Shown piece after piece: positions 1 to 64,000 of a DNA stretch of 64,000 nt. The notes below the pieces were generated by a model. The model did not search any database. It had not been told where the DNA came from and saw only the letters and a list, made by a program, of their open reading frames with translations. The stretch is from Thalassomonas viridans. Its GTDB lineage: Bacteria; Pseudomonadota; Gammaproteobacteria; Enterobacterales; Alteromonadaceae. Every line of letters begins with the position of its first letter. Position 1 is the first letter of the stretch. The position numbers were made by a program, and so were the translations under genes. The stretch spans positions 2,542,001-2,606,000 of the forward strand of contig NZ_CP059733.1 in NCBI RefSeq assembly GCF_000948985.2. The letters run 5' to 3'.

Positions 1-2138
1 TGGTCCATACTTTGTAATTTCACCGCCTGAAAATTGAGATCTTTAAGGGAGTTCTCACCGTAGGCGGTGGGCCTGGAGGTGAGGATAAACTGGTTGCCGG
101 CATGCTCCCGGCACAGGGCTTTGATCCATTTCAGCACTTCCTGGCGGCGGCTTTCCGGGACTTCGTCAAAACCGTCGATCATCAGTATGGCTCTTTTGTC
201 CTTAAGCACGGCATCGAGCCAGTTTTGCTGGACAGCTTCGGTTTGGCAATCTTCCACCATCAGGGCATAAAAGCCTGACTTGTCCGGCAGTTTTTTCTGG
301 TTTAACACTTCGCGTAATTTGATGATCACCGGAATTTTTTCATTCCAGGGGGCCTTGTCGCCGGTAAAGTCCTGGCGCCCGCATTGTACCGTCAGCCACT
401 GCAGCAAAGTGGTTTTTCCCTGGCCGGCATCGCCGATGATCACCAGGCGTTCGAATCCGGTCAGCGCCTGCTCGGTGGAAAGGATTTCACTGTCGGTGTC
501 GTCATCGTATTCGGTTTCTGTGTTTAACGAGATATAGGCGACACGCAATTGATATTTGCGCGAACGGCCGCCGAAGTTGATGCCGAAAATTCTTAATTCG
601 TCGAAGCGGCGGGCAACGGCGCGGCGGTATTGCTCTTCTATTTCCGTTTTTTCATTGCGGTTGACTTCCCTGAGATCCTGCCAGCGGGTCAGTTCTTCGT
701 TGAGCTTTTCAAACAGTTCGTGTGGATCTGCCAGCTGTGCCAGCAGGTTGTCTTTATTCCAGGGGGGTAAGGCGTCGCTGCAGTCGACGATGAGTTCACA
801 GATCAGCGGTAGCAGTTTGTCAAAAAGCTCCTGTTGCTCTTTCGTTGCCTGTGCCAGTTCTCCCGGACTATGCTGGAATTTTAACGCGCCGTTAAGTTGT
901 TGGGGTTTAAAATCCACCCGGTTTAAGGTGTCAAAGGTCGGATTGCAGACGCGCAGCTGGGAGGTCAGGGCGGATAAGATTATTTTCTGGCTGGCGAACT
1001 CACTCTGTTTGCCGATCAATCTCAGGCTTAATTCGGCAAAGGCGGTTTGCAGGTTGGCAAAGGTGGCGGCGGCAACATTTTTTACCCGGGCGCCGTACTG
1101 CTCTTTAAGGTGAGCCAGGTAATTGCCTCCTTCAGGTACTTGCAGCCAGACATTGGCTATGGCCTGGATGATATGCGGGGTGAGCTCGTCATAAAGGATA
1201 TCTTCAATAACGCGTGCTTCCCTGGCCTGGTGTTCTCCCGGATCAACCGGCTTTATCCGGGGTACGGCTTCGGGGGCCTGCATGGCGGCAGCAAGGGTTT
1301 CAATCAACAGCGGCAGTTCATCAAAGTCTTTGAAAAACAGGGGCCTGACTTTTACTTGCCGGTAAAGCTTGCCGATGTCATCCGGCAGTTGCTGCCAGGT
1401 GTCTTTTTTAATGATGGCTATGGCATAGGGCACTTGCGCCAGTTTATTATGTTTTTTGCACCACAGGTACCAGTTGATGATCCTGGGATCCGACATAGAG
1501 CAGCCGATAAAAACGATCGGCTGGCTTATCAGCAAGGTTTTGAGTTTACCGTCAAGCAGCGGATATTTTTGCGCATAATCGAGATAAGTGTTTTCATCAA
1601 AAATCCATTTTTCAATATCCAGGATGCTGCCGTGGATTTTTAACAGGGAAATACGTTCGGCATGCGCCAAAGCCAAATTTTGCTCCAAAGCTATGGGGGT
1701 AAAGGGGCGGGCGCTTTGTTTAAAGGCCGACTCCAGCAATTCATCATAGTTGGTGGTCAATACCGCATGCCAGGGCAGCTGCATTAGCTGTTTGTGCATG
1801 GCGGTGGGGGCTTTTTGCTGCTCTAAGAAGATTTGGCTTAAGATTTTATTGAGCTGGTTGTAGTTGTTTTCTTTGACAAAATCTTGTATCCAGCGGGTAA
1901 AAGAGCGCTGCGGGCTGTCGAGGGGATAGGCGTCGTCAGTGGGAGTAAAAGGCGGCAACGGCTTGAGACTTTTAAGCCCGAGCTGGCTTATCAGGGCCTC
2001 TGTTGCCGGATAACCGGCTGCTGCCGACAGTCCGGCGCCGACCCAGAGTAAAGGCTGCATGCTGCTGTCTTCCTGTCCTTGCAGCAGTAGGTTCACCAGA
2101 GCAGTTAATTCGTCAGACTGGCTGAAGCTCAGCGCCAT
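1..2138 (-). CDS. SIR2-NACHT STAND protein, anti-phage type (3' end outside window)
   Basis: The N-terminus (about residues 30-225) is a SIR2-like domain: GAGLS at 34-38, TTNYDE at 128-133, KIHGS with His169, and FIGCSMSDP at 210-218. SIR2-like effectors of this kind degrade NAD+ in defence proteins. A NACHT NTPase follows: Walker A GDAGQGKTT from residue 569, Walker B ILMIDGFDEVP with Asp655, then ILTSRP. Residues ~230-560 match nothing I recognise. Start ATG at 2138 has GGAGGAGG five bases upstream; an in-frame ATG at 2153 overlaps that Shine-Dalgarno and is less likely. About 712 residues are visible. The C-terminal sensor region runs off the left edge, so Avs5-like and other SIR2-NACHT types cannot be separated. 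Role by family: infection sensing followed by NAD+ depletion and abortive infection; phage specificity unknown. Confidence 0.88.
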   Translation of the reverse strand, partial: MALSFSQSDELTALVNLLLQGQEDSSMQPLLWVGAGLSAAAGYPATEALISQLGLKSLKPLPPFTPTDDAYPLDSPQRSFTRWIQDFVKENNYNQLNKILSQIFLEQQKAPTAMHKQLMQLPWHAVLTTNYDELLESAFKQSARPFTPIALEQNLALAHAERISLLKIHGSILDIEKWIFDENTYLDYAQKYPLLDGKLKTLLISQPIVFIGCSMSDPRIINWYLWCKKHNKLAQVPYAIAIIKKDTWQQLPDDIGKLYRQVKVRPLFFKDFDELPLLIETLAAAMQAPEAVPRIKPVDPGEHQAREARVIEDILYDELTPHIIQAIANVWLQVPEGGNYLAHLKEQYGARVKNVAAATFANLQTAFAELSLRLIGKQSEFASQKIILSALTSQLRVCNPTFDTLNRVDFKPQQLNGALKFQHSPGELAQATKEQQELFDKLLPLICELIVDCSDALPPWNKDNLLAQLADPHELFEKLNEELTRWQDLREVNRNEKTEIEEQYRRAVARRFDELRIFGINFGGRSRKYQLRVAYISLNTETEYDDDTDSEILSTEQALTGFERLVIIGDAGQGKTTLLQWLTVQCGRQDFTGDKAPWNEKIPVIIKLREVLNQKKLPDKSGFYALMVEDCQTEAVQQNWLDAVLKDKRAILMIDGFDEVPESRRQEVLKWIKALCREHAGNQFILTSRPTAYGENSLKDLNFQAVKLQSMD

Positions 2139-2312
2139 AAAAACCTCCTCCATTTGCTGTCAGTCAGGTTTTCATTGATATGACTGTAGATGAGTTTATT
2201 ATCTAGATCCACGCGGCTGATTTGTTTTGTTGAAAACAAACGCTAAATCATGAGGTTTGTTGTGCTGTTGCCGGGCACGGGCTGCTGAAGTTTTATGGTG
2301 AAAGGAAAAGAG

Positions 2313-3293
2313 ATGATAGATATTTTAGGGATAGCGATAGCTTTTATTACCACTATGCTGCTGTTCAGTGTTTTGGTTACGGCACTGGTGCAGGCTGTGC
2401 AGCAGTTGCGGTCGAAAAAACATAAAGGTTTGGTAAGCGGCATGTCAAAATTTGCCGATGCCATAGCGGAGTTGGAGCCGGGTTTTAATACCGGGAAGTT
2501 CCAACAGCTGGTGACTTCGGGAATTGTTGTTGAAAAAGCCCAGTATGTTGATTTTACCAAGGTACAACATGTCTATCGTCAGCTTTCAGCGACCAAAGGG
2601 ATAGAAGATGTTCATTTGCAGCAAATGTTTGAACAGGCCGAAGACGAAATGAGGTTGGTATTCAAGCAGCATATGGATATAGCCAGTATAGTGATCTCGG
2701 CTGTTATTGTGGTCGTTATGCAGCTGGATGCCTTTGCCTTGCTGAACCGTTTATCGGTAGATAGGGAATTCAGACAGGCGCTGGCGGCGCAGGGACAAGC
2801 GGTGTTGGTTGCGCCTAAGCTAGGGCAAGCTGCGCCTTTCAGCGATATCGAGCGAAAGGTCAACCGGCAGTTTGTTGAAGAATTACCCCCGGAATATCCG
2901 CTCCTTCAGGAACTGGCCGGGCAGGAGAATGCTAATAAGAAAGATGCGCTTGCCGCTTTTAGCCAGTTGATGCAGCAAGTACCGGCCATGTCGGAAGAAG
3001 AGGTTGAGGTATTGCGCCAGGATTACCTGGCCGCATTGGAGAAGGAGCTTGTTCTGGCACAGCAGCAGTCGGTAACCTCAGCTATGGAGCAGTACCGTAG
3101 CCTGAGTAAGTTTGGTTTTCAGGTATTGCCGGTAAAAAGCATGGATTATTATTTGTCATGGCAAACTTTGTTAGGTTTGTTGTTCAGCGCTATTTTGATC
3201 AGTTTCGGCGCTCCTTTCTGGTTTAATATCCTGAAATCCGTGGTGGGTCTTAAAGACGCCATGGCTTTGAAGCACGAGGTGAAAAAGGGATAA
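2313..3293 (+). CDS. Membrane protein of unknown function
   Basis: I do not recognise a characterised function. The protein has one membrane segment at the N-terminus (IDILGIAIAFITTMLLF), a second around residues 105-125 and a third near the C-terminus, where LLGLLFSAILISFGAPFWF precedes a basic tail. The GAPFWF-type ending recurs in uncharacterised bacterial membrane proteins as far as I recall. The long stretch between segments 2 and 3 is charged and helical, with many Glu/Gln. I chose ATG 2313 because AAAGGA lies about seven bases upstream; the in-frame ATG at 2295 lacks a good ribosome site. It is divergent from the SIR2-NACHT gene across 174 bp. A joint defence role is possible but not shown. 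Confidence 0.7.
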   Translation: MIDILGIAIAFITTMLLFSVLVTALVQAVQQLRSKKHKGLVSGMSKFADAIAELEPGFNTGKFQQLVTSGIVVEKAQYVDFTKVQHVYRQLSATKGIEDVHLQQMFEQAEDEMRLVFKQHMDIASIVISAVIVVVMQLDAFALLNRLSVDREFRQALAAQGQAVLVAPKLGQAAPFSDIERKVNRQFVEELPPEYPLLQELAGQENANKKDALAAFSQLMQQVPAMSEEEVEVLRQDYLAALEKELVLAQQQSVTSAMEQYRSLSKFGFQVLPVKSMDYYLSWQTLLGLLFSAILISFGAPFWFNILKSVVGLKDAMALKHEVKKG

Positions 3294-3322
3294 GGCCATT
3301 GATTTTCAGTGGGCTAATGAAA

Positions 3323-3346
3323 AAGGGATGTCGCCTGGCATCCCTT
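3323..3346 (-). terminator. Rho-independent terminator of the putative effector gene
   Basis: AAGGGATG and CATCCCTT form an 8-bp perfect stem. On the minus strand the hairpin is followed by a TTTTTC run, so it ends transcription of the minus-strand gene that stops at 3363. It may also slow plus-strand readthrough. Confidence 0.7.
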
Positions 3347-3362
3347 GGTGTTATATGAACTG

Positions 3363-5372
3363 TTAAAAATTAAAGTACGCTTTTAATTCTGTTAATTTCT
3401 GCTGCCAGTTGTTGTCATCTAGGTTGTTGCGCATATAACTGTCAATGATCAGTTCCGCATCCCAGGTGATACCGGCCGTGATGCTCAGTTCTTTTTGCAG
3501 GTAATCAAGTCCCGCCTGGAAACTCCCCTGTTTGAGGACATCATCGATAATGCTTTTTTCAACCCCTGCGCCGATAAAAGAAGTCTCGTTAAGATCCCGT
3601 AAACGGCTTATGCAATCCTGGTGGGAGTTTACGGACTTGGAAGGCTTATAGCTGACTTCCTCCTTGCCAAAATCCAGTACCAGACCGTCGTCCAGATGAG
3701 GAGATACCACTGATGAATGTTGCGGGCTGGTTTTAGGCGTCGGCATGCCGATTGACTCTTCGTCGCTCGCTGCTTCGTCGTCGGAGGTTTTCAGCCAGGT
3801 ATCTGTATCCAGGGCGAACAGGCCTCTGTCGTATATAGAGGGATAACGAAAATCATTCATATTACTAATAGAATGTAAACGCTGATGCATAGTGAGCTCA
3901 GGAGGCTCCGACATGGTTCTGTTATGTTTCATGCCCATGCTCATGGCTGAGTAGTGATTATCTTTGATATGGGGGTCTACCATACCTTTTTGTTTAAAGG
4001 TAAATACCTCGCCTGTTTCCCTGTCGTAGGCGGCGGTGCCGTCAACGGCCTGGGTAAATTCGGTGGGGATCCCCATTTCAAATTCAGATACGGCAGCCAT
4101 AGTCCAGACATTGAACAGTGAATCTTGTTGCATTTTACAAACCGTGGCGACGGAGCGAAGCGGGGCACTTTCATCGCCGTGTTGTCCTATATCAGGATCC
4201 ATAGTGGCCGCCATGCGGGCACAGGTGGCATAAGGGTTATTGTATTGCAGCTCTGTACCCTCTACATTTTTACTGTCGTAGTGGGAGACTGCTACTTTTG
4301 ACGGGGTTTCGTTCGAGGCAATAATCCAGGAAACACAGGGAGAAAACCCGGTAGTACCGGCATATTTAATTTGTGGATGCACGATATTTTTGCCGTCGAT
4401 CCCCTGGCCCGAGAGCATGATGCTTGACCTTTCCTCTGCCATACGGGAGTTACCGACGTCATAGTCAAAATTCGGTTTAAACGGTAAGGTAGGCATGAAT
4501 TTACTGTTTAAGTAGGCGGGCCACTTGCTGTCGCCCTTTTGTGCTAAAAACTCTTTTCTTAGGAGGCCGTCATTATCACTGAGAATTTCCTTGGTGATGG
4601 CTTTCGCAAGTTCGGCGCACTTTTTGAGTTTCGGACCGGTAATTTCTTCATTTCCTTCGGGAAAAACTTCCGCCATGACTTTATCAGCGACAAAGCCGCC
4701 ATATCTGAAACTTAAGGTGCTTTTTAAGTTGGCAATGGAGCCTTCTTTAACGCCGTCTGTGTTTATGTCTGGGTCTATCGGGCTGGGATTACCGCTGCTG
4801 TCGAGTATGTATTCGCCGTCATCCAGATCGCCATGTGCATATTGCTGAACCGAAGCAAAGGTGGATTTACACAGACCCCGGTGAATATTTTCTTCATGAC
4901 GTTTTGCCAGGATGGCTTCCTCTCTTCTCTGCTCCTTTTCCAGTGCCTGTTGACCTGATGTCACGAATTTAGTGATTGACCTTTTATTCAATAGCTTGGT
5001 GTCTAAAGTCGTGTGTGGATCGAGTATTTTATCAACTAAATTTTGACGTTTTACCGTATCGAGTAAGGCGGTTCTCAGGGCATCGGTAATTCTTTGCTGG
5101 TGGGGTGCCATTGATTTCGCCGTAAGTCCTTTGCCATTTGATTTGACATCGTGAATGCCTAAATCAGCCAGCTTACTTTTATATTCAGTTCTGTAATCCT
5201 TGCGTTGGCTCGAAAGCTTTGACATTTGATTGAAATTGTCGATAAGAACAAACTCATTGTCTTTATTGAGTAAAATGGTTTTTCCTCTGGCATCATGGAG
5301 CTGTGCAACCTGTTGAAACTCTGATAGTTTTCCGGTGCTAACTATTCCGGTATTGATTCCCTGAACTGGCAT
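3363..5372 (-). CDS. Putative type III secretion effector, 669 aa
   Basis: No overall family is recognised. The call rests on position: it lies 12 bp downstream of a CesT-type secretion chaperone gene on the same strand, the classic chaperone-effector layout. There is no Sec signal peptide; the N-terminus is polar (MPVQGINTGIVSTGK), as in type III substrates. Residues ~50-165 are helical and charged, fitting a chaperone-binding region. The middle contains TGFSPCVSWI (Cys346) and 18 residues later VSHYDS (His364). This spacing and strand-Cys/strand-His pattern recalls CheD/CNF1-type glutamine deamidases, which is inference only. Residues ~540-590 are acidic and Ser-rich. AAGGAG lies upstream of ATG 5372. 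No secretion apparatus is in the window. Confidence 0.6.
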   Translation of the reverse strand: MPVQGINTGIVSTGKLSEFQQVAQLHDARGKTILLNKDNEFVLIDNFNQMSKLSSQRKDYRTEYKSKLADLGIHDVKSNGKGLTAKSMAPHQQRITDALRTALLDTVKRQNLVDKILDPHTTLDTKLLNKRSITKFVTSGQQALEKEQRREEAILAKRHEENIHRGLCKSTFASVQQYAHGDLDDGEYILDSSGNPSPIDPDINTDGVKEGSIANLKSTLSFRYGGFVADKVMAEVFPEGNEEITGPKLKKCAELAKAITKEILSDNDGLLRKEFLAQKGDSKWPAYLNSKFMPTLPFKPNFDYDVGNSRMAEERSSIMLSGQGIDGKNIVHPQIKYAGTTGFSPCVSWIIASNETPSKVAVSHYDSKNVEGTELQYNNPYATCARMAATMDPDIGQHGDESAPLRSVATVCKMQQDSLFNVWTMAAVSEFEMGIPTEFTQAVDGTAAYDRETGEVFTFKQKGMVDPHIKDNHYSAMSMGMKHNRTMSEPPELTMHQRLHSISNMNDFRYPSIYDRGLFALDTDTWLKTSDDEAASDEESIGMPTPKTSPQHSSVVSPHLDDGLVLDFGKEEVSYKPSKSVNSHQDCISRLRDLNETSFIGAGVEKSIIDDVLKQGSFQAGLDYLQKELSITAGITWDAELIIDSYMRNNLDDNNWQQKLTELKAYFNF

Positions 5373-5384
5373 AATAAACTCTCC

Positions 5385-5855
5385 TTAAGCCATAAGATGT
5401 GTATGTGATAAGTGATTTTCCGGGGTAGTCGGAGCATGGGGATCCGCCCATTTGTGGTGCTGGAGTTTTTCCACCCAATGCTGGCTGATAATCATGATCT
5501 CAGCCAGTACCTGGTCCATTACCGCTAGACTTGCCGAGTCGATGGGGATCACATTGGACAGGACGGCGTACTGGCCGTCGGGGCTGAGGCCAAAAGAGGC
5601 GAAACCAGAGTCTTTGCAGGCAAAGTTGGCTTTTAACAACATTTCAAATAATTCATATTTGTAGCCGGGAAAGACATTGGCGATATAGCTGATGATCACT
5701 ATTTCCCGGGTTTCTTTTTGATAGGATATTTCAATTGAGGTGCCGTCGTCGGCATTGAGGGCAAAGGCGCCGTTGGGTTTGACATCGACCAACTCCAGGC
5801 CTAACAGCTTAAACACGCCTTGCATAATAGTGGTATATTTTGTAACTTCGTCCAT
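5385..5855 (-). CDS. CesT-family type III secretion chaperone
   Basis: A small acidic protein (156 aa) with the CesT/Tir-chaperone pattern: N-terminal helix (YTTIMQGVFKLLGLELVDV), a strand with DGTSIEISY, the typical LLKANFACKDSGFASFGLSPDG stretch split over helix and strand, then VLSNVIPID and a long amphipathic C-terminal helix ending in HWVEKL. These chaperones dimerise, bind an effector N-terminus in the cytoplasm and deliver it to the secretion ATPase. Start ATG 5855 fits family length; the same frame stays open further upstream into the next gene but that extension (to 6071) is out of family. It ends 12 bp before the putative effector start, its likely client. Confidence 0.83.
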   Translation of the reverse strand: MDEVTKYTTIMQGVFKLLGLELVDVKPNGAFALNADDGTSIEISYQKETREIVIISYIANVFPGYKYELFEMLLKANFACKDSGFASFGLSPDGQYAVLSNVIPIDSASLAVMDQVLAEIMIISQHWVEKLQHHKWADPHAPTTPENHLSHTHLMA

Positions 5856-5971
5856 TTTTATCGCTCTATAAAATACGTTCCATATCTGAGGAACGATTAA
5901 GGGGCGATAGTTACAAAAAAGATAAAAATATGTCTGGTGCTTGTCAGGCTGCAAGAAACTAACGACTTTGG

Positions 5972-7564
5972 CTACCTTGCCTTTCCGTATTTTTTGAAGT
6001 CCTGTTGCTGTGTCTGGCTCAGGGCGGTTTGATCTATTGCCTCTATCAAGCCTGGGGTTTCGATGTCCCAATAACGGCTGATACCGAGCTCTGACATCAG
6101 GGTGAGCAGATAAAGCTTAAGCTGGCTGTTATCCCCGGCTAAGGCGTCGGCTTGTTGAAAATGTTCCAGGGCGCGAAAGCGCCGGTTTTCATGCCAGTGA
6201 TGTTTGCCCAGTTCCCGGTGGCGCTTTATCAATTCTTCTTTATTCAGGGTGTGCTGCAAAATTATTTTATGGGTAATCTTAAAAGATAACAGTTCGGGGG
6301 AAACTTCCAGGCGGGCACAGCATTTTTCAATTTGCTTATGAATGTCCAGCGAGGGACCGGCCAGGGACATTTTATGGGCGAAATAAAGTAATATATTAAG
6401 CTGGATGACATCGTATTCTTCCTTGCCTTTACAGAGTTGTGCAAACTCCGTCCTGATGTCATTACCGGCCAGTATTTCCATACCCAGTTCAATAAAAGGT
6501 TGGTAAATACTGAATTTGAAACTGCCTTGGTCAAAGGTGTTATCGGTGAAAATTTCTTTTAAAGCCGCCAATATTCCGTCTTGATCCAGGGCGCCGGTTT
6601 CGCCGGCAACCAGTGCGGTAACATAAGCTTTCATCAGGCTGATGGACAGGCTGTTGGCGTAATACAAACTGGTTTTAATTTTCTGCTTTTCCCGGATAAA
6701 TTCCACCGCGGCCGCCAGGCCCTTACTTTGCTGTAATAACAGGGCGTAGGTGTCGATCTCATTGGGGCGCAAAACCGATGCATCCAGTTGGCTAAAGGTT
6801 TCCAGGGCAAGGCCGGGGTTGTTTTCCATCAGGGCCAGATAGACGGAATAATAGATATAGCCGCGAAAATAAGATGTTTTTATGTCCGGCGACTGCAAGG
6901 TTTCCAGAAACTGCTCTTTTTGTCCCGAGGTAAAACTGAGAAAGAGTTGCTCCCGGTATTTATCGCCGGGATGGAGAATTTTTGCCGTTAGCTGCCATGC
7001 CAGATTCGGGCGTGAAGCTAAAAATAACAGCTTTATCTTTAACAGCAGCAGTTCATCTTTATGGGTGTTCGACAGTTTGCTGCCGTCTATGGCGCTGACC
7101 TGCTTGACCAGCACCCCGGGGGACAGACTATGTAAATTTTTTAATACCGGCTGGAACAGGCTCAAGGAGATCTGGGTTAACAGTAATAACCTTTTTACCG
7201 CCTTTAGCGATAGCGGAGGCGGGCAAATCTCTGTGCGCAGGTGGCGGAAAATAGTGGTTGCGTTTTCTTCGCCGGCATGGGCCGTCAACAGGACAAATTT
7301 GCACCAGATGGGCACCAGGTGTTTGCGGGTAAAATAGCGGATCAGATCCGTGCCGGAAAAGGTAAAGTCATGCTCTTCCTGGATAATAATCAGGTTATAA
7401 GCAAAGGTTTGTTTTTTCTCTATCAGGTTGCGGGCGTCTTTTTTGATGACAACTTGGTGATCGCCCAAGCTGAGCAGGTGTTTCTTTAAGGTGATGCCGG
7501 CGGCAATATCGGCATGAAGAATTAAAATTTTCAGTTTGCTGTTTATCTGGTAACCGTTTGTCAT
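5972..7564 (-). CDS. Pseudo-receiver domain protein with helical repeats
   Basis: Residues 1-125 resemble a CheY-like receiver: LKILILHADIAAGITLKKHL, YNLIIIQEE, KFVLLTAH, and SLKAVKRLL at the end. Key residues are lost: the acidic pair is HAD, the phospho-acceptor Asp is replaced in IIIQEEHD, and the usual Lys-Pro is PPPLS. It is therefore probably not phosphorylated normally. The remaining ~400 residues are Leu-rich helical repeats of TPR-like character (VieB-like proteins have this layout). The gene lies upstream of the CesT chaperone on the same strand with a 116-bp gap, so co-transcription is plausible. Function unknown; a protein-interaction or regulatory role for the secretion pair is inference. 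Confidence 0.72.
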   Translation of the reverse strand: MTNGYQINSKLKILILHADIAAGITLKKHLLSLGDHQVVIKKDARNLIEKKQTFAYNLIIIQEEHDFTFSGTDLIRYFTRKHLVPIWCKFVLLTAHAGEENATTIFRHLRTEICPPPLSLKAVKRLLLLTQISLSLFQPVLKNLHSLSPGVLVKQVSAIDGSKLSNTHKDELLLLKIKLLFLASRPNLAWQLTAKILHPGDKYREQLFLSFTSGQKEQFLETLQSPDIKTSYFRGYIYYSVYLALMENNPGLALETFSQLDASVLRPNEIDTYALLLQQSKGLAAAVEFIREKQKIKTSLYYANSLSISLMKAYVTALVAGETGALDQDGILAALKEIFTDNTFDQGSFKFSIYQPFIELGMEILAGNDIRTEFAQLCKGKEEYDVIQLNILLYFAHKMSLAGPSLDIHKQIEKCCARLEVSPELLSFKITHKIILQHTLNKEELIKRHRELGKHHWHENRRFRALEHFQQADALAGDNSQLKLYLLTLMSELGISRYWDIETPGLIEAIDQTALSQTQQQDFKKYGKAR

Positions 7565-7608
7565 GGAATGCTCTCTTGCCTGGCACTGCCATTTTTCCTG
7601 GGTGAATA

Positions 7609-9909
7609 TTAAAAAGTGATCTTCAGCGATAAGGCATAATTACGTTCCAGCTGGGGCAGGAGCGAACTGTAAAAGCCTACGGCAATTCCCATCGCCTGGG
7701 TTTGTGGATTGCCGCCGTTGGCGCCCTGGTCTCCGGGGGCATAGTAGGTTTCGTTAAAGAGGTTATTGATCTTCAAGCTGACGGTGAAGGGGTCAAGTTG
7801 CCAGTTGAGGTTGGTATTGACCAGGGTATAGGCGTCCAGCTGCTGGTCGATGGTGCGCAGGGGATTGCGGCCATAAAGGGTCGTTTCGCCGTGATAGATC
7901 AGGCGCAGGTTCCATGACAAGGTATCCGTTAAAGGCAAATCTATCCCGGCCTTAAATTTATGGCGGGCGATATCGCCGGTATCGGCTTCACCGTTTTGCC
8001 AGCCGAGTACATTGCCTTCGCTGTCCAAGTCGTAGGAATAAAAAATATCGCTTTGTGCGTCTGTGTAGGTGTAATAGACATAACCGCTGATGGTATCTGC
8101 GCCTTTTATAAAGTTATCGTAGAAAAAACGCCCGCGGTATTCCGCCGCCATTACCTGCCTTTTATCGCTTAATCCTTCCGGAATAGGCTCTTCCTGGATC
8201 ACACCTTCAAACCGGGTCAGATAGGCAGAAAACTCGTGGCTCCAGTGCTCTGTCTGATGGATGTAGATGGCTTCGACATTCTTTAAGGTTTCCGGGCCGA
8301 CATCTTCGCTGGCTGCCCGGGCAGAAAAAGCAACAAAAACCAGGTTGGGCTGCGGTTCCTGGAAGGCTTCGCCGTATAAGAGTTTCAGGGTGTTTTGTTC
8401 GTCAAAGCGGTAGATTACCGACATTCTGGGATTGGTGGTACTGGCGTAAATATTATTGTTGTCGTAGCGTATCCCGGCACTGATACGCCAGGCATCCCGG
8501 TCATAAATGGCCTGGGCATAAATCCCTTCGTCTGTGGTATCTGCCAACAGTTCGTCGGGGTGGCGGCGGCTTAAGCTTGGCGGCAAAACGAAATTGTCTG
8601 TGTCGGGAGCAAAGATACCGGCGCCGAGTCCCAGCTCACCCGGGAGCGGTTCTTGGGTGCCGCAAAAGGGGGAGAAGGCGTTAAAATAACCGCAGACCTC
8701 GAATCCCCGGGGCAGGGATTTACTTTCGTATTTGATGCCGCCGGTGAGCAGCCAAGTATCGTTGAGCTGATATTCGCCGTCAAGCTGGAACAGATCTGAA
8801 GTAGCAGGGGAATGCCACAGGGATAAGCTGGTGTAACTGTTTTCCGCAGCTTCGCTGTAATTGCCTGCAGAAACAGAATCCCTTTGTGTATATAGCGCTT
8901 TTATCCGCATGCCATTGTCAAAACTGTGGTCGAATTCAATACCAAATTGATCGGTATGGTAATACCAGGGGCCGTGGGGCTGGACATAGCGTGACAGGTA
9001 TTCCATGCCGTAGCTCATGTCGACTTCGGTATCATTGTAGAAAATACGCAGGCTTTTATAACTCAGGCTGGCAAATAGACCTTTCTGGTTGTCCGGGTCG
9101 TTATATTGCCCGTAGGGGGCGCCGCGTACCGTAAAAGGGCCGCCGTTGTTTGCCGTAAGCAGTGGGCCCCAGATATCCGGGTTGGCCAGATCTGCGGCAT
9201 TGTAAAAGGCATACTGGCCGCTAAAGTTATCCAGATTCGGGCCGTCGCTGTCGTAAAGTTTACCGGCAATATCTAAGGTGAAATCATCCTGCCTGGCGGT
9301 AAGTCCCCATTCGATATCCCGGGTGCCGTAACTGCCATAGCTGGTTTGGACGCTGCCTTCGATATGGTTTTCATTGTGATCGGCCCCCGACTTGGTAATG
9401 ATATTAACCACCCCCAAAAAGGCATTGGGGCCGTAAATGACCCCGACCGGGCCGTATAAAACTTCGATACGGCTGACACGGCTCATGGGGATCTGCCTTT
9501 CTATATTCAGGTAATGGCCCCAGATTTCATTTTGCACCCGGCCGTTGAGCAAAATCAGGGTGCGGGAAGCATAAGGTTGCCGGTAGCCCCGCTGAAAAAC
9601 CTTGTTGGGACGATCGCCATTGCCGGCGTAGGCATCGAATCCCGGCAGATCGGCAAAGATTTCATTGAAGTTGCTATAACCCCGTTTATAGATATCGTCG
9701 GCGGTGATGATCACCAGGGAAGCGGGGGCATTGGCTACGGTCTCTTCGGTACCCGAGGCGGAAGATATGGTAAAAGCAAGCAGGTTTTCCAGGGATATAC
9801 CTGCAAGATAGGGGTTGGTTTCTTCTGTCTGGGCCGGGAAGACGGCTGTGACAAAGCTAAGATACAAGCCCGGCAGGGTTAGATATGTTTTGCTTGAAAA
9901 TGCTGGCAT
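7609..9909 (-). CDS. TonB-dependent outer-membrane receptor
   Basis: 766 aa, family length. A hydrophobic N-terminus (residues ~8-26, ending near FPAQ) is a signal peptide. The plug domain starts around residue 55 with APASLVIITADDIYKRGY, LPGF, TLILLNGR and RIEVLYGPVGVIYGPNAFLGVVNIIT, the standard plug signature. The rest is a 22-strand barrel, with the C-terminal NLFNETYYAPG region and a terminal Phe (LKITF). It imports a substrate such as a siderophore, vitamin, peptide or glycan fragment using TonB energy; the sequence does not reveal which. No transport partner lies adjacent. About 800 bp of gene-poor DNA lie upstream. Confidence 0.92.
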   Translation of the reverse strand: MPAFSSKTYLTLPGLYLSFVTAVFPAQTEETNPYLAGISLENLLAFTISSASGTEETVANAPASLVIITADDIYKRGYSNFNEIFADLPGFDAYAGNGDRPNKVFQRGYRQPYASRTLILLNGRVQNEIWGHYLNIERQIPMSRVSRIEVLYGPVGVIYGPNAFLGVVNIITKSGADHNENHIEGSVQTSYGSYGTRDIEWGLTARQDDFTLDIAGKLYDSDGPNLDNFSGQYAFYNAADLANPDIWGPLLTANNGGPFTVRGAPYGQYNDPDNQKGLFASLSYKSLRIFYNDTEVDMSYGMEYLSRYVQPHGPWYYHTDQFGIEFDHSFDNGMRIKALYTQRDSVSAGNYSEAAENSYTSLSLWHSPATSDLFQLDGEYQLNDTWLLTGGIKYESKSLPRGFEVCGYFNAFSPFCGTQEPLPGELGLGAGIFAPDTDNFVLPPSLSRRHPDELLADTTDEGIYAQAIYDRDAWRISAGIRYDNNNIYASTTNPRMSVIYRFDEQNTLKLLYGEAFQEPQPNLVFVAFSARAASEDVGPETLKNVEAIYIHQTEHWSHEFSAYLTRFEGVIQEEPIPEGLSDKRQVMAAEYRGRFFYDNFIKGADTISGYVYYTYTDAQSDIFYSYDLDSEGNVLGWQNGEADTGDIARHKFKAGIDLPLTDTLSWNLRLIYHGETTLYGRNPLRTIDQQLDAYTLVNTNLNWQLDPFTVSLKINNLFNETYYAPGDQGANGGNPQTQAMGIAVGFYSSLLPQLERNYALSLKITF

Positions 9910-10637
9910 AAGGGACCTGAGATATGTGTTTGTTTATTGCGCGGGTATCCTGATACGCATTTCTGTTCCTAGATGATGCTTACAGGTACCGCCTGGTAGT
10001 GCCTTACCGGAAAATTATAGTTGAATTTTCCCATCTTGTTGCCTGAGAAGCCGGGAGAAGGGGTATCCGTAGAGCGGTTTGTCTATGTAACCTGAGCCCG
10101 GCTTAAGATGAGCCTACTACTGCTTAAAATTTAGTCCTTTAGCTGTGACAGGGGGATATTGAAAAATGATCCGCTTACCGGATCATGCCGGTCAGTTAAA
10201 CGTCTGACCGTTCCTTTGGGTATGTAAAAATCTGGAGTCTTAATGAGACTTAGGATTCTTTATTTACAGAATGTAATGTATGCCATAACCTCATGGATGA
10301 AGAAGCATGGCGGTGTCTTTAAACTTTCTCTTTAATCGCCTGACGATTTTTTTTCTGTTATTGAACGTGCTTGAGCCGTCACCTTTTTTACTTCCGAAAT
10401 CAAGCCCTTACAACGACAATAAAACACTATGCTTTTCAATTGGTTAATTAAAGAAAATATTTGAAAATTAACCCTCTTTTCCTGTTGATGGATCCAGCCT
10501 TTTATACTATACCTTAATAGTCACCCACTTCATCTAAGGAGGCGCTTCAAACACTGATTATTCACTGGCCACTTACCGGCCGCCAACTTCATAAATAAGT
10601 TGGTAAATAAGATAGCAAATAAAATGCTAAACAAGGC
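9910..10637. other. Gene-poor stretch with repeat and hairpin
   Basis: No credible ORF is seen. It contains a perfect inverted repeat ATGATCCG/CGGATCAT at 10166-10186 and a solitary 51-bp repeat at 10262-10312 (listed separately). Its left part is the 5' region of the TonB-receptor gene. I looked there for cobalamin, TPP, c-di-GMP and other riboswitch signatures and recognised none, though the GC-rich segment 9980-10120 (minus strand) could fold. Confidence 0.5.
10262..10312 (+). repeat. Solitary diverged copy of the 51-bp repeat
   Basis: Exactly 51 bases that align without gaps to the tandem unit at 19655-19807: the same ATTTACAG start, the shared core ATGTAATGTATGCCAT, a shared GGATGAA, and the ATGGCG end. 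Roughly ten mismatches are present. It is the only other copy seen in the window. Confidence 0.85.
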
Positions 10638-10672
10638 GCTATCCTCAGGTGGTTGCAACACCCGAAGATAGC
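10638..10672 (+). promoter_or_regulatory. Leader hairpin of two-ORF cassette, copy 1
   Basis: GCTATC...GATAGC forms the outer stem and GGTG/CACC the inner stem of a hairpin 35 nt upstream of the small ORF. The same structure, with different stem bases (GCTG/CAGC outer stem), lies at the same place in copy 2 (51229-51262). Both are preceded by AGGCGCT. Structure kept while sequence changes suggests an RNA regulatory element. Confidence 0.55.
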
Positions 10673-10707
10673 TAACCAACACAGATATTTACTAAGAGGT
10701 ATCTATG

Positions 10708-10944
10708 ATGGCTAAAACTAATGATATGCCAGAGTTGCACTCGGTTAAAGTTTTTGTAACAAAAAACACACCACCCCGCCGCCGGCGCTGTATTGCCAAT
10801 ATCAGGAATGCCGGTATTACTCCACCCAACGGTTTTACGGGCCATTCTACCGCCAGCGGTTTTATCGGTAGTTGTTTTATGGATAGTTGTTTTATCGATA
10901 GAAACTTGCCGTTAACCTTTGCAGGAGGACAAGCTCATGTCTGA
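10708..10944 (+). CDS. Small peptide of two-ORF cassette, copy 1 (78 aa)
   Basis: Unknown family. The N-terminus MAKTNDMPELHSVKV is nearly the same as that of the ORF at 51041-51196 (MAKSNDMPEFHSVKV), while the rest differs completely: here a PPRRRR stretch and a Cys-, Ser- and Phe-containing tail. A fixed head with a free tail resembles a leader-core precursor peptide, but no modifying enzyme is nearby. I chose the ATG at 10708, not 10705, because it aligns with the only possible start in the other copy; GAGG lies upstream in both. Its stop overlaps the next gene's start in ATGTCTGA, so the pair is probably translationally coupled. Confidence 0.6.
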   Translation: MAKTNDMPELHSVKVFVTKNTPPRRRRCIANIRNAGITPPNGFTGHSTASGFIGSCFMDSCFIDRNLPLTFAGGQAHV

Positions 10945-11284
10945 ATCTACTTCAACTCCACAAAACGAAGCCGCCAGAAGGAAAGCCCAGTTGTCGGCGC
11001 TTGTCGATTTGACCGACGACTTTTCTAAGTTCCACCAGGAATGCGCCTTTCTCTGCGACGCTTTCGCCGCCGTAGCCCAGGAGCCCGAGTGCATCAGCGA
11101 GGAAACCAGCGAAGGCATACGCCATATGAGCTATTGGCTTAAATACCAGGCAAAGGAGTATTACCAGAGAATCGACGACCTCTACCAGGAAGCCTATAGT
11201 CACAATAAACAAGCCGAAGTACAGGAAAAAGCACAGGAAACAGTACAGGAAAAGGCACAGGAAAACCGGGAGGATAAACACTAG
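10937..11284 (+). CDS. ECAFLCDAFAA-family protein, cassette copy 1 (115 aa)
   Basis: Unknown function. It shares with the 91-aa product of 50773-51048 a conserved core: DDF.KF..ECAFLCDAFAA, EP.CI, TSEGI.H.SYWLK.Q...Y. Three Cys are conserved. The fold looks all-helical and cytosolic; there is no signal or membrane segment. The C-terminus here carries a repetitive Gln/Glu/Lys tail (QEKAQE repeats) absent from the other copy. Start ATG 10937 has GGAGGA upstream and overlaps the small ORF's stop. A hairpin terminator follows at 11297. The two copies lie on opposite strands about 40 kb apart. Confidence 0.7.
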   Translation: MSESTSTPQNEAARRKAQLSALVDLTDDFSKFHQECAFLCDAFAAVAQEPECISEETSEGIRHMSYWLKYQAKEYYQRIDDLYQEAYSHNKQAEVQEKAQETVQEKAQENREDKH

Positions 11285-11296
11285 TAGTAATATTTT

Positions 11297-11327
11297 AATG
11301 CCAGTCAGTGCTTAACTGACTGGCATT
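11297..11327 (+). terminator. Bidirectional terminator after cassette copy 1
   Basis: AATGCCAGTCAG and CTGACTGGCATT form a 12-bp perfect stem with a 7-base loop, flanked by A/T-rich sequence on both sides. It separates the cassette from the convergent metalloprotease gene. Confidence 0.8.
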
Positions 11328-11368
11328 TATAACAGGCGCAGCTTTTGTCGCCTGCCAGCTGAAAATAA

Positions 11369-13828
11369 TTACTGACGGCAACCGTCGGTATCAAATTCCG
11401 CCAGCATAGTGGCGCCTCCGCTGGAATCTTTCACCCGGAAGTATCCCCAATAACTGCTGACTTGGCTGAGGTCGGCAATGTAAATACACTCACTGTTGCC
11501 GGCATTCTCCGAAGCGGCATCATAGCTGCTGTCGGAAGGCCAGCCGCCGTGGCGGTAATACAAGTCCAGATCACCTTGCCCGTGGGCTATGGTGACTGCC
11601 AGGCTCTGATGGCCGCTGACATCCGGCAGGCTCAGCCAGATATTCTGGCTTGAGCCCAGGCATTCGGCTTTGCCCGAGGTTAAACGGCCGCCGGTGATTG
11701 CCGCCTGGGTTTTACAGGCATTCTCTAGCGGTGAAGACTGGCCGCTGATGGTCACTTTAGCGCTGTCGGAAGCCTGACGGCCGTCGTTATCGGTTACGGT
11801 CAGGGTAACGGTATACTCCCCGCCTGTGCTGTAGGTATGCACGGGATTAGCGTCGCTGCTGCTGGCGCCGTCGCCGAACTGCCAGGAGTAGCTGGCGATA
11901 TTGCCGTCGGGATCATGGGTGCCGGCGCTGCTGAAGCTGACCGCCTGTCCCTGGATGCCTGAATAGTCGCCGTTGGCTTTGGCTACCGGTGCCAGGCCTG
12001 TTGCCTGGTCATCGATTTCATAATAGACCTGCAGCTTGACGTCTGAATACTCCAGGAAGGGGTCTACCATAACATGGACAGTACCGCCGCCGCTGATTTC
12101 GCAGTACTCCGCCAGCTTAGGCGCGCTGAACGGCCGGCAATCGTAATTGTCAGTGGTGGGCTTTTGCCCTTTGCGTACATAGATATCGGGGTCTCCGCTA
12201 TAGCCGCCGGGGATCACCACTAAAGTTTTGTCGGCATTGCTTGGCACATCGAACTGGTACTCTTTCGGGGTCGCGCCTTTGGCCGATTGCAGGCCTTTCT
12301 CATCCAGCAAAAACTCACGGCGGCAATCATTGCACAGGCTGGGGTCCGTTGTTCCCAATACCCTTAACCTGGCATCGCTGTATGCGGAGTAGGCATCAAC
12401 CGCACTATAGTAGGTTTCACTGGCGGACGGGCCGGACAGGGTAATAATTTCGGGGGCGCCTGCGGTTTTAAAGGAGATATGATCTGCGGTCCAGGTATCG
12501 CCGTTTTTTTGCGGTATCTGGCCTTTGGAAACATAGAGATCCGGGTCTTTATCGCCATAGCCGTCCAGGTAAAAGGCTACAGCCTGGGTGCCGGCGGGGA
12601 TGTCGGCAGCGAAGGTTTCTACTTCTCCCTTGTTGGCGGAAATACCGCTGATATCGACGATTGTGCTGCCTGAGGGGATCAGGTCGGTGCCCGAGCCGTC
12701 CCAGGGGTGGTCGGCATCACTGGTGTAATGTGACAGGCCGGTGGCGATTAAGTTGCTGTTGCTCCACAAACTCGCCCGCGCCGGGCCATGTAAGGCGGCC
12801 GTCATGCGCTTGACCTGTTCTTGGGTAAACATGGCGTAGTTATCTGTATAGTGCATGAAGTTTTCGGTGTTGGTGGTTTGTCCCATGCAGTTCAGGTGAT
12901 TGTCTGCCATGTCGGAGCTGCCCATTTGCGGCGTATCGCAGGCGCGGTCGCCCGTGACTTCACAAAATCCTGCCTGATGCACGGTGCAGCCGCCTTCAAA
13001 GGTGTGGGGAAGGTTTAAGAAGTGGCCGAACTCATGGGTGAGCACCGAACGGAAGTTTTCATTGGTATTGGTGCCCAGGTAGGCGCCGTTGTAGACCACC
13101 CGGGCGGTGCCGTTTTGCGACATGGAAACCTGGGGATACCAGGCAACCCCGGAATTATTGGTGGAGCCGTCGTTATAGAGATCATTCATAATATAAACAT
13201 TCATATATTTGAAGTTATCCCAGGCATCGGCGGCTATTTCGCTGTTATAACCTGAGCCGTTGCCATAACCTTTTTGCTCGCGGTTGTAGCGGACAATACC
13301 ATTTGAGGACTGACCGGAAGGATCTTTTTGTGCCAGTACGAACTCAACATTGAGGTTTTCCCTGATCGCCCTGAACTCTGCGGCTATCGGGCCGTCCTGG
13401 GTATTGAGGCCGAGAAAGTCTTCATTGGTTTTATTGAGTGCGTCTATGATTTTTTCATCGGTCAGGCACTGGCCGCCGTTATCACAGTTAAATTGCTGGC
13501 CATAAATATGAAAAACCACCGGAATATAATAGCGGCCGCCAACGGCCTGGCTGTTGGCCGTGGCCGCTACCCGGGTTTGCTGTAACTGTTTCAGGATTTT
13601 ATTGCTGCGGCTTTTACTGTCGGCGAGAAAGCGGCGGTTTTCCCGTTGGACTTGCTGCCAGTTTTGGTTGTTGTTGTCGGTGCCGCAAATCTGACCGGCG
13701 TTTTTACCGTTATCGGAGGCCAAAAAAGCTAACTCTGCCGGTAATGACGTGGTTTTCAGGGACATTCCCGCCCAGGCGCTGCAACACAGCAGGCTCAGGG
13801 AGAGTCCGGATATTATTTTTTTAGACAT
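11369..13828 (-). CDS. Secreted M43 zinc metalloprotease with PKD and PPC domains
   Basis: A signal peptide (MSKKIISGLSLSLLCCSAWA) and a propeptide precede the catalytic domain. HEFGHFLNLPH gives zinc ligands His265, His269 and His275 and catalytic Glu266; the downstream NFMHYTDN holds the Met-turn of pappalysin/cytophagalysin-type proteases. Then come PPC-like beta domains (DPDLYVSKGQ, DPDIYVRKGQ), a PKD domain (SYSWQFGDG, YTVTLTVTDN) and a C-terminal domain with DLDLYYRHG. These accessory domains bind substrate or are removed after export. 819 aa. Role: extracellular protein degradation. It shares the PPC/PKD accessory set with the serine protease at 17.5 kb. Confidence 0.92.
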   Translation of the reverse strand: MSKKIISGLSLSLLCCSAWAGMSLKTTSLPAELAFLASDNGKNAGQICGTDNNNQNWQQVQRENRRFLADSKSRSNKILKQLQQTRVAATANSQAVGGRYYIPVVFHIYGQQFNCDNGGQCLTDEKIIDALNKTNEDFLGLNTQDGPIAAEFRAIRENLNVEFVLAQKDPSGQSSNGIVRYNREQKGYGNGSGYNSEIAADAWDNFKYMNVYIMNDLYNDGSTNNSGVAWYPQVSMSQNGTARVVYNGAYLGTNTNENFRSVLTHEFGHFLNLPHTFEGGCTVHQAGFCEVTGDRACDTPQMGSSDMADNHLNCMGQTTNTENFMHYTDNYAMFTQEQVKRMTAALHGPARASLWSNSNLIATGLSHYTSDADHPWDGSGTDLIPSGSTIVDISGISANKGEVETFAADIPAGTQAVAFYLDGYGDKDPDLYVSKGQIPQKNGDTWTADHISFKTAGAPEIITLSGPSASETYYSAVDAYSAYSDARLRVLGTTDPSLCNDCRREFLLDEKGLQSAKGATPKEYQFDVPSNADKTLVVIPGGYSGDPDIYVRKGQKPTTDNYDCRPFSAPKLAEYCEISGGGTVHVMVDPFLEYSDVKLQVYYEIDDQATGLAPVAKANGDYSGIQGQAVSFSSAGTHDPDGNIASYSWQFGDGASSSDANPVHTYSTGGEYTVTLTVTDNDGRQASDSAKVTISGQSSPLENACKTQAAITGGRLTSGKAECLGSSQNIWLSLPDVSGHQSLAVTIAHGQGDLDLYYRHGGWPSDSSYDAASENAGNSECIYIADLSQVSSYWGYFRVKDSSGGATMLAEFDTDGCRQ

Positions 13829-14163
13829 GTTCTCTTCCTTTTATCTTTATTGTTTTTTCCTGTTCCCGGATTTAACACCTGTTTTTTACTTCTACTGGAT
13901 ACGGGCAAAAAACAAATTGTTAAAACGGGCTTTTAGAATTTAGCAAGAAAACAATATATTGGATACAATATATTTAAATAAAATATCATCAAATTAACAT
14001 AATTCTGGCTATTAATTGGTCAATGCTTTGAATAATAAAGATTTAATTCTTTTATAATTTTTTTGTTCAGTCGTTTAAAAATATTACCGGGAGCGCGTAT
14101 AAGCAAAGATAAAATTGCTTTTGTATGTTTGCGGGGCTGACGCCATCAGGCGGGGAACATCTG
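13829..14163. other. AT-rich intergenic region
   Basis: No ORF is supported. A direct repeat of ACAATATATT at 13951-13960 and 13965-13974 (14-bp period) lies upstream of the metalloprotease start and could be a regulator site; nothing else is recognised. Confidence 0.4.
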
Positions 14164-14907
14164 CTAATGGCGTAAATAAAGGCCTTTGTCCTGAATGATT
14201 TGCTTTTCTGCTTTTTCGATAAGCTTTTGCAATTCACCGCTGCTTTTAAGCCGCTGGATTGCCTGATCTATAACCGGTACTAACGCCTGGTGTTTTTCAT
14301 GGACATAGTGATAAAGTGGCAATACGGCTAACGGTTTGTCCATGGCAACAATGTTTTTATAACCCAGCCTTTCCAGCGCTAAATTGCCGTCCAGGGTGTT
14401 TGTCAATGCAACATCTACCTTGCCGCTGCTGAGTAATTTGAACATGACTTCGCTGCTGTTAACTTCGTAGACCCGGTTCAGTCCTGCGGTAATATTATTG
14501 GTATGTTTAACGCCCCTGACTTTGACCAGCGAATAGTTTTCCAAATCCTGTGCTTTGCTGATGTCAATGTCTCCCTGTTTCAATACGAACGGCATGGTCT
14601 CCAGGTAATAGTAGGGGGTAGGCACCCTGATTGTGGTGCTGTTTTCATCGCCATAGGTCCATATACGCATGATTTCGCCGTCTTTTTTTCCCGAAGTGGC
14701 AACATATTGGGCTCTGTCGGCGGGCAGGGGCGTGATGGTAATGTCTATTCCCAGGCTTTGATAAATTTGCGGCAGTACAATACGGCCAAGTTCCTGCTCT
14801 GAAAGATATTCTATTGAGGCGAATTCGTAGCTGTCGGCAATGGCAGTTGCCTGTGCGGATACAGTAATAATCAGTAAAAAACCAAGCAGGCAATACAGCT
14901 TATTCAT
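14164..14907 (-). CDS. Periplasmic solute-binding protein (family 3-like)
   Basis: Signal peptide MNKLYCLLGFLLIITVSAQA, then a type II periplasmic binding fold: ADRAQYVATSGKKDGEIMR near the start, PTPYYYLETMPFVLK, DLENYSLVKVRG, and a helix-rich C-terminus (VIDQAIQRLKSSGELQKLIEKAE). This is the SBP_bac_3 pattern of short-range amino-acid-binding-like proteins. No permease or ATPase gene is adjacent, as is common for the orphan SBP_bac_3 proteins of Alteromonadales. Ligand unknown. Start moved to ATG 14907 so that the signal peptide is N-terminal. Confidence 0.78.
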   Translation of the reverse strand: MNKLYCLLGFLLIITVSAQATAIADSYEFASIEYLSEQELGRIVLPQIYQSLGIDITITPLPADRAQYVATSGKKDGEIMRIWTYGDENSTTIRVPTPYYYLETMPFVLKQGDIDISKAQDLENYSLVKVRGVKHTNNITAGLNRVYEVNSSEVMFKLLSSGKVDVALTNTLDGNLALERLGYKNIVAMDKPLAVLPLYHYVHEKHQALVPVIDQAIQRLKSSGELQKLIEKAEKQIIQDKGLYLRH

Positions 14908-15127
14908 ATGAAATACGGTGATTTGAACAGGCACTGGTGACGGTATATTAACATAATTCAGCTTGTGGCCCTAATAGAGCGACAAGCTGAGTCTCTTTTT
15001 TGGGCATGCAGCAGAAAAGGTTCAGTGTTATTGACTTTTGTTATAAAAGTGTTAATTTGTCTGTGTGGCTTTCTATTGCCAGCAGTAAATCGTCACTATG
15101 TTTATGGCTAAAAAGAAAGGAGAAAAA

Positions 15128-15565
15128 ATGAAAAAGATATTTTTCGCTGTATCATTAACGGCCATGTTGTCGGCCTGTGCTGCAACCTCAACTATGACGG
15201 CACAAGAAAAAGATGCTGCCTACCTTGACTATATTGCCGAGCATCAACTGGAAAGCGTAGATAAGGTGCGAAGTTTTACTTTTAAAGATTGGCAGTCACT
15301 AAGTGATAAACATTTACTTGTTTCCACCTCTTTAAAGAAGCATTATTTACTCGGGCTTAAGCACTCTTGTGCTGATCTGAAGTTTTCCCAGGGGATTGCC
15401 GTTAACCGGACCAGTAATTCCAGCCTGATGGCGAAGTTTGATTCTGTGACCGCCCTGAGGGCTCCGGAGATAAAGTGTTACATCAAGTCTATCCACCCGG
15501 TCAATAAAGAGCAGGCAATGGAAATTGCGGCCATAGGTAAGCCGGCGGAGAGCAGTGAGATATAA
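15128..15565 (+). CDS. DUF6491-like lipoprotein
   Basis: 145 aa. The N-terminus MKKIFFAVSLTAMLSAC is a lipoprotein signal with lipobox LSAC; Cys17 would be lipidated. The mature part contains a small beta domain with two Cys (SCADLKF, EIKCYIKSI), resembling the uncharacterised DUF6491 family. ATG 15128 has AAAGGAG upstream; the frame opens earlier at 15098 without a site. Monocistronic, with a terminator at 15606. Function unknown. Confidence 0.7.
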   Translation: MKKIFFAVSLTAMLSACAATSTMTAQEKDAAYLDYIAEHQLESVDKVRSFTFKDWQSLSDKHLLVSTSLKKHYLLGLKHSCADLKFSQGIAVNRTSNSSLMAKFDSVTALRAPEIKCYIKSIHPVNKEQAMEIAAIGKPAESSEI

Positions 15566-15605
15566 AGCCGTTTGTTGCTGAGTTTACTGCCGTATAAAAT
15601 TTAAG

Positions 15606-15634
15606 CCCTATAGTCGCCGGTTTATAGGGTTTTT
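15606..15634 (+). terminator. Rho-independent terminator after the lipoprotein gene
   Basis: CCCTATA/TATAGGG, 7-bp stem, followed by TTTTTAT on the plus strand. Confidence 0.75.
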
Positions 15635-15748
15635 ATCGTTATTTTCACTTTATCAATCGTTTTTCTTTGTCTACCTTGATTATAAGGAGCTGTTCCCCTC
15701 CAAAGGTAAACAGTTCCCGGTTTGCTGCTACAAGGGAGTGTAAGGCTT

Positions 15749-15916
15749 ATGTCGCAAAGTTTTCACGAGCATTTAAGCGAATTAACGGTTCGCTATAACA
15801 ATGATGAGCTTAACGAAGAAGAACTTAGGGAATACAAAGCGTTAGCCGAGTTGATGAAATCTGTCCTCAGGGTATACCACTTGCAATACCTGGCCGAGAA
15901 AACTCAGAAGCCGTAG
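15749..15916 (+). CDS. Small hypothetical protein (55 aa)
   Basis: A short charged helical protein (MSQSFHEHLSELTVRYNN). TAAGG precedes ATG 15749. No family recognised and no membrane segment. It lies between a terminator and the convergent EAL-HDOD gene. Kept because its codon use looks coding and it has a start signal. Confidence 0.45.
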   Translation: MSQSFHEHLSELTVRYNNDELNEEELREYKALAELMKSVLRVYHLQYLAEKTQKP

Positions 15917-15941
15917 CTCTGGTAATGGCTTAGCTAGCAGC

Positions 15942-17144
15942 TCAGGTAATTAAGGTCATGATTTCATCCGTCCATTTTACGGCCTGCCAATAGTGCTGGG
16001 TTAAAGCTTGCTGTTTTTGTTGTGGCAAGGCCGGCTTGAGGGCAAGGTTTTTTTCATAGTCCTTAACCAGCAACAGGACATTTTGTTCGCTGTAGTTATT
16101 ATCCTGCAATGCCGTTTTTATATGGGACGCCAGCCGTATTTCCTTCAATATATTGTCAAGCTTAAGGTTTAATGCCGCATCCAGTCCCGAAAACAAACCT
16201 ATGGTAAAACAGTCTTTGGCATTGGCAACTTTGACGGATTTGCCGTACAGCTCACAGGTTTTTGCCCGTACCAGTAAAGTGCGGAACAGTTCAACCGGCT
16301 GCTCTGACTCCGATACCAGGGTGAGGATTTTTGCCCATTGTTTGATGATATCCACCCCCAGCATGACTACGGCTTCATGAATATTTTCGATTTCCCGTTT
16401 AAACGGATACAGGGGGCAGTTGATAATCTTCAATAACTTAAAAGTTAACCTTGGGTCGGTGGCAATAAGTTCGGCTATTTCGTCGTTGCTGATGTCTTCA
16501 CGGCTTAACTCTGAGATCAGTTGTAATGCCACTTGCTTGTTGGCGGTGACTTTATTGCCGGTGATGACTTTAGGACGTTCCAGGTAATAGCCTTGAAATA
16601 ATTCGAATCCCATTTGCAGGCAGCGGTCAAAGCTCTCTTTGTCCTCGACTTTTTCCGCAAGCAGGCTGAAGTTGTGGCCGTTAAGGTTTTTCAAGTAGTG
16701 CTCGATGTCATCCAGCGATTCCGCCTGGACGTCTATTTTCAGGTAAGAGATATAGGGAAAAAGTTTGGAGTGCTGGCCCGCTAATTCAAAGTCATCCAGG
16801 GCAAAGGTAAATCCTCTCTGTTTTAGTTTCCTGATGCAGTTAATGCTCCTTTCGCTGATTTCTACCGTTTCTAAGATCTCAAATACCAGGTTCGGGGGAG
16901 GAGTAGAGAAAAAACTTTCGGAGGTGAGGAATTCAAGATCGACATTGATAAAGATAGGGCGGTTGGCGGATATTTCTTCATCCAGGGAATTCATACATAA
17001 ATTGGCAAGCAGCTCGGATGTTGCCTTAAAGTCATCGGTCACCCCGGCGTTTTGGCTGTCGTCGCCGCGGTACAATAACTCAAATGCAAATAACTGATTG
17101 TTTTGGTTATAGATGGGCTGCCTGGCAAGCATATTAATATTCAT
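15942..17144 (-). CDS. EAL-HDOD domain signalling protein
   Basis: Residues 1-200 form an EAL-type domain: LARQPIYNQNNQLFAFELLYRG, where the catalytic EAL is changed to ELL, then FINVDLEFL, LVFEILE, FALDDFE, YLKIDV, LLAEKVE. Residues ~205-400 are an HDOD domain (LISELSREDISNDEIAELIATDPRLTFKLLKIIN, then VVMLG). The family (CdgJ-like in Vibrio) affects motility and c-di-GMP responses. The altered EAL motif suggests weak or no phosphodiesterase activity and a binding role. 400 aa, full length. Start ATG 17144. Confidence 0.88.
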   Translation of the reverse strand: MNINMLARQPIYNQNNQLFAFELLYRGDDSQNAGVTDDFKATSELLANLCMNSLDEEISANRPIFINVDLEFLTSESFFSTPPPNLVFEILETVEISERSINCIRKLKQRGFTFALDDFELAGQHSKLFPYISYLKIDVQAESLDDIEHYLKNLNGHNFSLLAEKVEDKESFDRCLQMGFELFQGYYLERPKVITGNKVTANKQVALQLISELSREDISNDEIAELIATDPRLTFKLLKIINCPLYPFKREIENIHEAVVMLGVDIIKQWAKILTLVSESEQPVELFRTLLVRAKTCELYGKSVKVANAKDCFTIGLFSGLDAALNLKLDNILKEIRLASHIKTALQDNNYSEQNVLLLVKDYEKNLALKPALPQQKQQALTQHYWQAVKWTDEIMTLIT

Positions 17145-17453
17145 TCTTGTCCCTTTTCTTGAATGTTAAATACTTTACAGAACTAATATTAGCCGCTTTT
17201 ACCTGAAAGCGGTAATAGTGGTTGTACCGGCTTTTACCGTAAAGGAGATAATCACTTAAGTCAGGTGAAATCCTATTAACCTGATGTGGATGACGCTTTT
17301 TTGGCGGAACATTGGCTGGAAATTATTGCTGGTTGGCTAATAAAAAAACGGTTTATATACCAAGCTTAAAATGAAGTAATTCTTTAACGAAAATATAACG
17401 CAGGTATTACATATATCTGTTAACCCACCCGAGTCAAAAAGGACGATTTGACA
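17145..17453. other. Intergenic region between divergent genes
   Basis: Holds the promoters of the EAL-HDOD gene (minus) and the serine protease (plus). No repeat, RNA or ORF is recognised. Confidence 0.4.
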
Positions 17454-19565
17454 ATGTATAAATATGTTTTAGCTTTACTGGTTTTTAGTGGCCTCAGTCC
17501 GGCGGCAAATGCCGACACGGTGAAAAAGACCGCCGCTCCCGTGACAATTATAGCAGAAACGGTTGAGCAGAAGTTTGCTTTATCGCCGGAGAAATCGCTC
17601 AGTCTTGCCGGCAGCAATGGCCGGGAATATCAAATTAAAATTAAAAAGGCCGGGGCCGATTTTATTAAAGTGCATTTCAGCCATTTCAATATTCCTGCCG
17701 GTGCGTCGGTGGCGGTAACCGATGCCGCCGGTAAAGAGCGTTATGTTTATGATGGCGTCGCCCGTAACCAGGCCACCTTTGACAGCGCGGTAGAAAACGG
17801 CGTGAACCAGTTTTCCGCGATGTCGGTTTTTGGCGATACCGCACTCGTGACCCTGAGCCTGGCGCCGGGCAGCAAGTGGCAGGCGCATCATCAGGTGAAT
17901 ATTGACCGCTTCAATGCCGGCTTTGGCAGCGGTGATGTTAACCATACCCTGGGGGGCGAGCAAAACTTATCCGGGGATATAGGCATAGAGTCTACCTGTG
18001 GCGTGAACGAGCGCCGGGATGTGGCCTGCTGGGAAGACTCCAATCCGGTAGAATTTGAGCGTACCCGTCCGGTGGCGCGTTTGCTGATGTCCGGCAGCGG
18101 CTTATGCACCGGCTGGCGTGTCGGCGACGATAACCTGATGTTTACCAACGAACATTGCGTCGGCAGCCAGAGCGAACTGACCAATACCGAAGTCTGGTTT
18201 AATTACCAGAAAACCACCTGTGGCGGCTCTGAGTTTGCCGGTACTGTGAAGGTGACAGGTAATACCCTGTTGAAATCCGATTACGAGCTCGATTACACCC
18301 TGTTTTCCGTGAATGACTTCCAAAGCATTTCAGGTTTCGGTAATTTTGGCCTGGATGTAAGAACGCCGACTTTATCGGAGCGCATTTATATTGCCCAGCA
18401 CGGTTCGGGTAACCCGAAAGAGCTGGCGATAGAAAGCGACTCCAACGCCAGCGGTTTGTGTGAAATCGACCTTGCCGTAGCCAACGGCCGGGGCACAGGC
18501 ACAGATACCGGGTATTTCTGTGACACTATCGGCGGTTCTTCCGGCTCTCCGGTTCTAGCGGCAGCCAGCAACAAGGTAATTGCCCTGCATCACTTCGGCG
18601 GCTGTGAAAACCAGGGGGTCAGGATAGATCAGATCTGGCCGCAGGTTTCCAGTTACTTTAACGATGTACCGCCGCTTGGCGATAACAACAGCGGCGGCAA
18701 CCAGCCGCCGGTGGCCGTGATCACTTATACCTGCGATGCCTTAGTGTGTGATTTTGACGGCTCGGGCTCGGTTGATGTCGACGGCTCTATCACCAGTTAC
18801 AACTGGTGGGTGGACGATGTTGCGGTATCAAGCAATGCCACTATGCAGCATACCTTTGCCGCTACCGGCAATTATACCGTGTCGCTGCAGGTGACCGATA
18901 ATGAAGGGGTACAGAGACGCAGGGATATCAGTGTCAATGTTTCCGACGGTCTGCCGGGAGAATTACAGTCAGGAGTACCGGTTACCGGCTTAACCGCAGC
19001 GAAAGACGGCGAGCTGGACTTTTTTATTGATGTTAGCGGTAATAACAACAAGGTGGTCATTAATATGAGCGGCGGCAGCGGCGATGCCGACCTGTACGTG
19101 AAAAGCGGCAGTGCACCGACGAAAAGCGATTACGATTGCCGTCCCTATCTCAGCGGCAATAACGAGTCATGCACCATCACCATGAGCAGTGCCGGGCGGG
19201 TGTATATTAAAGTGATCGGTTATTCGGCCTTTAGCGGGGCCAGCCTGGTTGCCACTATCAATACCGATATTCCCGATGATTTCCCTAAAACAGATCTTTC
19301 GGCAACCCAGGGCAACTGGATATATGACGAATACCCGGTACCTGGCGGCGTTAGCCAGATAGCTGTCAGTATTTCCGGCGGTAGCGGTGATGCCGACCTG
19401 TATATACGCAAAGGACAGCAGCCGACCACAAGCGATTATATCTGCCGTCCTTATTTAAACGGTAATAATGAAAGCTGTACCGTTGATATCACCGACAGCC
19501 AGGCCATCCATATCGGCATCAGGGCCTACAGCAGTTTTAGTGGTGTGACTTTGGATGTGAATTAA
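17454..19565 (+). CDS. Secreted trypsin-like serine protease with PKD and two PPC domains
   Basis: Signal peptide MYKYVLALLVFSGLSPAANA, a ~150-residue N-terminal beta domain, then an S1-type protease: TNEHC (His234), ELDYTLF (Asp280) and GGSSGSPV (Ser363). A PKD domain follows (CDGSGSVDVDGS-like start, YTVSLQVTDNEG), then two tandem PPC domains, each with SGGSGDADLY and CRPYL/ESCT. About 703 aa from ATG 17454; a TTG six bases upstream is also possible since AGGA lies close to it. The protease probably acts outside the cell on proteins. The two PPC repeats are close relatives, suggesting internal duplication. Confidence 0.9.
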   Translation: MYKYVLALLVFSGLSPAANADTVKKTAAPVTIIAETVEQKFALSPEKSLSLAGSNGREYQIKIKKAGADFIKVHFSHFNIPAGASVAVTDAAGKERYVYDGVARNQATFDSAVENGVNQFSAMSVFGDTALVTLSLAPGSKWQAHHQVNIDRFNAGFGSGDVNHTLGGEQNLSGDIGIESTCGVNERRDVACWEDSNPVEFERTRPVARLLMSGSGLCTGWRVGDDNLMFTNEHCVGSQSELTNTEVWFNYQKTTCGGSEFAGTVKVTGNTLLKSDYELDYTLFSVNDFQSISGFGNFGLDVRTPTLSERIYIAQHGSGNPKELAIESDSNASGLCEIDLAVANGRGTGTDTGYFCDTIGGSSGSPVLAAASNKVIALHHFGGCENQGVRIDQIWPQVSSYFNDVPPLGDNNSGGNQPPVAVITYTCDALVCDFDGSGSVDVDGSITSYNWWVDDVAVSSNATMQHTFAATGNYTVSLQVTDNEGVQRRRDISVNVSDGLPGELQSGVPVTGLTAAKDGELDFFIDVSGNNNKVVINMSGGSGDADLYVKSGSAPTKSDYDCRPYLSGNNESCTITMSSAGRVYIKVIGYSAFSGASLVATINTDIPDDFPKTDLSATQGNWIYDEYPVPGGVSQIAVSISGGSGDADLYIRKGQQPTTSDYICRPYLNGNNESCTVDITDSQAIHIGIRAYSSFSGVTLDVN

Positions 19566-19621
19566 CGTCCGGCTGTTTTAAATACTGTTTGTGCAGTAAA
19601 AACGTAAAACGGGAAAGAACA

Positions 19622-19656
19622 GAAGCTGACGGTCAAAATGATCGTCAGCTTTTTAT
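19622..19656 (+). terminator. Terminator of the serine protease gene
   Basis: AAGCTGACG and CGTCAGCTT form a 9-bp stem followed by TTTTATTT. The first 51-bp repeat begins directly at its T-run. Confidence 0.8.
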
Positions 19657-19807
19657 TTACAGGATGTAATGTATGCCATGGGTTCACGGATGAACAGGAA
19701 TGGCGATTTACAGGATGTAATGTATGCCATGGGTTCACGGATGAACAGGAATGGCGATTTACAGGATGTAATGTATGCCATGGGTTCATGGATGAACAGG
19801 AATGGCG
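19655..19807 (+). repeat. Three tandem copies of a 51-bp repeat
   Basis: Units start at 19655, 19706 and 19757, each beginning ATTTACAGGATGTAATG and ending GGAATGGCG. The first two look identical; the third differs at one base in GGTTCA(C/T)GG. The period is a multiple of three, so frames stay open through all copies. Each unit has AGGA four bases ahead of an ATG. A diverged solitary copy sits at 10262-10312. Confidence 0.95.
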
Positions 19808-19870
19808 ATCTTAGGAAATCAGCTGTCATGGGTGATCACTGGCTGTGCCCAGGGCTGACTTCCCGGTAAA

Positions 19871-20446
19871 TTATTTAGAGTCGGCGCGGCTCATATATTT
19901 CTGTTCGGCGGTATTAACTTTTACCTTGTCGCCGGTAGAAATATATTCAGGTACTTGGATCACCAGGCCGGTAGATAAAGTCGCCGGTTTGGTACGGGAG
20001 GTTGCGGATGCGCCTTTAATGGACGGGTCGGTTTCGATAACTTCCAGGTCAACGCTTGACGGTAAATCAAGGCCGGCCGGTGCGCCGTCTACCAGGATCA
20101 CCTGGATGCCCTGGGTATTTTCGTCAATAAACATGACTTCGTCGACAATGCTTTCTTTATTGAGGTTATACGGGGTGTAATCTTCGTTATCCATAAACAC
20201 CAGCTCATCACCGTCAAGGTAGGAAAACATGACCTGGCGGCGGATCAAGTCGGCCAGGGTCAGCATTTCGCTGTCTTTAAAGGTATGGTCAACTTTTAAA
20301 CCTGTTACCACGTCATACATACGCATGCGGTATAAGCTGCCGCCGGCGCGGCCCTGGGGTACAGAGCGCTCGATATCCCGGATAATATATACACTGTTGT
20401 TGTATTCGATTGCGGTATTCTTTTTAACTTCACTCGCCTTTGGCAT
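19871..20446 (-). CDS. efpL: Elongation factor P-like protein (EfpL/YeiP)
   Basis: 191 aa with the three beta-domains of EF-P. Domain 1 holds the EfpL-type loop [19 protein letters not shown], which replaces the modified Lys/Arg loop of classical EF-P. Domain 2 starts around DHTFKDSEM and ends near PSSVDLEVI; domain 3 holds [28 protein letters not shown]. The protein helps ribosomes past proline-containing stalls. Full length; start ATG 20446. Confidence 0.93.
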
Positions 20447-20571
20447 GAGAAAATTCTTCCTAAAAATTATTGTGGGAGGAAAATACCATGTACGGGATTT
20501 TATGCAAGTGCTTAACGCTTTAACACTTGATTTCTTTAGGTGTTATTAACCTGAACGACAATTCTGAAACA

Positions 20572-20976
20572 TCACAGGTCCTGGCTGGAATACAAATTCA
20601 AAATGGGAAATTTGCTTTCGCCGAAGGAGACGGTGATCGACTGGGTTTCATTGCCTTCAAAGTGTAACTTATATTCCAGCGGGCTGCGGCGCTGGCCGTC
20701 GGCGAACAGGGCCATCAGGTGGTGGTGTTCCAGCATGCGGTTGCCGGATGAGGTATTGGTCAGGGTGATCACGCTCCAGCGCTCTCCCTGCTCGTTGCTC
20801 ATCAGTACATAGTTGATGATTTTAAAGTCGCTTTCTTTCGGCTTGATATTTCTGTCATTGGGAAAAGACAGGTGCAGCTGGTTTGACAGTGAGCGGTCAA
20901 CCGTTAAGGCTTCGGTGCCCTCTGCCAGGCTGGCAAAGGAGGATATGGCTAACAGGGGAATAAGAGCTTTGATCAT
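20572..20976 (-). CDS. Hypothetical periplasmic protein
   Basis: 134 aa from ATG 20976: signal peptide MIKALIPLLAISSFASLAEG, then a beta-rich domain with LHLSFPNDRNIKP, WSVITLTNTSSGNRMLEHHHLMALF and SITVSFGESKFP. No named family is recognised. An upstream GTG (20994) would also be in frame but would spoil the signal peptide. Single gene, no partner evident. Confidence 0.6.
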   Translation of the reverse strand: MIKALIPLLAISSFASLAEGTEALTVDRSLSNQLHLSFPNDRNIKPKESDFKIINYVLMSNEQGERWSVITLTNTSSGNRMLEHHHLMALFADGQRRSPLEYKLHFEGNETQSITVSFGESKFPILNLYSSQDL

Positions 20977-21058
20977 AATTTTTTCTGGTATCACCTTAGT
21001 TTACTGTTTTGAGCGGTAAGGATTTATTTCACTCTACCACAGCCTAAAAGTCATTCAA

Positions 21059-22435
21059 TTAATTGTTCGTTTTTGTTTCGTCATGTGTTTCATTATTAAC
21101 TAAGTCCCTTATCACTTCTAAGCCGGCTTTTAGCTGTTGCCTGTCTTTGGCGGCGGTCAGGCTGACACGGATACATTGCGGGAACTGGTGTCCGGCGGCA
21201 AAGAGTGAGGCCGGCACCACGGCAATGCCATGCTGCTGGCATTTTTCGGCAAAAGCGTCGGCATCAACCGGTACCGGCAGCCAAACATGGGAGCTGCATC
21301 CCCGGTTGATAAGGCAGAAACTTTTGGCAAAAATCTGTTTAAAAAGCTGGTATCTTTGCTTAATTTCTTGTTGTTGCCAGCGAAGGCGCTCGGTTGCCGT
21401 GCCGTCGTGAATCCAGCGTTGGGCAATATCGGCCATCAAGGGGCTCAGTTGCCAGCTGGTGACATGGGATTCGCCGTCTATTTGTTTGATGATGTCATGC
21501 TCCCCGGCCAGTATGGCAAAGCGTATGCCTGGGGCAACGGTTTTGGCAAAGCTGGTAATGAGTACCGAGTGATTTTTTATGGTGCCGGAAACCGGTGCTG
21601 TGCCTGCCAGGGCGCCGACCACGAACTCTTCGATAAATAAAATATTATGGCGGGTGATAACTTCCGTATAAGCCTGTTTACGCGCCTCCCCCATACTGCT
21701 GCCGGTAGGGTTTTGCAGGGTGGGATCGGATACCAGGACTTTAGCTTTGGTGGTTCTGACGGCAAGTTCCAGAGAAGCGGGCAGCATGCCCTGGTGATCC
21801 ATTTTTATGCCGTAGAGTTTTAACCCCAACACCCGGGCCACCGCCTTGATACCGGGGAAGGTCAGTTCATCCACCAGCACGGTATCGCCTTTATCACAGC
21901 AAGTTAATAAAGTGATCAGCAAGGCGTTTTGTGCGCTGGTAGTGGTGATGCAGGCTGCCGGCGAGATGTGGTAGCCAAGCTCCGCCAGCCACTTAGCGGC
22001 AGCAATTTTCATTTCCTGCAAAGCCCGGGGGCTGTGGTAATTGAGCAATTCATTGATGTTTGCTTCACGGTTAAGCATGGCCGCTAAAGTGTTTTCCAGG
22101 TGTGTATCGGCTGGATTTACCGCAGGCACATGGGTACTGAGATCGATAAACTGTTCGGGCGTACCTTGTTTAAGTTCGAACAGGGCTGCCTCCGTGCTTT
22201 TTCCCAAAATAAAGGTGCCCCTGCCAACTTCGCCATAAATTAAATGGCGTTTGGTGGCTTCCTGAAAAGCCTTGGTGACCGTGCTGAGGTTGACGCCTAA
22301 ATGCCAGGCGAGCTGGCGCTGCGGCGGCAGCTTGTCGCCAACGGCTAGCTCCCCCGAGCTGATGGCTTTGGCCATGGCCGATACCAGGCGTTGATACAAG
22401 GGGCCAGTTTCCTGGCTGAGATCCGGTGACCACAT
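21059..22435 (-). CDS. MocR-type GntR regulator with aminotransferase domain
   Basis: 458 aa from ATG 22435. Residues 1-75 are a GntR winged helix-turn-helix (LYQRLVSAMAKAISSGELAVGDKLPPQRQLAWHLGVNLSTVTKAFQE). The rest is a fold-type I PLP aminotransferase domain: LLTCCDKGDTVLVDELTF, SDPTLQNPTGSSM, and SFAKTVAPGIR with the PLP lysine. MocR proteins bind PLP adducts and activate a neighbouring PLP enzyme or transporter gene. Here the divergent gene is a PLP-dependent dehydratase, the likely target. A pair of direct repeats in the gap (22447-22477) looks like its operator. Confidence 0.9.
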   Translation of the reverse strand: MWSPDLSQETGPLYQRLVSAMAKAISSGELAVGDKLPPQRQLAWHLGVNLSTVTKAFQEATKRHLIYGEVGRGTFILGKSTEAALFELKQGTPEQFIDLSTHVPAVNPADTHLENTLAAMLNREANINELLNYHSPRALQEMKIAAAKWLAELGYHISPAACITTTSAQNALLITLLTCCDKGDTVLVDELTFPGIKAVARVLGLKLYGIKMDHQGMLPASLELAVRTTKAKVLVSDPTLQNPTGSSMGEARKQAYTEVITRHNILFIEEFVVGALAGTAPVSGTIKNHSVLITSFAKTVAPGIRFAILAGEHDIIKQIDGESHVTSWQLSPLMADIAQRWIHDGTATERLRWQQQEIKQRYQLFKQIFAKSFCLINRGCSSHVWLPVPVDADAFAEKCQQHGIAVVPASLFAAGHQFPQCIRVSLTAAKDRQQLKAGLEVIRDLVNNETHDETKTNN

Positions 22436-22446
22436 TTTTATTGTCT

Positions 22447-22477
22447 GCCATACAATATAATTATTGAGCCATACAAT
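22447..22477. promoter_or_regulatory. Probable MocR operator (two direct repeats)
   Basis: GCCATACAAT occurs at 22447-22456 and again at 22468-22477, 21 bp apart, about two helical turns. Paired direct repeats in the divergent gap are typical for MocR regulators such as GabR and PdxR. The pair lies just upstream of the regulator start, so autorepression is also likely. Confidence 0.6.
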
Positions 22478-22543
22478 TTCGCAGGCTAATATCAAAGTCA
22501 ACTGATTTAGCGCATTTCGCATTATATAAGGTGGTTTATTATT

Positions 22544-23512
22544 ATGTTTAGCCTGGAAGAACTCGAACAAGCAACAGCACTGGTACATCAGCATATCTTA
22601 CCTACACCGCAGTATAACTGGCCGCAATTGTGCAGGGAAAGCGGTTGCGATCTCTGGGTAAAACATGAAAACCATACCCCGACTACAGCGTTTAAAGTAC
22701 GGGGCGGTATAGTGTTACTCAACCACCTTAACAGCCTGGCACAAAAACCGCGGGGCATAATTTCGGCAACCGTGGGTAACCACGGGCAAAGCCTGGCTTA
22801 TGCCGGGCAAAAGGTCGGTATGCCGGTGACCATAGTGGTGCCCGAAGGCAATAATGAAGATCAGAACCGCGCCATAGAAGGTTTTGGTGCCAACCTGGTG
22901 ATTTTCGGCCGTGACTTTGAGGCGGCCAGGCAGCACAGCCTGCAGTTACAGCAAGAATACGGCTACCAGGCAATAGCTCCCTTTGCGCGGGAGCTGGTGT
23001 TGGGGGTTGCCAGTTATGCGCTTGAGTTTTTCTCGGCGGTGCCGGATCTGGATACGGTTTATGTGCCTATCGGTATGGGCTCGGGGATTTGCGGCTTGAT
23101 TAAAACCCGGGACTTGCTCGGCCTGAAAACAAAAATTGTCGGCGTGGTGTCCGAAGGGGCGCCTACCTTTGCACTTTCTTTCGAAGCGGGCAGGGTGATC
23201 CCGACAGACAGGGTGGATACCATAGCCGATGGCGTTGCCACCCGCTCGCCGATACAGGAGGCGTTTGATATTATCAAAGCAGGGGCGGAGCGTATCGTGA
23301 AAGTTAGCGATAATGAAATTGCCTCGGCCATGTACCAGTACTACCAGAAAACCCATAACCTGGCGGAACCTGCGGCGGCGGCCCCGCTGGCGGCACTGCT
23401 TCAGGAAAAACAGTGCATGAAAGGCAAAAAAGCCGGGGTGATTTTAACCGGCGGCAATATCGACTTTGACCGTATGGTGAAATATGTTATGCCTGTCGCC
23501 GCAGCTTGCTAG
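22544..23512 (+). CDS. PLP-dependent threonine/serine dehydratase-like enzyme
   Basis: 322 aa, fold-type II PLP enzyme. TTAFKVRGG holds the PLP lysine, SATVGNHGQSLAYAG is the phosphate/substrate loop, VPIGMGSGICG the glycine-rich phosphate cup and LTGGNIDF the C-terminal motif. Family members deaminate threonine or serine to 2-oxo acids; related ones act on hydroxyectoine breakdown products, so the substrate is open. Divergent from a MocR regulator, which probably controls it. Its 3' end overlaps the convergent antiporter gene by 26 bp. Confidence 0.85.
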   Translation: MFSLEELEQATALVHQHILPTPQYNWPQLCRESGCDLWVKHENHTPTTAFKVRGGIVLLNHLNSLAQKPRGIISATVGNHGQSLAYAGQKVGMPVTIVVPEGNNEDQNRAIEGFGANLVIFGRDFEAARQHSLQLQQEYGYQAIAPFARELVLGVASYALEFFSAVPDLDTVYVPIGMGSGICGLIKTRDLLGLKTKIVGVVSEGAPTFALSFEAGRVIPTDRVDTIADGVATRSPIQEAFDIIKAGAERIVKVSDNEIASAMYQYYQKTHNLAEPAAAAPLAALLQEKQCMKGKKAGVILTGGNIDFDRMVKYVMPVAAAC

Positions 23513-25112
23513 CTGAAATTATGCTTTGTTTGACCAGCAGGGCGGCGGTTTCCTGCTGGGCATGGACAAAGTTTTTGATGGCAAGGTCCGACAAGGCCTG
23601 TTGTTCTTCCCGGGTATTGATTTTCACCGTTAAAACGGCACCGGGATCGTAGTCGAGCACCGACTCGCAAATGATACGTTTGTTATTCAGGCTGTTTACC
23701 GTCAGGATTATGTTTTTGGCCTGTTCGGTTTTTAACGATTCCAGTACCGGCCGTTTTTCCAAATGGCCGAAATAGGCGGAATAGCCGCGCTCTCTGGCCA
23801 GCAGCACATGTTGCAGGTTGTCGGAAATGATGACGAAGGCGGTGTTGTTTTCTGCCAGCTCTTTGGCGACGATTCTGCCCAGGACATCGAAGCCGCACAC
23901 TATGGTATGGCCGCTGGCGCTGATAGGGGTGATTTTATCGGACTCGAAAAACTCCACCACGAATAACGAGGCGAGTTTATAGATGTTGTTGATCATAAAG
24001 GGGGTGATGATCATCGACAGCACAGTGATTAAAATCAGTGAGTTGCCCAGTGCATGCGGGAGAATATTTTGCTGGCTTGCGAGGGCAAAAATAGCAAAGG
24101 AAAATTCCCCTATCTGGCAAAGGGCCAGCGCCGCTTTTACCGAATCACTTTTGTTGGCTTTTTTGCGGATAAGCAAGTAGATGATAGCGGCCTTAAACAG
24201 CATCACCAGCAATAAAATCCCCAGGACCAGGTGCAGGTGGCCGGCAAAATAAAAAACATCTATTTTTGTGCCGATAGAAAAGAAAAACGCCCCTAACAAC
24301 AAGTCTTTATAGGAAGAGATATCTGATTCTACCTTAATATGGAACTGGGTTTCGGCAATGATCATACCGGCAATAAAGGCTCCCAGGGAATAGGTAAAGC
24401 CCATTTCATGGGCGATAAGGGAAGCGCCTAATACGATAGTGAAAACTGAGCCCAGAAATAACTCTTCCATTTTGGCTTTGGCGGAAAAATGCAGTAGCCA
24501 GGCAATAATTCTTTTCCCCAGGGTAAACATAAACAGGATAATGATGCCGGCGTATAGCAAGGTGTTGGTTAATACGGCCCCCGGGGATAATTCCCGGTTT
24601 GCCAGAAAACTCATCAGTAACAAGATAGGGATCACCGCCAGGTCCTGAAACACTAAAATAGCCACCGATTTTTCGCCGTATGGGGTGATGATATCTTTTG
24701 ATTTTTTTAAATAGGGCAGCACTATAGCGGTCGAAGACAGGCTAAAAGCCAGGGCGATAATCAAAGAGGAAACAGCATCAATAGCAAAGGCATAACGGGC
24801 AGCGAGGAAGATAAGGCCGGAGCATAGCGCCACCTGTAAAAAGCCGTTATAAAAAATCAGCGTTTTCATTTTATTGAGCCGGGCAAAAGACATCTCCAAG
24901 CCTATGGTAAACATCAGAAAAACAATGCCGAATTCGCCTATCAGTTCCAGCGAGTGAAGGTTATTGCTGCCATTGAAATTAAACAGGTTACTGATGATGG
25001 TGCCTGTGATGATGTAGCCGATAATATGGGAGATGGAAAATCTGGTGAGTACTATATTCAATACGCTGGCGATGGCCAGTGACAGGGCAAGAATAACAAG
25101 TATGGAATCCAT
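23487..25112 (-). CDS. CPA2-family cation:proton antiporter with TrkA-N domain
   Basis: 541 aa. About 12 membrane segments in residues 1-385, including the CPA2 signature SLSSTAIVLPYL and the ALCQIGEFSFAIFALA segment. Residues ~400-530 form a Rossmann RCK/TrkA-N domain (HTIVCGFDVLGRIVAKEL) that binds NAD(H) or another regulator. Likely K+ or Na+/H+ exchange in the inner membrane. Its last 26 bp overlap the end of the dehydratase gene on the other strand. Resembles, but is clearly distinct from, the antiporter at 46.9 kb. Confidence 0.88.
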   Translation of the reverse strand: MDSILVILALSLAIASVLNIVLTRFSISHIIGYIITGTIISNLFNFNGSNNLHSLELIGEFGIVFLMFTIGLEMSFARLNKMKTLIFYNGFLQVALCSGLIFLAARYAFAIDAVSSLIIALAFSLSSTAIVLPYLKKSKDIITPYGEKSVAILVFQDLAVIPILLLMSFLANRELSPGAVLTNTLLYAGIIILFMFTLGKRIIAWLLHFSAKAKMEELFLGSVFTIVLGASLIAHEMGFTYSLGAFIAGMIIAETQFHIKVESDISSYKDLLLGAFFFSIGTKIDVFYFAGHLHLVLGILLLVMLFKAAIIYLLIRKKANKSDSVKAALALCQIGEFSFAIFALASQQNILPHALGNSLILITVLSMIITPFMINNIYKLASLFVVEFFESDKITPISASGHTIVCGFDVLGRIVAKELAENNTAFVIISDNLQHVLLARERGYSAYFGHLEKRPVLESLKTEQAKNIILTVNSLNNKRIICESVLDYDPGAVLTVKINTREEQQALSDLAIKNFVHAQQETAALLVKQSIISASKLRRQA

Positions 25113-25554
25113 TAAATCTCCTTCGCTTAAAATGAATGTTGAAAAAGGGTGAAATCGCCAGATTTGATATAAATATTTGAAAAAATGATATACGCATATT
25201 CGGGTGACCCTGCATAAGTAGCAGGTATCGGGCCAAAAGGAGCATTGGATAAATTTGATATGTTCTCTTATAAAATTATTTAATATCAGCTGCTTATATT
25301 TGTGCGTTTAAAGGTGTGCTTTTTGAGGTGCCGAAATATTCGCCCTTATGCACCATGCTGGTGCATTCAGCTATGGTTTAGTTGACTTTATTTGGGCGTA
25401 GCAGCCAGGACAAGCGCAGATAGACAGGAAAGGAAGGTTGCGCCCGGAACAGGGCGCACTATTGAGTAGATGCTGGAAGCAAAGACCATCTGGGTGTGGT
25501 TATCGTCCGGCATCATGTTTTCAGTAAGTTTCGGGGCGAGATAACTCTCCGGTT
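25113..25554. other. Intergenic region with palindromes
   Basis: No ORF supported. It contains an NtrC-like box at 25349-25365 (separate entry) and a perfect inverted repeat TGCGCCC/GGGCGCA around 25439-25458. The right-hand part near 25380-25550 has coding-like composition but no open frame; a decayed gene is possible. Confidence 0.4.
25349..25365. promoter_or_regulatory. NtrC-box-like palindrome
   Basis: TGCACCA-TGC-TGGTGCA matches the enterobacterial NtrC (NRI) enhancer pattern TGCACCA-N3-TGGTGCA on both arms. It lies about 240 bp upstream of the CPA2 antiporter start. A sigma-54 -24/-12 element with correct spacing was not found between them. Confidence 0.4.
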
Positions 25555-27033
25555 TTATCCTGAAGGGGCATTAAAATTTTTTTGCGGGTAAACTTCGTTG
25601 CCGGTATTGCCGGGCTGAGCACCGGCAAAGTCCGAGGGTTGGTGCCTGTCGATAAAGTTAATCATGAATAACCAGGCGATAAAGACCATTAAAAAGTTGG
25701 CTAAACTAATGCCGATAAACAGGCCGTGCAAACCAGACAGCAGGCTGCCAAGCAGGGCAAGCGGCAGTAAAATCAATATCTTGGTATTAAAACCTAAGAT
25801 GGCGGCGGTGGATTTGCAGCCCATGGCATTAAAGCAGGACATGGCCACCATCACACAGGCGCTGCCGATAAAACTGAGGGGCACCCAGGTGAGGTAATCT
25901 TCAATACCTGCCTGCACCGCAATATCCTGGCTGAGGCTGCCACTGATGCTGTGCTGCAGGGAGAATAAGGCGAAGGCAACAACCAGCTGGGTCAGGATCA
26001 GTATCACAAAGCTGGTGCTGACCAGGGCTCTGACCCGCTTTATTTTCCCCGCCCACCAGTTTGCGGCGATCAACCCTGGCAGGGAGGCGGTAAAGGCGAC
26101 CGGGATCAGTAGGGCCAGGGCTTCTATGCGGATCACTATACCGAATACCGCCACCTTATCGGCGCCAAGCCCGGCGATAATCAAGGTCAGTAGGCCAATG
26201 CTGACCGGAGTCAAACTTTGCTGGAACAAGGCGCCCAGCCCGATGGCACTGAGCTGTTTGCCTGCGTGCATCCAGGGAATAGCTCTTAAATCATCCCGGG
26301 TCAGGCTGAACTTTCGCATCAGGGCGATCACAGATATCAGCGCAAAGAGGCTGTCGCTGAGCAAATGCAGCTGAGCTACCGCCATTAAGGGATTGTCTTG
26401 TCCTGTGCCGGCGGCTAAATGTGCCGGGACAAGGTCATAAAAAAGCACAGCGGCCAGCAGCATCTTGCTCAGCATCCAGCCGGTTAACAGCCAGCTGGCC
26501 TGATGGACATAACCCAGGCTGCGAAAGATACCGTTTACCTGCCAGATCAGGGCGAGAAAAATCCAGCCGAGAAAACGCAACCTGGCATAGTCGTTAACCC
26601 AAGGAGCAAGGTCGGGCCTGGCCCCCTGGTGAAAAGAAGCCGGGATGGCCGCGTATTCTATGCCCAATAATTTGAGTATCCAGGGGGTGAGCAGATAAAA
26701 AACAGCGCTGAGCAGGAGTACAACAGCCGAGCTTGATATCAGTGCCGCGGCGATATTGCTTTTGAGTGCGCGCTTATTGCTGCTGACGGTTTGGCATATC
26801 CAGTTATTGGTGGTGATGCTGGCGGCGATGGCCACGGCGGCCAGGGTAATGGTGAGCGGCGCGCTAAAGGCCAGTGCGGCAAGTGCCCGGGTGCCGTATT
26901 GGGAGACCAGGCAGGTTTCTAATAAGTCAAAGCTTACCAGTAAAAATATAGCCGGCAGCAGGGGGAGCGTCATGGCCAGTATCAGCCGTTTTATTCCGGC
27001 ATTAAGCATCCAGTGTTGTTTACATTTTTCCAT
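25555..27033 (-). CDS. MATE-family multidrug efflux protein
   Basis: 492 aa with about 12 membrane segments in two halves. The first half begins LILAMTLPLLPAIFLLVSFDLLETCLVSQYGTRALAALAF split over TM1-TM2; the second contains FQQSLTPVSIGLLTLIIAGLGADKVAVFGI. These match the MatE repeat pattern. Exports cationic drugs or metabolites using Na+ or H+. The following plus-strand-like C-terminus is polar. No regulator adjacent. Distinct from the shorter MATE protein at 53.9 kb. Confidence 0.88.
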   Translation of the reverse strand: MEKCKQHWMLNAGIKRLILAMTLPLLPAIFLLVSFDLLETCLVSQYGTRALAALAFSAPLTITLAAVAIAASITTNNWICQTVSSNKRALKSNIAAALISSSAVVLLLSAVFYLLTPWILKLLGIEYAAIPASFHQGARPDLAPWVNDYARLRFLGWIFLALIWQVNGIFRSLGYVHQASWLLTGWMLSKMLLAAVLFYDLVPAHLAAGTGQDNPLMAVAQLHLLSDSLFALISVIALMRKFSLTRDDLRAIPWMHAGKQLSAIGLGALFQQSLTPVSIGLLTLIIAGLGADKVAVFGIVIRIEALALLIPVAFTASLPGLIAANWWAGKIKRVRALVSTSFVILILTQLVVAFALFSLQHSISGSLSQDIAVQAGIEDYLTWVPLSFIGSACVMVAMSCFNAMGCKSTAAILGFNTKILILLPLALLGSLLSGLHGLFIGISLANFLMVFIAWLFMINFIDRHQPSDFAGAQPGNTGNEVYPQKNFNAPSG

Positions 27034-27081
27034 AAAATACTTGTTCGTTTGTTGTTTTTGTATTCCCGTCCTTCAGACGTT

Positions 27082-27960
27082 TTATTCGCTGTCGGCTTTA
27101 GTTGCCGTATTGAAAGCTGCCGTATTGAATTCGCTGTTAAGCGGTTTGATAAACTTCAACACGAAGCGGTCGGTGGCCTTGTTTTTCATGCTGGCATCGA
27201 AAAAGGCGGCATCTCTGTTATCTTCTTCGTTGCGCAGCAGATCGCTGGCGGCGGCTAACTTAAAGCCTGCCTGAGTAAAGATGTCGAGCACCAGTTGTTC
27301 GTCAATGCGGTGTTTGCCTTTTAGGTCAATGGCATCGGCATTACCGCTGCCGGCGATGGCGGCATGATCTATCACTCCTACCAGGCCGCCGGGTTTGATA
27401 GTATGGTAAAGGTTGTTGATGACCTGTTCAACCGAGGGGGTCATCCAGAAAAAGTCATGAAACACCAGCATTAAAAATGCCGCATCCAACTGCTCCCGGG
27501 GAAGGTCCAGAGCATCCAGCTCTTTGTCCCAGCGGACAACATTGTTCAAGCGGTTATTTTTAAGGCGTTGCTTTACCGCCAGATCGGTTTGAAATTCGTA
27601 ATATTTTTCAGTGTTTTGCATATATACCCGGCCATTAGGGCCAACTATCCGCGACAGGAGTTCTGTGTAGTAGCCGCCACCGGCGAGAATATCCAGCACT
27701 TGCATACCCGGCTGGAGCTCAAACAGGGATAAGATTTCTGCGGGTTTTCTGCGTTCATCCCTGAGCTTGTCTTCTTTCGGGCGCTCGCTGTGGTTGACTG
27801 CCACCTGTATGGGACTGGCGGTTCCTTCCGTGTTGTTTTCGCTGTTTGACGGATTGCCGCAGGCACTGAGTAACATCAGGGTAAAAGTGACGGTAAAGGT
27901 GCGAGTTAACTTTTTCTTCAATTGTTTTTTTAACAGGATGTTTGTTATCAATGCAGGCAT
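27082..27960 (-). CDS. Lipoprotein-type SAM-dependent methyltransferase
   Basis: 292 aa from ATG 27960. The N-terminus is basic then hydrophobic and ends in a lipobox (FTLMLLSACG), so the protein is probably exported and lipid-anchored. It is followed by a class I methyltransferase fold: QVLDILAGGGYYTELLSRIVGPNGRVY (SAM motif I), LDAAFLMLVFHDF, GLVGVIDHAA. This matches the COG4798-type predicted methyltransferases, which carry signal peptides. How it would obtain SAM outside the cytoplasm is unclear. The frame stays open to 28164 but that stretch includes a hairpin and is unlikely to be coding. Confidence 0.75.
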   Translation of the reverse strand: MPALITNILLKKQLKKKLTRTFTVTFTLMLLSACGNPSNSENNTEGTASPIQVAVNHSERPKEDKLRDERRKPAEILSLFELQPGMQVLDILAGGGYYTELLSRIVGPNGRVYMQNTEKYYEFQTDLAVKQRLKNNRLNNVVRWDKELDALDLPREQLDAAFLMLVFHDFFWMTPSVEQVINNLYHTIKPGGLVGVIDHAAIAGSGNADAIDLKGKHRIDEQLVLDIFTQAGFKLAAASDLLRNEEDNRDAAFFDASMKNKATDRFVLKFIKPLNSEFNTAAFNTATKADSE

Positions 27961-28137
27961 AGTTTTTTCGTTATTATTTGGCTGTGGATAAGGGGAGCGG
28001 GCAGGGGGAAAAATTATTTCGCCGGGAAAGTTCTTTTTATCAAAAGGAGTGTTACAAAGTATGTGATTGGCAACATTTGCCTGCTTTTGGTTACAAACAG
28101 GTTTTTTTAGAGCATAAGAGACAGGCTGGAAGCATGA

Positions 28138-28164
28138 ATGCAGGAGGTTTAGTACCTCCTGCAT
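28138..28164 (-). terminator. Strong hairpin downstream of the chemoreceptor gene
   Basis: ATGCAGGAGGT and ACCTCCTGCAT form an 11-bp perfect stem with a 5-base loop. It lies just past the 3' end of the chemoreceptor gene. No clear T-run follows on either strand, so it may be an RNA-stabilising or Rho-assisted end rather than a simple intrinsic terminator. Confidence 0.55.
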
Positions 28165-28190
28165 TCAGCTAAGTCGGTTAAAAAGGCCGG

Positions 28191-29897
28191 CTAAAAAGAA
28201 GTAAACCTTTGCAGCTGCTCGTTAATATTCATTACGGCGGCGTTTACTTCTTCCGACATCTGCAACAGCCGCTGGCTGTTGTCCTGGTTGGCGCTGGTGC
28301 TGTCGGCAATATTCATCACATTCTGGTTGATATGTTCACTGACTGAGCTTTGTTCTTTGGCGGCACTGGCTACCTGCTGGTTCAGGGTCTGAATGCTGGT
28401 GATGGCATCGGCGATGGCGTCTATCATAGTATTAGTTTCTCCGGCAATGTGTTCGCTGGTTTCAATACTCAGGTTGCCTTGCTTGATGGTTTCTACCGCA
28501 TTTTTCGCCCCCGACTGCAGCTGCTCTATCATATTGTTGATTTCCTGGGTGGACTCCTGGGTACGGCTGGCCAGGGTGCGCACTTCATCCGCCACCACGG
28601 CAAAACCCCGTCCCTGTTCGCCGGCCCTTGCCGCTTCTATGGCGGCATTAAGCGCCAGTAGGTTAGTTTGTTCGGCAATGCCCCGGATAACATCGAGCAC
28701 GCCGCTGATATTCTGGCTGTCTTTTTCCAGGTTATTGACCACTGTGCTGGCTTCATTCATGGTTTTGGCCAGCTCGGCCACAGACTGCATATTGTCACTG
28801 ACCATTTTACGCCCTTGTTCGGACTGTTCGTTGGTCATGTCTATTTGCTCTGAGGTGCTGTTGGCAAGGTTGGACATTTCCTGGGACGTGGCGGTCATTT
28901 CGTTAATGGCGGCGCTGACCTGGTCGGTTTCCGCCTGCTGCTGGCTGACGGAGTTTTGCGATTCCATGGAAATGGCTTCCATGGCCTGGGTATTGCTGCT
29001 GAGCTGTTTCACCTGGGAACCGATTTCTTTCAGTGAGCCTTCGAGCTGGCTGACGAACAGGTTAAAGGCGCGGGTGATGGCGCCGATTTCATCATTGGAG
29101 CTTTCGTCCAGGCGCTGGCTTAAATCGCCGTCTCCCTGGGCGATATCTTTTAAGGCGGCGCTGACGCTTCTCAGGCGGTTTGAAATCAGGCGGCTAAACA
29201 TGAAGAACAGCAGGCTGACGGTGACGATCAGCACCCCTAAAATCAGGCCGCCTATGGTTAAGTTTAATGAGCGGGCGTCGTTTATCTGGTTTAAAATCGG
29301 TACCTGCACTTCAAGCACGCCCCGGACATCGTTTAACTTCCAGTCGATTTTTGGCGAATCGGGGTGGCTGTTATGGCAGTTAACGCATCCCTGCTGAGAC
29401 ATGGTATCAGCGACGGCAACACGTACAACGGGTGCATCATTAATCATGTCCTGGCTGACATAGACCTGGTTAGGGTCATTGTTCAGGGCATTCCATGCCT
29501 CTTGGCCAAATTCATCAATCTGTCGGTTTTTGCGCAGCGGGAAAGGGTAAGGACTATAGAGCTTTAACGTTAAGATGCCTTTTTGGGAGAATTCATTGCT
29601 GATATCGTGGATAAAGGTCGCCGGTAGCGGGATCTTGCTGGCGTCATCCTTGTGGTAAAAATGGGGTTTTAAATTTGAGCCCCCCAGAACTTTCTTCACC
29701 ACGTTTTTAGTGTAATAACCGCGAATGGTCTTGTATTGTTTAACCGTGCCTTCGGCGGACTCCACCGCGGCTTTTACGGCATTGCTTTCGGTAATGTAGG
29801 GAACATATGAGAGTAAGGCGATTATTACCAGGGTAAATATGATCACCATAGGGGCGAATAACCGGGTACTTAACTTTTCGACATAGCTAATGGCCAC
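28191..29897 (-). CDS. Methyl-accepting chemotaxis protein with c-haem sensor domain
   Basis: 568 aa. TM1 at residues ~12-32, a periplasmic domain at ~33-210, TM2 at ~212-235, HAMP at ~236-290, then the MCP signalling domain with hairpin tip [35 protein letters not shown] (positions around 400-435). The sensor domain resembles DUF3365/Tll0287-like haem sensors and contains GCVNCH (Cys171, Cys174, His175), a c-type haem attachment site. By family it could sense redox state, O2, NO or CO and signal to CheA. Start ATG 29897. Confidence 0.9.
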
Positions 29898-30039
29898 TGC
29901 ATTATCCTTTTTTATTACTGTTGTAATGAGTTAAGTGTAGAAAACAAATAACAAAATAAAAGTTTTTACCGGGAAGGATCCCGGGGACAAAAAGCAATAT
30001 AGGTTGCTAAATCTGTTGGAGGAAAAGAGGAAAGGAGAA

Positions 30040-30063
30040 TTAGCTGAGTAATTTCCCAGCTAA
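30040..30063 (-). terminator. Possible terminator after the RiPP precursor gene
   Basis: TTAGCTG/CAGCTAA, 7-bp stem, followed on the minus strand by TTCTCCTTT. Weak but correctly placed about 35 bp after the peptide stop. Confidence 0.4.
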
Positions 30064-30096
30064 TGGATAAGCTTTTTCTTACTGCATGAATCTAGC

Positions 30097-30237
30097 CTAT
30101 AGGGGATCACAAACGGCAATTGTTTCCAGTTCCGGGCCTTTGGTGCCACCTGCAACATGGGGAGTCATCGCTGCGGGAATGGTTTTACTGTCTTTGGACA
30201 GGTTTTTAAGTTTCTTTTTATTTAATTTTAATTTCAT
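30097..30237 (-). CDS. Putative RiPP (class I lanthipeptide-like) precursor peptide, 46 aa
   Basis: The peptide starts MKLKLNKKKLKNLSKDS, continues TIPAAMTPHVAGG and ends in a short core with TKGPELETIAVCDPL. The Lys/Leu-rich start, the LSKD motif and the AGG double-glycine site match natural-product precursor leaders annotated as class I lanthipeptide or GG-leader peptides in Gammaproteobacteria and Bacteroidota. Leader residues 1-31 would be removed after AGG, leaving about 15 residues with a single Cys43 and two Thr. GAAGA lies upstream of ATG 30237, and a TTGACA promoter sits upstream. No dehydratase, cyclase, radical-SAM enzyme or dedicated transporter is nearby, so it is an orphan precursor. 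Confidence 0.7.
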   Translation of the reverse strand: MKLKLNKKKLKNLSKDSKTIPAAMTPHVAGGTKGPELETIAVCDPL

Positions 30238-30288
30238 TTTTTATCTTCTAGTTTTATGAATGTTTTTGCAGGGGATTCTGCATTTATT

Positions 30289-30316
30289 AGACTAGCAAAG
30301 GGAAATTCAATGTCAA
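30289..30316 (-). promoter_or_regulatory. Sigma-70-like promoter of the RiPP precursor
   Basis: On the minus strand TTGACA (30316-30311), a 16-bp spacer, then TAGTCT (30294-30289), about 52 bp upstream of the peptide start. Confidence 0.45.
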
Positions 30317-30436
30317 TTAATGTTAATTAAAGTGTTAAAACTGTGTTTCTCTGTCGGTTTGAGGTTTTGTCAGGGAAGAGTTGTTAGCAGCAGGGACTCT
30401 GGCGGAGGTAAATTGCGGATTCTTATTTCTCTAATG

Positions 30437-31504
30437 TTAATTGAGCTTTTGTACCTGACCCTGGCTTAGATACTTCATTCGAACAACCTGCCAGCTATCA
30501 CCGACCTTTTTGCACATGCCGAAGCGAAAAGTTGGCACTATACCGGGCCAGTGATAACGCAGATCGCTAAACCAGACGCAGCTTGTTTTTGCCTGCTGGT
30601 GATAAGCATAAAATACCGGGTAGTCAGTGAAGTCCCTAAATGCCGAAAACTTTTCATGTTGCCATACTTTTTCTGCATCAGTTTGCCAGTCAGGGTTATC
30701 AGGCATAAGCGGATAGCGGTGCCAGTGAATTTGCCCGGGAAGCCGGTAACTGAGGTGATTAAAGGCCAACCCGGATAATTGACTGAGTTTATTGCCAAGA
30801 TTGTCGTCGGTTAATTTTAAATATGCCTGGTAAAATGCCTTATCGGCCACTTTAATGGCCTGCCAGTAAAAGGGAGAGAAGGGTTGGGGCACTAATATCA
30901 GGGGAGCTGATGTTTGGGCAAGGTTTTTCTCCGGGGAGGCGAGGCGGTTATAGGCCGCTGATTTAAGCACAATAACCAGCACCAGATAAGCAAAAGGAAT
31001 GAGGCATGCGCAGGCTCGAAAAGGTTTATGGCGCAAGAGAATGAGTAAAATTAAGGTGACTAAAATGCTTAGGGTGAAATAAATATCGACCACAAAAAGC
31101 AAGTCCCAGCTGATTTGGTAATTTAATAAAGGAGAAAACCAGCGGGTGCCGTATATGGTCAGACTGTCGCTGATAATGTGGGAAAGAATACCGGCCAGGC
31201 TTATCCAAAATAGCAACAAAGTTTGTTGACGGCAGGGTTTATATTGTCGCCAGAGCAGGGCCAGTATCCAGGCCCATAAGGGGGCCAGGAAAATGGAATG
31301 GGTATGTGTCCGGTGCCAGTAAGCCAGAAATGCAAGGGGATCCAGAGGGAATAACAGGTAGTCTATATCCGGAAAAATACCGGCAAGGGCGCCTATGACT
31401 GCTTTCTGTTGCCATGAAAAGGCTTGTATTTGTGCTCTTTGTATACTTTTGGGGAGCAGTTGGGCAATACCTGCACCAATTAACATATGGGTCAGGGTGT
31501 CCAT
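30437..31504 (-). CDS. DUF457/YdjM-like membrane-bound metal-dependent hydrolase
   Basis: 355 aa. The N-terminus MDTLTHMLIGAGIAQ, then GIFPDIDYLLFPLDP and WHRTHTHSIFLAPLWAW carry the conserved His/Asp residues of the family; ILSHIISDSLTIYGTRWFSP follows. About six membrane segments lie in residues 1-190, and a soluble C-terminal part follows. The family (YbcI/YdjM/YfhO-type) is annotated as inner-membrane metal-dependent hydrolase; substrate unknown. Confidence 0.82.
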   Translation of the reverse strand: MDTLTHMLIGAGIAQLLPKSIQRAQIQAFSWQQKAVIGALAGIFPDIDYLLFPLDPLAFLAYWHRTHTHSIFLAPLWAWILALLWRQYKPCRQQTLLLFWISLAGILSHIISDSLTIYGTRWFSPLLNYQISWDLLFVVDIYFTLSILVTLILLILLRHKPFRACACLIPFAYLVLVIVLKSAAYNRLASPEKNLAQTSAPLILVPQPFSPFYWQAIKVADKAFYQAYLKLTDDNLGNKLSQLSGLAFNHLSYRLPGQIHWHRYPLMPDNPDWQTDAEKVWQHEKFSAFRDFTDYPVFYAYHQQAKTSCVWFSDLRYHWPGIVPTFRFGMCKKVGDSWQVVRMKYLSQGQVQKLN

Positions 31505-31548
31505 ATGATATTACTGCTCCTTAATTAGGAAGATGTCAGGCATTTTCG

Positions 31549-32133
31549 TTACCTGGATAGCCGGGCGATAAAGGCTTCTGTCCGGGTAATTTTTTTTATC
31601 AAACGGGTAAGTAAGTTCCGGGTCGCCTGATGTTTGTCACTGTTATCAAACAGGAAAAAGGAGAAACTGATCAGGTAAGCCTGAGTGACGGCAATCTCAT
31701 CAAGGATCCTGTTAATGCCGCTGTAACTGCGGCCCGATACATGAAGAAACCACTGAACTGTCCGGCTGATGCGGGTAAGGCCGTGGGCCTGTAAATGGAA
31801 ATGACCGGGCTCTAATTTATAGGCAAGTATCTCCCGCACCAGGGGTTTATGGGGGCTCAGGCATTCAAACCAGCACATGATCGCAGATACCAAGGCTTCA
31901 TCCACGGATAAAAAACTTGCCCGGGAGTGGGTGGCCAACATGACCTTGTCTGCCCGGTTAAATAAGGCCTCGGCCATATCGTCTTTGGAACGGAAATAGT
32001 GTTTGATGTGGCTGAGATCGCAATGCAGGCCGGAGGCAAGTTCAAGCAGGCTGAAGTTCTCCCAGGAGCTTACACCGGCAAGCTCTATGGCTTTATCGAG
32101 TATTGCTTGTGGGTCTGGCTGTTGGTTGTTCAT
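31549..32133 (-). CDS. TetR-family-like transcriptional regulator
   Basis: About 194 aa from ATG 32133. The N-terminus AILDKAIELAGVSSWENFSLLELASGLHCDLSHIKHYFRSKDDMAEALF fits a TetR helix-turn-helix (IKHYFRSKDD ending). The C-terminal part is helical, as for ligand-binding domains. It lies 45 bp upstream-side of the DUF457 gene's start on the same strand, so its targets may include that gene. Helix 3 is less typical than in well-known TetR members. Confidence 0.65.
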   Translation of the reverse strand: MNNQQPDPQAILDKAIELAGVSSWENFSLLELASGLHCDLSHIKHYFRSKDDMAEALFNRADKVMLATHSRASFLSVDEALVSAIMCWFECLSPHKPLVREILAYKLEPGHFHLQAHGLTRISRTVQWFLHVSGRSYSGINRILDEIAVTQAYLISFSFFLFDNSDKHQATRNLLTRLIKKITRTEAFIARLSR

Positions 32134-32163
32134 CAGAAAAACTCCCAAAGGCATTATCACCAC

Positions 32164-32516
32164 TATATGTTATAGCAAGCGGGTATGAATAATGCGCCAA
32201 TTCCTGACGGAAAGTAGCTTTTATTGCCCGTGAAAAGGAGGCTTAGCCGCCTGTCAGGCAAAAAAATCCGGATTAATTTGCGCAGGGGAAATCATCAGCT
32301 AAACTTTTTCAAACTTAAGTGGCTATACCTAAATTCCTTTCATGTGTTATATGGCCTCAACAGGACAGTCGTGATGATTTTTAGGGCAGGCTTTCTTGGT
32401 TAAACAAGGGAAAGTTTGCGCTTGCTTATTGCAGATGCCGTATATTCTCGCCGTACCGAGCAAGACGAATTTGAATATCCCGTTTGCGGTAAAAGGACGC
32501 ACCCGATCTTAGTGTA
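32164..32516. other. Intergenic region with a partial repeat copy
   Basis: No gene seen. Positions 32289-32330 resemble the first 40 bases of the ~95-bp element at 33122 and 37853 (shared AAATCATCA.CTAAACTTTT and AAGT.G.TAT). It also holds the promoters of the TetR-like gene and the DUF4231-like gene. Confidence 0.5.
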
Positions 32517-32996
32517 ATGCACTTGATTAAGGCGTCATCAGTGGCAGAAATTAATGAAGAAGATTATCTTCAGCAACGTCTTGAAGACCAGGTGAACTGG
32601 TACGACAAAAAAAGCAGCCAGAATCAGCACTGGTATAAAAGTCTCCAGCTGGTACAAATTTTGTGCTCTACCTTCATTATGTTCCTATCGGGCATGTCCG
32701 GGCAACTGCCTTATTCCCACTGGCTGCTTTCGCTTTGCTCTATGCTGATGGCCATTGCCACCGCCGTGCTCAGCCTTAACAAATACCATGACAAGTGGAT
32801 TGAATACCGCACCACCAGCGAGACCCTCAAACACGAGAAATATCTGTACCTTGCCAATGTCGAGCCTTACCACCAGGCCGACAAGTTTCCCCTGCTGGTA
32901 ACCCGGGTAGAATTTATAATCTCCAGCCAGAACTCTAACTGGACCAAAGTGCAACACAGTAAAGCGAAAGAGCGTCCTGGAGAAAATCCTGTATGA
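32517..32996 (+). CDS. DUF4231 (SLATT-like) membrane protein
   Basis: 159 aa. Residues 14-45 are polar (EDYLQQRLEDQVNWYDKKSSQNQHWYKSLQ), then two close membrane segments (LVQILCSTFIMFLSG; WLLSLCSMLMAIATAVLSL), then the typical NKYHDKWIEYRTTSETLKHEKYLYL stretch. This is the DUF4231/SLATT layout: two TMs with a cytosolic helical tail. Some SLATT proteins are pore-forming effectors in nucleotide-based conflict systems; here no nucleotide synthase is adjacent, so the role is open. The start lacks a clear ribosome site; GTG 32542 is an alternative. Confidence 0.75.
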   Translation: MHLIKASSVAEINEEDYLQQRLEDQVNWYDKKSSQNQHWYKSLQLVQILCSTFIMFLSGMSGQLPYSHWLLSLCSMLMAIATAVLSLNKYHDKWIEYRTTSETLKHEKYLYLANVEPYHQADKFPLLVTRVEFIISSQNSNWTKVQHSKAKERPGENPV

Positions 32997-33121
32997 GCCA
33001 GAGCGAAATCTGCATTTTTGTTTCTTTGATCTTTTTGGGATCTGAGCTTTTTTAGCTATTAATTATGGTTTTTTATGATAAAAGCATTTGTAAGCTTGGT
33101 TATTAAATAAATTTTTGAATC

Positions 33122-33215
33122 GTTTGCATAGAAAAAATCATCAACTAAACTTTTCAAATCCAAGTAGTTATCTAAAACTGGTTGGCGGTCAAATGTTTTG
33201 GAATGGATTCTGATG
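33122..33215 (+). repeat. ~95-bp intergenic element, copy A
   Basis: Aligns along its length to 37853-37949: GTTTGCA, GAAAAAATC, TCAACTAAACTTTT, AAATCCAAGTAGTTA, GGCGGT, GTTTTGGAA and GGATTCTGA are shared in order. It lies 308 bp upstream of the ferritin-like gene that opens the redox cluster. It does not encode a credible protein. Confidence 0.8.
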
Positions 33216-33522
33216 CTACCCTGTGTTTTGATTGGCTCAAATAAGAAATAATAGCGGGCAATAAATAAGCAAGTCATACCTGAAGAAATGATAAGGATAT
33301 CTGCGCTTTCCCTTCACATTCTTCACCTTAGTTGTTATTAGCGGGCACAACATCATTATCAGGATAAATGCGAAATCACACTTGCTGTCCTGGGCTGCGA
33401 GTTTATCGGGTTATAAACAGTGAGGTGAGCGAAGGCAGGTAAAGGTGCCAGAAGTAAAGTAGTTTTGACATTTTTATCAGGGAAGTGAATAACTAGGGCA
33501 TATTCAGCCCATAAGGATCCCC

Positions 33523-34566
33523 ATGAGTTTATACCATCATCTTGATATATCAAATGCCGAAGAATTACTCCAACACGGCAATTTGGTTATTCCCAAAAAA
33601 GTACATAAAGATCAGGACTGGACACTGGAGCAGTTGCAGGAGCATTTACAGTGGGCGGTGGATATCGAGCTTTATACCATACCTTTTTATATGGCGGCCA
33701 TGTATTCCATTAAAGACCAGGGGGCGGAAGCCCGGCGTTTGCTGCGCTCCGTGGTGAACCAGGAAATGCTGCATATGCAGTGCGCTGCCAATATTGCCAA
33801 TGCCTATGACACCCAGCTGGTGATCCGGGCGCCAAGTTACGGCGGTACTGTGCCTCATTTGAATTTTGCCCTGGACACGCCCAACCCGACGGAAATCTTC
33901 ACGCCCTACAGTACCGCCATCGGGCCTTTGGATGTGGAGCGCATCAACACCATGTGCATCATTGAATATCCCAACTGGGATGCCTGCAGCCGGGAAAATA
34001 ACGGCACTACCGATGAATATGGCTCTATCGGTGAGTTTTACCAGGCGGTCAGCCAAGGGGCAAAAGTACTGGCGGAGTTTATTCAGGGCAATGTGCGCCA
34101 GGTGGGGCACTTCAGCGCCCTTTATCCTGAGGTGGAGTCTATGACCATTACCAAAGACGGTAAAGCGGGCTTGCCTCAGGTGGAGTCCCTGATCAACCTG
34201 ATCGTCGATCAGGGGGAAGGCCTGGGCGAGAGAAAACAGTATGTGGCAAGCAAGTACCAGAACCGGATCGACGACCTGCAGCCCAGCTGGGATCACTTCG
34301 AGAAATTCAGCTACCTGCGGGAGCAGGCCTTGCCGGAGACCTATGCTCTGGGCTTTGGTAACGACCGTAGCCGGGAAGTGCAGCAAATATTGCTGAAACA
34401 TTTCGGCGACTTCCTGGTGGCCATGAATACCGTGTTCCGCGGGGGAGAAGTGCCGGACTTTGCCGCCATCATGTACAAGGTCGGGGGCGCTATCGCCGCC
34501 TGTTGGGAAAACGGCGCCTTGCCGGTTTTCTCTAAAACCAGCACAACCACAGGAGCAAGATCATGA
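33523..34566 (+). CDS. Ferritin-like protein (VioB C-terminal type)
   Basis: 347 aa. Helix 1 has LQWAVDIELYTIPFYMAAM (Glu49), helix 2 has VVNQEMLHMQCAANI (ExxH, Glu81/His84), the pattern of the ferritin-like di-metal domain found alone and fused in VioB, the iminophenylpyruvate dimer synthase. That family couples or oxidises amino-acid-derived imines. Here it opens a cluster with two amino-acid oxidases, so action on their imine products is a reasonable inference. AAGGA precedes ATG 33523. The stop overlaps the next start by ATGA, indicating translational coupling. Confidence 0.85.
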   Translation: MSLYHHLDISNAEELLQHGNLVIPKKVHKDQDWTLEQLQEHLQWAVDIELYTIPFYMAAMYSIKDQGAEARRLLRSVVNQEMLHMQCAANIANAYDTQLVIRAPSYGGTVPHLNFALDTPNPTEIFTPYSTAIGPLDVERINTMCIIEYPNWDACSRENNGTTDEYGSIGEFYQAVSQGAKVLAEFIQGNVRQVGHFSALYPEVESMTITKDGKAGLPQVESLINLIVDQGEGLGERKQYVASKYQNRIDDLQPSWDHFEKFSYLREQALPETYALGFGNDRSREVQQILLKHFGDFLVAMNTVFRGGEVPDFAAIMYKVGGAIAACWENGALPVFSKTSTTTGARS

Positions 34567-36674
34567 GCCAGTTTACCTTTAAGATTCATCCTTCCATCGG
34601 TATTGCCCGTGTTGGTAACAGTCCGGAATATTTTCTGGCGCCTGAGTCCATTGCCGCCATGCCCCAGCCGGGCAAAGCCAATGATCCCACCACGGGCGGG
34701 CTGCCGATAAGACCGGACACGGAAGATACTATTATTAAAAGCAGCGAACTCAGGGACAAAAACGGCGCCTTTAAGCGTCAGGCGGCGCGCTTTCGTATTT
34801 TTGCCTATCCCGAAAGCGGCACGAATACCTACCCGGCGCAGGGTGGGGAAGAAATCAGCATCGGCAGCATGGTAGATGGCCGTGAAGTGGCCGATATTAT
34901 CTGGACCGTACATTTGGCCAATAAAAAAGCCAGCTGGTTTGCCAATGATGATGACCATGGCGTGGTGGCCTATGAAAACGGCAACACCCCGATCTTGCGT
35001 AATCTGCGCGAAGGTTTAGATCCCTATAATACCAGCCGCCTGCGTAAGCTGGTGATAGATGCCGGGCCTCGTGCCTTAAGGGGCGTCAATGCCAGTGCCT
35101 TTTTTGACAGCTGCTCCGAACCGAACCGGGGCCAGGGAGCCGAGATTATTGACGTGCCCGATTATCCCAAGTCTTTTCCCGGAATGCACTTTGACCAGCT
35201 GGAAGAGCCCCAGGGGCCGATCAATGCTTTGGGGGAAATGCACACAGATGACAAGGGAAGGTTAATCGTCGCCGGCGGACACGGCAAAAGCGCCGGCTGG
35301 CCGCTGGACAACAATGATGTTCCTGTGCCGATCAACGGTCCGGTCAATAATGACCAGTGGTTCGACGATACCGCCGACGGCCCGGTCAGCGCCACTTTGG
35401 TCTTTAAAGACGGCGGCACGCAGCAGGCTTTTGGCGCCTGGCTGGTGGCCACAGATCCCAGTTATGCGCCGCAAACCCTGAATGTAGTGTCCCTTTATGA
35501 CGAGGCTTATGATATTTTTGTCCGCAAACTGGCGCTGGCGCCGGAAATCTACCGGGACGGCCATTTTACCAAGGATTACCGCCCGGCCTTTGACGATCAT
35601 ATCAAGCCTTTATTCAGGGCCACGGCGCAGCAGCTGTGGAATGCCTATCTGCCCAGTTTTGCCATTGAAGCCCATAAAGAAGTGGATGCCATCAGCGCCG
35701 ACGATAACCCGGACGAAACCATTATGGCGGGGCTTGCCTATGTGCGCCGTCCTAACCCCGGCACCGAGGCCACCTGGAAAGGCCAGTCGATTGATGTCGG
35801 TGCGCCGCTGATGCCGCTGGCGCTGGGGGATTCCAGCGCCGCCGGCGGCAAGCCGTTTTTGACCCCGACCCTGAGCCAGTATCACTTTTTACATTGCTGG
35901 TCGAACAAGCAGTTTATCAAAGAGAACCCCAAGCCTCTGGGGGCCGGGGAATATCTTGACCGCGCCAGTTTGCAAAACTGCCTCGGAGGCCGCTTCAGCC
36001 CGGGCATAGACATGACCTGGATCATCCGCGAGACCAGCATGTATATTCAGGACTGGCAGCAGGGAGCCGGGCCGTTCCGCATCAAGCATAAGCGGCTGGA
36101 TTACCAGCATACCCAGAGCCAGGGGCTGGGTCACAGGGAGCCGTTTCTGACCCTGGGCTGGATCCCCCGCCATGAAGAGGTGGAGAATCTTGGGCTGGAG
36201 CCGGGAGACGCCACTAAGTTTATGGCGCTGCCCTGGCATGCCGATTATAACTCCTGCGCCATTCACCAGACTTCGCCGAATAAACAGGACTCCCAGGCGC
36301 TGTTCTGGTCCTGGCCGGCCCAGCGTCCGGTAACTGTCTATCCGGCCGCCGACTATAACAGCGAAGACGGCGAACTGCCGGCGCAAAGGTATTCGGTGCG
36401 CGGCCCAGGCACTTATCCTGGGGTAAACAGTCCGGACGATAAGCATGATCTCGCCAATGCCGGGCGTTTCTGGGACTACCGGGAAATGCTTAACCACTGG
36501 CAGGATATTGGCGTCGTGGTCCAGGCAACGGTTATTGATGACGGCAAGAGCTATCCCGATGATGTCTATTTGGAAGTCGAAAGCCGGCTTGAAAACGGCC
36601 CGGAAGAACTGGCAGACCCCACTCCCTGGCCTTTGTTTGGCGGCAATGATACTGCTACCCGTAAAGATAAATGA
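34563..36674 (+). CDS. LodA/GoxA-family CTQ-dependent amino-acid oxidase
   Basis: 703 aa. The N-terminus IHPSIGIARVGNSPEYFLAPE is the LodA hallmark. These quinoproteins carry a cysteine-tryptophylquinone built from a Cys and a Trp, and release 2-oxo product, NH3 and H2O2. The motif ADYNSC gives Asp561 and Cys565, matching the Asp-x3-Cys of LodA (Asp512/Cys516 from memory). Candidate partner Trp residues lie in FWSWPAQRP and GRFWDY; I cannot tell which. Known relatives oxidise lysine (LodA) or glycine (GoxA); substrate here unknown. No Sec signal; LodA is exported without one. Overlaps both neighbours by ATGA. Confidence 0.92.
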   Translation: MSQFTFKIHPSIGIARVGNSPEYFLAPESIAAMPQPGKANDPTTGGLPIRPDTEDTIIKSSELRDKNGAFKRQAARFRIFAYPESGTNTYPAQGGEEISIGSMVDGREVADIIWTVHLANKKASWFANDDDHGVVAYENGNTPILRNLREGLDPYNTSRLRKLVIDAGPRALRGVNASAFFDSCSEPNRGQGAEIIDVPDYPKSFPGMHFDQLEEPQGPINALGEMHTDDKGRLIVAGGHGKSAGWPLDNNDVPVPINGPVNNDQWFDDTADGPVSATLVFKDGGTQQAFGAWLVATDPSYAPQTLNVVSLYDEAYDIFVRKLALAPEIYRDGHFTKDYRPAFDDHIKPLFRATAQQLWNAYLPSFAIEAHKEVDAISADDNPDETIMAGLAYVRRPNPGTEATWKGQSIDVGAPLMPLALGDSSAAGGKPFLTPTLSQYHFLHCWSNKQFIKENPKPLGAGEYLDRASLQNCLGGRFSPGIDMTWIIRETSMYIQDWQQGAGPFRIKHKRLDYQHTQSQGLGHREPFLTLGWIPRHEEVENLGLEPGDATKFMALPWHADYNSCAIHQTSPNKQDSQALFWSWPAQRPVTVYPAADYNSEDGELPAQRYSVRGPGTYPGVNSPDDKHDLANAGRFWDYREMLNHWQDIGVVVQATVIDDGKSYPDDVYLEVESRLENGPEELADPTPWPLFGGNDTATRKDK

Positions 36675-37828
36675 TCCCAAAGACTTATGATGTTGTGATC
36701 ATAGGCGGCGGCCCGGCAGGTTGTGCCACCGCCATTGCCCTGCATAACCTGGGGATCACTAAGGTTTTAGTGGCCGAAGGCTGTGACTATTCCCGGATCC
36801 GCATCGGGGAAAGCATTCCCCCGAATACCCGGGGACTTTTTTCCCGCCTGGGGCTGTGGCAGGCATTTGCGGCAAAAAACCATCAGCGCTGTTTAGGCAG
36901 TTATTCCAGCTGGGGAAGTAATAACTTGGGCTTTAATGATTTTTTGTTTAATCCCAGGGGACATGGCTGGCACCTTGACCGTTTAGCTTTTGACCGTTTC
37001 CTGGCGGATGAAGTGAAATCGCGGGGCATTTCACTTTTATGCAAGAGCAGGTTCCGCCAGCTCAGTTGCGATCGGAAACAATACCCGATAAATATCACCC
37101 TGGATGTCGATAAGGCCGGGGCTAAGCAAGAGCTGCGTTGCCGCTTTATTGTCGACGCCAGCGGCCGCCCGGCTAAAGTTGCCCGCTGTATGGGGGCGAG
37201 CGTTAAAACGCAGGATAACCTGGTTTGTGTCGCCGGTTATTTTCATCAAAAACAGCTGGCGACCGATTTGCTGCTCAGGCATATGACCTTGCTCGAAGCA
37301 GTAGAGTCCGGCTGGTGGTACAGTGCCCATTTACCCGGGGAGCGTATCATCATTGCCTTTGCCAGTGACGGTGAAATTATCAGGGACATGCAGTTAAAAC
37401 AACCGGCATCCTGGTGTCAGGCCCTGAAACAAACCCGGCATTTAAGCGCGGCACTGACGCCTGGCATAATGCCGTCAAGATTATACCACTGGGCGGCGCC
37501 TTCGGCCCTGCTCAACCCTCCGGCAGGCGCCGGCTGGCTGGCGGTGGGAGATGCCGCCAGCTGTTATGACCCCATCAGCTCGCAGGGCATCTACAAAGCC
37601 TTGCATACCGGGCTTGAGGCGGCACCGGCCATTGCCGCCTGGTTAAACGGCGACAGCCGGGAGCTGGAATTATACCGGCAAAATGTTGCCGAAACCTTTA
37701 TCCGTTACCTTGAACAAAGGGCTTATTTTTATCAGCTGGAGCAGCGCTGGCCAGCTGCTGACTTTTGGCGAAAGCGCCAGTTGAATCTAAGCCCTTACCG
37801 GGGAGAAGTCGTTACTCCTGCGATGTGA
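36671..37828 (+). CDS. LodB-type FAD-dependent maturation oxidoreductase
   Basis: 385 aa, tryptophan-halogenase-like flavoprotein fold: VVIIGGGPAGCATAIAL (FAD beta-alpha-beta), IGESIPPNTR, and GWLAVGDAASCYDPISSQGIYKAL (second FAD motif). LodB-type proteins are needed for CTQ formation in the partner LodA and act in the cytoplasm. The gene overlaps the LodA-type gene by ATGA, exactly the expected pairing. Transcription could continue past 37828, but a 324-bp gap with a repeat element follows. Confidence 0.9.
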   Translation: MIPKTYDVVIIGGGPAGCATAIALHNLGITKVLVAEGCDYSRIRIGESIPPNTRGLFSRLGLWQAFAAKNHQRCLGSYSSWGSNNLGFNDFLFNPRGHGWHLDRLAFDRFLADEVKSRGISLLCKSRFRQLSCDRKQYPINITLDVDKAGAKQELRCRFIVDASGRPAKVARCMGASVKTQDNLVCVAGYFHQKQLATDLLLRHMTLLEAVESGWWYSAHLPGERIIIAFASDGEIIRDMQLKQPASWCQALKQTRHLSAALTPGIMPSRLYHWAAPSALLNPPAGAGWLAVGDAASCYDPISSQGIYKALHTGLEAAPAIAAWLNGDSRELELYRQNVAETFIRYLEQRAYFYQLEQRWPAADFWRKRQLNLSPYRGEVVTPAM

Positions 37829-37852
37829 TTCGCCGTTAAAAAACCATGATTA

Positions 37853-37949
37853 GTTTGCACGGAAAAAATCCTCAACTAAACTTTTTAAATCCAAGTAGTT
37901 AATTCAAAACTATTTTTGGCGGTAAACGTTTTGGAAAGGATTCTGACGT
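37853..37949 (+). repeat. ~95-bp intergenic element, copy B
   Basis: Second copy of the element at 33122-33215; about 80 percent of bases shared by eye with a few small indels. It lies between the LodB-type gene and the amino-acid oxidase gene, 204 bp upstream of the latter. The rest of the 37829-38152 gap shows no gene. Confidence 0.8.
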
Positions 37950-38152
37950 TTTTCAGGCACTTAACTTCTTTTAAGCAACAGTAACTTAAAACCTGCTAGA
38001 GCCTGAAACAAATAATAAGGACACCAGCATTTCCTGATCGCTGGCGGCATTTGTAAACTCAATAGTGTCCACTCCTGATTGTTTGTCCCGTCCGGTTCCT
38101 GCCCGGTTCATTTCTCCGCTAATCAAGGCTATTAAATGATTAAGGAACCAAG

Positions 38153-39934
38153 ATGGCTGACGTCGCTTATTTAGAAGATGAATTACACGGTTTATTACCT
38201 TTTGAGCAAGATGAAATTAGCCAGGCATACCTGGATTGTCTGAAATCGGGCTTACCTAAGGGCAATACCACAGGCAAAAATGTGCTTGTGGTCGGCTGCG
38301 GTATTGCCGGTATGGTATCTGCCGCCCTGTTGCGCCGGGCCGGACATACGGTCACTATCGTCGAAGCCAATATGCGCATCGGCGGCCGCATCAAAACCTT
38401 CCGTAACACCCCGGAAAAACAATATTTTGAAGACGGTAACTTAACCGGTGAAGCCGGGGCGATGCGTATTCCCGACATGCACAAGCTGGTGCAATACCTG
38501 ATTGACTATACCGGGGTGGAAAAACAACTGTTCCTTAATAAAACCGTATCCCAAAAAGATGCGACCTCAGTAAAAATCAAGACACCCGACAGGGACAAAC
38601 AGGGCAACATAGTGTTACCCGAAGCCACGGGAAAGAACCTGCTGCATGTCAACTACCGCCATGTGCTGCGCCGCGATTATGAAGATAAAAATGCCGATGT
38701 TGATAAGCTGCTCAATTATAACCTGCAAGGGGACGAGAATAAGCAGGCGGGGATTTTGCTGAACGCCGCCATTGACGAATTGCGCCGTCAGGTGGCAGAA
38801 GATCCGAAAACCGCCTGGCCGAAAATCATTGCCAAATACAGTGAATATTCAATGCGGCGTTTTATTAAGGAGCAAAATCCCGAGCTTTCCGAAAATGCCA
38901 TTGAAATGATCGGTGTGCTGGAAAACCTGGAATCCAGGATGCCGTATTCTTTTATCCAGAGTTTTATCGAGCTGGCGATCATCACCCCGGAGACGCCGTT
39001 CTGGTTAATTAACGGCGGCACGGACAAGTTTACCCAGGCTTATTTTGACAAGGAAAAACTACAGGAAGTGACCTTTTTAAATCAAACCTTAGTGGACTTG
39101 TATAAGGAAGGCGACAAGGTGCGCATCAATACCATAGTGTCAGAAGAGCTTGCCGGGCGGCTGGATCAGGATACCGCCATCTCAGAAATGCTGGCGGGAC
39201 GCGAATGGGATGAAGCCATAGTGACCATACCTTTTTCCAGTTTCCGTATGGTGCATGTCTGGCCCGAGCTCAGCCAGCATAAACGCAAAGCGATCCGTGA
39301 ACTGCATTACGATGCCGCCACTAAGGTGCTGCTGGAGTTTCGCGAGCGCTTTTGGGAAACCCAAAACGATATTTACGGCGGCGGCTCGGTTACCGACCTG
39401 CCGAACCGCTTTATGTACTACCCCAGCGAGCGTATGGGGTCGGTGAAAGGCGGGGTGATGCTCTCCAGCTATTCCTGGGCGGACGATGCCCGCAAGTGGG
39501 ACTCTATGCCCGAATATGAGCGTTTTTGTTATGCCCTGGAAAATGTCGCCATCACTCATGCCATACACGCACCGGACGCCAGTTATGAAGAGCGGCTTGA
39601 GGCGCAGCAGAAAATCAAAGATCTCTGCGTTTTCAAACCGGAAAAATACCAGGAGAATCAGGAAAATATTGTCGGCGCCGCCACCGTCAGCTGGATGAAT
39701 AATCCTTATGCCTTTGGCGAAGCGGCCATTTTTTATCCCGGGCAGCTGGCCTTGCTGCACAAGGCCATTATCAGTTCAGAGTGGACGGTAAGCCAGAATG
39801 AGCGGCAAATACTACATTTTGCCGGGGAACATGCCTCGTTAAAACATGCCTGGATTGAAGGGGCGATAGAGTCTGCGGTCAATGCGGCCTTGCTGGTCAA
39901 TGAAAACCAGCTGCCGACCTTGAGCCGCCCTTAA
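38153..39934 (+). CDS. Flavin-dependent L-amino-acid oxidase
   Basis: 593 aa. VLVVGCGIAGMVSAALLRRAGHTVTIVEAN is the FAD-binding fold, IGGRI and GEAGAMRIP are the conserved substrate-side motifs of L-amino-acid oxidases, and the C-terminus has ILHFAGEHASLKHAWIEGAIESAVNAAL, the second FAD motif. It converts an L-amino acid to the imine or 2-oxo acid with H2O2. Together with the ferritin-like gene it parallels the VioA/VioB pair, though the pathway differs. AAGGAACC precedes ATG 38153. There is no signal peptide. Substrate unknown. Confidence 0.92.
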   Translation: MADVAYLEDELHGLLPFEQDEISQAYLDCLKSGLPKGNTTGKNVLVVGCGIAGMVSAALLRRAGHTVTIVEANMRIGGRIKTFRNTPEKQYFEDGNLTGEAGAMRIPDMHKLVQYLIDYTGVEKQLFLNKTVSQKDATSVKIKTPDRDKQGNIVLPEATGKNLLHVNYRHVLRRDYEDKNADVDKLLNYNLQGDENKQAGILLNAAIDELRRQVAEDPKTAWPKIIAKYSEYSMRRFIKEQNPELSENAIEMIGVLENLESRMPYSFIQSFIELAIITPETPFWLINGGTDKFTQAYFDKEKLQEVTFLNQTLVDLYKEGDKVRINTIVSEELAGRLDQDTAISEMLAGREWDEAIVTIPFSSFRMVHVWPELSQHKRKAIRELHYDAATKVLLEFRERFWETQNDIYGGGSVTDLPNRFMYYPSERMGSVKGGVMLSSYSWADDARKWDSMPEYERFCYALENVAITHAIHAPDASYEERLEAQQKIKDLCVFKPEKYQENQENIVGAATVSWMNNPYAFGEAAIFYPGQLALLHKAIISSEWTVSQNERQILHFAGEHASLKHAWIEGAIESAVNAALLVNENQLPTLSRP

Positions 39935-39972
39935 GGGCAGATACCGGGATTGCAAAAATACAGGAGAGAGAG

Positions 39973-40620
39973 ATGACACGTATTCCATATCTGGATAACG
40001 AAATAGGCCTTGACGGTGAAGCGCTGCAGGTATCTGAGTATATTAAGGCGAGCAGGGGCAATGTGATTGGGGTTTTTGCTTTATTGCTTAACAGCCCCAA
40101 GGTGGCCAAACTGGTGGCGGATCTCGGGGCCTATCTACGCTTTGATTCTATCTTGCCTCAACGGTTAAAAGAATTGGTGATCTTAACCACCTTAAGTGAA
40201 CACTCATGCCAGTTCGAATGGTCCTATCACCAGGAATATGCGCTGCAGGCGGATATTTCAGTGCATACCATGGAAGTGATCAAGTTTAAAAAACCTCTAT
40301 ATAAAAATGGCCAGCCGACCCGGGAGCACAACGGTTTAGCCTCGGGAGACGGTGAAATCATCACTTATGTCCGTGAGCTTATCAATAACAAAAGGGTCAG
40401 CGACAAGAGCTTTAACCGCCTCAGGCAAGCCTACAGCACAGAGCAGATCACGGAAATCACGACCCTGATTGGCTATTACGCTATGGTGGCCTGTCAGCTC
40501 AATGCTTATGAACTGCCGGCAGCGCCGGGCAAGCCGTCTTTACCTGAGCCGAAATTGCCTCAAACGCAGCAAACCCTTGCCGAAGAAATGCAAAACGGTA
40601 TGAGCGAAGGGGTTAGCTGA
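39973..40620 (+). CDS. Carboxymuconolactone decarboxylase-like protein 1
   Basis: 215 aa. The core resembles the CMD/AhpD fold: VFALLLNSPKVAKLVADLGAYLRFDSILPQRLKELVILTTLSEHSCQFEWSYHQEYAL. The usual Cys-x2-Cys of AhpD is missing; only one Cys is present, with Glu and His nearby, as in the non-peroxidase members. Reaction unknown. AGGAGAGAGAG precedes ATG 39973; 38 bp after the oxidase gene. A second member of the family ends the cluster at 44.1 kb. Confidence 0.8.
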   Translation: MTRIPYLDNEIGLDGEALQVSEYIKASRGNVIGVFALLLNSPKVAKLVADLGAYLRFDSILPQRLKELVILTTLSEHSCQFEWSYHQEYALQADISVHTMEVIKFKKPLYKNGQPTREHNGLASGDGEIITYVRELINNKRVSDKSFNRLRQAYSTEQITEITTLIGYYAMVACQLNAYELPAAPGKPSLPEPKLPQTQQTLAEEMQNGMSEGVS

Positions 40621-40669
40621 AACCGCTATTTGCGGCCGGACAAATTTATTAATTTACAGGGAACGTATA

Positions 40670-42124
40670 ATGTCAGCGAATTTAAACCAAACCAATATAG
40701 AAATAGACGACCCGAATTTTCAGGCGCTATTTGCCGATTTACAGGGCAATATTTTAAAAGGGCATGGCCGGGACGATTCCCGTCACATCTTTTTCCGTTT
40801 TACCGGCAACAGCGATGAAAATTGCCGCTGGGTGGAAAGCTTTGCCGGTGAGGTTACTTCGACCTTAGCCCAGCATCAACAGATCTTAAGTTATAAACGC
40901 GACCGCCACCATCAGCTTTTTGTCAACTTTATGCTCTCCTGTTCGGGTTACCTGGCACTGGATATTCCGCAAAAATACTGGCCGCAGGATAAAGCCTTCC
41001 GCTCGGGCATGAAAGATTTGCAGGTCTGCTACGACACGCTTCCCCGGGGAGATCACAGCCCCAAAAGCAACCCGTTAAATGACGATGTCCAGCAGTGGGA
41101 GTCAGCTTTCAGGAACCGGGTAGACGGCATGATCCTGCTCGCCTACGGCGGTGACAGCGCCCGGGAAACTCGGCAGATCCTGGACGATAAAGTCAGCGAG
41201 CTGAAAAAACAGTTAGCTGGCATCGCCGAAATTACCCTGGTGCAGGCGGGATACGTTATGCGCAACGAAAAAGAGCAGGTGATCGAACACTTTGGTTTTG
41301 TCGACGGCGTCAGTAATCCCAAGTTTCTGTTCTCGGATCTCAACGAGGAATTTAAAAACGGCGGTTACAGCCGCAATGATCCCAGTGCCTCGTTAAATAC
41401 CGTGCTGGTCAAAGATCCCGGCGGCGATAACAACAGTTACGGGACATATGTCACCTACAGGAAATTACAGCAAAATATCAAGGGCTTCTGGAAAAAGCTG
41501 GATTTACTGGCCAATACCTTGTCCGAGCTGGGGCAGCAAAAAGTTGATGCCGAGTATGCCGGCGCCTTGTGCGTCGGGCGCTTTAAGGACGGTACGCCGA
41601 TTTCCGAGCAGGGCAATGACGGCTGGAGCAACTTGTTTAACAACTTTAACTATGACGATGACGTCGACGGCCTGCGCTGCCCGTTTCACTCCCATACCCG
41701 AAAAACCAATCCCAGGGGAGATACGGTGCGGCAGTTTAATTCCCCGCCGACCATAGAGCAAAGTCGCCGCATCGTACGCCGGGGCATAAGTTTTGGCGAC
41801 AAAAACCTCAACCCGGACTCGGAGTGGACGGATGCGGGTTTGCTGTTTATCAGTTTGCAAGCAAGCATAGTGGATCAGTTTATTTTTATGCAGCACACCT
41901 GGTGCAACAATGAGGGCTTTGTCCGGGAAAATACCGGCATCGATCCCCTGGTGGGGCAGGTACTGCCGGGGGAAAATATTCAGCCGCAATCCTGGCCGGG
42001 CAAATGGGGTAATGGCGCCGGCAAGGTGGATTTTGAATTTTCCGGTTTTGTCCGCACCCTGGGCGGTGAATATCTGTTTATGCCCAGCATCCATTTTTTA
42101 CGTCATTTATCTACCCTGGATTAA
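40670..42124 (+). CDS. DyP-type peroxidase
   Basis: 484 aa. It contains GFVDGVSNP, the GxxDG motif whose Asp acts in H2O2 cleavage, and CPFHSHTRKTNPRGD with the haem-ligand His. The N-terminus LFADLQGNILKGHGRDDSRHIFFRF fits the family. DyP peroxidases use H2O2 to oxidise aromatic or phenolic compounds. In this cluster it could use the peroxide from the LodA- and LAAO-type enzymes, either to detoxify it or to oxidise a pathway intermediate. No signal peptide, so probably cytoplasmic or encapsulated; no encapsulin gene is nearby. Confidence 0.92.
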   Translation: MSANLNQTNIEIDDPNFQALFADLQGNILKGHGRDDSRHIFFRFTGNSDENCRWVESFAGEVTSTLAQHQQILSYKRDRHHQLFVNFMLSCSGYLALDIPQKYWPQDKAFRSGMKDLQVCYDTLPRGDHSPKSNPLNDDVQQWESAFRNRVDGMILLAYGGDSARETRQILDDKVSELKKQLAGIAEITLVQAGYVMRNEKEQVIEHFGFVDGVSNPKFLFSDLNEEFKNGGYSRNDPSASLNTVLVKDPGGDNNSYGTYVTYRKLQQNIKGFWKKLDLLANTLSELGQQKVDAEYAGALCVGRFKDGTPISEQGNDGWSNLFNNFNYDDDVDGLRCPFHSHTRKTNPRGDTVRQFNSPPTIEQSRRIVRRGISFGDKNLNPDSEWTDAGLLFISLQASIVDQFIFMQHTWCNNEGFVRENTGIDPLVGQVLPGENIQPQSWPGKWGNGAGKVDFEFSGFVRTLGGEYLFMPSIHFLRHLSTLD

Positions 42125-42133
42125 GGAGTTATT

Positions 42134-44017
42134 GTGACCGATAGCAAAACAGCATCAGCAAAGGCTGCCGCAGCAGGAGCCGACCAGAGCAAGTCGCCAG
42201 GCGGTGATTTGGATACTAATGCGAATGACGTAGGCAAAGCCGGAGACGGCATCACTACCGTCAGGTACGTGTTGGATGCGGTGGCCCGCCAGGGCGTGCA
42301 TCATGTGTTTATGGTGCCCGGCGGCGTGGTGGATCCCTTTCTGGATGAATTTGGGGAAGATGAGCATGACGTCAAGGCGATTGTCGCCGCCAATGAAGCC
42401 GGCGCCGCTTATATGGCGGACGGTTATGCCAGGGCCAGCGGTTTGTTTGGCGTTTGCATGGGCATAGGCGGGCCGGGTATTGCCAATATGGTGGGACCGC
42501 TGGCCGCCGCCTACAGTGATGGTTCGCCGGTATTAACCCTGGCCGGTGAGATACCTACCGACTGGGATGGCCGCGGAGGTTTTCAGGATGCCAGCGCCGG
42601 CGGCGTCAATGATATCGGCTTTTTGTCCTCGGTGACCGCCATGGCCCGGGAGATCCCGCAAGCGAAAATGGTGCCCCAGGTGCTGGACCACGCCATGAGA
42701 ACTATGCTCGGCGGCGAGCAAAAACCCGTAAGCCTGAGCTTTCCCAAGCAAATACAAACCCAGCTGATTTATGAGAATGAAGTTAATATCAAGCCGCTGC
42801 AGGCGGATAATATCAGCTCAAGGGCATTGGACATGCAAGCGGCCGGCAAGCTGTTATCGGCGCTGGAGCAAAACGGTGGCGGCAATATCGCCATTCTCGC
42901 CGGCAGCGGCGCGGTACGCTCACAGGCCAGTGAAAAGTTAATCGAGTTTGCTGAAAAATACCAGATTCCGGTGGCAACCACCTTAAAGGCGAAAGGGGTC
43001 TTTCCGGAAACACATGCCTTGTCTTTGGGAGTCTTCGGTTATGCTGGCACCAACCATGCTACCCTGGCGTTATTAAACGGTGATAAAAACAATGCCGGTT
43101 GCCCCAATGCCGGGGTTGACGATAACCGTTTGTTGCTGGTGTTAGGGTCGAGCTTAAACCAGCGCGATACCATGCGCTGGGACGAACATTTAAAACCTGA
43201 GGCGGGCATTCACCAGGTCGATATCAATATCGCCGGATTCTCGAAAAACTTCCCGGTAGATGCCGGCATTAACGCCGATATCAACACCCTGCTGGAATGG
43301 CTGCTGCAACCGGAGCAGGACGGGCAGTTGACGGCTTTGCTTGAGGGCAGGGAGCAGCGCCGCCAGTGGTTGAACTCCATTGCCGGCAAGCCGCGTTACT
43401 ATCAAAACGAAGACAGGCCAAGTACCGCTATTCCCATGCATCCGGCGCGTATTATCACCGAATTGCAGATAATCGCGCCAAAAGATACCGTGATTATCGC
43501 CGACTCAGGCGCCCACCGGGCTTTTGCCGGGCATTACTGGCAAAGCAACGGCCCGAGGCAGTACCTGACCGCCACCGCCATGGCGCCTATGGGCTGGGCG
43601 ATCCCGGCAGGCATAGGGGCCAAGGTTGCCTGTCCGGACAAACCCTGTGTGGTGATCACAGGCGATGGCTGTATGCTGATGAACGGCATTGAAATCCAGA
43701 GTGCGGCAAGAAACCGCATTCCCCTGATTGTGCTGGTGATCAACAACAGTGCCCTGGGCAATGTTTATTTAAGGGCGAAGACCCCGATCGCCAAGAAACT
43801 GACCACCCTGGCTACCCATGACTGGGTTGGCTTTGCCCGCGCTTTGGGCGGCGACGGCATTCGTGTGGAAGATCCCGGGGCGCTTTCGCTGGCATTTGAC
43901 CGGGCATTTTCCGCCAACGGCCCGTTTGTGATTGATGCTATCTGCAGCCCGGATTTTGAAACTCCCATCAACCCCTGGCGCAGGGCGGTGGAGCAGGCTA
44001 GCTGGGCGGAGGATTAA
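42134..44017 (+). CDS. ThDP-dependent enzyme, acetolactate-synthase-like
   Basis: 627 aa from GTG 42134, with AAGGAG upstream. Residues 1-40 form an Ala/Ser/Asp-rich extension not typical of the family. The ThDP fold follows: AANEAGAAYMADGYAR (catalytic Glu region), GIGGPGIANMVGPLAAAYSDGSPVLTLAGE, and GDGCMLMNGIEIQSAARNRIPLIVLVINN (ThDP/Mg binding GDG...NN). Family members decarboxylate a 2-oxo acid and join it to an acceptor. The 2-oxo acid could come from the oxidases upstream; this is inference. It is not the housekeeping IlvB since no regulatory subunit gene is adjacent. Confidence 0.88.
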   Translation: MTDSKTASAKAAAAGADQSKSPGGDLDTNANDVGKAGDGITTVRYVLDAVARQGVHHVFMVPGGVVDPFLDEFGEDEHDVKAIVAANEAGAAYMADGYARASGLFGVCMGIGGPGIANMVGPLAAAYSDGSPVLTLAGEIPTDWDGRGGFQDASAGGVNDIGFLSSVTAMAREIPQAKMVPQVLDHAMRTMLGGEQKPVSLSFPKQIQTQLIYENEVNIKPLQADNISSRALDMQAAGKLLSALEQNGGGNIAILAGSGAVRSQASEKLIEFAEKYQIPVATTLKAKGVFPETHALSLGVFGYAGTNHATLALLNGDKNNAGCPNAGVDDNRLLLVLGSSLNQRDTMRWDEHLKPEAGIHQVDINIAGFSKNFPVDAGINADINTLLEWLLQPEQDGQLTALLEGREQRRQWLNSIAGKPRYYQNEDRPSTAIPMHPARIITELQIIAPKDTVIIADSGAHRAFAGHYWQSNGPRQYLTATAMAPMGWAIPAGIGAKVACPDKPCVVITGDGCMLMNGIEIQSAARNRIPLIVLVINNSALGNVYLRAKTPIAKKLTTLATHDWVGFARALGGDGIRVEDPGALSLAFDRAFSANGPFVIDAICSPDFETPINPWRRAVEQASWAED

Positions 44018-44121
44018 CAGCGCTGCAGCCGGATTTACCGGCAGCTTAAGTGGACCCGGACGGGCGGATATGTCCGCACCCGACGGGTGGCAGATTTTAG
44101 GTAAATGACAAGGATATGGTT

Positions 44122-44667
44122 ATGGCAAAACTTCCGTTACTCTCCCGTGATGACCTGGATACCCAGGGACAGGAAATATACGACAAACTTATCGGCCCCA
44201 GGGATGGTCTGTCCGGCATGTACCGGACTTTATTGAACCATCCCGAGCTGGCCCGGCATGTGGGTGAGCTGGGCACTTACCTGCGTTATCAAAGCGAGCT
44301 GGCCGGAGATATCCGCGAACTGGGGATTTTGGCAACCGCCAGGGCGCTCGGCGCGGCCTTCGTCTGGGAAAAACATATCGCTCCGGCGGAAAGGGCGGGT
44401 TTGCCCAACTCGGTTATCGCCCAGGTGCTTGAAGGAGATATCGCCAGCGCCAACATGAAACGCCTGTATTTGTATACCTGGCAGGTGGCGGAAGACGTGG
44501 TGCACCACCGCAGTATTGCCAAACATACCCAGGATTGCCTGGTGGAAGAATTAGGTATCAAGGGCTTTTTAGATCTGGTGATGGCCTGTGGCATGTACCG
44601 CATGGTTTCTACCGTGGTCTTTTCTTTTGACGTGCCTCTGCCCGAGGAAGGGGAGCCGCCTTTCTAA
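44122..44667 (+). CDS. Carboxymuconolactone decarboxylase-like protein 2
   Basis: 181 aa from ATG 44122, eight bases after AAGGA; the ATG at 44116 is too close to that site. LSGMYRTLLNHPELARHVGELGTYLRYQSELAGDIRELGILATARALGAAFVWEKHIAPAE follows the CMD fold, with ARALGAAFVWEKH at the active-site position and no Cys-x2-Cys. Similar proteins often sit in aromatic or metabolite clusters as dehydratases or hydrolases. Last gene of the cluster; the hairpin at 44679 closes it. Confidence 0.82.
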   Translation: MAKLPLLSRDDLDTQGQEIYDKLIGPRDGLSGMYRTLLNHPELARHVGELGTYLRYQSELAGDIRELGILATARALGAAFVWEKHIAPAERAGLPNSVIAQVLEGDIASANMKRLYLYTWQVAEDVVHHRSIAKHTQDCLVEELGIKGFLDLVMACGMYRMVSTVVFSFDVPLPEEGEPPF

Positions 44668-44678
44668 GGATTTTTGTT

Positions 44679-44707
44679 ATCAGCCCCTTTCCGGCTAAGG
44701 GGCTGAT
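44679..44707 (+). terminator. Hairpin ending the redox cluster
   Basis: ATCAGCCCCTT and AAGGGGCTGAT form an 11-bp perfect stem with a 7-base loop directly after the last cluster gene. A clear T-run is absent. Confidence 0.7.
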
Positions 44708-44802
44708 TGAAGCTTAAAGGGAGAGGATAATTAATATTGGCTTAGTATTTTCATAACCGATACAATTGGTTAATCAAATTTTCCCGATAATAACAAGTAT
44801 TC

Positions 44803-45636
44803 ATGATCACAGTTTCCCACCTGAGTAAATCATTTCACCTCAGTAAAGAGGCAATGAAGCAACAAGACGATAAGAAAGATCCCAGGCAGTCCGGCAGGCT
44901 GTTCCAGGCTTTGAAGGATGTCAGTTTTTCCTGTGATAAAGGCCAGGTCTTGGGCCTGCTTGGCCCCAACGGCGCAGGAAAAACCACCACTTTGCGTATT
45001 CTTTCTTCGGCGTTAAAACCTGACAGCGGCGCCATCGTTATTAACGATGTCGATATTATTAAAAAGCCGCAGGAAGCGAAAAAGAAAATCGGCTTTTTAT
45101 CCACTAAAACCGGCTTATATAACCGGTTGACCGCCAAGGAAAATATCGAATATTTCGCCAAGCTTCACAGCATGAACCCAAGGCAAATCAAAGAATACGG
45201 CGAACAGCTTTATCAGCAGCTTGATATTGAAGCCTACCTGCACCGCAGGGTGGAAACCCTCTCCAGCGGCATGCAGCAAAAAGTTTCTATCGCCCGCTCC
45301 GTTATCCACCAGCCGGAGGTGCTGGTGCTGGACGAGCCCACCACGGGGCTGGATATTATGGCCACGGAAGCGATACTGGAGTTTATCGACAGCCAGCGCA
45401 GCCTGGGGCGGCCGGTGATTTTCTCTACCCACCACCTGGATGAAATCGCCATGCTGGCGGACAAAGTCGCCATTATCGCCCAGGGCACCACTTGTTTTAG
45501 CGGTACTCTGGAGCAGTTGCAGCAAAGTACCCAGTGCCGGGATTTAAGAAAAGCTTTTATGGCCACTTTATCTATGCGGGGACAGCACGGAACTGAGCCG
45601 GTAACAAGCCAACAAGTGCAGCCGGGGGAGCAGTAA
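44803..45636 (+). CDS. ABC transporter ATP-binding protein (NatA-like)
   Basis: 277 aa. Walker A LGPNGAGKTTTLRIL, Q-loop region KIGFLSTKTGLY, signature LSSGMQQKVSIAR, Walker B VLVLDEPTTGLD, and the switch His in STHHLDE. The close match of the layout and the following permease gene point to a NatAB-type Na+ exporter or related ABC-2 efflux. The stop lies one base before the permease start. An insertion at residues ~14-32 (KEAMKQQDDKKDPRQSG) is polar and unusual. Confidence 0.88.
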   Translation: MITVSHLSKSFHLSKEAMKQQDDKKDPRQSGRLFQALKDVSFSCDKGQVLGLLGPNGAGKTTTLRILSSALKPDSGAIVINDVDIIKKPQEAKKKIGFLSTKTGLYNRLTAKENIEYFAKLHSMNPRQIKEYGEQLYQQLDIEAYLHRRVETLSSGMQQKVSIARSVIHQPEVLVLDEPTTGLDIMATEAILEFIDSQRSLGRPVIFSTHHLDEIAMLADKVAIIAQGTTCFSGTLEQLQQSTQCRDLRKAFMATLSMRGQHGTEPVTSQQVQPGEQ

Positions 45637-45637
45637 G

Positions 45638-46840
45638 ATGTGGCAAGTTTATAAAAAAGAATTATTGGAGCTGGTGCGGGACAGAAAAACCCTGTTTTTT
45701 ATGATAGCCCTGCCTTTGCTGATTTTCCCGGTGATCTTCGCCATTATGGGGGCCGTGGTGGCCAGCGCCGCCATAGAAGAAGAGCAGAAGGTACTGCGTT
45801 ATGCCGTTATCAACGGCGAGCAGGCCAGCCGCTTTGAAGAACGACTGTTTTATCACCGGGATTTTCAACGCCGGGAAATGCCGTTGCCGGAAGAAGCCGA
45901 TATTTTCGCGGCTATCCGCAGCGGTGAGCTGGATCTGGTGATCAAAGTCAACACCGGGCACCAGGATGATTTAACTGCCGGACAGCAAAGCCGGTGGCAG
46001 CTTTATTTTAATGACTCCTCCCAGCTGAACCAGGTGAAACAAAAGGTCAATAAGGTCTTTAACCAATACCTGGAAAGCCTCAGGCAGGAGAAATTTGGTC
46101 AGCTCGGGATCAATGACAGCCAGTTTAAGCTGCTGATGAAGCCGGTGGTGCTGGCGACCGTCGATACCGCGGATGAAAGGGAAAACCTGGGGGAGCAGAT
46201 CGGCGGCCTGCTGCCGTACCTGCTGATTGTTTTATGTTTAACCGGCGCCATGTATCCGGCCATAGATTTAGGGGCAGGGGAGAAAGAGCGCGGCACCATA
46301 GAAACCCTGTTGTTAACGCCGATTTCCCGTTATGCTCTGGTGCTGGGGAAATTCTTTACCATAATGACCACGGGCATAGTCACGGCGCTTATTACCGTGT
46401 TTAGTCTGGTGCTGTGGAGTTACCTTATCGGTGAGCTGGCAAATGTTGATGTGGTGGCCCGGGTACTGGCTTCGGTGGGGATACAGGATTTATTGCTGAT
46501 GCTGCTGATGCTGATCCCGGTTTCGGCGATTTTTGCCGCTATTCTGCTATCTATTTCCATCTATGCTCGCAGCTTTAAGGAAGCGCAAAATTATATGGGA
46601 CCTATGTCTATGCTGGGCTTTTTCCCTGTGATGGTGGCCATGCTGCCGGGGATAAAGCTTAATTGGAGCTGGTCTTTGGTGCCTATTTCCAATGTCGCCC
46701 TGGCAATCAAGGAGATTTTAAAGGGCACGATAGATCACTGGATGCTGGTTTCTATTCTGGCATCGAGCAGTGTTTTTGCCCTGGGGGCGATTCTTTTTTG
46801 CGTATACATTTTCAATAAAGAGTCGGTGCTTTTTCGCTGA
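45638..46840 (+). CDS. ABC-2 type permease (NatB-like)
   Basis: 400 aa. MWQVYKKELLELVRDRKTLFFMIALPLLIFPVIFAIMG is the typical ABC-2/NatB start with TM1; a large extracytoplasmic domain spans ~40-190, then five membrane segments, with LGAGEKERGTIETLLLTPISR as the cytosolic coupling motif. Works with the ATPase directly upstream. Export substrate likely Na+ or a small molecule. Confidence 0.88.
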   Translation: MWQVYKKELLELVRDRKTLFFMIALPLLIFPVIFAIMGAVVASAAIEEEQKVLRYAVINGEQASRFEERLFYHRDFQRREMPLPEEADIFAAIRSGELDLVIKVNTGHQDDLTAGQQSRWQLYFNDSSQLNQVKQKVNKVFNQYLESLRQEKFGQLGINDSQFKLLMKPVVLATVDTADERENLGEQIGGLLPYLLIVLCLTGAMYPAIDLGAGEKERGTIETLLLTPISRYALVLGKFFTIMTTGIVTALITVFSLVLWSYLIGELANVDVVARVLASVGIQDLLLMLLMLIPVSAIFAAILLSISIYARSFKEAQNYMGPMSMLGFFPVMVAMLPGIKLNWSWSLVPISNVALAIKEILKGTIDHWMLVSILASSSVFALGAILFCVYIFNKESVLFR

Positions 46841-46890
46841 TTTAAAGCGGTTGACGAAGAATAACAAGATTGCGCGGGTAGGGGGAGATT

Positions 46891-48741
46891 ATGGCAGCGG
46901 GTTTAATGGAACAGGCATTTGTTTTTCTTGGCGCCGGGGTGATCACTGTCCCTATTGCCAAACGGCTGGGGTTAGGGTCGGTACTGGGCTATCTGATCGC
47001 CGGGGTCATTATCGGGCCTTATGCGCTGGGGATTGTCGGCAGCCACCTGGAAAATGTCATGCATTTCGCCGAATTTGGCGTGGTGATGATGCTATTCCTG
47101 GTGGGGCTTGAGCTGCAGCCGTCCATTTTATGGAAACTCAGGGTGCCTATCGTCGGTCTTGGCGGCGCCCAGGTGTTGCTGAGCACAGTGGTGCTGGCAT
47201 CTGCGGCCTTGTTGTTTGGCCTTAGCTGGCAAATGGCGCTGGCGGTGGGCATGATTTTGGCGCTGTCTTCCACGGCGATAGTATTGCAGCTGCTGAATGA
47301 AAACGGCCTGATGAAAACCGAACTGGGACAGTCATCTTTTGCCGTACTCTTGTTCCAGGATATTGCGGTGATCCCTATGCTGGCCCTGATGCCGCTGCTG
47401 GTGATGTCGGGGGCGGTAACCACCGAACCCGAGCCGGGACAGTTAACCGGCTACCAGCATGCCCTGCAGCTGATTGCCGTGATCGGCGGCATCATTTTAG
47501 CGGGTAAGTTTTTATTACGTCCCCTGTTTCGCATTATTGCCCAAACCAAGATGCGGGAAATCTTTACCGCCACCGCCTTATTCCTGGTGGTGGGCATCGC
47601 CTTATTGATGGACAGCATAGGCGTTTCTGCGGCGCTGGGCACTTTCCTCGCGGGTGTGGTGCTGGCGGAAAGCGAATACCGGCATGAGCTGGAAGCGGAA
47701 ATCGCTCCCTTTAAAGGCCTGTTGCTGGGGCTGTTTTTTATCTCGGTCGGCGCCAGTATTAACTTCGCGATTTTACTGGCCGAGCCTGTCTTTATCCTGG
47801 CGTTAGTGTTTGGCCTTATTTTCTGCAAAATGCTGGTGCTGTTCGTGCTGGGTAAACTGTTTAAGATGCAGGGGGTTAACCGCTGGTTTTTTTCATTCGC
47901 CCTGGCGCAGGCGGGGGAATTTTGCTTTGTGTTGTTTACCTTTGCCCGCCAGCACAATATTTTAACCCCTGAGATCATTGACCCCTTAGTTGTGGTGGTA
48001 GCCTTGTCTATGGCGGTTACCCCGCTGCTGATGATCATTAACAACAAGGTGGTTGAACCTTTCTTTTCCGGGGCGGATGCCGGAGAAGAAGGGGAAGCGG
48101 ATGAAATCGATGACGGCGATACCCCGGTGATTTTGGCGGGCATGGGACGCTTCGGTCAGATAGTATCTAGGTTGTTGATCTTAAAAGGCTATTCGGTTAC
48201 TGTGCTTGAGCATGATGCCACCCAGGTGGAGTTGGTGCGCAAATACGGAAATAAGGTTTTTTACGGCGATGCCTCCAGAGTGGACTTATTACATGCCGCC
48301 GGGGCAGAAACGGCTAAGCTTTTGATCGTGGCGGTGGATGAGCATGAAAAAGCTCTGGAAATCGTGCAGCATGCCCGCAAACACTTTCCGCAGCTAAAAG
48401 TACTGGTGCGGGCCGTGGGCCGCCTTGAAGTGCATGAGTTGCAGGAAAGCGGCGCGGATATTATTGTTCGGGAAACTTTTCATTCTGCGTTGAACTTGGC
48501 CGAGCAGGCGTTAACCAGCTTGGGTGTAGGAGCTGAGGAGGCCCAGCGTTCGGCGGCTATTTTCAAAGAGCACGATGAGAGAAATGTTATCGCTATGGCT
48601 GAATTTTATGGCGATGAAAAAGGCTACCGCTCTCAGGCCCAGGAAAATTACCGGGCGTTGGCGGCGGTGCTGCAGGCCGATAGCCAGGATATCGAGGCAT
48701 TTAACGCCGAGTGCGACGAAAAATCGGGCAATTGCCCGTGA
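46891..48741 (+). CDS. KefB/KefC-like CPA2 potassium:proton antiporter with TrkA-N
   Basis: 616 aa. LGSVLGYLIAGVIIGPYALGIVG, FGVVMMLFLVGLELQP, ALSSTAIVLQLLNENGL and ALAQAGEFCFVLFTFA are the membrane-domain signatures of Kef systems. After an acidic linker (GADAGEEGEADEIDDGD) comes an RCK domain: TPVILAGMGRFGQIVSRLL. Kef proteins export K+ in response to glutathione adducts. No ancillary KefF/KefG gene is adjacent. Start ATG 46891 with GGGGGAG upstream. Confidence 0.9.
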   Translation: MAAGLMEQAFVFLGAGVITVPIAKRLGLGSVLGYLIAGVIIGPYALGIVGSHLENVMHFAEFGVVMMLFLVGLELQPSILWKLRVPIVGLGGAQVLLSTVVLASAALLFGLSWQMALAVGMILALSSTAIVLQLLNENGLMKTELGQSSFAVLLFQDIAVIPMLALMPLLVMSGAVTTEPEPGQLTGYQHALQLIAVIGGIILAGKFLLRPLFRIIAQTKMREIFTATALFLVVGIALLMDSIGVSAALGTFLAGVVLAESEYRHELEAEIAPFKGLLLGLFFISVGASINFAILLAEPVFILALVFGLIFCKMLVLFVLGKLFKMQGVNRWFFSFALAQAGEFCFVLFTFARQHNILTPEIIDPLVVVVALSMAVTPLLMIINNKVVEPFFSGADAGEEGEADEIDDGDTPVILAGMGRFGQIVSRLLILKGYSVTVLEHDATQVELVRKYGNKVFYGDASRVDLLHAAGAETAKLLIVAVDEHEKALEIVQHARKHFPQLKVLVRAVGRLEVHELQESGADIIVRETFHSALNLAEQALTSLGVGAEEAQRSAAIFKEHDERNVIAMAEFYGDEKGYRSQAQENYRALAAVLQADSQDIEAFNAECDEKSGNCP

Positions 48742-49166
48742 TTACCGGAAAAATTATCTAAAAAAGTAATCTAAAAATTCCCTGACAAATTGTGTTTAAA
48801 TGCTGCCGGTATACTTTACCGGCGGCGCTTTCATTGCCTGTTTATCCTTTCCCTTCATAGTTGGCAGAAAAGTGCATCTTCACTAAAATTAGCCTAACAG
48901 GAGTTGTTAGCTGCATAACGTTTGGGCCAGGTTGAATAAGTACGGATGCTTTACCGGACTGCAATCTGCCGGTCAGACAAGCAAAAAGCAGGACAACTGC
49001 CCATCTCTGTCAATTATTTGAAATATGATAAGAAACAATCGCATAGTTGTTGATCTCGATACTTGAATAACGAAAAAAGCCTTATATTATAGTAACTACT
49101 GACATTTTCTGTTTATGGGCACTATCGCATAGTAATAGGGAATGTTACTGATACTGTGATGAGATT
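48742..49166. other. Intergenic region
   Basis: No gene seen. GCCGGTA/TACCGGC at 48805-48823 forms a 7-bp hairpin that may end the antiporter transcript. The right half is AT-rich and likely holds the diguanylate cyclase promoter. Confidence 0.4.
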
Positions 49167-50675
49167 ATGAGTATAAAAAAAATTCTGTTCGGCTTTCTTT
49201 TGATAGCTTTTGCCTCCGTAGCAAGTGTTCTTTTTACCATCTATAAAATGCAAATCCTGACCGATAATATGTTGAAAATCTTCATTCACCCTTTTCAGGT
49301 CAATAATGCGGTCGCGGAAATTTATAGCGGTGTGACTGTGATGGATCGCGATTTAAAAGCGGCTATCCATGTTCATGATATGGCACATATTACCGAGAAC
49401 ATCAGGGTGTTGACTGAAAAGACACACCGGGAAGAAGAGCGTATCGAGTATAACTTCGCCATTATCTATGAAAATTATCAGGGGGATAATCATGATATTG
49501 ATGATGCCTATCACGCTTTTATCCGCTGGAAAACCCTGGTGGAGCAGTTAATTACTTTGCTGTCGCAAGGAAAAAATCATCAGGCCAATCAGTTACACAA
49601 TACTAAAGGGATAGAGGCCATTGAGCACTTCTACCAGCAAAATAAAGTGCTAAACGATTTTGCCGTAAAAGAAGCCAGTGAATTTCACAGTTTTTCTGTG
49701 GTTAACAAAAGCCAGCTCAGTGTTACCTTTGTTTTATCGCTGACCTTGATGCTTTCCGGTTTTATTACTTTTTATATCGTCAGAACCCTGATTGCCCTTA
49801 ACCGGACCTATCAGGACCAGTTGTATTTGTTAGATCAAAATATCCTGACGGCGACACTGACGCGGGATAAAAAAGTGGTCGACATCAGTTATGCTTTGTG
49901 CCGGGTATTAAAACTTGACCGGGAAGCTGTTTTAAACTCGGTGAATGAATGGTTCTTTACCGATAAGCAGCAGTACCTGACCTTTGAACAGGACATTTTA
50001 TCTGGTATCTCGATAAGTCAGGAAGTTAATATACGGGTCGAAGGGCAAGAGCTTTGGTTTAATTTAGAAGTAATACCCGAGAGCCCCAAAGGGGGCGGGG
50101 TCGGAATTTTTAATTTATTTTTTAATGATATTACCGATAAGAAGTTATTAGAAAAGCTGTCGATTACCGATAATATGACCGGGCTTTATAACCGCAATTA
50201 TTTCGACAGCACTTTTTCCCGGGAACTGAGGCGGGCCAAGCGTGATGAAAAACTTTTTTCCGTGGTGCTGCTCGATATAGATTTCTTCAAACAATACAAT
50301 GACACCTATGGCCATCAGGAAGGGGATAAGGCCCTGATTGCCGTGGCTAAGGTTTTGAGTGAGCAGGCAAAGCGCTCTTCTGATTTTGCCTTCAGGGTTG
50401 GCGGGGAAGAGTTCCTGATTTTAACGAACCAAAAAGACTTCATTTCCCTGGAATTGTTTACCCTGAATGTTATCCATAGTGTTGAAGCCTTAGAAATTCC
50501 TCACGGACCCAGTACAATTTCTGAATTCTTGACCGTTTCTGCCGGGGCGGTTCAGGTGTCGCATGAAAAGGATATTACTGCTGAGGAAGTGTATAAGCTT
50601 GCGGATGAGCTGTTGTATCAGGCCAAATCGGCAGGGCGCAATGGTATGAAAAGTAAGGCGCTGACTCTGGCTTGA
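49167..50675 (+). CDS. Membrane diguanylate cyclase (GGDEF)
   Basis: 502 aa. TM1 at ~5-25, a helical periplasmic sensor region at ~30-185, TM2 at ~190-210 (VTFVLSLTLMLSGFITFYIV), a PAS-like segment ~215-325, then a GGDEF domain starting DNMTGLYNRNYF. The active-site motif is GGEEF at 412-416, compatible with activity; DIDFFKQYNDTYGHQEGD is the nucleotide and Mg site. Makes cyclic di-GMP in response to a periplasmic signal. No RxxD inhibitory site is obvious. Monocistronic. Confidence 0.92.
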   Translation: MSIKKILFGFLLIAFASVASVLFTIYKMQILTDNMLKIFIHPFQVNNAVAEIYSGVTVMDRDLKAAIHVHDMAHITENIRVLTEKTHREEERIEYNFAIIYENYQGDNHDIDDAYHAFIRWKTLVEQLITLLSQGKNHQANQLHNTKGIEAIEHFYQQNKVLNDFAVKEASEFHSFSVVNKSQLSVTFVLSLTLMLSGFITFYIVRTLIALNRTYQDQLYLLDQNILTATLTRDKKVVDISYALCRVLKLDREAVLNSVNEWFFTDKQQYLTFEQDILSGISISQEVNIRVEGQELWFNLEVIPESPKGGGVGIFNLFFNDITDKKLLEKLSITDNMTGLYNRNYFDSTFSRELRRAKRDEKLFSVVLLDIDFFKQYNDTYGHQEGDKALIAVAKVLSEQAKRSSDFAFRVGGEEFLILTNQKDFISLELFTLNVIHSVEALEIPHGPSTISEFLTVSAGAVQVSHEKDITAEEVYKLADELLYQAKSAGRNGMKSKALTLA

Positions 50676-50772
50676 TGATTTAAGCCGGTACTTCATACCG
50701 GGCGGGTCAATGGCATAGCCGAAGCCACCATTAATCCGCCCGCCTCCTGTCTGGTTTTAACTTTATCCGCTA

Positions 50773-51048
50773 TTACGGCTTGTCGTTAAGCGCTTGCCAG
50801 TATTCGCGTATTTCATCTATCTTATCCCGGTAGTCAATGACCTGGCATTTAAGCCAGTAGCTGATATGGCCGATCCCTTCACTGGTAGGCGGGGTGATGC
50901 ATGCCGGTTCGCGGCCGATAGCGGCGAACGCATCGCAGAGAAAAGCGCACTCTTCACTGAATTTGTTAAAGTCGTCGCTAAGCTCGCGAAACTCACGCGA
51001 CAGCTGTTCTCTTTTTTCTGCATCATTCGGAGGCATTGAATCAGACAT
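50773..51048 (-). CDS. ECAFLCDAFAA-family protein, cassette copy 2 (91 aa)
   Basis: Paralogue of 10937-11284. It keeps DDFNKFSEECAFLCDAFAA, EPACI, TSEGIGHISYWLK and the three Cys, and lacks the Gln/Glu tail of copy 1. ATG 51048 has GGGAGGA upstream and overlaps the stop of the small ORF in the same ATGTCTGA arrangement. Helical, cytosolic, no known family. The conservation of both protein and gene junction in two distant copies shows the pair is a real unit. Confidence 0.7.
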   Translation of the reverse strand: MSDSMPPNDAEKREQLSREFRELSDDFNKFSEECAFLCDAFAAIGREPACITPPTSEGIGHISYWLKCQVIDYRDKIDEIREYWQALNDKP

Positions 51049-51196
51049 GATACCGTCCTCCCTTGCTGGCAAGAGCGCTGGTTTTTGCATAAATGACAGG
51101 AAGTGTCAGCGAATGCCTAGGGGCAGGGATAAGTATATTTTCTGTTAAAGAAACTTTAACCGAGTGAAACTCTGGCATATCATTAGATTTAGCCAT
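51041..51196 (-). CDS. Small peptide of two-ORF cassette, copy 2 (51 aa)
   Basis: MAKSNDMPEFHSVKV at the start matches copy 1 at 13 of 15 positions; the remaining 36 residues (including ILIPAPRHSLTLPVIYAK) share nothing obvious with it. Ends GGRYHV, where copy 1 ends GGQAHV, so the last residues are similar again, partly because they overlap the next gene's ribosome site. GAGGTATCTAT precedes the ATG as in copy 1. Too short for most gene finders. Function unknown. Confidence 0.6.
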   Translation of the reverse strand: MAKSNDMPEFHSVKVSLTENILIPAPRHSLTLPVIYAKTSALASKGGRYHV

Positions 51197-51477
51197 GATA
51201 GATACCTCGTTTGTATCTGTTAGGGTTAGCTGTCTCTGGGTGCGGTCACACTCAGGGGCAGCGCCTGGTTTATCTGTTGCTCTTCTTGTTTACCTACCTC
51301 CTTTGCTAGGGGAATTCTCCTATTATTCATAGTACAAAATACTGAAAAAGCCAGGTTGGCGGGCATTATGTTTTTGTACAAATTGCCTGCGCTGTATAGT
51401 TTGCTGTACGGAGGGTTTAAATGATTGAAAAGTAATGATTAAACTGACTGTTGAATTTGTTTTTCAGACAAGAAAAA
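51197..51477. other. Leader and promoter region of cassette copy 2
   Basis: Holds the leader hairpin at 51229-51262 and presumably the promoter of the minus-strand cassette. No ORF is seen between the leader and the end of the tRNA array. Confidence 0.4.
51229..51262 (-). promoter_or_regulatory. Leader hairpin of two-ORF cassette, copy 2
   Basis: Minus strand: outer stem GCTG/CAGC, inner stem CTG.GTG/CACCCAG, 32 nt upstream of the small ORF, preceded by AGGCGCT. Counterpart of 10638-10672 with different stem bases. Confidence 0.5.
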
Positions 51478-51503
51478 AGGGCTGCAAAGAATTGCAGCTC
51501 TTA
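51478..51503 (-). terminator. Terminator at the end of the tRNA-Asn array
   Basis: Minus strand AGCTGCAATTC then TTTGCAGCCC followed by TTTTTTC. The same GGGCTGCAA/TTGCAGCCC hairpin recurs after most units of the array, at about 51632, 51790, 52687, 52844 and 53001. Confidence 0.75.
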
Positions 51504-51508
51504 TAAGG

Positions 51509-51601
51509 TGCTCCCGCTAAGCCAGGAGGGGCTTGAACCAGTGACACACGCCGGGCTTAATAAGAGTACAGTCAGTCGCTCTGCCAACTGAGCTATTGGG
51601 A
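51509..51601 (-). pseudogene. Degenerate tRNA-Asn copy (unit 2, last)
   Basis: About 93 nt. D-arm AGCTCAGTTGGCAGAGC is intact, but the anticodon arm is expanded (ACTGTACTCTTATTAAGCCC in place of the 7-base loop and stem), the T-arm 3' side is expanded with CCTCC, the acceptor stem no longer pairs, and the CCA is lost. Confidence 0.8.
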
Positions 51602-51663
51602 TAAGTTTTTATTTTTCCTGGGAAAAGAAAATGGGCTGCAAATAATTACAGCCCTTTATTAGG

Positions 51664-51760
51664 CGGCTCCCGCTAAGCCAGGAGGGGGCTTGAACCAGTG
51701 ACGCACGCCGGGCTTAATAAGAGTACAGTCCGTCGCTCTGCCAACTGAGCTATTAAGGGA
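51664..51760 (-). pseudogene. Degenerate tRNA-Asn copy (unit 2)
   Basis: Same expanded anticodon and T arms as the other degenerate copies; 3' end reads CCG instead of CCA, and the 5' acceptor strand is altered (TCCCTTAAT). Confidence 0.8.
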
Positions 51761-51822
51761 TAAGTTTTTATTTTTCCCGGAAAAAGAAAAAGGACTGCAA
51801 AGAATTGCAGCCCTTTATAAGG

Positions 51823-51898
51823 TGGCTCCCCAAACTGGGCTTGAACCAGTGACACACGGATTAACAGTCCGTCGCTCTACCAACTGAGCTATTGGGGA
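51823..51898 (-). tRNA. tRNA-Asn (GTT)
   Basis: 76 nt with encoded CCA. Acceptor TCCCCAA/TTGGGGA, D-arm AGCTCAGTTGGTAGAGC, anticodon loop CTGTTAA with GTT, T-arm ACTGG-TTCAAGC-CCAGT. Third intact copy of unit 2. Confidence 0.97.
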
Positions 51899-51972
51899 AT
51901 AAATTTTTATGTTTGCTCTGCTCTTATAAGATTCTGAGCAAAGAACCAGAATTAAGTTCCAGTTCTAAAATG

Positions 51973-52048
51973 TGGCTCCCCAAACTGGGCTTGAACCAGT
52001 GACACACGGATTAACAGTCCGTCGCTCTACCAACTGAGCTATTGGGGA
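51973..52048 (-). tRNA. tRNA-Asn (GTT)
   Basis: 76 nt, identical to the neighbouring intact copies, with encoded CCA. Second copy of unit 2, separated by a ~75-bp spacer that is itself similar between copies. Confidence 0.97.
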
Positions 52049-52123
52049 ATAAACTTTTACGTTTGCTCTACTCTTATAAGAGTCTGAGCACAGAACCCGA
52101 ATTTAATTCCAGTTCTTAAAATG

Positions 52124-52199
52124 TGGCTCCCCAAACTGGGCTTGAACCAGTGACACACGGATTAACAGTCCGTCGCTCTACCAACTGAGCTATTGGGGA
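52124..52199 (-). tRNA. tRNA-Asn (GTT)
   Basis: 76 nt intact copy, first gene of unit 2. A strong promoter lies 39 bp upstream. Confidence 0.97.
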
Positions 52200-52237
52200 A
52201 TCGTTTTATTGGTTGGCAACCTGTCCAACGGGGGCGA

Positions 52238-52266
52238 ATATTAAAGAGCACAGGCGATCCTGTCAA
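52238..52266 (-). promoter_or_regulatory. Promoter of tRNA-Asn unit 2
   Basis: Minus strand TTGACA (52266-52261), exact 17-bp spacer, TAATAT (52243-52238), then a GC-rich discriminator TCGCCCCCG. Consensus sigma-70 with a stringent-type discriminator, as expected for stable RNA genes. Confidence 0.88.
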
Positions 52267-52589
52267 CACAAAAAACAGAAAAAAAGTAATAATTTGCTCG
52301 TTTGCTTGATTTGCGGGCAAGTGGCTGAGAATATCGCCATTTTTTGCCGTGTTTTCATTCAGGTGAAAGTTTATAGATAAAAACCATATAGTTATTGAGC
52401 CTGGTTTTATTTGCACGCAATCGGGAAGAGGAAGTACTTGTTGGTAAATTTTTAAGAAGATCTCCATGAATGCCGGGATTCAAATTTGGCTTTAAATAAA
52501 AGGCATAGTTGGTTGATCTGCTGATAGAGGTGTTGAGAGATAAGCCTTCTTTTTATTAGGAAAAGAGAAAGTAGCAAAAAACTGTAGTC
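52267..52589. other. Gap between the two tRNA units
   Basis: AT-rich, no gene seen. It separates the degenerate end of unit 1 from the promoter of unit 2. Confidence 0.4.
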
Positions 52590-52655
52590 CTAGTGGCACA
52601 CGCAGGACTTATAAAAAGTACAGTCCGTCGCTCTGCCAACTGAGCTATTGGGGGA
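52590..52655 (-). pseudogene. Truncated degenerate tRNA-Asn copy (unit 1, last)
   Basis: Only the 5' half is kept: acceptor-like start, D-arm AGCTCAGTTGGCAGAGC and ACGGACTGTAC, followed by a shortened, altered version of the expanded loop. The T-arm and 3' acceptor are missing. Confidence 0.75.
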
Positions 52656-52717
52656 TAAGTTTTTATTTTTCCTGGGGAAAGAAAAAGGGCTGCAAAAAAT
52701 TGCAGCCCTTTATAAGG

Positions 52718-52811
52718 TGGCTCCCGCTAAGCCAAGAGGGGCTTGAACCAGTGACACACGCCGGGCTTAATAAGAGTACAGTCCATCGCTCTGCCAACTG
52801 AGCTATTGGGA
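52718..52811 (-). pseudogene. Degenerate tRNA-Asn copy (unit 1)
   Basis: About 94 nt; expanded anticodon arm with TACTCTTATTAAGCCC and altered acceptor (GCGGGAG on the 3' side), CCA kept. Followed by the GGGCTGCAA hairpin. Confidence 0.8.
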
Positions 52812-52875
52812 GATAAGTTTTTATTTTTCCTGGGAAAAGAAAAAGGGCTGCAAAGAATTGCAGCCCTTTATAAGG

Positions 52876-52972
52876 TGGCTCCCGCTAAGCCAGGAGGGGG
52901 CTTGAACCAGTGGCACACGCCGGGCTTAATAAGAGTACAGTCCGTTGCTCTGCCAACTGAGCTATTGGGGGA
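52876..52972 (-). pseudogene. Degenerate tRNA-Asn copy (unit 1)
   Basis: About 97 nt; same expanded loops as the other degenerate copies, CCA kept, D-arm intact. The same insertions in all of these show that one damaged copy was multiplied. Confidence 0.8.
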
Positions 52973-53033
52973 TAAGTTATTGTTTTTCCTGAAAAAAGAA
53001 AAGGGCTACAAAAAATTGCAGCCCTTTATAAGG

Positions 53034-53109
53034 TGGCTCCCCAAACTGGGCTTGAACCAGTGACACACGGATTAACAGTCCGTCGCTCTACCAACTGAGC
53101 TATTGGGGA
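53034..53109 (-). tRNA. tRNA-Asn (GTT)
   Basis: 76 nt intact copy with encoded CCA, second gene of unit 1; a GGGCTGCAA-type hairpin follows it at about 53001-53028. Confidence 0.97.
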
Positions 53110-53185
53110 ATAAATTTTTACTTTTGGCTCTGCTCTTATAAGAGTTTGAGCACAGAACCCGAATTAAATTCCAGTTCTTAAAATG

Positions 53186-53261
53186 TGGCTCCCCAAACTG
53201 GGCTTGAACCAGTGACACACGGATTAACAGTCCGTCGCTCTACCAACTGAGCTATTGGGGA
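53186..53261 (-). tRNA. tRNA-Asn (GTT)
   Basis: 76 nt intact copy, first gene of unit 1, with the promoter 36 bp upstream. Confidence 0.97.
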
Positions 53262-53296
53262 ATCGTTTTTGTTGGCGCCCTGTCCAACGGAGCGGA

Positions 53297-53325
53297 ATAT
53301 TAAAGAGCACTTGCGATACTGTCAA
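53297..53325 (-). promoter_or_regulatory. Promoter of tRNA-Asn unit 1
   Basis: Minus strand TTGACA (53325-53320), 17-bp spacer, TAATAT (53302-53297), then a GC-containing discriminator. It matches the unit 2 promoter in boxes, spacing and much of the spacer, showing that the units arose by duplication. Confidence 0.88.
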
Positions 53326-53448
53326 CACAAAAATAACAAAAAAAGGAATAATTTGTTTGTTTGTTTAAATTGCGGGCAGGTAGCGGGTTGTGCCACCACT
53401 TTTAGCCGCTTTTTTCATCTTGTTGTCCGTTGTGAATAAAGTCGCCAT

Positions 53449-53475
53449 AGTTATCCACTAATCTTGTGGATAACT
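53449..53475. other. Palindromic DnaA-box-like pair
   Basis: AGTTATCCAC and GTGGATAACT form a 10-bp perfect inverted repeat with a 7-base spacer. Each arm contains TTATCCAC, the DnaA box less its last base. It could bind DnaA or fold as an RNA hairpin. The rest of 53326-53869 shows no gene. Confidence 0.5.
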
Positions 53476-53869
53476 GTGTGAGTTACTCTGTAATAAAACT
53501 GAGCTAAAACGGTAACATAAGGGCTACAGGGGAGTTAGGTATTTATTTGATGTTTTGCTTTTTATTTTAAATCAGTTGCTTAGTTGTGTTTTGTGAATAA
53601 GTGTTGTTTTTAGGTTGATTTTTAAACAAAGCCTGCTTGTTTCCGTTGATTGTGGGTATTTTAACCGGATTCCCCCCTGGAAGCGATTTTTTAACGGTAT
53701 TTTTCTGTTAAGTGAAAAACGGTGTAACACTTTAATGTGATTTTTCCATAGCGGCTAAAGGCAGTATCTTTTACAATGGTTTTTTTGCCCGGTTAAAACG
53801 AATTGGCAGTTATACTCCTCCCGGGTTTCATAGGTTAAAATGGTTAACCTCCTATAGAAAAGAGCTTTG

Positions 53870-55245
53870 ATGACAAAAACTAAGACCAAGACCCCGGTAA
53901 ATCTTCTCGAAGACCCTGTATCACCCACATTAAAACGTATGACCATACCGGTTATCTACAGCATGATATTGCTGATGTCGTTTAATTTAATCGATACTTT
54001 TTTTGTCGGTTTGCTGGGTACCCAACCACTGGCGGCCATTAGTTTTACCTTTCCCATAACCTTTACCGTAATAAGCCTTACCATAGGCCTGGGCATAGGG
54101 ACATCAGCTGTGATTGCCAAGTTTCTTGGCAGCGGCGATTCCGAAGCTGCGAAAAACTCGGCGACAGCGGCTTTGTATTTAGCGGCCGTTATTGTCTCTT
54201 TGCTGGCGTATGCCGGTTATATTTTCTCTGACGAGATATTCTCCCTGCTGGGAGCTGAAGCTTCATTATTGCCTACCATACATTTATATATGGATGTCTG
54301 GTTTCTGGGCAGTGTTTGTTTGATCGGCCCCATGATAGGTAATGCCGTGCTGCGGGCGTCAGGGGATACTAAGACTCCCAGTTTTATTATGGGGGGCGCA
54401 GGTTTAATCAATGCGGTTTTAGATCCCATCTTTATTTTTGGTTTTGGCCCCGTACCTGCCATGGGCATTCAGGGGGCGGCTGTCAGCACCTTGATTTCCT
54501 GGTTGTGCGGTACCGCTTTTGTTCTTTATATCCTTATTCATAAGAAACAGCTGGTGCATACTAAGTTATTGCCGTTTGAGGATTTTGTTAAATCCAGCCG
54601 GGGGATCTTGCATATCGGCCTGCCGGCAGCCGGAGCAAATATGCTTACACCTATTGCCGCGGCGGTGTTAACGGCGATCGTTGCCACCTATGGCGAGTCG
54701 GCGGTGGCTGCCTTTGGGGTAGGTACCCGTATCGAGTCTATTGCCTGTCTGGTGGTATTGGCCTTGTCTATGACTTTACCGCCTTTTATCAGCCAGAACT
54801 TCGGCGCCGGTAATATGCACAGGGTTGAAGATGCCTATAAAAGCACCTCAAAATTTGTCCTTGTCTGGCAGGTGGTGGTTTATGCCGTACTGGTACTTAT
54901 CGCGCCCTTTATCGCCGATGCCTTTGCCCGGGAACAGGCGGTAGCGGATATTATTGTCCTGTTTATCTGGATTTTACCTTTAGGTTACGGCCTGCAGGGC
55001 ATTATTATTTTAACCAATTCATCTTTTAACGCCCTGCATAAACCTATGGTGGCTCTGGTATTAAGTATCATCCGTTTGTTTGTTTGCTACGTGCCTCTGG
55101 CTTATCTGGGTAGCTTGTTATATGACCTGGAAGGTTTCTTCTTCGGTGCTCTGTTGGGTAATTTGGTGATGTCTTGTATTTCCTATCGTTTGTTTACCAA
55201 ACAATTTAAGTGTGAGCAGGTTAAAGAAACCGAGGTGGTGTCCTG

Positions 55246-55246
<1 letters not shown>
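53870..55246 (+). CDS. MATE-family efflux protein
   Basis: 458 aa from ATG 53870 (a TTG three bases earlier is in frame). Twelve membrane segments; the start [36 protein letters not shown] split over TM1-TM2 and [33 protein letters not shown] in the second half match the NorM/DinF-like MATE pattern. Na+- or H+-driven export of drugs or metabolites. The stop overlaps the uvrB start (TGATG), so the two are probably co-translated, an unusual partner for uvrB. Confidence 0.9.
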
Positions 55247-57258
<2,012 letters not shown>

Positions 57259-57297
57259 GGCCCCCGGGATAAAGGGCATGTCTTATAAAGTGTGTCC

Positions 57298-57510
57298 TTA
57301 TTTCAGTTCCATAATAGAATGATGGTTGATGATGTTAGCGACGGCTTCACTGCTGCAGTGAGACAAGTTACTTATTTCCTCGATAATCTGATCCTGAATA
57401 TCAACAGGGAATAACATCAGCTGTTCAAGATATAAGTGGGCTTTGGTCTCGTTGTTTTCTTTGATCATATCCGCTAAATGCATGGCGTGATTTTTCCATA
57501 TTGCACTCAT
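57298..57510 (-). CDS. Small hypothetical protein (70 aa)
   Basis: Helical cytosolic protein: MSAIWKNHAMHLADMIKEN, then LYLEQLMLFPVDIQDQIIEEISNLSHCSSEAVANIINHH. GAGGAG lies upstream of ATG 57510. No family recognised. Located between uvrB (convergent) and the response regulator gene. Confidence 0.6.
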   Translation of the reverse strand: MSAIWKNHAMHLADMIKENNETKAHLYLEQLMLFPVDIQDQIIEEISNLSHCSSEAVANIINHHSIMELK

Positions 57511-57637
57511 AAAGGCTCCTCAATGAAACAGTGGATACTCTTTTAAGTCTAGAACATGGCCCTTGGCTGGTTATACCTATTGGCTATCAAAAGAAAGCGG
57601 ATACGACACTGGGGTTATAATGTATACAACGCTTTGC

Positions 57638-59002
57638 TTATTTACTGTTAATATTAAATTTTTCCAGCCGGTATAAAAAAGCTTTGTAGGACATTTGCAG
57701 GTATTTAGCCGCTTTCGTACGGTTTCCATGGTGAAAGTCCAGGGTATTTGCCAGACATTGCCGTTCAAAATGCTCCCAGCTGAAGCCTTGTTCGGGGAAT
57801 TCAAAATGCGGCAACTGGCCGTCGGCAGCTGCCGGTAACGAGCCGGAGGTCAGGTTGGCGGTCAGTTCGTCGATATCGTTTAACAGTACAAAACGCTCGA
57901 TGCGGTTGGACAGTTCCCGGACATTGCCCGGCCAGTGATAATCCAGCAGGGCGCGGTAGCTTTCGCTGCTTAAGGGGTCTACCCGGCACTGGTGCTGTTT
58001 GCTGTGTACTTGGATAAAGTGATCTGCCAGCAGTGGAATATCCTGCTGGCGCTCCCTTAATGCCGGCATGTTAATCGGTACGACATTGAGGCGGTAGAAT
58101 AAGTCTTCCCTGAAATTGCCTGCGTTTACTTCCTGCTGCAGATCCCTGTGGGTGGCGGCGATCACCCTGACATCAAGTTTGATTTCCTGGTGGCTGCCGA
58201 GGCGGCAGATGGTGCCTTCCTGAAGAAACCTTAACAGGTGTGCCTGCAGGGCAGGGGAGAGCTCGCCGATTTCATCCAGAAAGACGGTGCCCTGATGGGC
58301 GGCTTCAAAACGGCCTATTTTGGTGGTGTTGGCCCCGGTATAGGCGCCTTTTTCCGCGCCGAACAGCTCCGCTTCCGCCAGGGATTCGGCGATGGCACCG
58401 CAGTTGATGGCGATAAATTTCTGGTGGCAACGGTTGGAGCGCTCGTGTAGCGCCCGGGCCGCCAGTTCTTTACCTGTGCCGCTTTCGCCTAAAATCAGTA
58501 CAGTGGCACTGGTGGCGCTGACTTTATCTATACGCTGATATACCGCCTGCATGCACGGAGCTTTGCCCACCAGGCCGATAAGCTGTTTTTGCTCGCTCAA
58601 CTGGGCGCTCAGTTGCTGGTTCTGGCTGCGCAGCTCTTTGGCCTTGAGGGCCTTTTCTATGGTGAGCAGTAATTCCTGGCGCTGGAACGGCTTGGGCAGG
58701 TAGTCGTCGCTGCCTTGCTGCAAGGCTTCTACCGCATGGCTGATGGTGCCGTAGGCGGTGGCGATAACAAAACCTGTTAGCGGGGTGTTTTTCCTGACAT
58801 AGCCCAGCAGGTCGATGCCGGTTAACTGCCCGAGCTTCCAGTCAGAGAAAATCACATCGAAACTGTGTTCTTTAATCAATAAAATTGCCTGTTCGACGCA
58901 ATCGGCCTGGGTGACCCTGTACTGGCTGAGGGCGAGAATGTCACAGATCAGAGCCCTTTGCTCATTATCGTCTTCTACGACTAGGATATGGATTTTGGAC
59001 AT
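57638..59002 (-). CDS. NtrC-family sigma-54-dependent response regulator
   Basis: 454 aa. Receiver at 1-120: ILVVEDDNEQRALI, FDVIFSDWKLGQLTG (phospho-acceptor Asp), VIATAYG, DYLPKPF. AAA+ domain: ILGESGTGKELAARALH (Walker A), GAEKGAYTGA (sigma-54 contact loop, GAYTGA variant), GTVFLDEIGEL (Walker B). C-terminal Fis-like helix-turn-helix: ANTLDFHHGNRTKAAKYLQMSYKAFLYRL. Activates sigma-54 promoters; targets unknown. Start overlaps the kinase stop (TAATG). Confidence 0.95.
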   Translation of the reverse strand: MSKIHILVVEDDNEQRALICDILALSQYRVTQADCVEQAILLIKEHSFDVIFSDWKLGQLTGIDLLGYVRKNTPLTGFVIATAYGTISHAVEALQQGSDDYLPKPFQRQELLLTIEKALKAKELRSQNQQLSAQLSEQKQLIGLVGKAPCMQAVYQRIDKVSATSATVLILGESGTGKELAARALHERSNRCHQKFIAINCGAIAESLAEAELFGAEKGAYTGANTTKIGRFEAAHQGTVFLDEIGELSPALQAHLLRFLQEGTICRLGSHQEIKLDVRVIAATHRDLQQEVNAGNFREDLFYRLNVVPINMPALRERQQDIPLLADHFIQVHSKQHQCRVDPLSSESYRALLDYHWPGNVRELSNRIERFVLLNDIDELTANLTSGSLPAAADGQLPHFEFPEQGFSWEHFERQCLANTLDFHHGNRTKAAKYLQMSYKAFLYRLEKFNINSK

Positions 59003-60369
59003 TAGACTTCCTGGGATTGGTTAAAGGTTGCGGTGGCGATACAGCCCGGAGCTTGCGGGTTATTGGTTAAACGTATATCTCCCCGATAATGGAGATTGAT
59101 GATGCGCCGGGCGATATACAGGCCCATGCCTGCCCCGGCGGCCTTGGTTGAAACATGGGGCTGGAATAATTTTCCGGCAAGTTCCTTGTCCAGTCCCGGC
59201 CCCTGGTCTGTTACTTTTATTTCCAGGCTGCTATCAGGCTTAAACGTTCCCTGAATACACACCTTGCCGTTTTCCGGGTTGGCTTCGCAGGCATTAATGA
59301 TCAAGGTGTGTAAGATACTGCGCACCTCGGTTTCTGCCGCGGTAATGGTTAACTTGTCCGGCAGTTGCAGCTCGAAATGCTGTTTTTTGCCCTGGCAGGA
59401 TTTATATTCGAGGATAATATCCTGTACCACCGCCAGCAGCGGCAACTGTTCGTCTCGGGAAATACCTGTGGTGGTCAGGGTTAACAGGGCTTTAATATTT
59501 TTATCTATATGGGTTATCTTATCTCGCGCCGTCAGCGAAAGGCGTTTTTTCTGCTCAGGGGTTAATTCATCCCCCGCCAGCTGCTCTATGGATAAACCTA
59601 TGGTGTGTATCGGGCTTCTTAAGGCATGGGCCAGGCCCCGGCTTACTTCTCCCAGCTCCGCCAGGTGGGCGATTTCTTTATGCTGCTGCTCTTTTGCCGT
59701 CAGCTGTGCCAGTTTTACCACCATATGGTTGAAATAATCTATGGTCTTGCTGATCTCTTTGACGCCCTGCACCGGCACCTGGTGTTTATAGTCACCCCCA
59801 GCCAGGTGTTTAAAGCCCTGTGCCAGGTTTTTCAGGGGCTTGCTGAATTGGCTGCTTAACCAGTAGGCAAACAGCAGGGCAATCACGGCGGAGCCGATCA
59901 GGGCGATTTTAATGGACTCTATCAGGGCCTGGCTGCTGTCGCCAAGGGAAGTGTTGCTGAGCCTGAGTTGTTGGCTATCGCCGGTTGTTTTATTGATGAC
60001 TCTCGGCAGCGGCGCGCCTTCCGGCAAGTGCAGTGTTTTGCTGTCGTGTATATTATCCACCAGGCGGATTAAGTGTTCTTTTAGCTTGGCCTTATCGGGC
60101 AGCTGCTCATCAATGATCACTACCCGGGTGTTTTCCTTTATCTCCCTGTGAGGGCTTGTTGTTTCCCGGGGCACTTTAACGGCTTGTATGTGCTCATCGC
60201 CGATGCGCTCAATCGCAATGTCTATGACTTCCCGGCTTAAGGATTTGGCCTGCCGGGTGACATCATCGGCAACCTTATATTCAAGCCAGTATACCAGGGC
60301 CAGTTGTGACAGGGTTAACAAGACGATCAGGCTGCCGATTAAGGCGAATAAATAACTTTTTAACGACAT
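59002..60369 (-). CDS. Membrane sensor histidine kinase
   Basis: 455 aa from ATG 60369. TM1 at residues ~5-25 and TM2 at ~160-180 bracket a periplasmic sensor domain; HAMP follows (SSQFSKPLKNLAQGFKHLAGGDY). The H-box is varied: EVSRGLAHALRSPIHTIGLSIEQL, where His is followed by Ala-Leu-Arg-Ser-Pro. The ATPase domain has NACEANPENG (N box), DQGPGLDKEL and GAGMGLYIARRII. Partner of the NtrC-type regulator encoded directly downstream by overlap. Signal unknown. Confidence 0.92.
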   Translation of the reverse strand: MSLKSYLFALIGSLIVLLTLSQLALVYWLEYKVADDVTRQAKSLSREVIDIAIERIGDEHIQAVKVPRETTSPHREIKENTRVVIIDEQLPDKAKLKEHLIRLVDNIHDSKTLHLPEGAPLPRVINKTTGDSQQLRLSNTSLGDSSQALIESIKIALIGSAVIALLFAYWLSSQFSKPLKNLAQGFKHLAGGDYKHQVPVQGVKEISKTIDYFNHMVVKLAQLTAKEQQHKEIAHLAELGEVSRGLAHALRSPIHTIGLSIEQLAGDELTPEQKKRLSLTARDKITHIDKNIKALLTLTTTGISRDEQLPLLAVVQDIILEYKSCQGKKQHFELQLPDKLTITAAETEVRSILHTLIINACEANPENGKVCIQGTFKPDSSLEIKVTDQGPGLDKELAGKLFQPHVSTKAAGAGMGLYIARRIINLHYRGDIRLTNNPQAPGCIATATFNQSQEV

Positions 60370-60699
60370 AGTTAAGATTTCTATCTGCTGCAAACAGGGG
60401 AAATGCATCAAGTATAATGCCAAGAGTACCTGAAAATAAAATAAAGTTAATCTTTGCTAAAACAATCGTTTATAGCTCCATTCGCTATCGGAGGAGACTC
60501 CTGGTTGCTTTTGTCTCCTGAATTTCCTGATATCGGGAAACCGGCTTCCTGATATGGGTAAATCATTAAAGCCGTAAGTCCTTAAATAAATGTTCCTTTT
60601 CAGTTAAGTTGTTGAAAGTTAATGGCTAAGTTGAGCTGGCACTATTCTCGCTCTATTGATTTCAGACTAAGGTCTCATAAACATTTTAAGGAGAATAAT
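60370..60699. other. Divergent promoter region
   Basis: Separates the kinase gene (minus) from the periplasmic protein gene (plus). It contains imperfect repeats of TTCCTGATAT at about 60525 and 60548; no gene or RNA is recognised. Confidence 0.4.
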
Positions 60700-61317
60700 A
60701 TGATTAATTTACGCAGTTCATCTTTGGTATTGGCCATGGCCGTAGTAGGTTTAACATTCAGCGCCCAGGCATCTGCCTTGTCAGCCGAGCCGGTTGTAAG
60801 TGCTAAAGCAATCAAGATTAAAGCCGGTGAAGGCAATAATGCCACTATAGTGGCGGATATTAACGGCGAAAACTTCCGGGTTGAGCTGCCCAAGGAGGCG
60901 CTGCATGACAAAGAGGCGCTGGAGGCTTCCGTGGCTGGCCTGCCGGAAGAGGTCCGGGAAACCTTGCTGAGTACTTTATCTGATATCGAGCTGGGCGAGC
61001 ACATGGTGAAAGTGAAGCAAGTGGTTGTGGATACTAAAGGCTCAGCCGAAGGCCTGGCCCGGCTGCATGTAAGTGGTGAGAGCGGAGAAGAGCGTGTTAT
61101 CGTGGTGGATATTGATAAGGATGAACTGGCGGCGGGTCACTATAAGTTCTTTGAGTCGATAGACGGTTTGTCCGGCAATAAATTTAGCAAGGTTATTTCG
61201 GGTGACCATGCAGGCAAGGTTATAGGTAAGGATACTATTATCCGGTTACTGGCTGCCGCCGAGCTGACACCTCAGGAGCTGGATGAAATTCAGCAGGCGC
61301 TGGACGATAAGCGTTAA
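60700..61317 (+). CDS. Hypothetical periplasmic protein
   Basis: 205 aa from ATG 60700, with AAGGAG upstream. Signal peptide MINLRSSSLVLAMAVVGLTFSAQASA. The mature protein is acidic and beta-rich with two short helices (EALEASVAGLPEEVRETLLSTL). No family recognised. It is divergent from the two-component genes, so it may be their target or signal partner; no sigma-54 site was verified. Confidence 0.65.
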   Translation: MINLRSSSLVLAMAVVGLTFSAQASALSAEPVVSAKAIKIKAGEGNNATIVADINGENFRVELPKEALHDKEALEASVAGLPEEVRETLLSTLSDIELGEHMVKVKQVVVDTKGSAEGLARLHVSGESGEERVIVVDIDKDELAAGHYKFFESIDGLSGNKFSKVISGDHAGKVIGKDTIIRLLAAAELTPQELDEIQQALDDKR

Positions 61318-61379
61318 CCGTCAACGGAAAGGTGAGCGTTTTGCTGCATCTTTATTTTAGGAAATAAGCGTGCAGAAAA

Positions 61380-61406
61380 TGAAAACGCCCGAACGGGCGT
61401 TTTCAT
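61380..61406. terminator. Bidirectional terminator
   Basis: GAAAACGCCC and GGGCGTTTTC form a 10-bp stem with a short loop between the convergent periplasmic-protein and queC genes. Confidence 0.85.
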
Positions 61407-61429
61407 TTCTTGGTTTTTTTAACTTAAAA

Positions 61430-62089
61430 CTAGTCTTCGTAGGCCAAGGGATCGGTGGCATTGTTATCGGCAAAGGCTTCCAGCCGCTCCTGGCAGGCGC
61501 CGCATTTGCCGCAGGCTTTTTCCCGGCCGTTGTAGCAGGTCCAGGTTTTGCTGTAATCCAGTCCCATGGCGATGCCGTCGGTAAGTATCGCGGTTTTGCT
61601 GACTTCCAGATAAGGGCTGAAGATTTCCACCGGCTCGTAGTTGGCTATCTGGCAGACATCGTTCATTTTCATCACGAATTCCGGACGGCAGTCGGGATAG
61701 ATGGCATGATCTCCCGAATGGGCGCCGTAATATACCTGGGCGGCGCCCACGGATACGGCATAACCCACCGCCAGGGACAAGAGGATCATGTTGCGGTTGG
61801 GCACTACGGTAGACTTCATGCTTTCTTCTTCATAGTGTCCCTCGGGGATCTCTATATCATCGGTGAGAGATGAACCGGCAAGCAGTTCATTGATTGCGGA
61901 AATATCGATGATTTTATGGGGAACATTCAATTGCTTGCAGACTTCACTGGCGCATTCAAGCTCTTTGACATGGCGCTGGCCGTAATCGAACGAGAGGGCG
62001 TAAACCTCCTTGCCATCTTTTAGGGCGCGGTTTAATACCGTAAAGGAGTCCATGCCTCCGGAATAAATTACAACAACTTTTTCAGTCAT
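61430..62089 (-). CDS. queC: 7-cyano-7-deazaguanine synthase
   Basis: 219 aa from ATG 62089. PP-loop [14 protein letters not shown] (SGGxDS) binds ATP, and [22 protein letters not shown] carries the zinc-binding Cys cluster. Converts 7-carboxy-7-deazaguanine to preQ0 in queuosine synthesis. Divergent from queE, the enzyme before it in the pathway. The frame opens earlier (62116) but the family start is at MTEKVVV. Confidence 0.96.
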
Positions 62090-62164
62090 TTCTACTGTCT
62101 CTTGGGGTATAATCACTTTCTTGCGCGATTCTACTCGATCTGACTAAAAGGCTAAAGCATTAAA

Positions 62165-62842
62165 GTGAAGACAACTTGTTATAAGATTAACGAATTATTT
62201 GAAACCATTCAGGGGGAAGGTTCCTTTACCGGCCAGCCCTCGATTTTTATTCGTTTACAGGGATGCCCGGTAGGCTGCTCCTGGTGTGATACCAAACATA
62301 CCTGGGAAATAGACCCGCAATTGCAAGTCGCTAGCGATGTTATGCTGGGTAAGACCCAGGAGTCCGATTACTGGAGTGAACTGTCGGTAGCGCAGATCCT
62401 GGAAACCATTCAAGCCAAGGGTTATCAGGCTAAGCATATAGTGCTTACCGGCGGTGAGCCCTGCATGGTGGATTTGAAACCTTTATGCCTGGCGCTGGAG
62501 CAGGCAGGCTTTTCCTGCCAGGTGGAAACTTCCGGTACTTTTGAAATTCTGGTCAGCGACAACTGCTGGGTGACGGTTTCCCCTAAGGTGAATATGCGCG
62601 GCGGTTATAAAATCTTGAATTCCGCCATGCTCAGGGCGAATGAAATCAAACATCCGGTGGCGACAGAGCAGCATGTGGATGATTTAAAAGCCTTGCTGGC
62701 GGAGCACCAGATAAAGACGACACCCGTATATCTGCAACCCATCAGCCAGAAGCCCAGAGCTACCGAGTTGGCCATTAAAACTTGTATTGAAAACAACTGG
62801 CGTTTGTCGGTACAGGTGCATAAGTACCTGGGCATAGAGTAA
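62165..62842 (+). CDS. queE: 7-carboxy-7-deazaguanine synthase (radical SAM)
   Basis: 225 aa from GTG 62165. ETIQGEGSFTGQPSIFIRLQGCPVGCSWCDTKHTW contains the Cys-x3-Cys-x2-Cys cluster ligands; LTGGEPCM is the SAM-binding GGE motif; SPKVNM follows. Makes 7-carboxy-7-deazaguanine from 6-carboxytetrahydropterin. Shares a short divergent promoter region with queC. Confidence 0.96.
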   Translation: MKTTCYKINELFETIQGEGSFTGQPSIFIRLQGCPVGCSWCDTKHTWEIDPQLQVASDVMLGKTQESDYWSELSVAQILETIQAKGYQAKHIVLTGGEPCMVDLKPLCLALEQAGFSCQVETSGTFEILVSDNCWVTVSPKVNMRGGYKILNSAMLRANEIKHPVATEQHVDDLKALLAEHQIKTTPVYLQPISQKPRATELAIKTCIENNWRLSVQVHKYLGIE

Positions 62843-62899
62843 AAGCTACCGGGGCATTAAGCTCGTGCCGTTGGCCGATTTGTGCCTGTGTGTTTGGAA

Positions 62900-62940
62900 A
62901 AACCGCCTGACTGTGTTTGTATACAGTTAGGCGGTTTTTT
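62900..62940 (+). terminator. Terminator after queE
   Basis: AAAACCGCCT and AGGCGGTTTT, with an inner CTGT/ACAG extension, followed by TTTTTTGC. Confidence 0.85.
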
Positions 62941-62981
62941 GCTAATCTCCTTTTTTTATTTTATCCAAAGAGAAATGTTTT

Positions 62982-63902
62982 ATGCAGTACGAGCATTTTG
63001 AACCCGGGATCCGTGAGATCGTTCAAGATTTTAATGAGCAGGGTTGTCCCTGTCCTGCCGGGCTTGATATTCACAGCCGGCGGCAAGGTTATCTGCAAAC
63101 GGTGGGGCTGGCGGGAGCAGCGGAGCAGGTTTTCCTGGTTGAGGATAAAGCTGTCGACGGTATTCGTTTAAGGATATTTAAGCCGTCTGCCGATGCTGAT
63201 CTGGCGGTGGTGATTTATTTTCATGGCGGCTGTTTTATCAGCGGTGACTTTACCACCCATGATCAACAGATGCGTAAACTGGCAAATTTGTCCGGGGCTA
63301 TGGTGATCGGCGTAGATTACCGCCTGGCGCCTGAGTTTACCTATCCTGCGGCCCATGACGATGCATACCGGGCAAGCGAGCTTATTTACCGCCATTGCAG
63401 GGAGTGGGGCGGCGATCCTCAAAGAATCACACTGGCCGGAGACAGCGCAGGCGGTCACTTATGTCTGAGTACAAGCTTACGTTTAAGGGACAAAGGAACC
63501 TGGCTGCCTGAAAAACAAATCCTTATTTATCCCATGTTGGATGCCGGGGGTAAAAGTGACAGCTACCGGGCTTATGGCAAGCGTTATGTGATCACCCGGG
63601 ATATGTTGTTATCCGGTTTTGATTTGTACCTGGCCGGGAGCGGCATTGACAAGCAAGATCCCGATATCAGCCTGCTGAACCGCCGGGACTTTACCGGCTT
63701 ACCGCCGACTCATATTTTAACGGCAGAGTTTGACCCTTTAGTGGATGAAGGCGAGCTGCTATACCGTAACTTGCTCGCTGCCGGGGTGGATGCCAGTTGT
63801 TGCCGTTATCTCGGAGTAATACATGGCTTTTTTCAGTTATCCGGGATAAGTCACTCGGCGCGTCAGGCGATAGCCCAGGTGGCCGGATTGCTAAATGAAT
63901 AA
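62982..63902 (+). CDS. Alpha/beta hydrolase (HSL-type esterase)
   Basis: 306 aa. The oxyanion motif HGGCFISGDF, nucleophile GDSAGGH, acid region LTAEFDPLVDEGE and His region YLGVIHGFFQLSG are the hormone-sensitive-lipase/GDSAG family signatures. Likely a cytoplasmic carboxylesterase for short-chain esters. Single gene. Start ATG 62982. Confidence 0.92.
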   Translation: MQYEHFEPGIREIVQDFNEQGCPCPAGLDIHSRRQGYLQTVGLAGAAEQVFLVEDKAVDGIRLRIFKPSADADLAVVIYFHGGCFISGDFTTHDQQMRKLANLSGAMVIGVDYRLAPEFTYPAAHDDAYRASELIYRHCREWGGDPQRITLAGDSAGGHLCLSTSLRLRDKGTWLPEKQILIYPMLDAGGKSDSYRAYGKRYVITRDMLLSGFDLYLAGSGIDKQDPDISLLNRRDFTGLPPTHILTAEFDPLVDEGELLYRNLLAAGVDASCCRYLGVIHGFFQLSGISHSARQAIAQVAGLLNE

Positions 63903-63939
63903 GCGCAAGGCTGGGTAGGATTATTTAAGACAGATAAAG

Positions 63940-63966
63940 AAAAAGCCAGCGGCTGCTGGCTTTTTA
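63940..63966 (+). terminator. Terminator after the hydrolase gene
   Basis: AAAAAGCCAGC and GCTGGCTTTTT form an 11-bp stem with a short loop, with T-runs on both strands. Confidence 0.85.
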
Positions 63967-64000
63967 AGTCGACATAAGAATTATTAACGGGTAAAAATTA

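What the first reader, a model, noticed from the sequence alone, without database searches (positions are those of the whole stretch)
10638..11327. Two-ORF cassette of unknown function, present twice in the window (second copy 50773-51262)
Both copies have a small ORF starting MAK(S/T)NDMPE(F/L)HSVKV with an otherwise unrelated body, whose stop overlaps the start of an ECAFLCDAFAA-family ORF in the same ATGTCTGA junction. They lie on opposite strands about 40 kb apart. A conserved head with a free tail plus a tightly coupled partner suggests a precursor peptide with a handling or immunity protein, or a toxin-like/antitoxin-like pair. None of these is established. I know of no described family with this motif.
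Basis: partly seen in the sequence, partly recalled or inferred. Interest (0 to 1): 0.8.

Follow-up and report, generated by a model that had tools for sequence, protein, structure and literature searches.

The report
SymR-like antisense-RNA cassette with new effector
The repeated 'two-ORF cassette' is a copy of a bacterial toxin-control switch (a SymR-type antisense RNA lying over a gene start) in which the usual toxin gene has been replaced by another small protein; the host genome carries about a hundred such switches, and the 101 compared all differ in their loop and linker sequences.

Summary
The host genome (unnamed; its kin are Thalassomonas) holds 74 unique head+ORF2 cassettes. The conserved 'head' is not a peptide motif: in codons 2-18 of 75 copies, 8 departures from the majority codon are synonymous and 210 are not. 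What is conserved encodes a structured RNA on the opposite strand. Rfam symR matches it, full length and antisense, in 6 of 16 ORF2 modules tested (E 3e-6 to 2e-5, below the curated cut-off; not in the two window copies). A model built from the RNA finds 49 of 50 SymE-toxin loci tested; those 49 share the same start region. So the cassette is a SymE/SymR-type module with SymE replaced: ORF1 is a leader holding the SymR promoter, overlapping ORF2, a helical-hairpin protein under strong purifying selection (dN/dS 0.06-0.11). Eight ORF2 homologues outside the genus lack the RNA, and two of them lie beside a divergent Cro/cI-type regulator, so the module captured an older gene family. All 101 modules compared in this genome differ in loop plus linker. 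Toxicity of ORF2, antisense transcription and SOS control are inferred, not shown.

The parts
10482..10508 (+). Copy A: mRNA promoter-like region: near-palindrome CTGTTGATGGATCCAG (10482-10497) and -10-like TATACT (10503-10508)
   Evidence: 8-mers TATACTAT in 21 and TTGTACTA in 37 of 74 upstream regions, 0 in control regions; transcription not shown
10536..10542 (+). Copy A: AAGGAGG element in the 5' leader, no ATG close behind it
   Evidence: GGAGG in 67 of 74 upstream regions, 6 of 74 control regions; role unknown
10630..10713 (-). Copy A: SymR-like antisense RNA (ends predicted): 5' hairpin H3 10703-10684 over the ORF1 ribosome-binding site, terminator-like hairpin H4 10672-10638 with variable loop
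   Evidence: R1 match 10770-10619 on -, 153.1 bits; covariation; H4 called terminator-like on -; Rfam symR not reported for this copy itself but for sister copies
10721..10748 (-). Copy A: predicted antisense-RNA promoter TTAACC-16-TATCAT, lying inside the first codons of ORF1
   Evidence: pattern match; 4 promoter-like sites in this 1-kb region, 1.6 expected from shuffles; conserved in A1
10708..10944 (+). Copy A: ORF1, leader ORF (78 aa)
10937..11284 (+). Copy A: ORF2 (115 aa), ECAFLCDAFAA-family helical-hairpin protein
11300..11324 (+). Copy A: hairpin after ORF2, probable terminator
   Evidence: read from sequence; not listed by the pattern scan
51330..51339 (-). Copy B: mRNA -10-like TTTTGTACTA
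51191..51270 (+). Copy B: SymR-like antisense RNA (ends predicted): H3 51201-51217, H4 51229-51262
   Evidence: R1 match 51134-51281 on +, 161 bits; Rfam symR not reported for this copy
51156..51183 (+). Copy B: predicted antisense-RNA promoter TTAACC-16-TATCAT inside ORF1
   Evidence: 3 promoter-like sites in this region, 1.3 expected from shuffles
51041..51196 (-). Copy B: ORF1, leader ORF (51 aa)
50773..51048 (-). Copy B: ORF2 (91 aa)
50700..50745 (-). Copy B: GC-rich inverted repeat after ORF2, probable terminator
   Evidence: read from sequence

Best explanation
Each copy is a SymE/SymR-type (type I toxin-antitoxin-like) module whose SymE reading frame has been replaced. [quoted passage not shown] It pairs with the mRNA and blocks initiation of ORF1. 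ORF1 is a leader descended from the SymE start; ribosomes must read through it to reach the ATGTCTGA junction and initiate ORF2. ORF2 is the effector kept under silence, probably a small oligomeric helical protein that acts on the cell when made, as SymE does. Shown here: structured RNA on the antisense strand, its homology to symR and to the RNA of the genus's own SymE modules, nucleotide-level conservation of the head, selection for an open ORF1 frame, purifying selection on ORF2, loop diversity. Inferred: antisense transcription, repression, translational coupling, ORF2 toxicity (about 0.5), inducing signal.
For: Antisense strand folds better: RNAalifold -69.4 vs -54.4, and lower single-sequence energy in 54 of 55. 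Covariation: 98.3% of cells paired, 76 cells changed on both sides (shuffled mean 24.5, 0 of 500 as high), slid structures at most 47.6% paired. Rfam symR full length 1-77 on the antisense strand: 6 of 18 loci = 6 of 16 distinct ORF2 modules, 1 of 5 loci of the other two classes (E 1.2e-8 when searched alone), 2 of 20 SymE loci. R1 matches 29 of 30 and 20 of 20 PF08845 loci, antisense to SymE. SymE of the genus typically starts ATGGCTGAATATCATCATACG.CAGAG...CTCGGCAAAAG, the same frame as the head. Head: 8 synonymous vs 210 non-synonymous departures; dN above dS in 2236 of 2701 pairs, below in 396. Promoter pattern TTAACC-16-TATCAT on the antisense strand of both window copies. The same module precedes three kinds of product: ORF2, an RHH-like protein, SymE. 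In the 63 overlapping cassettes the ORF1 frame is open with 27 different lengths, 45-82 aa. ORF2 dN/dS 0.06, 0.07, 0.11 in three subfamilies. In E. coli SymR is 77 nt, its promoter lies in symE, and it represses SymE synthesis, probably by blocking translation (PMC1891008: abstract, passages and section 13; PMC4147584: passages).
Against: Every symR hit is below Rfam's cut-off of 61 bits (best 49.8), 10 of 16 ORF2 modules and 18 of 20 SymE loci gave none at E <= 1, and the two window copies gave none even alone. No transcript data. A LexA box is not general: 26 of 74 upstream regions reach 7 of 8 of CTGTN8ACAG, 14 of 74 control regions do too (one of them 8 of 8), and 4 of 74 shuffles. The head is not free of peptide-like pattern: in subfamily A the 47 pairs that have any synonymous change give dN/dS 0.58, although over all 231 pairs dN 0.055 exceeds dS 0.016. 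The ORF1 tail has dN below dS in 217 of 231 and 47 of 55 pairs, so some constraint remains. ORF2 has no match to any toxin family and no significant fold match. 11 of 74 cassettes lack the 8-nt overlap (in 2 of the 11 the script probably misplaced the start).
Confidence: 0.85

Rival explanations
1. Same antisense module, but ORF2 is a harmless regulator or adaptor (for instance a partner of DNA- or ribosome-bound proteins), and the module is a general on/off switch rather than an addiction system.
For: ORF2 resembles no toxin family; the same switch also precedes an RHH-like protein; in 2 of 8 contexts outside the genus ORF2 sits beside a divergent Cro/cI-type regulator.
Against: It is placed under the same RNA type as SymE, and Kawano 2007 reports that SymE genes likewise sit with Cro/cI or RHH regulators.
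Confidence: 0.35
2. The cassettes are selfish: a non-autonomous mobile unit spread by a transposase acting in trans, with the RNA or its DNA as the recognition end.
For: 74 dispersed copies; both window copies are absent at the orthologous place in three of three sister genomes; shared units of close pairs mostly run from about -500 to +600 around the head.
Against: No shared sharp ends and no target-site duplication seen; the conserved RNA folds on one strand with G-U pairs and covaries, which a DNA end would not need; ORF2 under strong purifying selection.
Confidence: 0.15
3. ORF1 is the active product (signal or RiPP-like peptide) and ORF2 handles it or gives immunity.
For: Conserved start and variable tail in ORF1; overlap with ORF2; dN below dS in most tail pairs.
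Against: Head conserved at nucleotide, not amino-acid level; tail dN/dS 0.52-0.78; ORF2 homologues exist without the module.
Confidence: 0.04
4. Chance or assembly repeats only.
For: One pair of cassettes and one pair of fragments are duplicated by the overlap of contig 2's ends.
Against: 74 diverged copies remain, with covariation and dN/dS far from neutral; the family is in all four genomes of the genus searched.
Confidence: 0.01

Closest known systems
SymE/SymR type I toxin-antitoxin of E. coli (Rfam RF01809, Pfam PF08845; Kawano 2007, PMC1891008)
   Same: [quoted passage not shown] its promoter inside the sense ORF; full-length Rfam symR matches in sister copies.
   Different: The sense ORF is not SymE: ORF1 keeps only the start region, and ORF2, an unrelated helical protein in an overlapping frame, follows. 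Dozens of copies per genome; SOS control not shown.
SymE genes of the same genus (34, 45, 52 and 32 PF08845 matches in the four genomes)
   Same: Same start region and same antisense RNA model match (49 of 50 PF08845 loci tested; the one without, L231, gave none at E <= 10).
   Different: The head runs in frame into an AbrB-fold SymE instead of a leader plus ORF2.
Plasmid copy-control antisense RNAs with a leader peptide coupled to the Rep ORF (IncFII, IncL/M, IncI types; recalled, no call)
   Same: Antisense RNA blocks a short leader ORF whose translation is needed for the overlapping downstream ORF; hairpin loops differ between members.
   Different: Chromosomal, many paralogues in one cell, no replication protein; RNA belongs to the symR family.
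RHH-class module (L213-L220, L226; 9 loci read)
   Same: Same head, antisense RNA and ORF1 overlapping the next start codon.
   Different: Downstream product is a 56-61 aa ribbon-helix-helix-like protein (just below Pfam cut-offs in the two tested).

Membership tests
[quoted passage not shown]
   Full-length symR matches, antisense, in 6 of 16 distinct ORF2 modules, all below the 61-bit cut-off; R1 and covariation. The two window copies matched only through R1.
SymE/SymR type I toxin-antitoxin | Antisense promoter embedded in the sense ORF | tested here: met
   TTAACC-16-TATCAT in both copies, by sequence only; transcription not testable.
SymE/SymR type I toxin-antitoxin | Sense ORF encodes SymE (PF08845, AbrB fold) | tested here: not met
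   No PF08845 in ORF1 or ORF2 of either copy at E <= 10; ORF2 model is a two-helix hairpin.
SymE/SymR type I toxin-antitoxin | LexA-controlled mRNA promoter | tested here: inconclusive
   Partial LexA-like site mainly in one subfamily; 26 of 74 vs 14 of 74 control regions and 4 of 74 shuffles at 7 of 8 or more.
SymE/SymR type I toxin-antitoxin | Protein toxic when made, silenced by the RNA | not testable with these tools
   Needs expression tests.
RiPP precursor with conserved leader | Leader conserved as peptide | tested here: not met
   8 synonymous vs 210 non-synonymous departures in the head; dN above dS in 2236 of 2701 pairs.
RiPP precursor with conserved leader | Associated modifying enzyme | not tested
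   Only ORF lists around the two window copies were read.
Type II toxin-antitoxin | Two co-conserved proteins, one a DNA-binding antitoxin | tested here: not met
   ORF1 tail weakly conserved; no Pfam, NCBIfam or PADLOC family for ORF2; ORF2 homologues without the module.
Mobile element | Defined ends and target-site duplication | tested here: inconclusive
   Copies absent at orthologous sites, but edges too diverged to read.

The most novel reading that the evidence does not exclude
One bacterial genome carries more than 100 mutually insulated antisense-RNA switches of the symR family. The RNA module acts as an exchangeable silencer that has captured at least three unrelated products (SymE, the ECAFLCDAFAA family, an RHH-like protein), the second being a new class of type I effector. 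The hairpin loops are under diversifying selection so that each RNA silences only its own mRNA: in the youngest pairs loops change two to three times as fast as synonymous sites while stems stay nearly fixed.
Probability: 0.4. Interest if true: 0.87.

Novelty: new variant of a known kind. Interest (0 to 1): 0.75.

Why it matters
In the papers read here SymE/SymR is treated as one toxin with one RNA. Here the RNA half appears as a portable control module that has changed its cargo and multiplied to about a hundred copies in one genome. That makes two open questions testable: how paralogous cis-antisense RNAs avoid cross-silencing (natural loop variants on a conserved stem), and whether type I control can be moved onto non-toxic or newly toxic proteins. 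It also explains a large family of unannotated small ORFs whose apparent peptide conservation is really an RNA promoter on the other strand, a trap for small-protein and RiPP mining.

Tried and rejected
Rfam at curated thresholds on the whole window: only tRNAs. Pfam, NCBIfam, PADLOC and PHROGs searches and a PDB sequence search with ORF2: nothing better than weak matches (lowest E 0.0077 in Pfam for 3 of 42 members, 0.058 in PHROGs, 0.088 in PDB). Foldseek in PDB: 0 matches at E <= 0.001, 304 at E <= 10; the top ones are helical hairpins. A general LexA box was sought and not found. Empty-site comparison did not yield insertion ends. The edges of one subfamily gave no shared terminal repeat. 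An idea that the + strand carries a riboswitch was dropped when the - strand folded better. R1 hits in 3 of 36 genomes of other genera (E 0.004, 0.044, 0.084) were taken as chance and not pursued; in that call at most 78 candidates per genome were scored, so copy numbers of the RNA per genome are lower bounds. Diversifying selection on loops is kept as a possibility only: pairs are not independent, loops are 6-7 nt, and gene conversion in ORF2 could lower synonymous divergence. Literature searches: SymE+SymR+antisense (20 of 41 papers listed), SymE+toxin+expansion+copies+genome (15 of 75), Thalassomonas+toxin-antitoxin (2 of 2), SymE+nucleoid+condense (8 of 15), type I/SymE/homologs/distribution/paralogs (12 of 92). 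No listed title or abstract start speaks of multi-copy symR modules or of SymE being replaced; unlisted and subscription papers were not seen.

Full report
What is in the sequence. Both copies exist as described, with ORF1 and ORF2 overlapping in ATGTCTGA. In the whole host genome (7.95 Mb, two contigs; the window is C1:2542001-2606000) ORF2 gives 79 tblastn matches. Of these 79, 75 carry the head, with at least 41 of 51 consensus bases. Contig 2 repeats its start at its end: one cassette pair is identical over 6001 nt and one fragment pair has identical surroundings. So 74 unique cassettes remain; the four matches without a head are partial or weak. The family is confined to the genus among the relatives searched: 4 of 59 genomes match, all four of the genus. 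A wider draw from the order gave 2 of 295, the host itself and one weak match (E 6e-4) with three stops. Named kin: protein hits from T. haliotis and T. actiniarum; G003 has the contig length of the T. haliotis record, and three G002 contig lengths equal those of Thalassomonas sp. RHCl1. The host itself is unnamed.

The head is an RNA/DNA element, not a peptide motif. Over codons 2-18 of the 75 copies, departures from the majority codon are 8 synonymous and 210 non-synonymous, although about a fifth of sites are synonymous; in ORF2 conserved residues show abundant synonymous change. Over all 2701 pairs of the 74 unique copies, head dN is 0.136 and dS 0.046, with dN above dS in 2236 and below in 396. 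Against this, the 47 of 231 subfamily A pairs that have any synonymous change give a ratio of 0.58. Alignment of 55 copies shows one conserved block from about -75 to +54 of the ORF1 start. The strand opposite ORF1 folds best: RNAalifold -69.4 vs -54.4, lower single-sequence energy in 54 of 55, because A-C mismatches on the ORF1 strand are G-U pairs on the other. On 49 distinct sequences, 98.3% of cells pair, with 9 pairs and 76 cells changed on both sides (shuffled means 5.7 and 24.5; 0 of 500 as high), and slid versions pair at most 47.6%. The structure was derived from this alignment, which favours it over slid versions.

Identity of the RNA. A covariance model (R1) finds the element in the four genus genomes (54-78 matches each, with at most 78 candidates scored per genome); 3 of 36 genomes of other genera gave borderline hits (E 0.004-0.08). 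Several strong hits had no ORF2 beside them; reading them revealed two other products. One is a ribbon-helix-helix-like protein started by the same kind of ORF1 overlap (9 loci). The other is a protein that carries the head in frame and scores as SymE toxin (PF08845, E 2.5e-10, above cut-off). The genus has 34, 45, 52 and 32 PF08845 matches per genome, and 1 of 74 other relatives has one. R1 matches 29 of 30 such loci in one call and 20 of 20 in another, at E <= 1.5e-15 and <= 3.7e-14; the exception, L231, has no match at E <= 10. The 49 read SymE starts follow ATGGCT....AT.AT with few exceptions, the same frame as the cassette head. Rfam's symR matches full length on the antisense strand in 1 of 5 loci (E 8.2e-7, and 1.2e-8 alone), 2 of 20 SymE loci and 6 of 18 loci, i.e. 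6 of 16 distinct ORF2 modules. All are below the curated 61 bits, and the two window copies gave none. In E. coli SymR is a 77-nt RNA whose promoter is embedded in symE and which represses SymE synthesis (PMC1891008, abstract and passages; PMC4147584, passages). Here a promoter pattern TTAACC-16-TATCAT lies on the antisense strand of both window heads, and the H4 hairpin of copy A is scored terminator-like; such pattern hits are few above shuffles (4 vs 1.6 and 3 vs 1.3 in the two regions). A promoter there would account for the conservation of the head: codon 4 and the end of codon 3, between -10 and the expected start, are among the most variable positions.

ORF1 as a coupling leader. 63 of 74 cassettes have the exact 8-nt overlap; 7 have a gap of 0-30 nt, 2 another overlap, and 2 a longer gap that is probably a start misplaced by the script. 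In the 63, ORF1 has 27 different lengths (45-82 aa) yet no stop in 3001 tail codons, against 109 and 178 stops in the other frames. Tail dN/dS is 0.52 and 0.78 in two subfamilies (dN below dS in 217 of 231 and 47 of 55 pairs), while ORF2 has 0.06 and 0.07 in the same two and 0.11 in a third (231, 55 and 36 pairs). The simplest reading is that ORF1 must be translated through to ORF2, while its tail sequence matters much less. Coupling itself was not measured.

ORF2. The 115-aa protein of copy A is predicted as two long helices (6-48, 55-113; mean pLDDT 87.7, pTM 0.65) with no significant fold match and no convincing family match. Outside the genus, a scan of the species-genome collection with one short pattern found relatives in four more gammaproteobacterial or proteobacterial genomes, with 8 matches in those 4 genomes at 1-4 per genome. 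None of the 8 contexts has an R1 match beyond one chance-level hit (E 1.1), and the 4 searched with Rfam gave nothing at E <= 1. In 2 of the 8, ORF2 stands divergent to a small Cro/cI-type HTH gene. Kawano and colleagues note that SymE genes elsewhere are often paired with Cro/cI or, less often, RHH regulators and propose displacement of such regulators by RNAs. The same exchange fits here: an older ORF2 family came under symR-type control in Thalassomonas and then multiplied. By analogy with SymE, now described as a DNA-binding protein that compacts the nucleoid (review passages, PMC11894785), ORF2 may act on nucleic acid or ribosomes when released; this is inference.

Loops. In 74 ORF2 cassettes the H4 loop has 64 different sequences; with 27 SymE modules of the same genome, 86 different loops occur in 101 modules, and loop plus the sequence from H4 to the start codon is different in 101 of 101. 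Seven further SymE matches of this genome and the RHH module were not included. For pairs with ORF2 dS below 0.15 (14 pairs), synonymous difference is 0.099, loop edit distance 0.328, stem 0.003, and 3 pairs have identical loops; for dS 0.15-0.3 (45 pairs), 0.193, 0.426 and 0.024, 1 identical; at greater distance loops level off near 0.5. At 4-fold sites alone the contrast is similar (subfamily A 0.28 vs 0.52, B 0.15 vs 0.37). Faster change in loops than at synonymous sites suggests selection for individual specificity, as with plasmid incompatibility RNAs (recalled), but pairs are not independent and gene conversion could mislead.

Spread. Neither window copy is present at the corresponding place in the three sister genomes. 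In G003 the copy A interval is 488 nt instead of 1316, and in the other two it holds a different gene. Close pairs mostly share about 500 nt upstream and 600 nt downstream of the head, without a clear terminal repeat. The way of spreading is open.

Verdict. The cassette is a new variant of a known kind: a SymE/SymR-type antisense module with its protein replaced. It fails the membership test for SymE/SymR proper on the identity of the protein, while it very probably works like it on the RNA side.

Noticed in passing
window 51823-53261 (-): Array of five tRNA-Asn(GTT) genes; two further degenerate, interrupted tRNA-like stretches, seen by eye, lie at about 51530-51600 and 51680-51765 next to copy B.
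   Followed up: partly
G000 contig C2, ends: Contig 2 repeats its start at its end (cassettes and fragments identical, offsets match), so copy counts from that contig need correction.
   Followed up: yes
L213, L214, L219, L220, L226: ORF1 tails of some RHH-class modules contain a stretch resembling the C-terminal part of ORF2 (e.g. ITVYGFNRNSYWLKDE), as if ORF2 had decayed and fused into ORF1 before the RHH gene (by eye).
   Followed up: no
upstream regions, e.g. window 10536-10542: A GGAGG element occurs in the 5' leader of 67 of 74 cassettes (6 of 74 control regions), median 128 nt before ORF1; CTGT-N12-ACAG occurs upstream in 16 of 74, 0 in control.
   Followed up: partly
L004:3175-3202 (G000:C1 about 4265488): Single match above cut-off to CRISPR-DR4 repeat beside a cassette.
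   Followed up: no
L108 and G000:C1:2237567: Two cassettes lie 5.8 kb apart in L108; a degenerate ORF2 fragment at C1:2237567 follows what looks by eye like an XRE-type HTH gene, without the RNA module.
   Followed up: no
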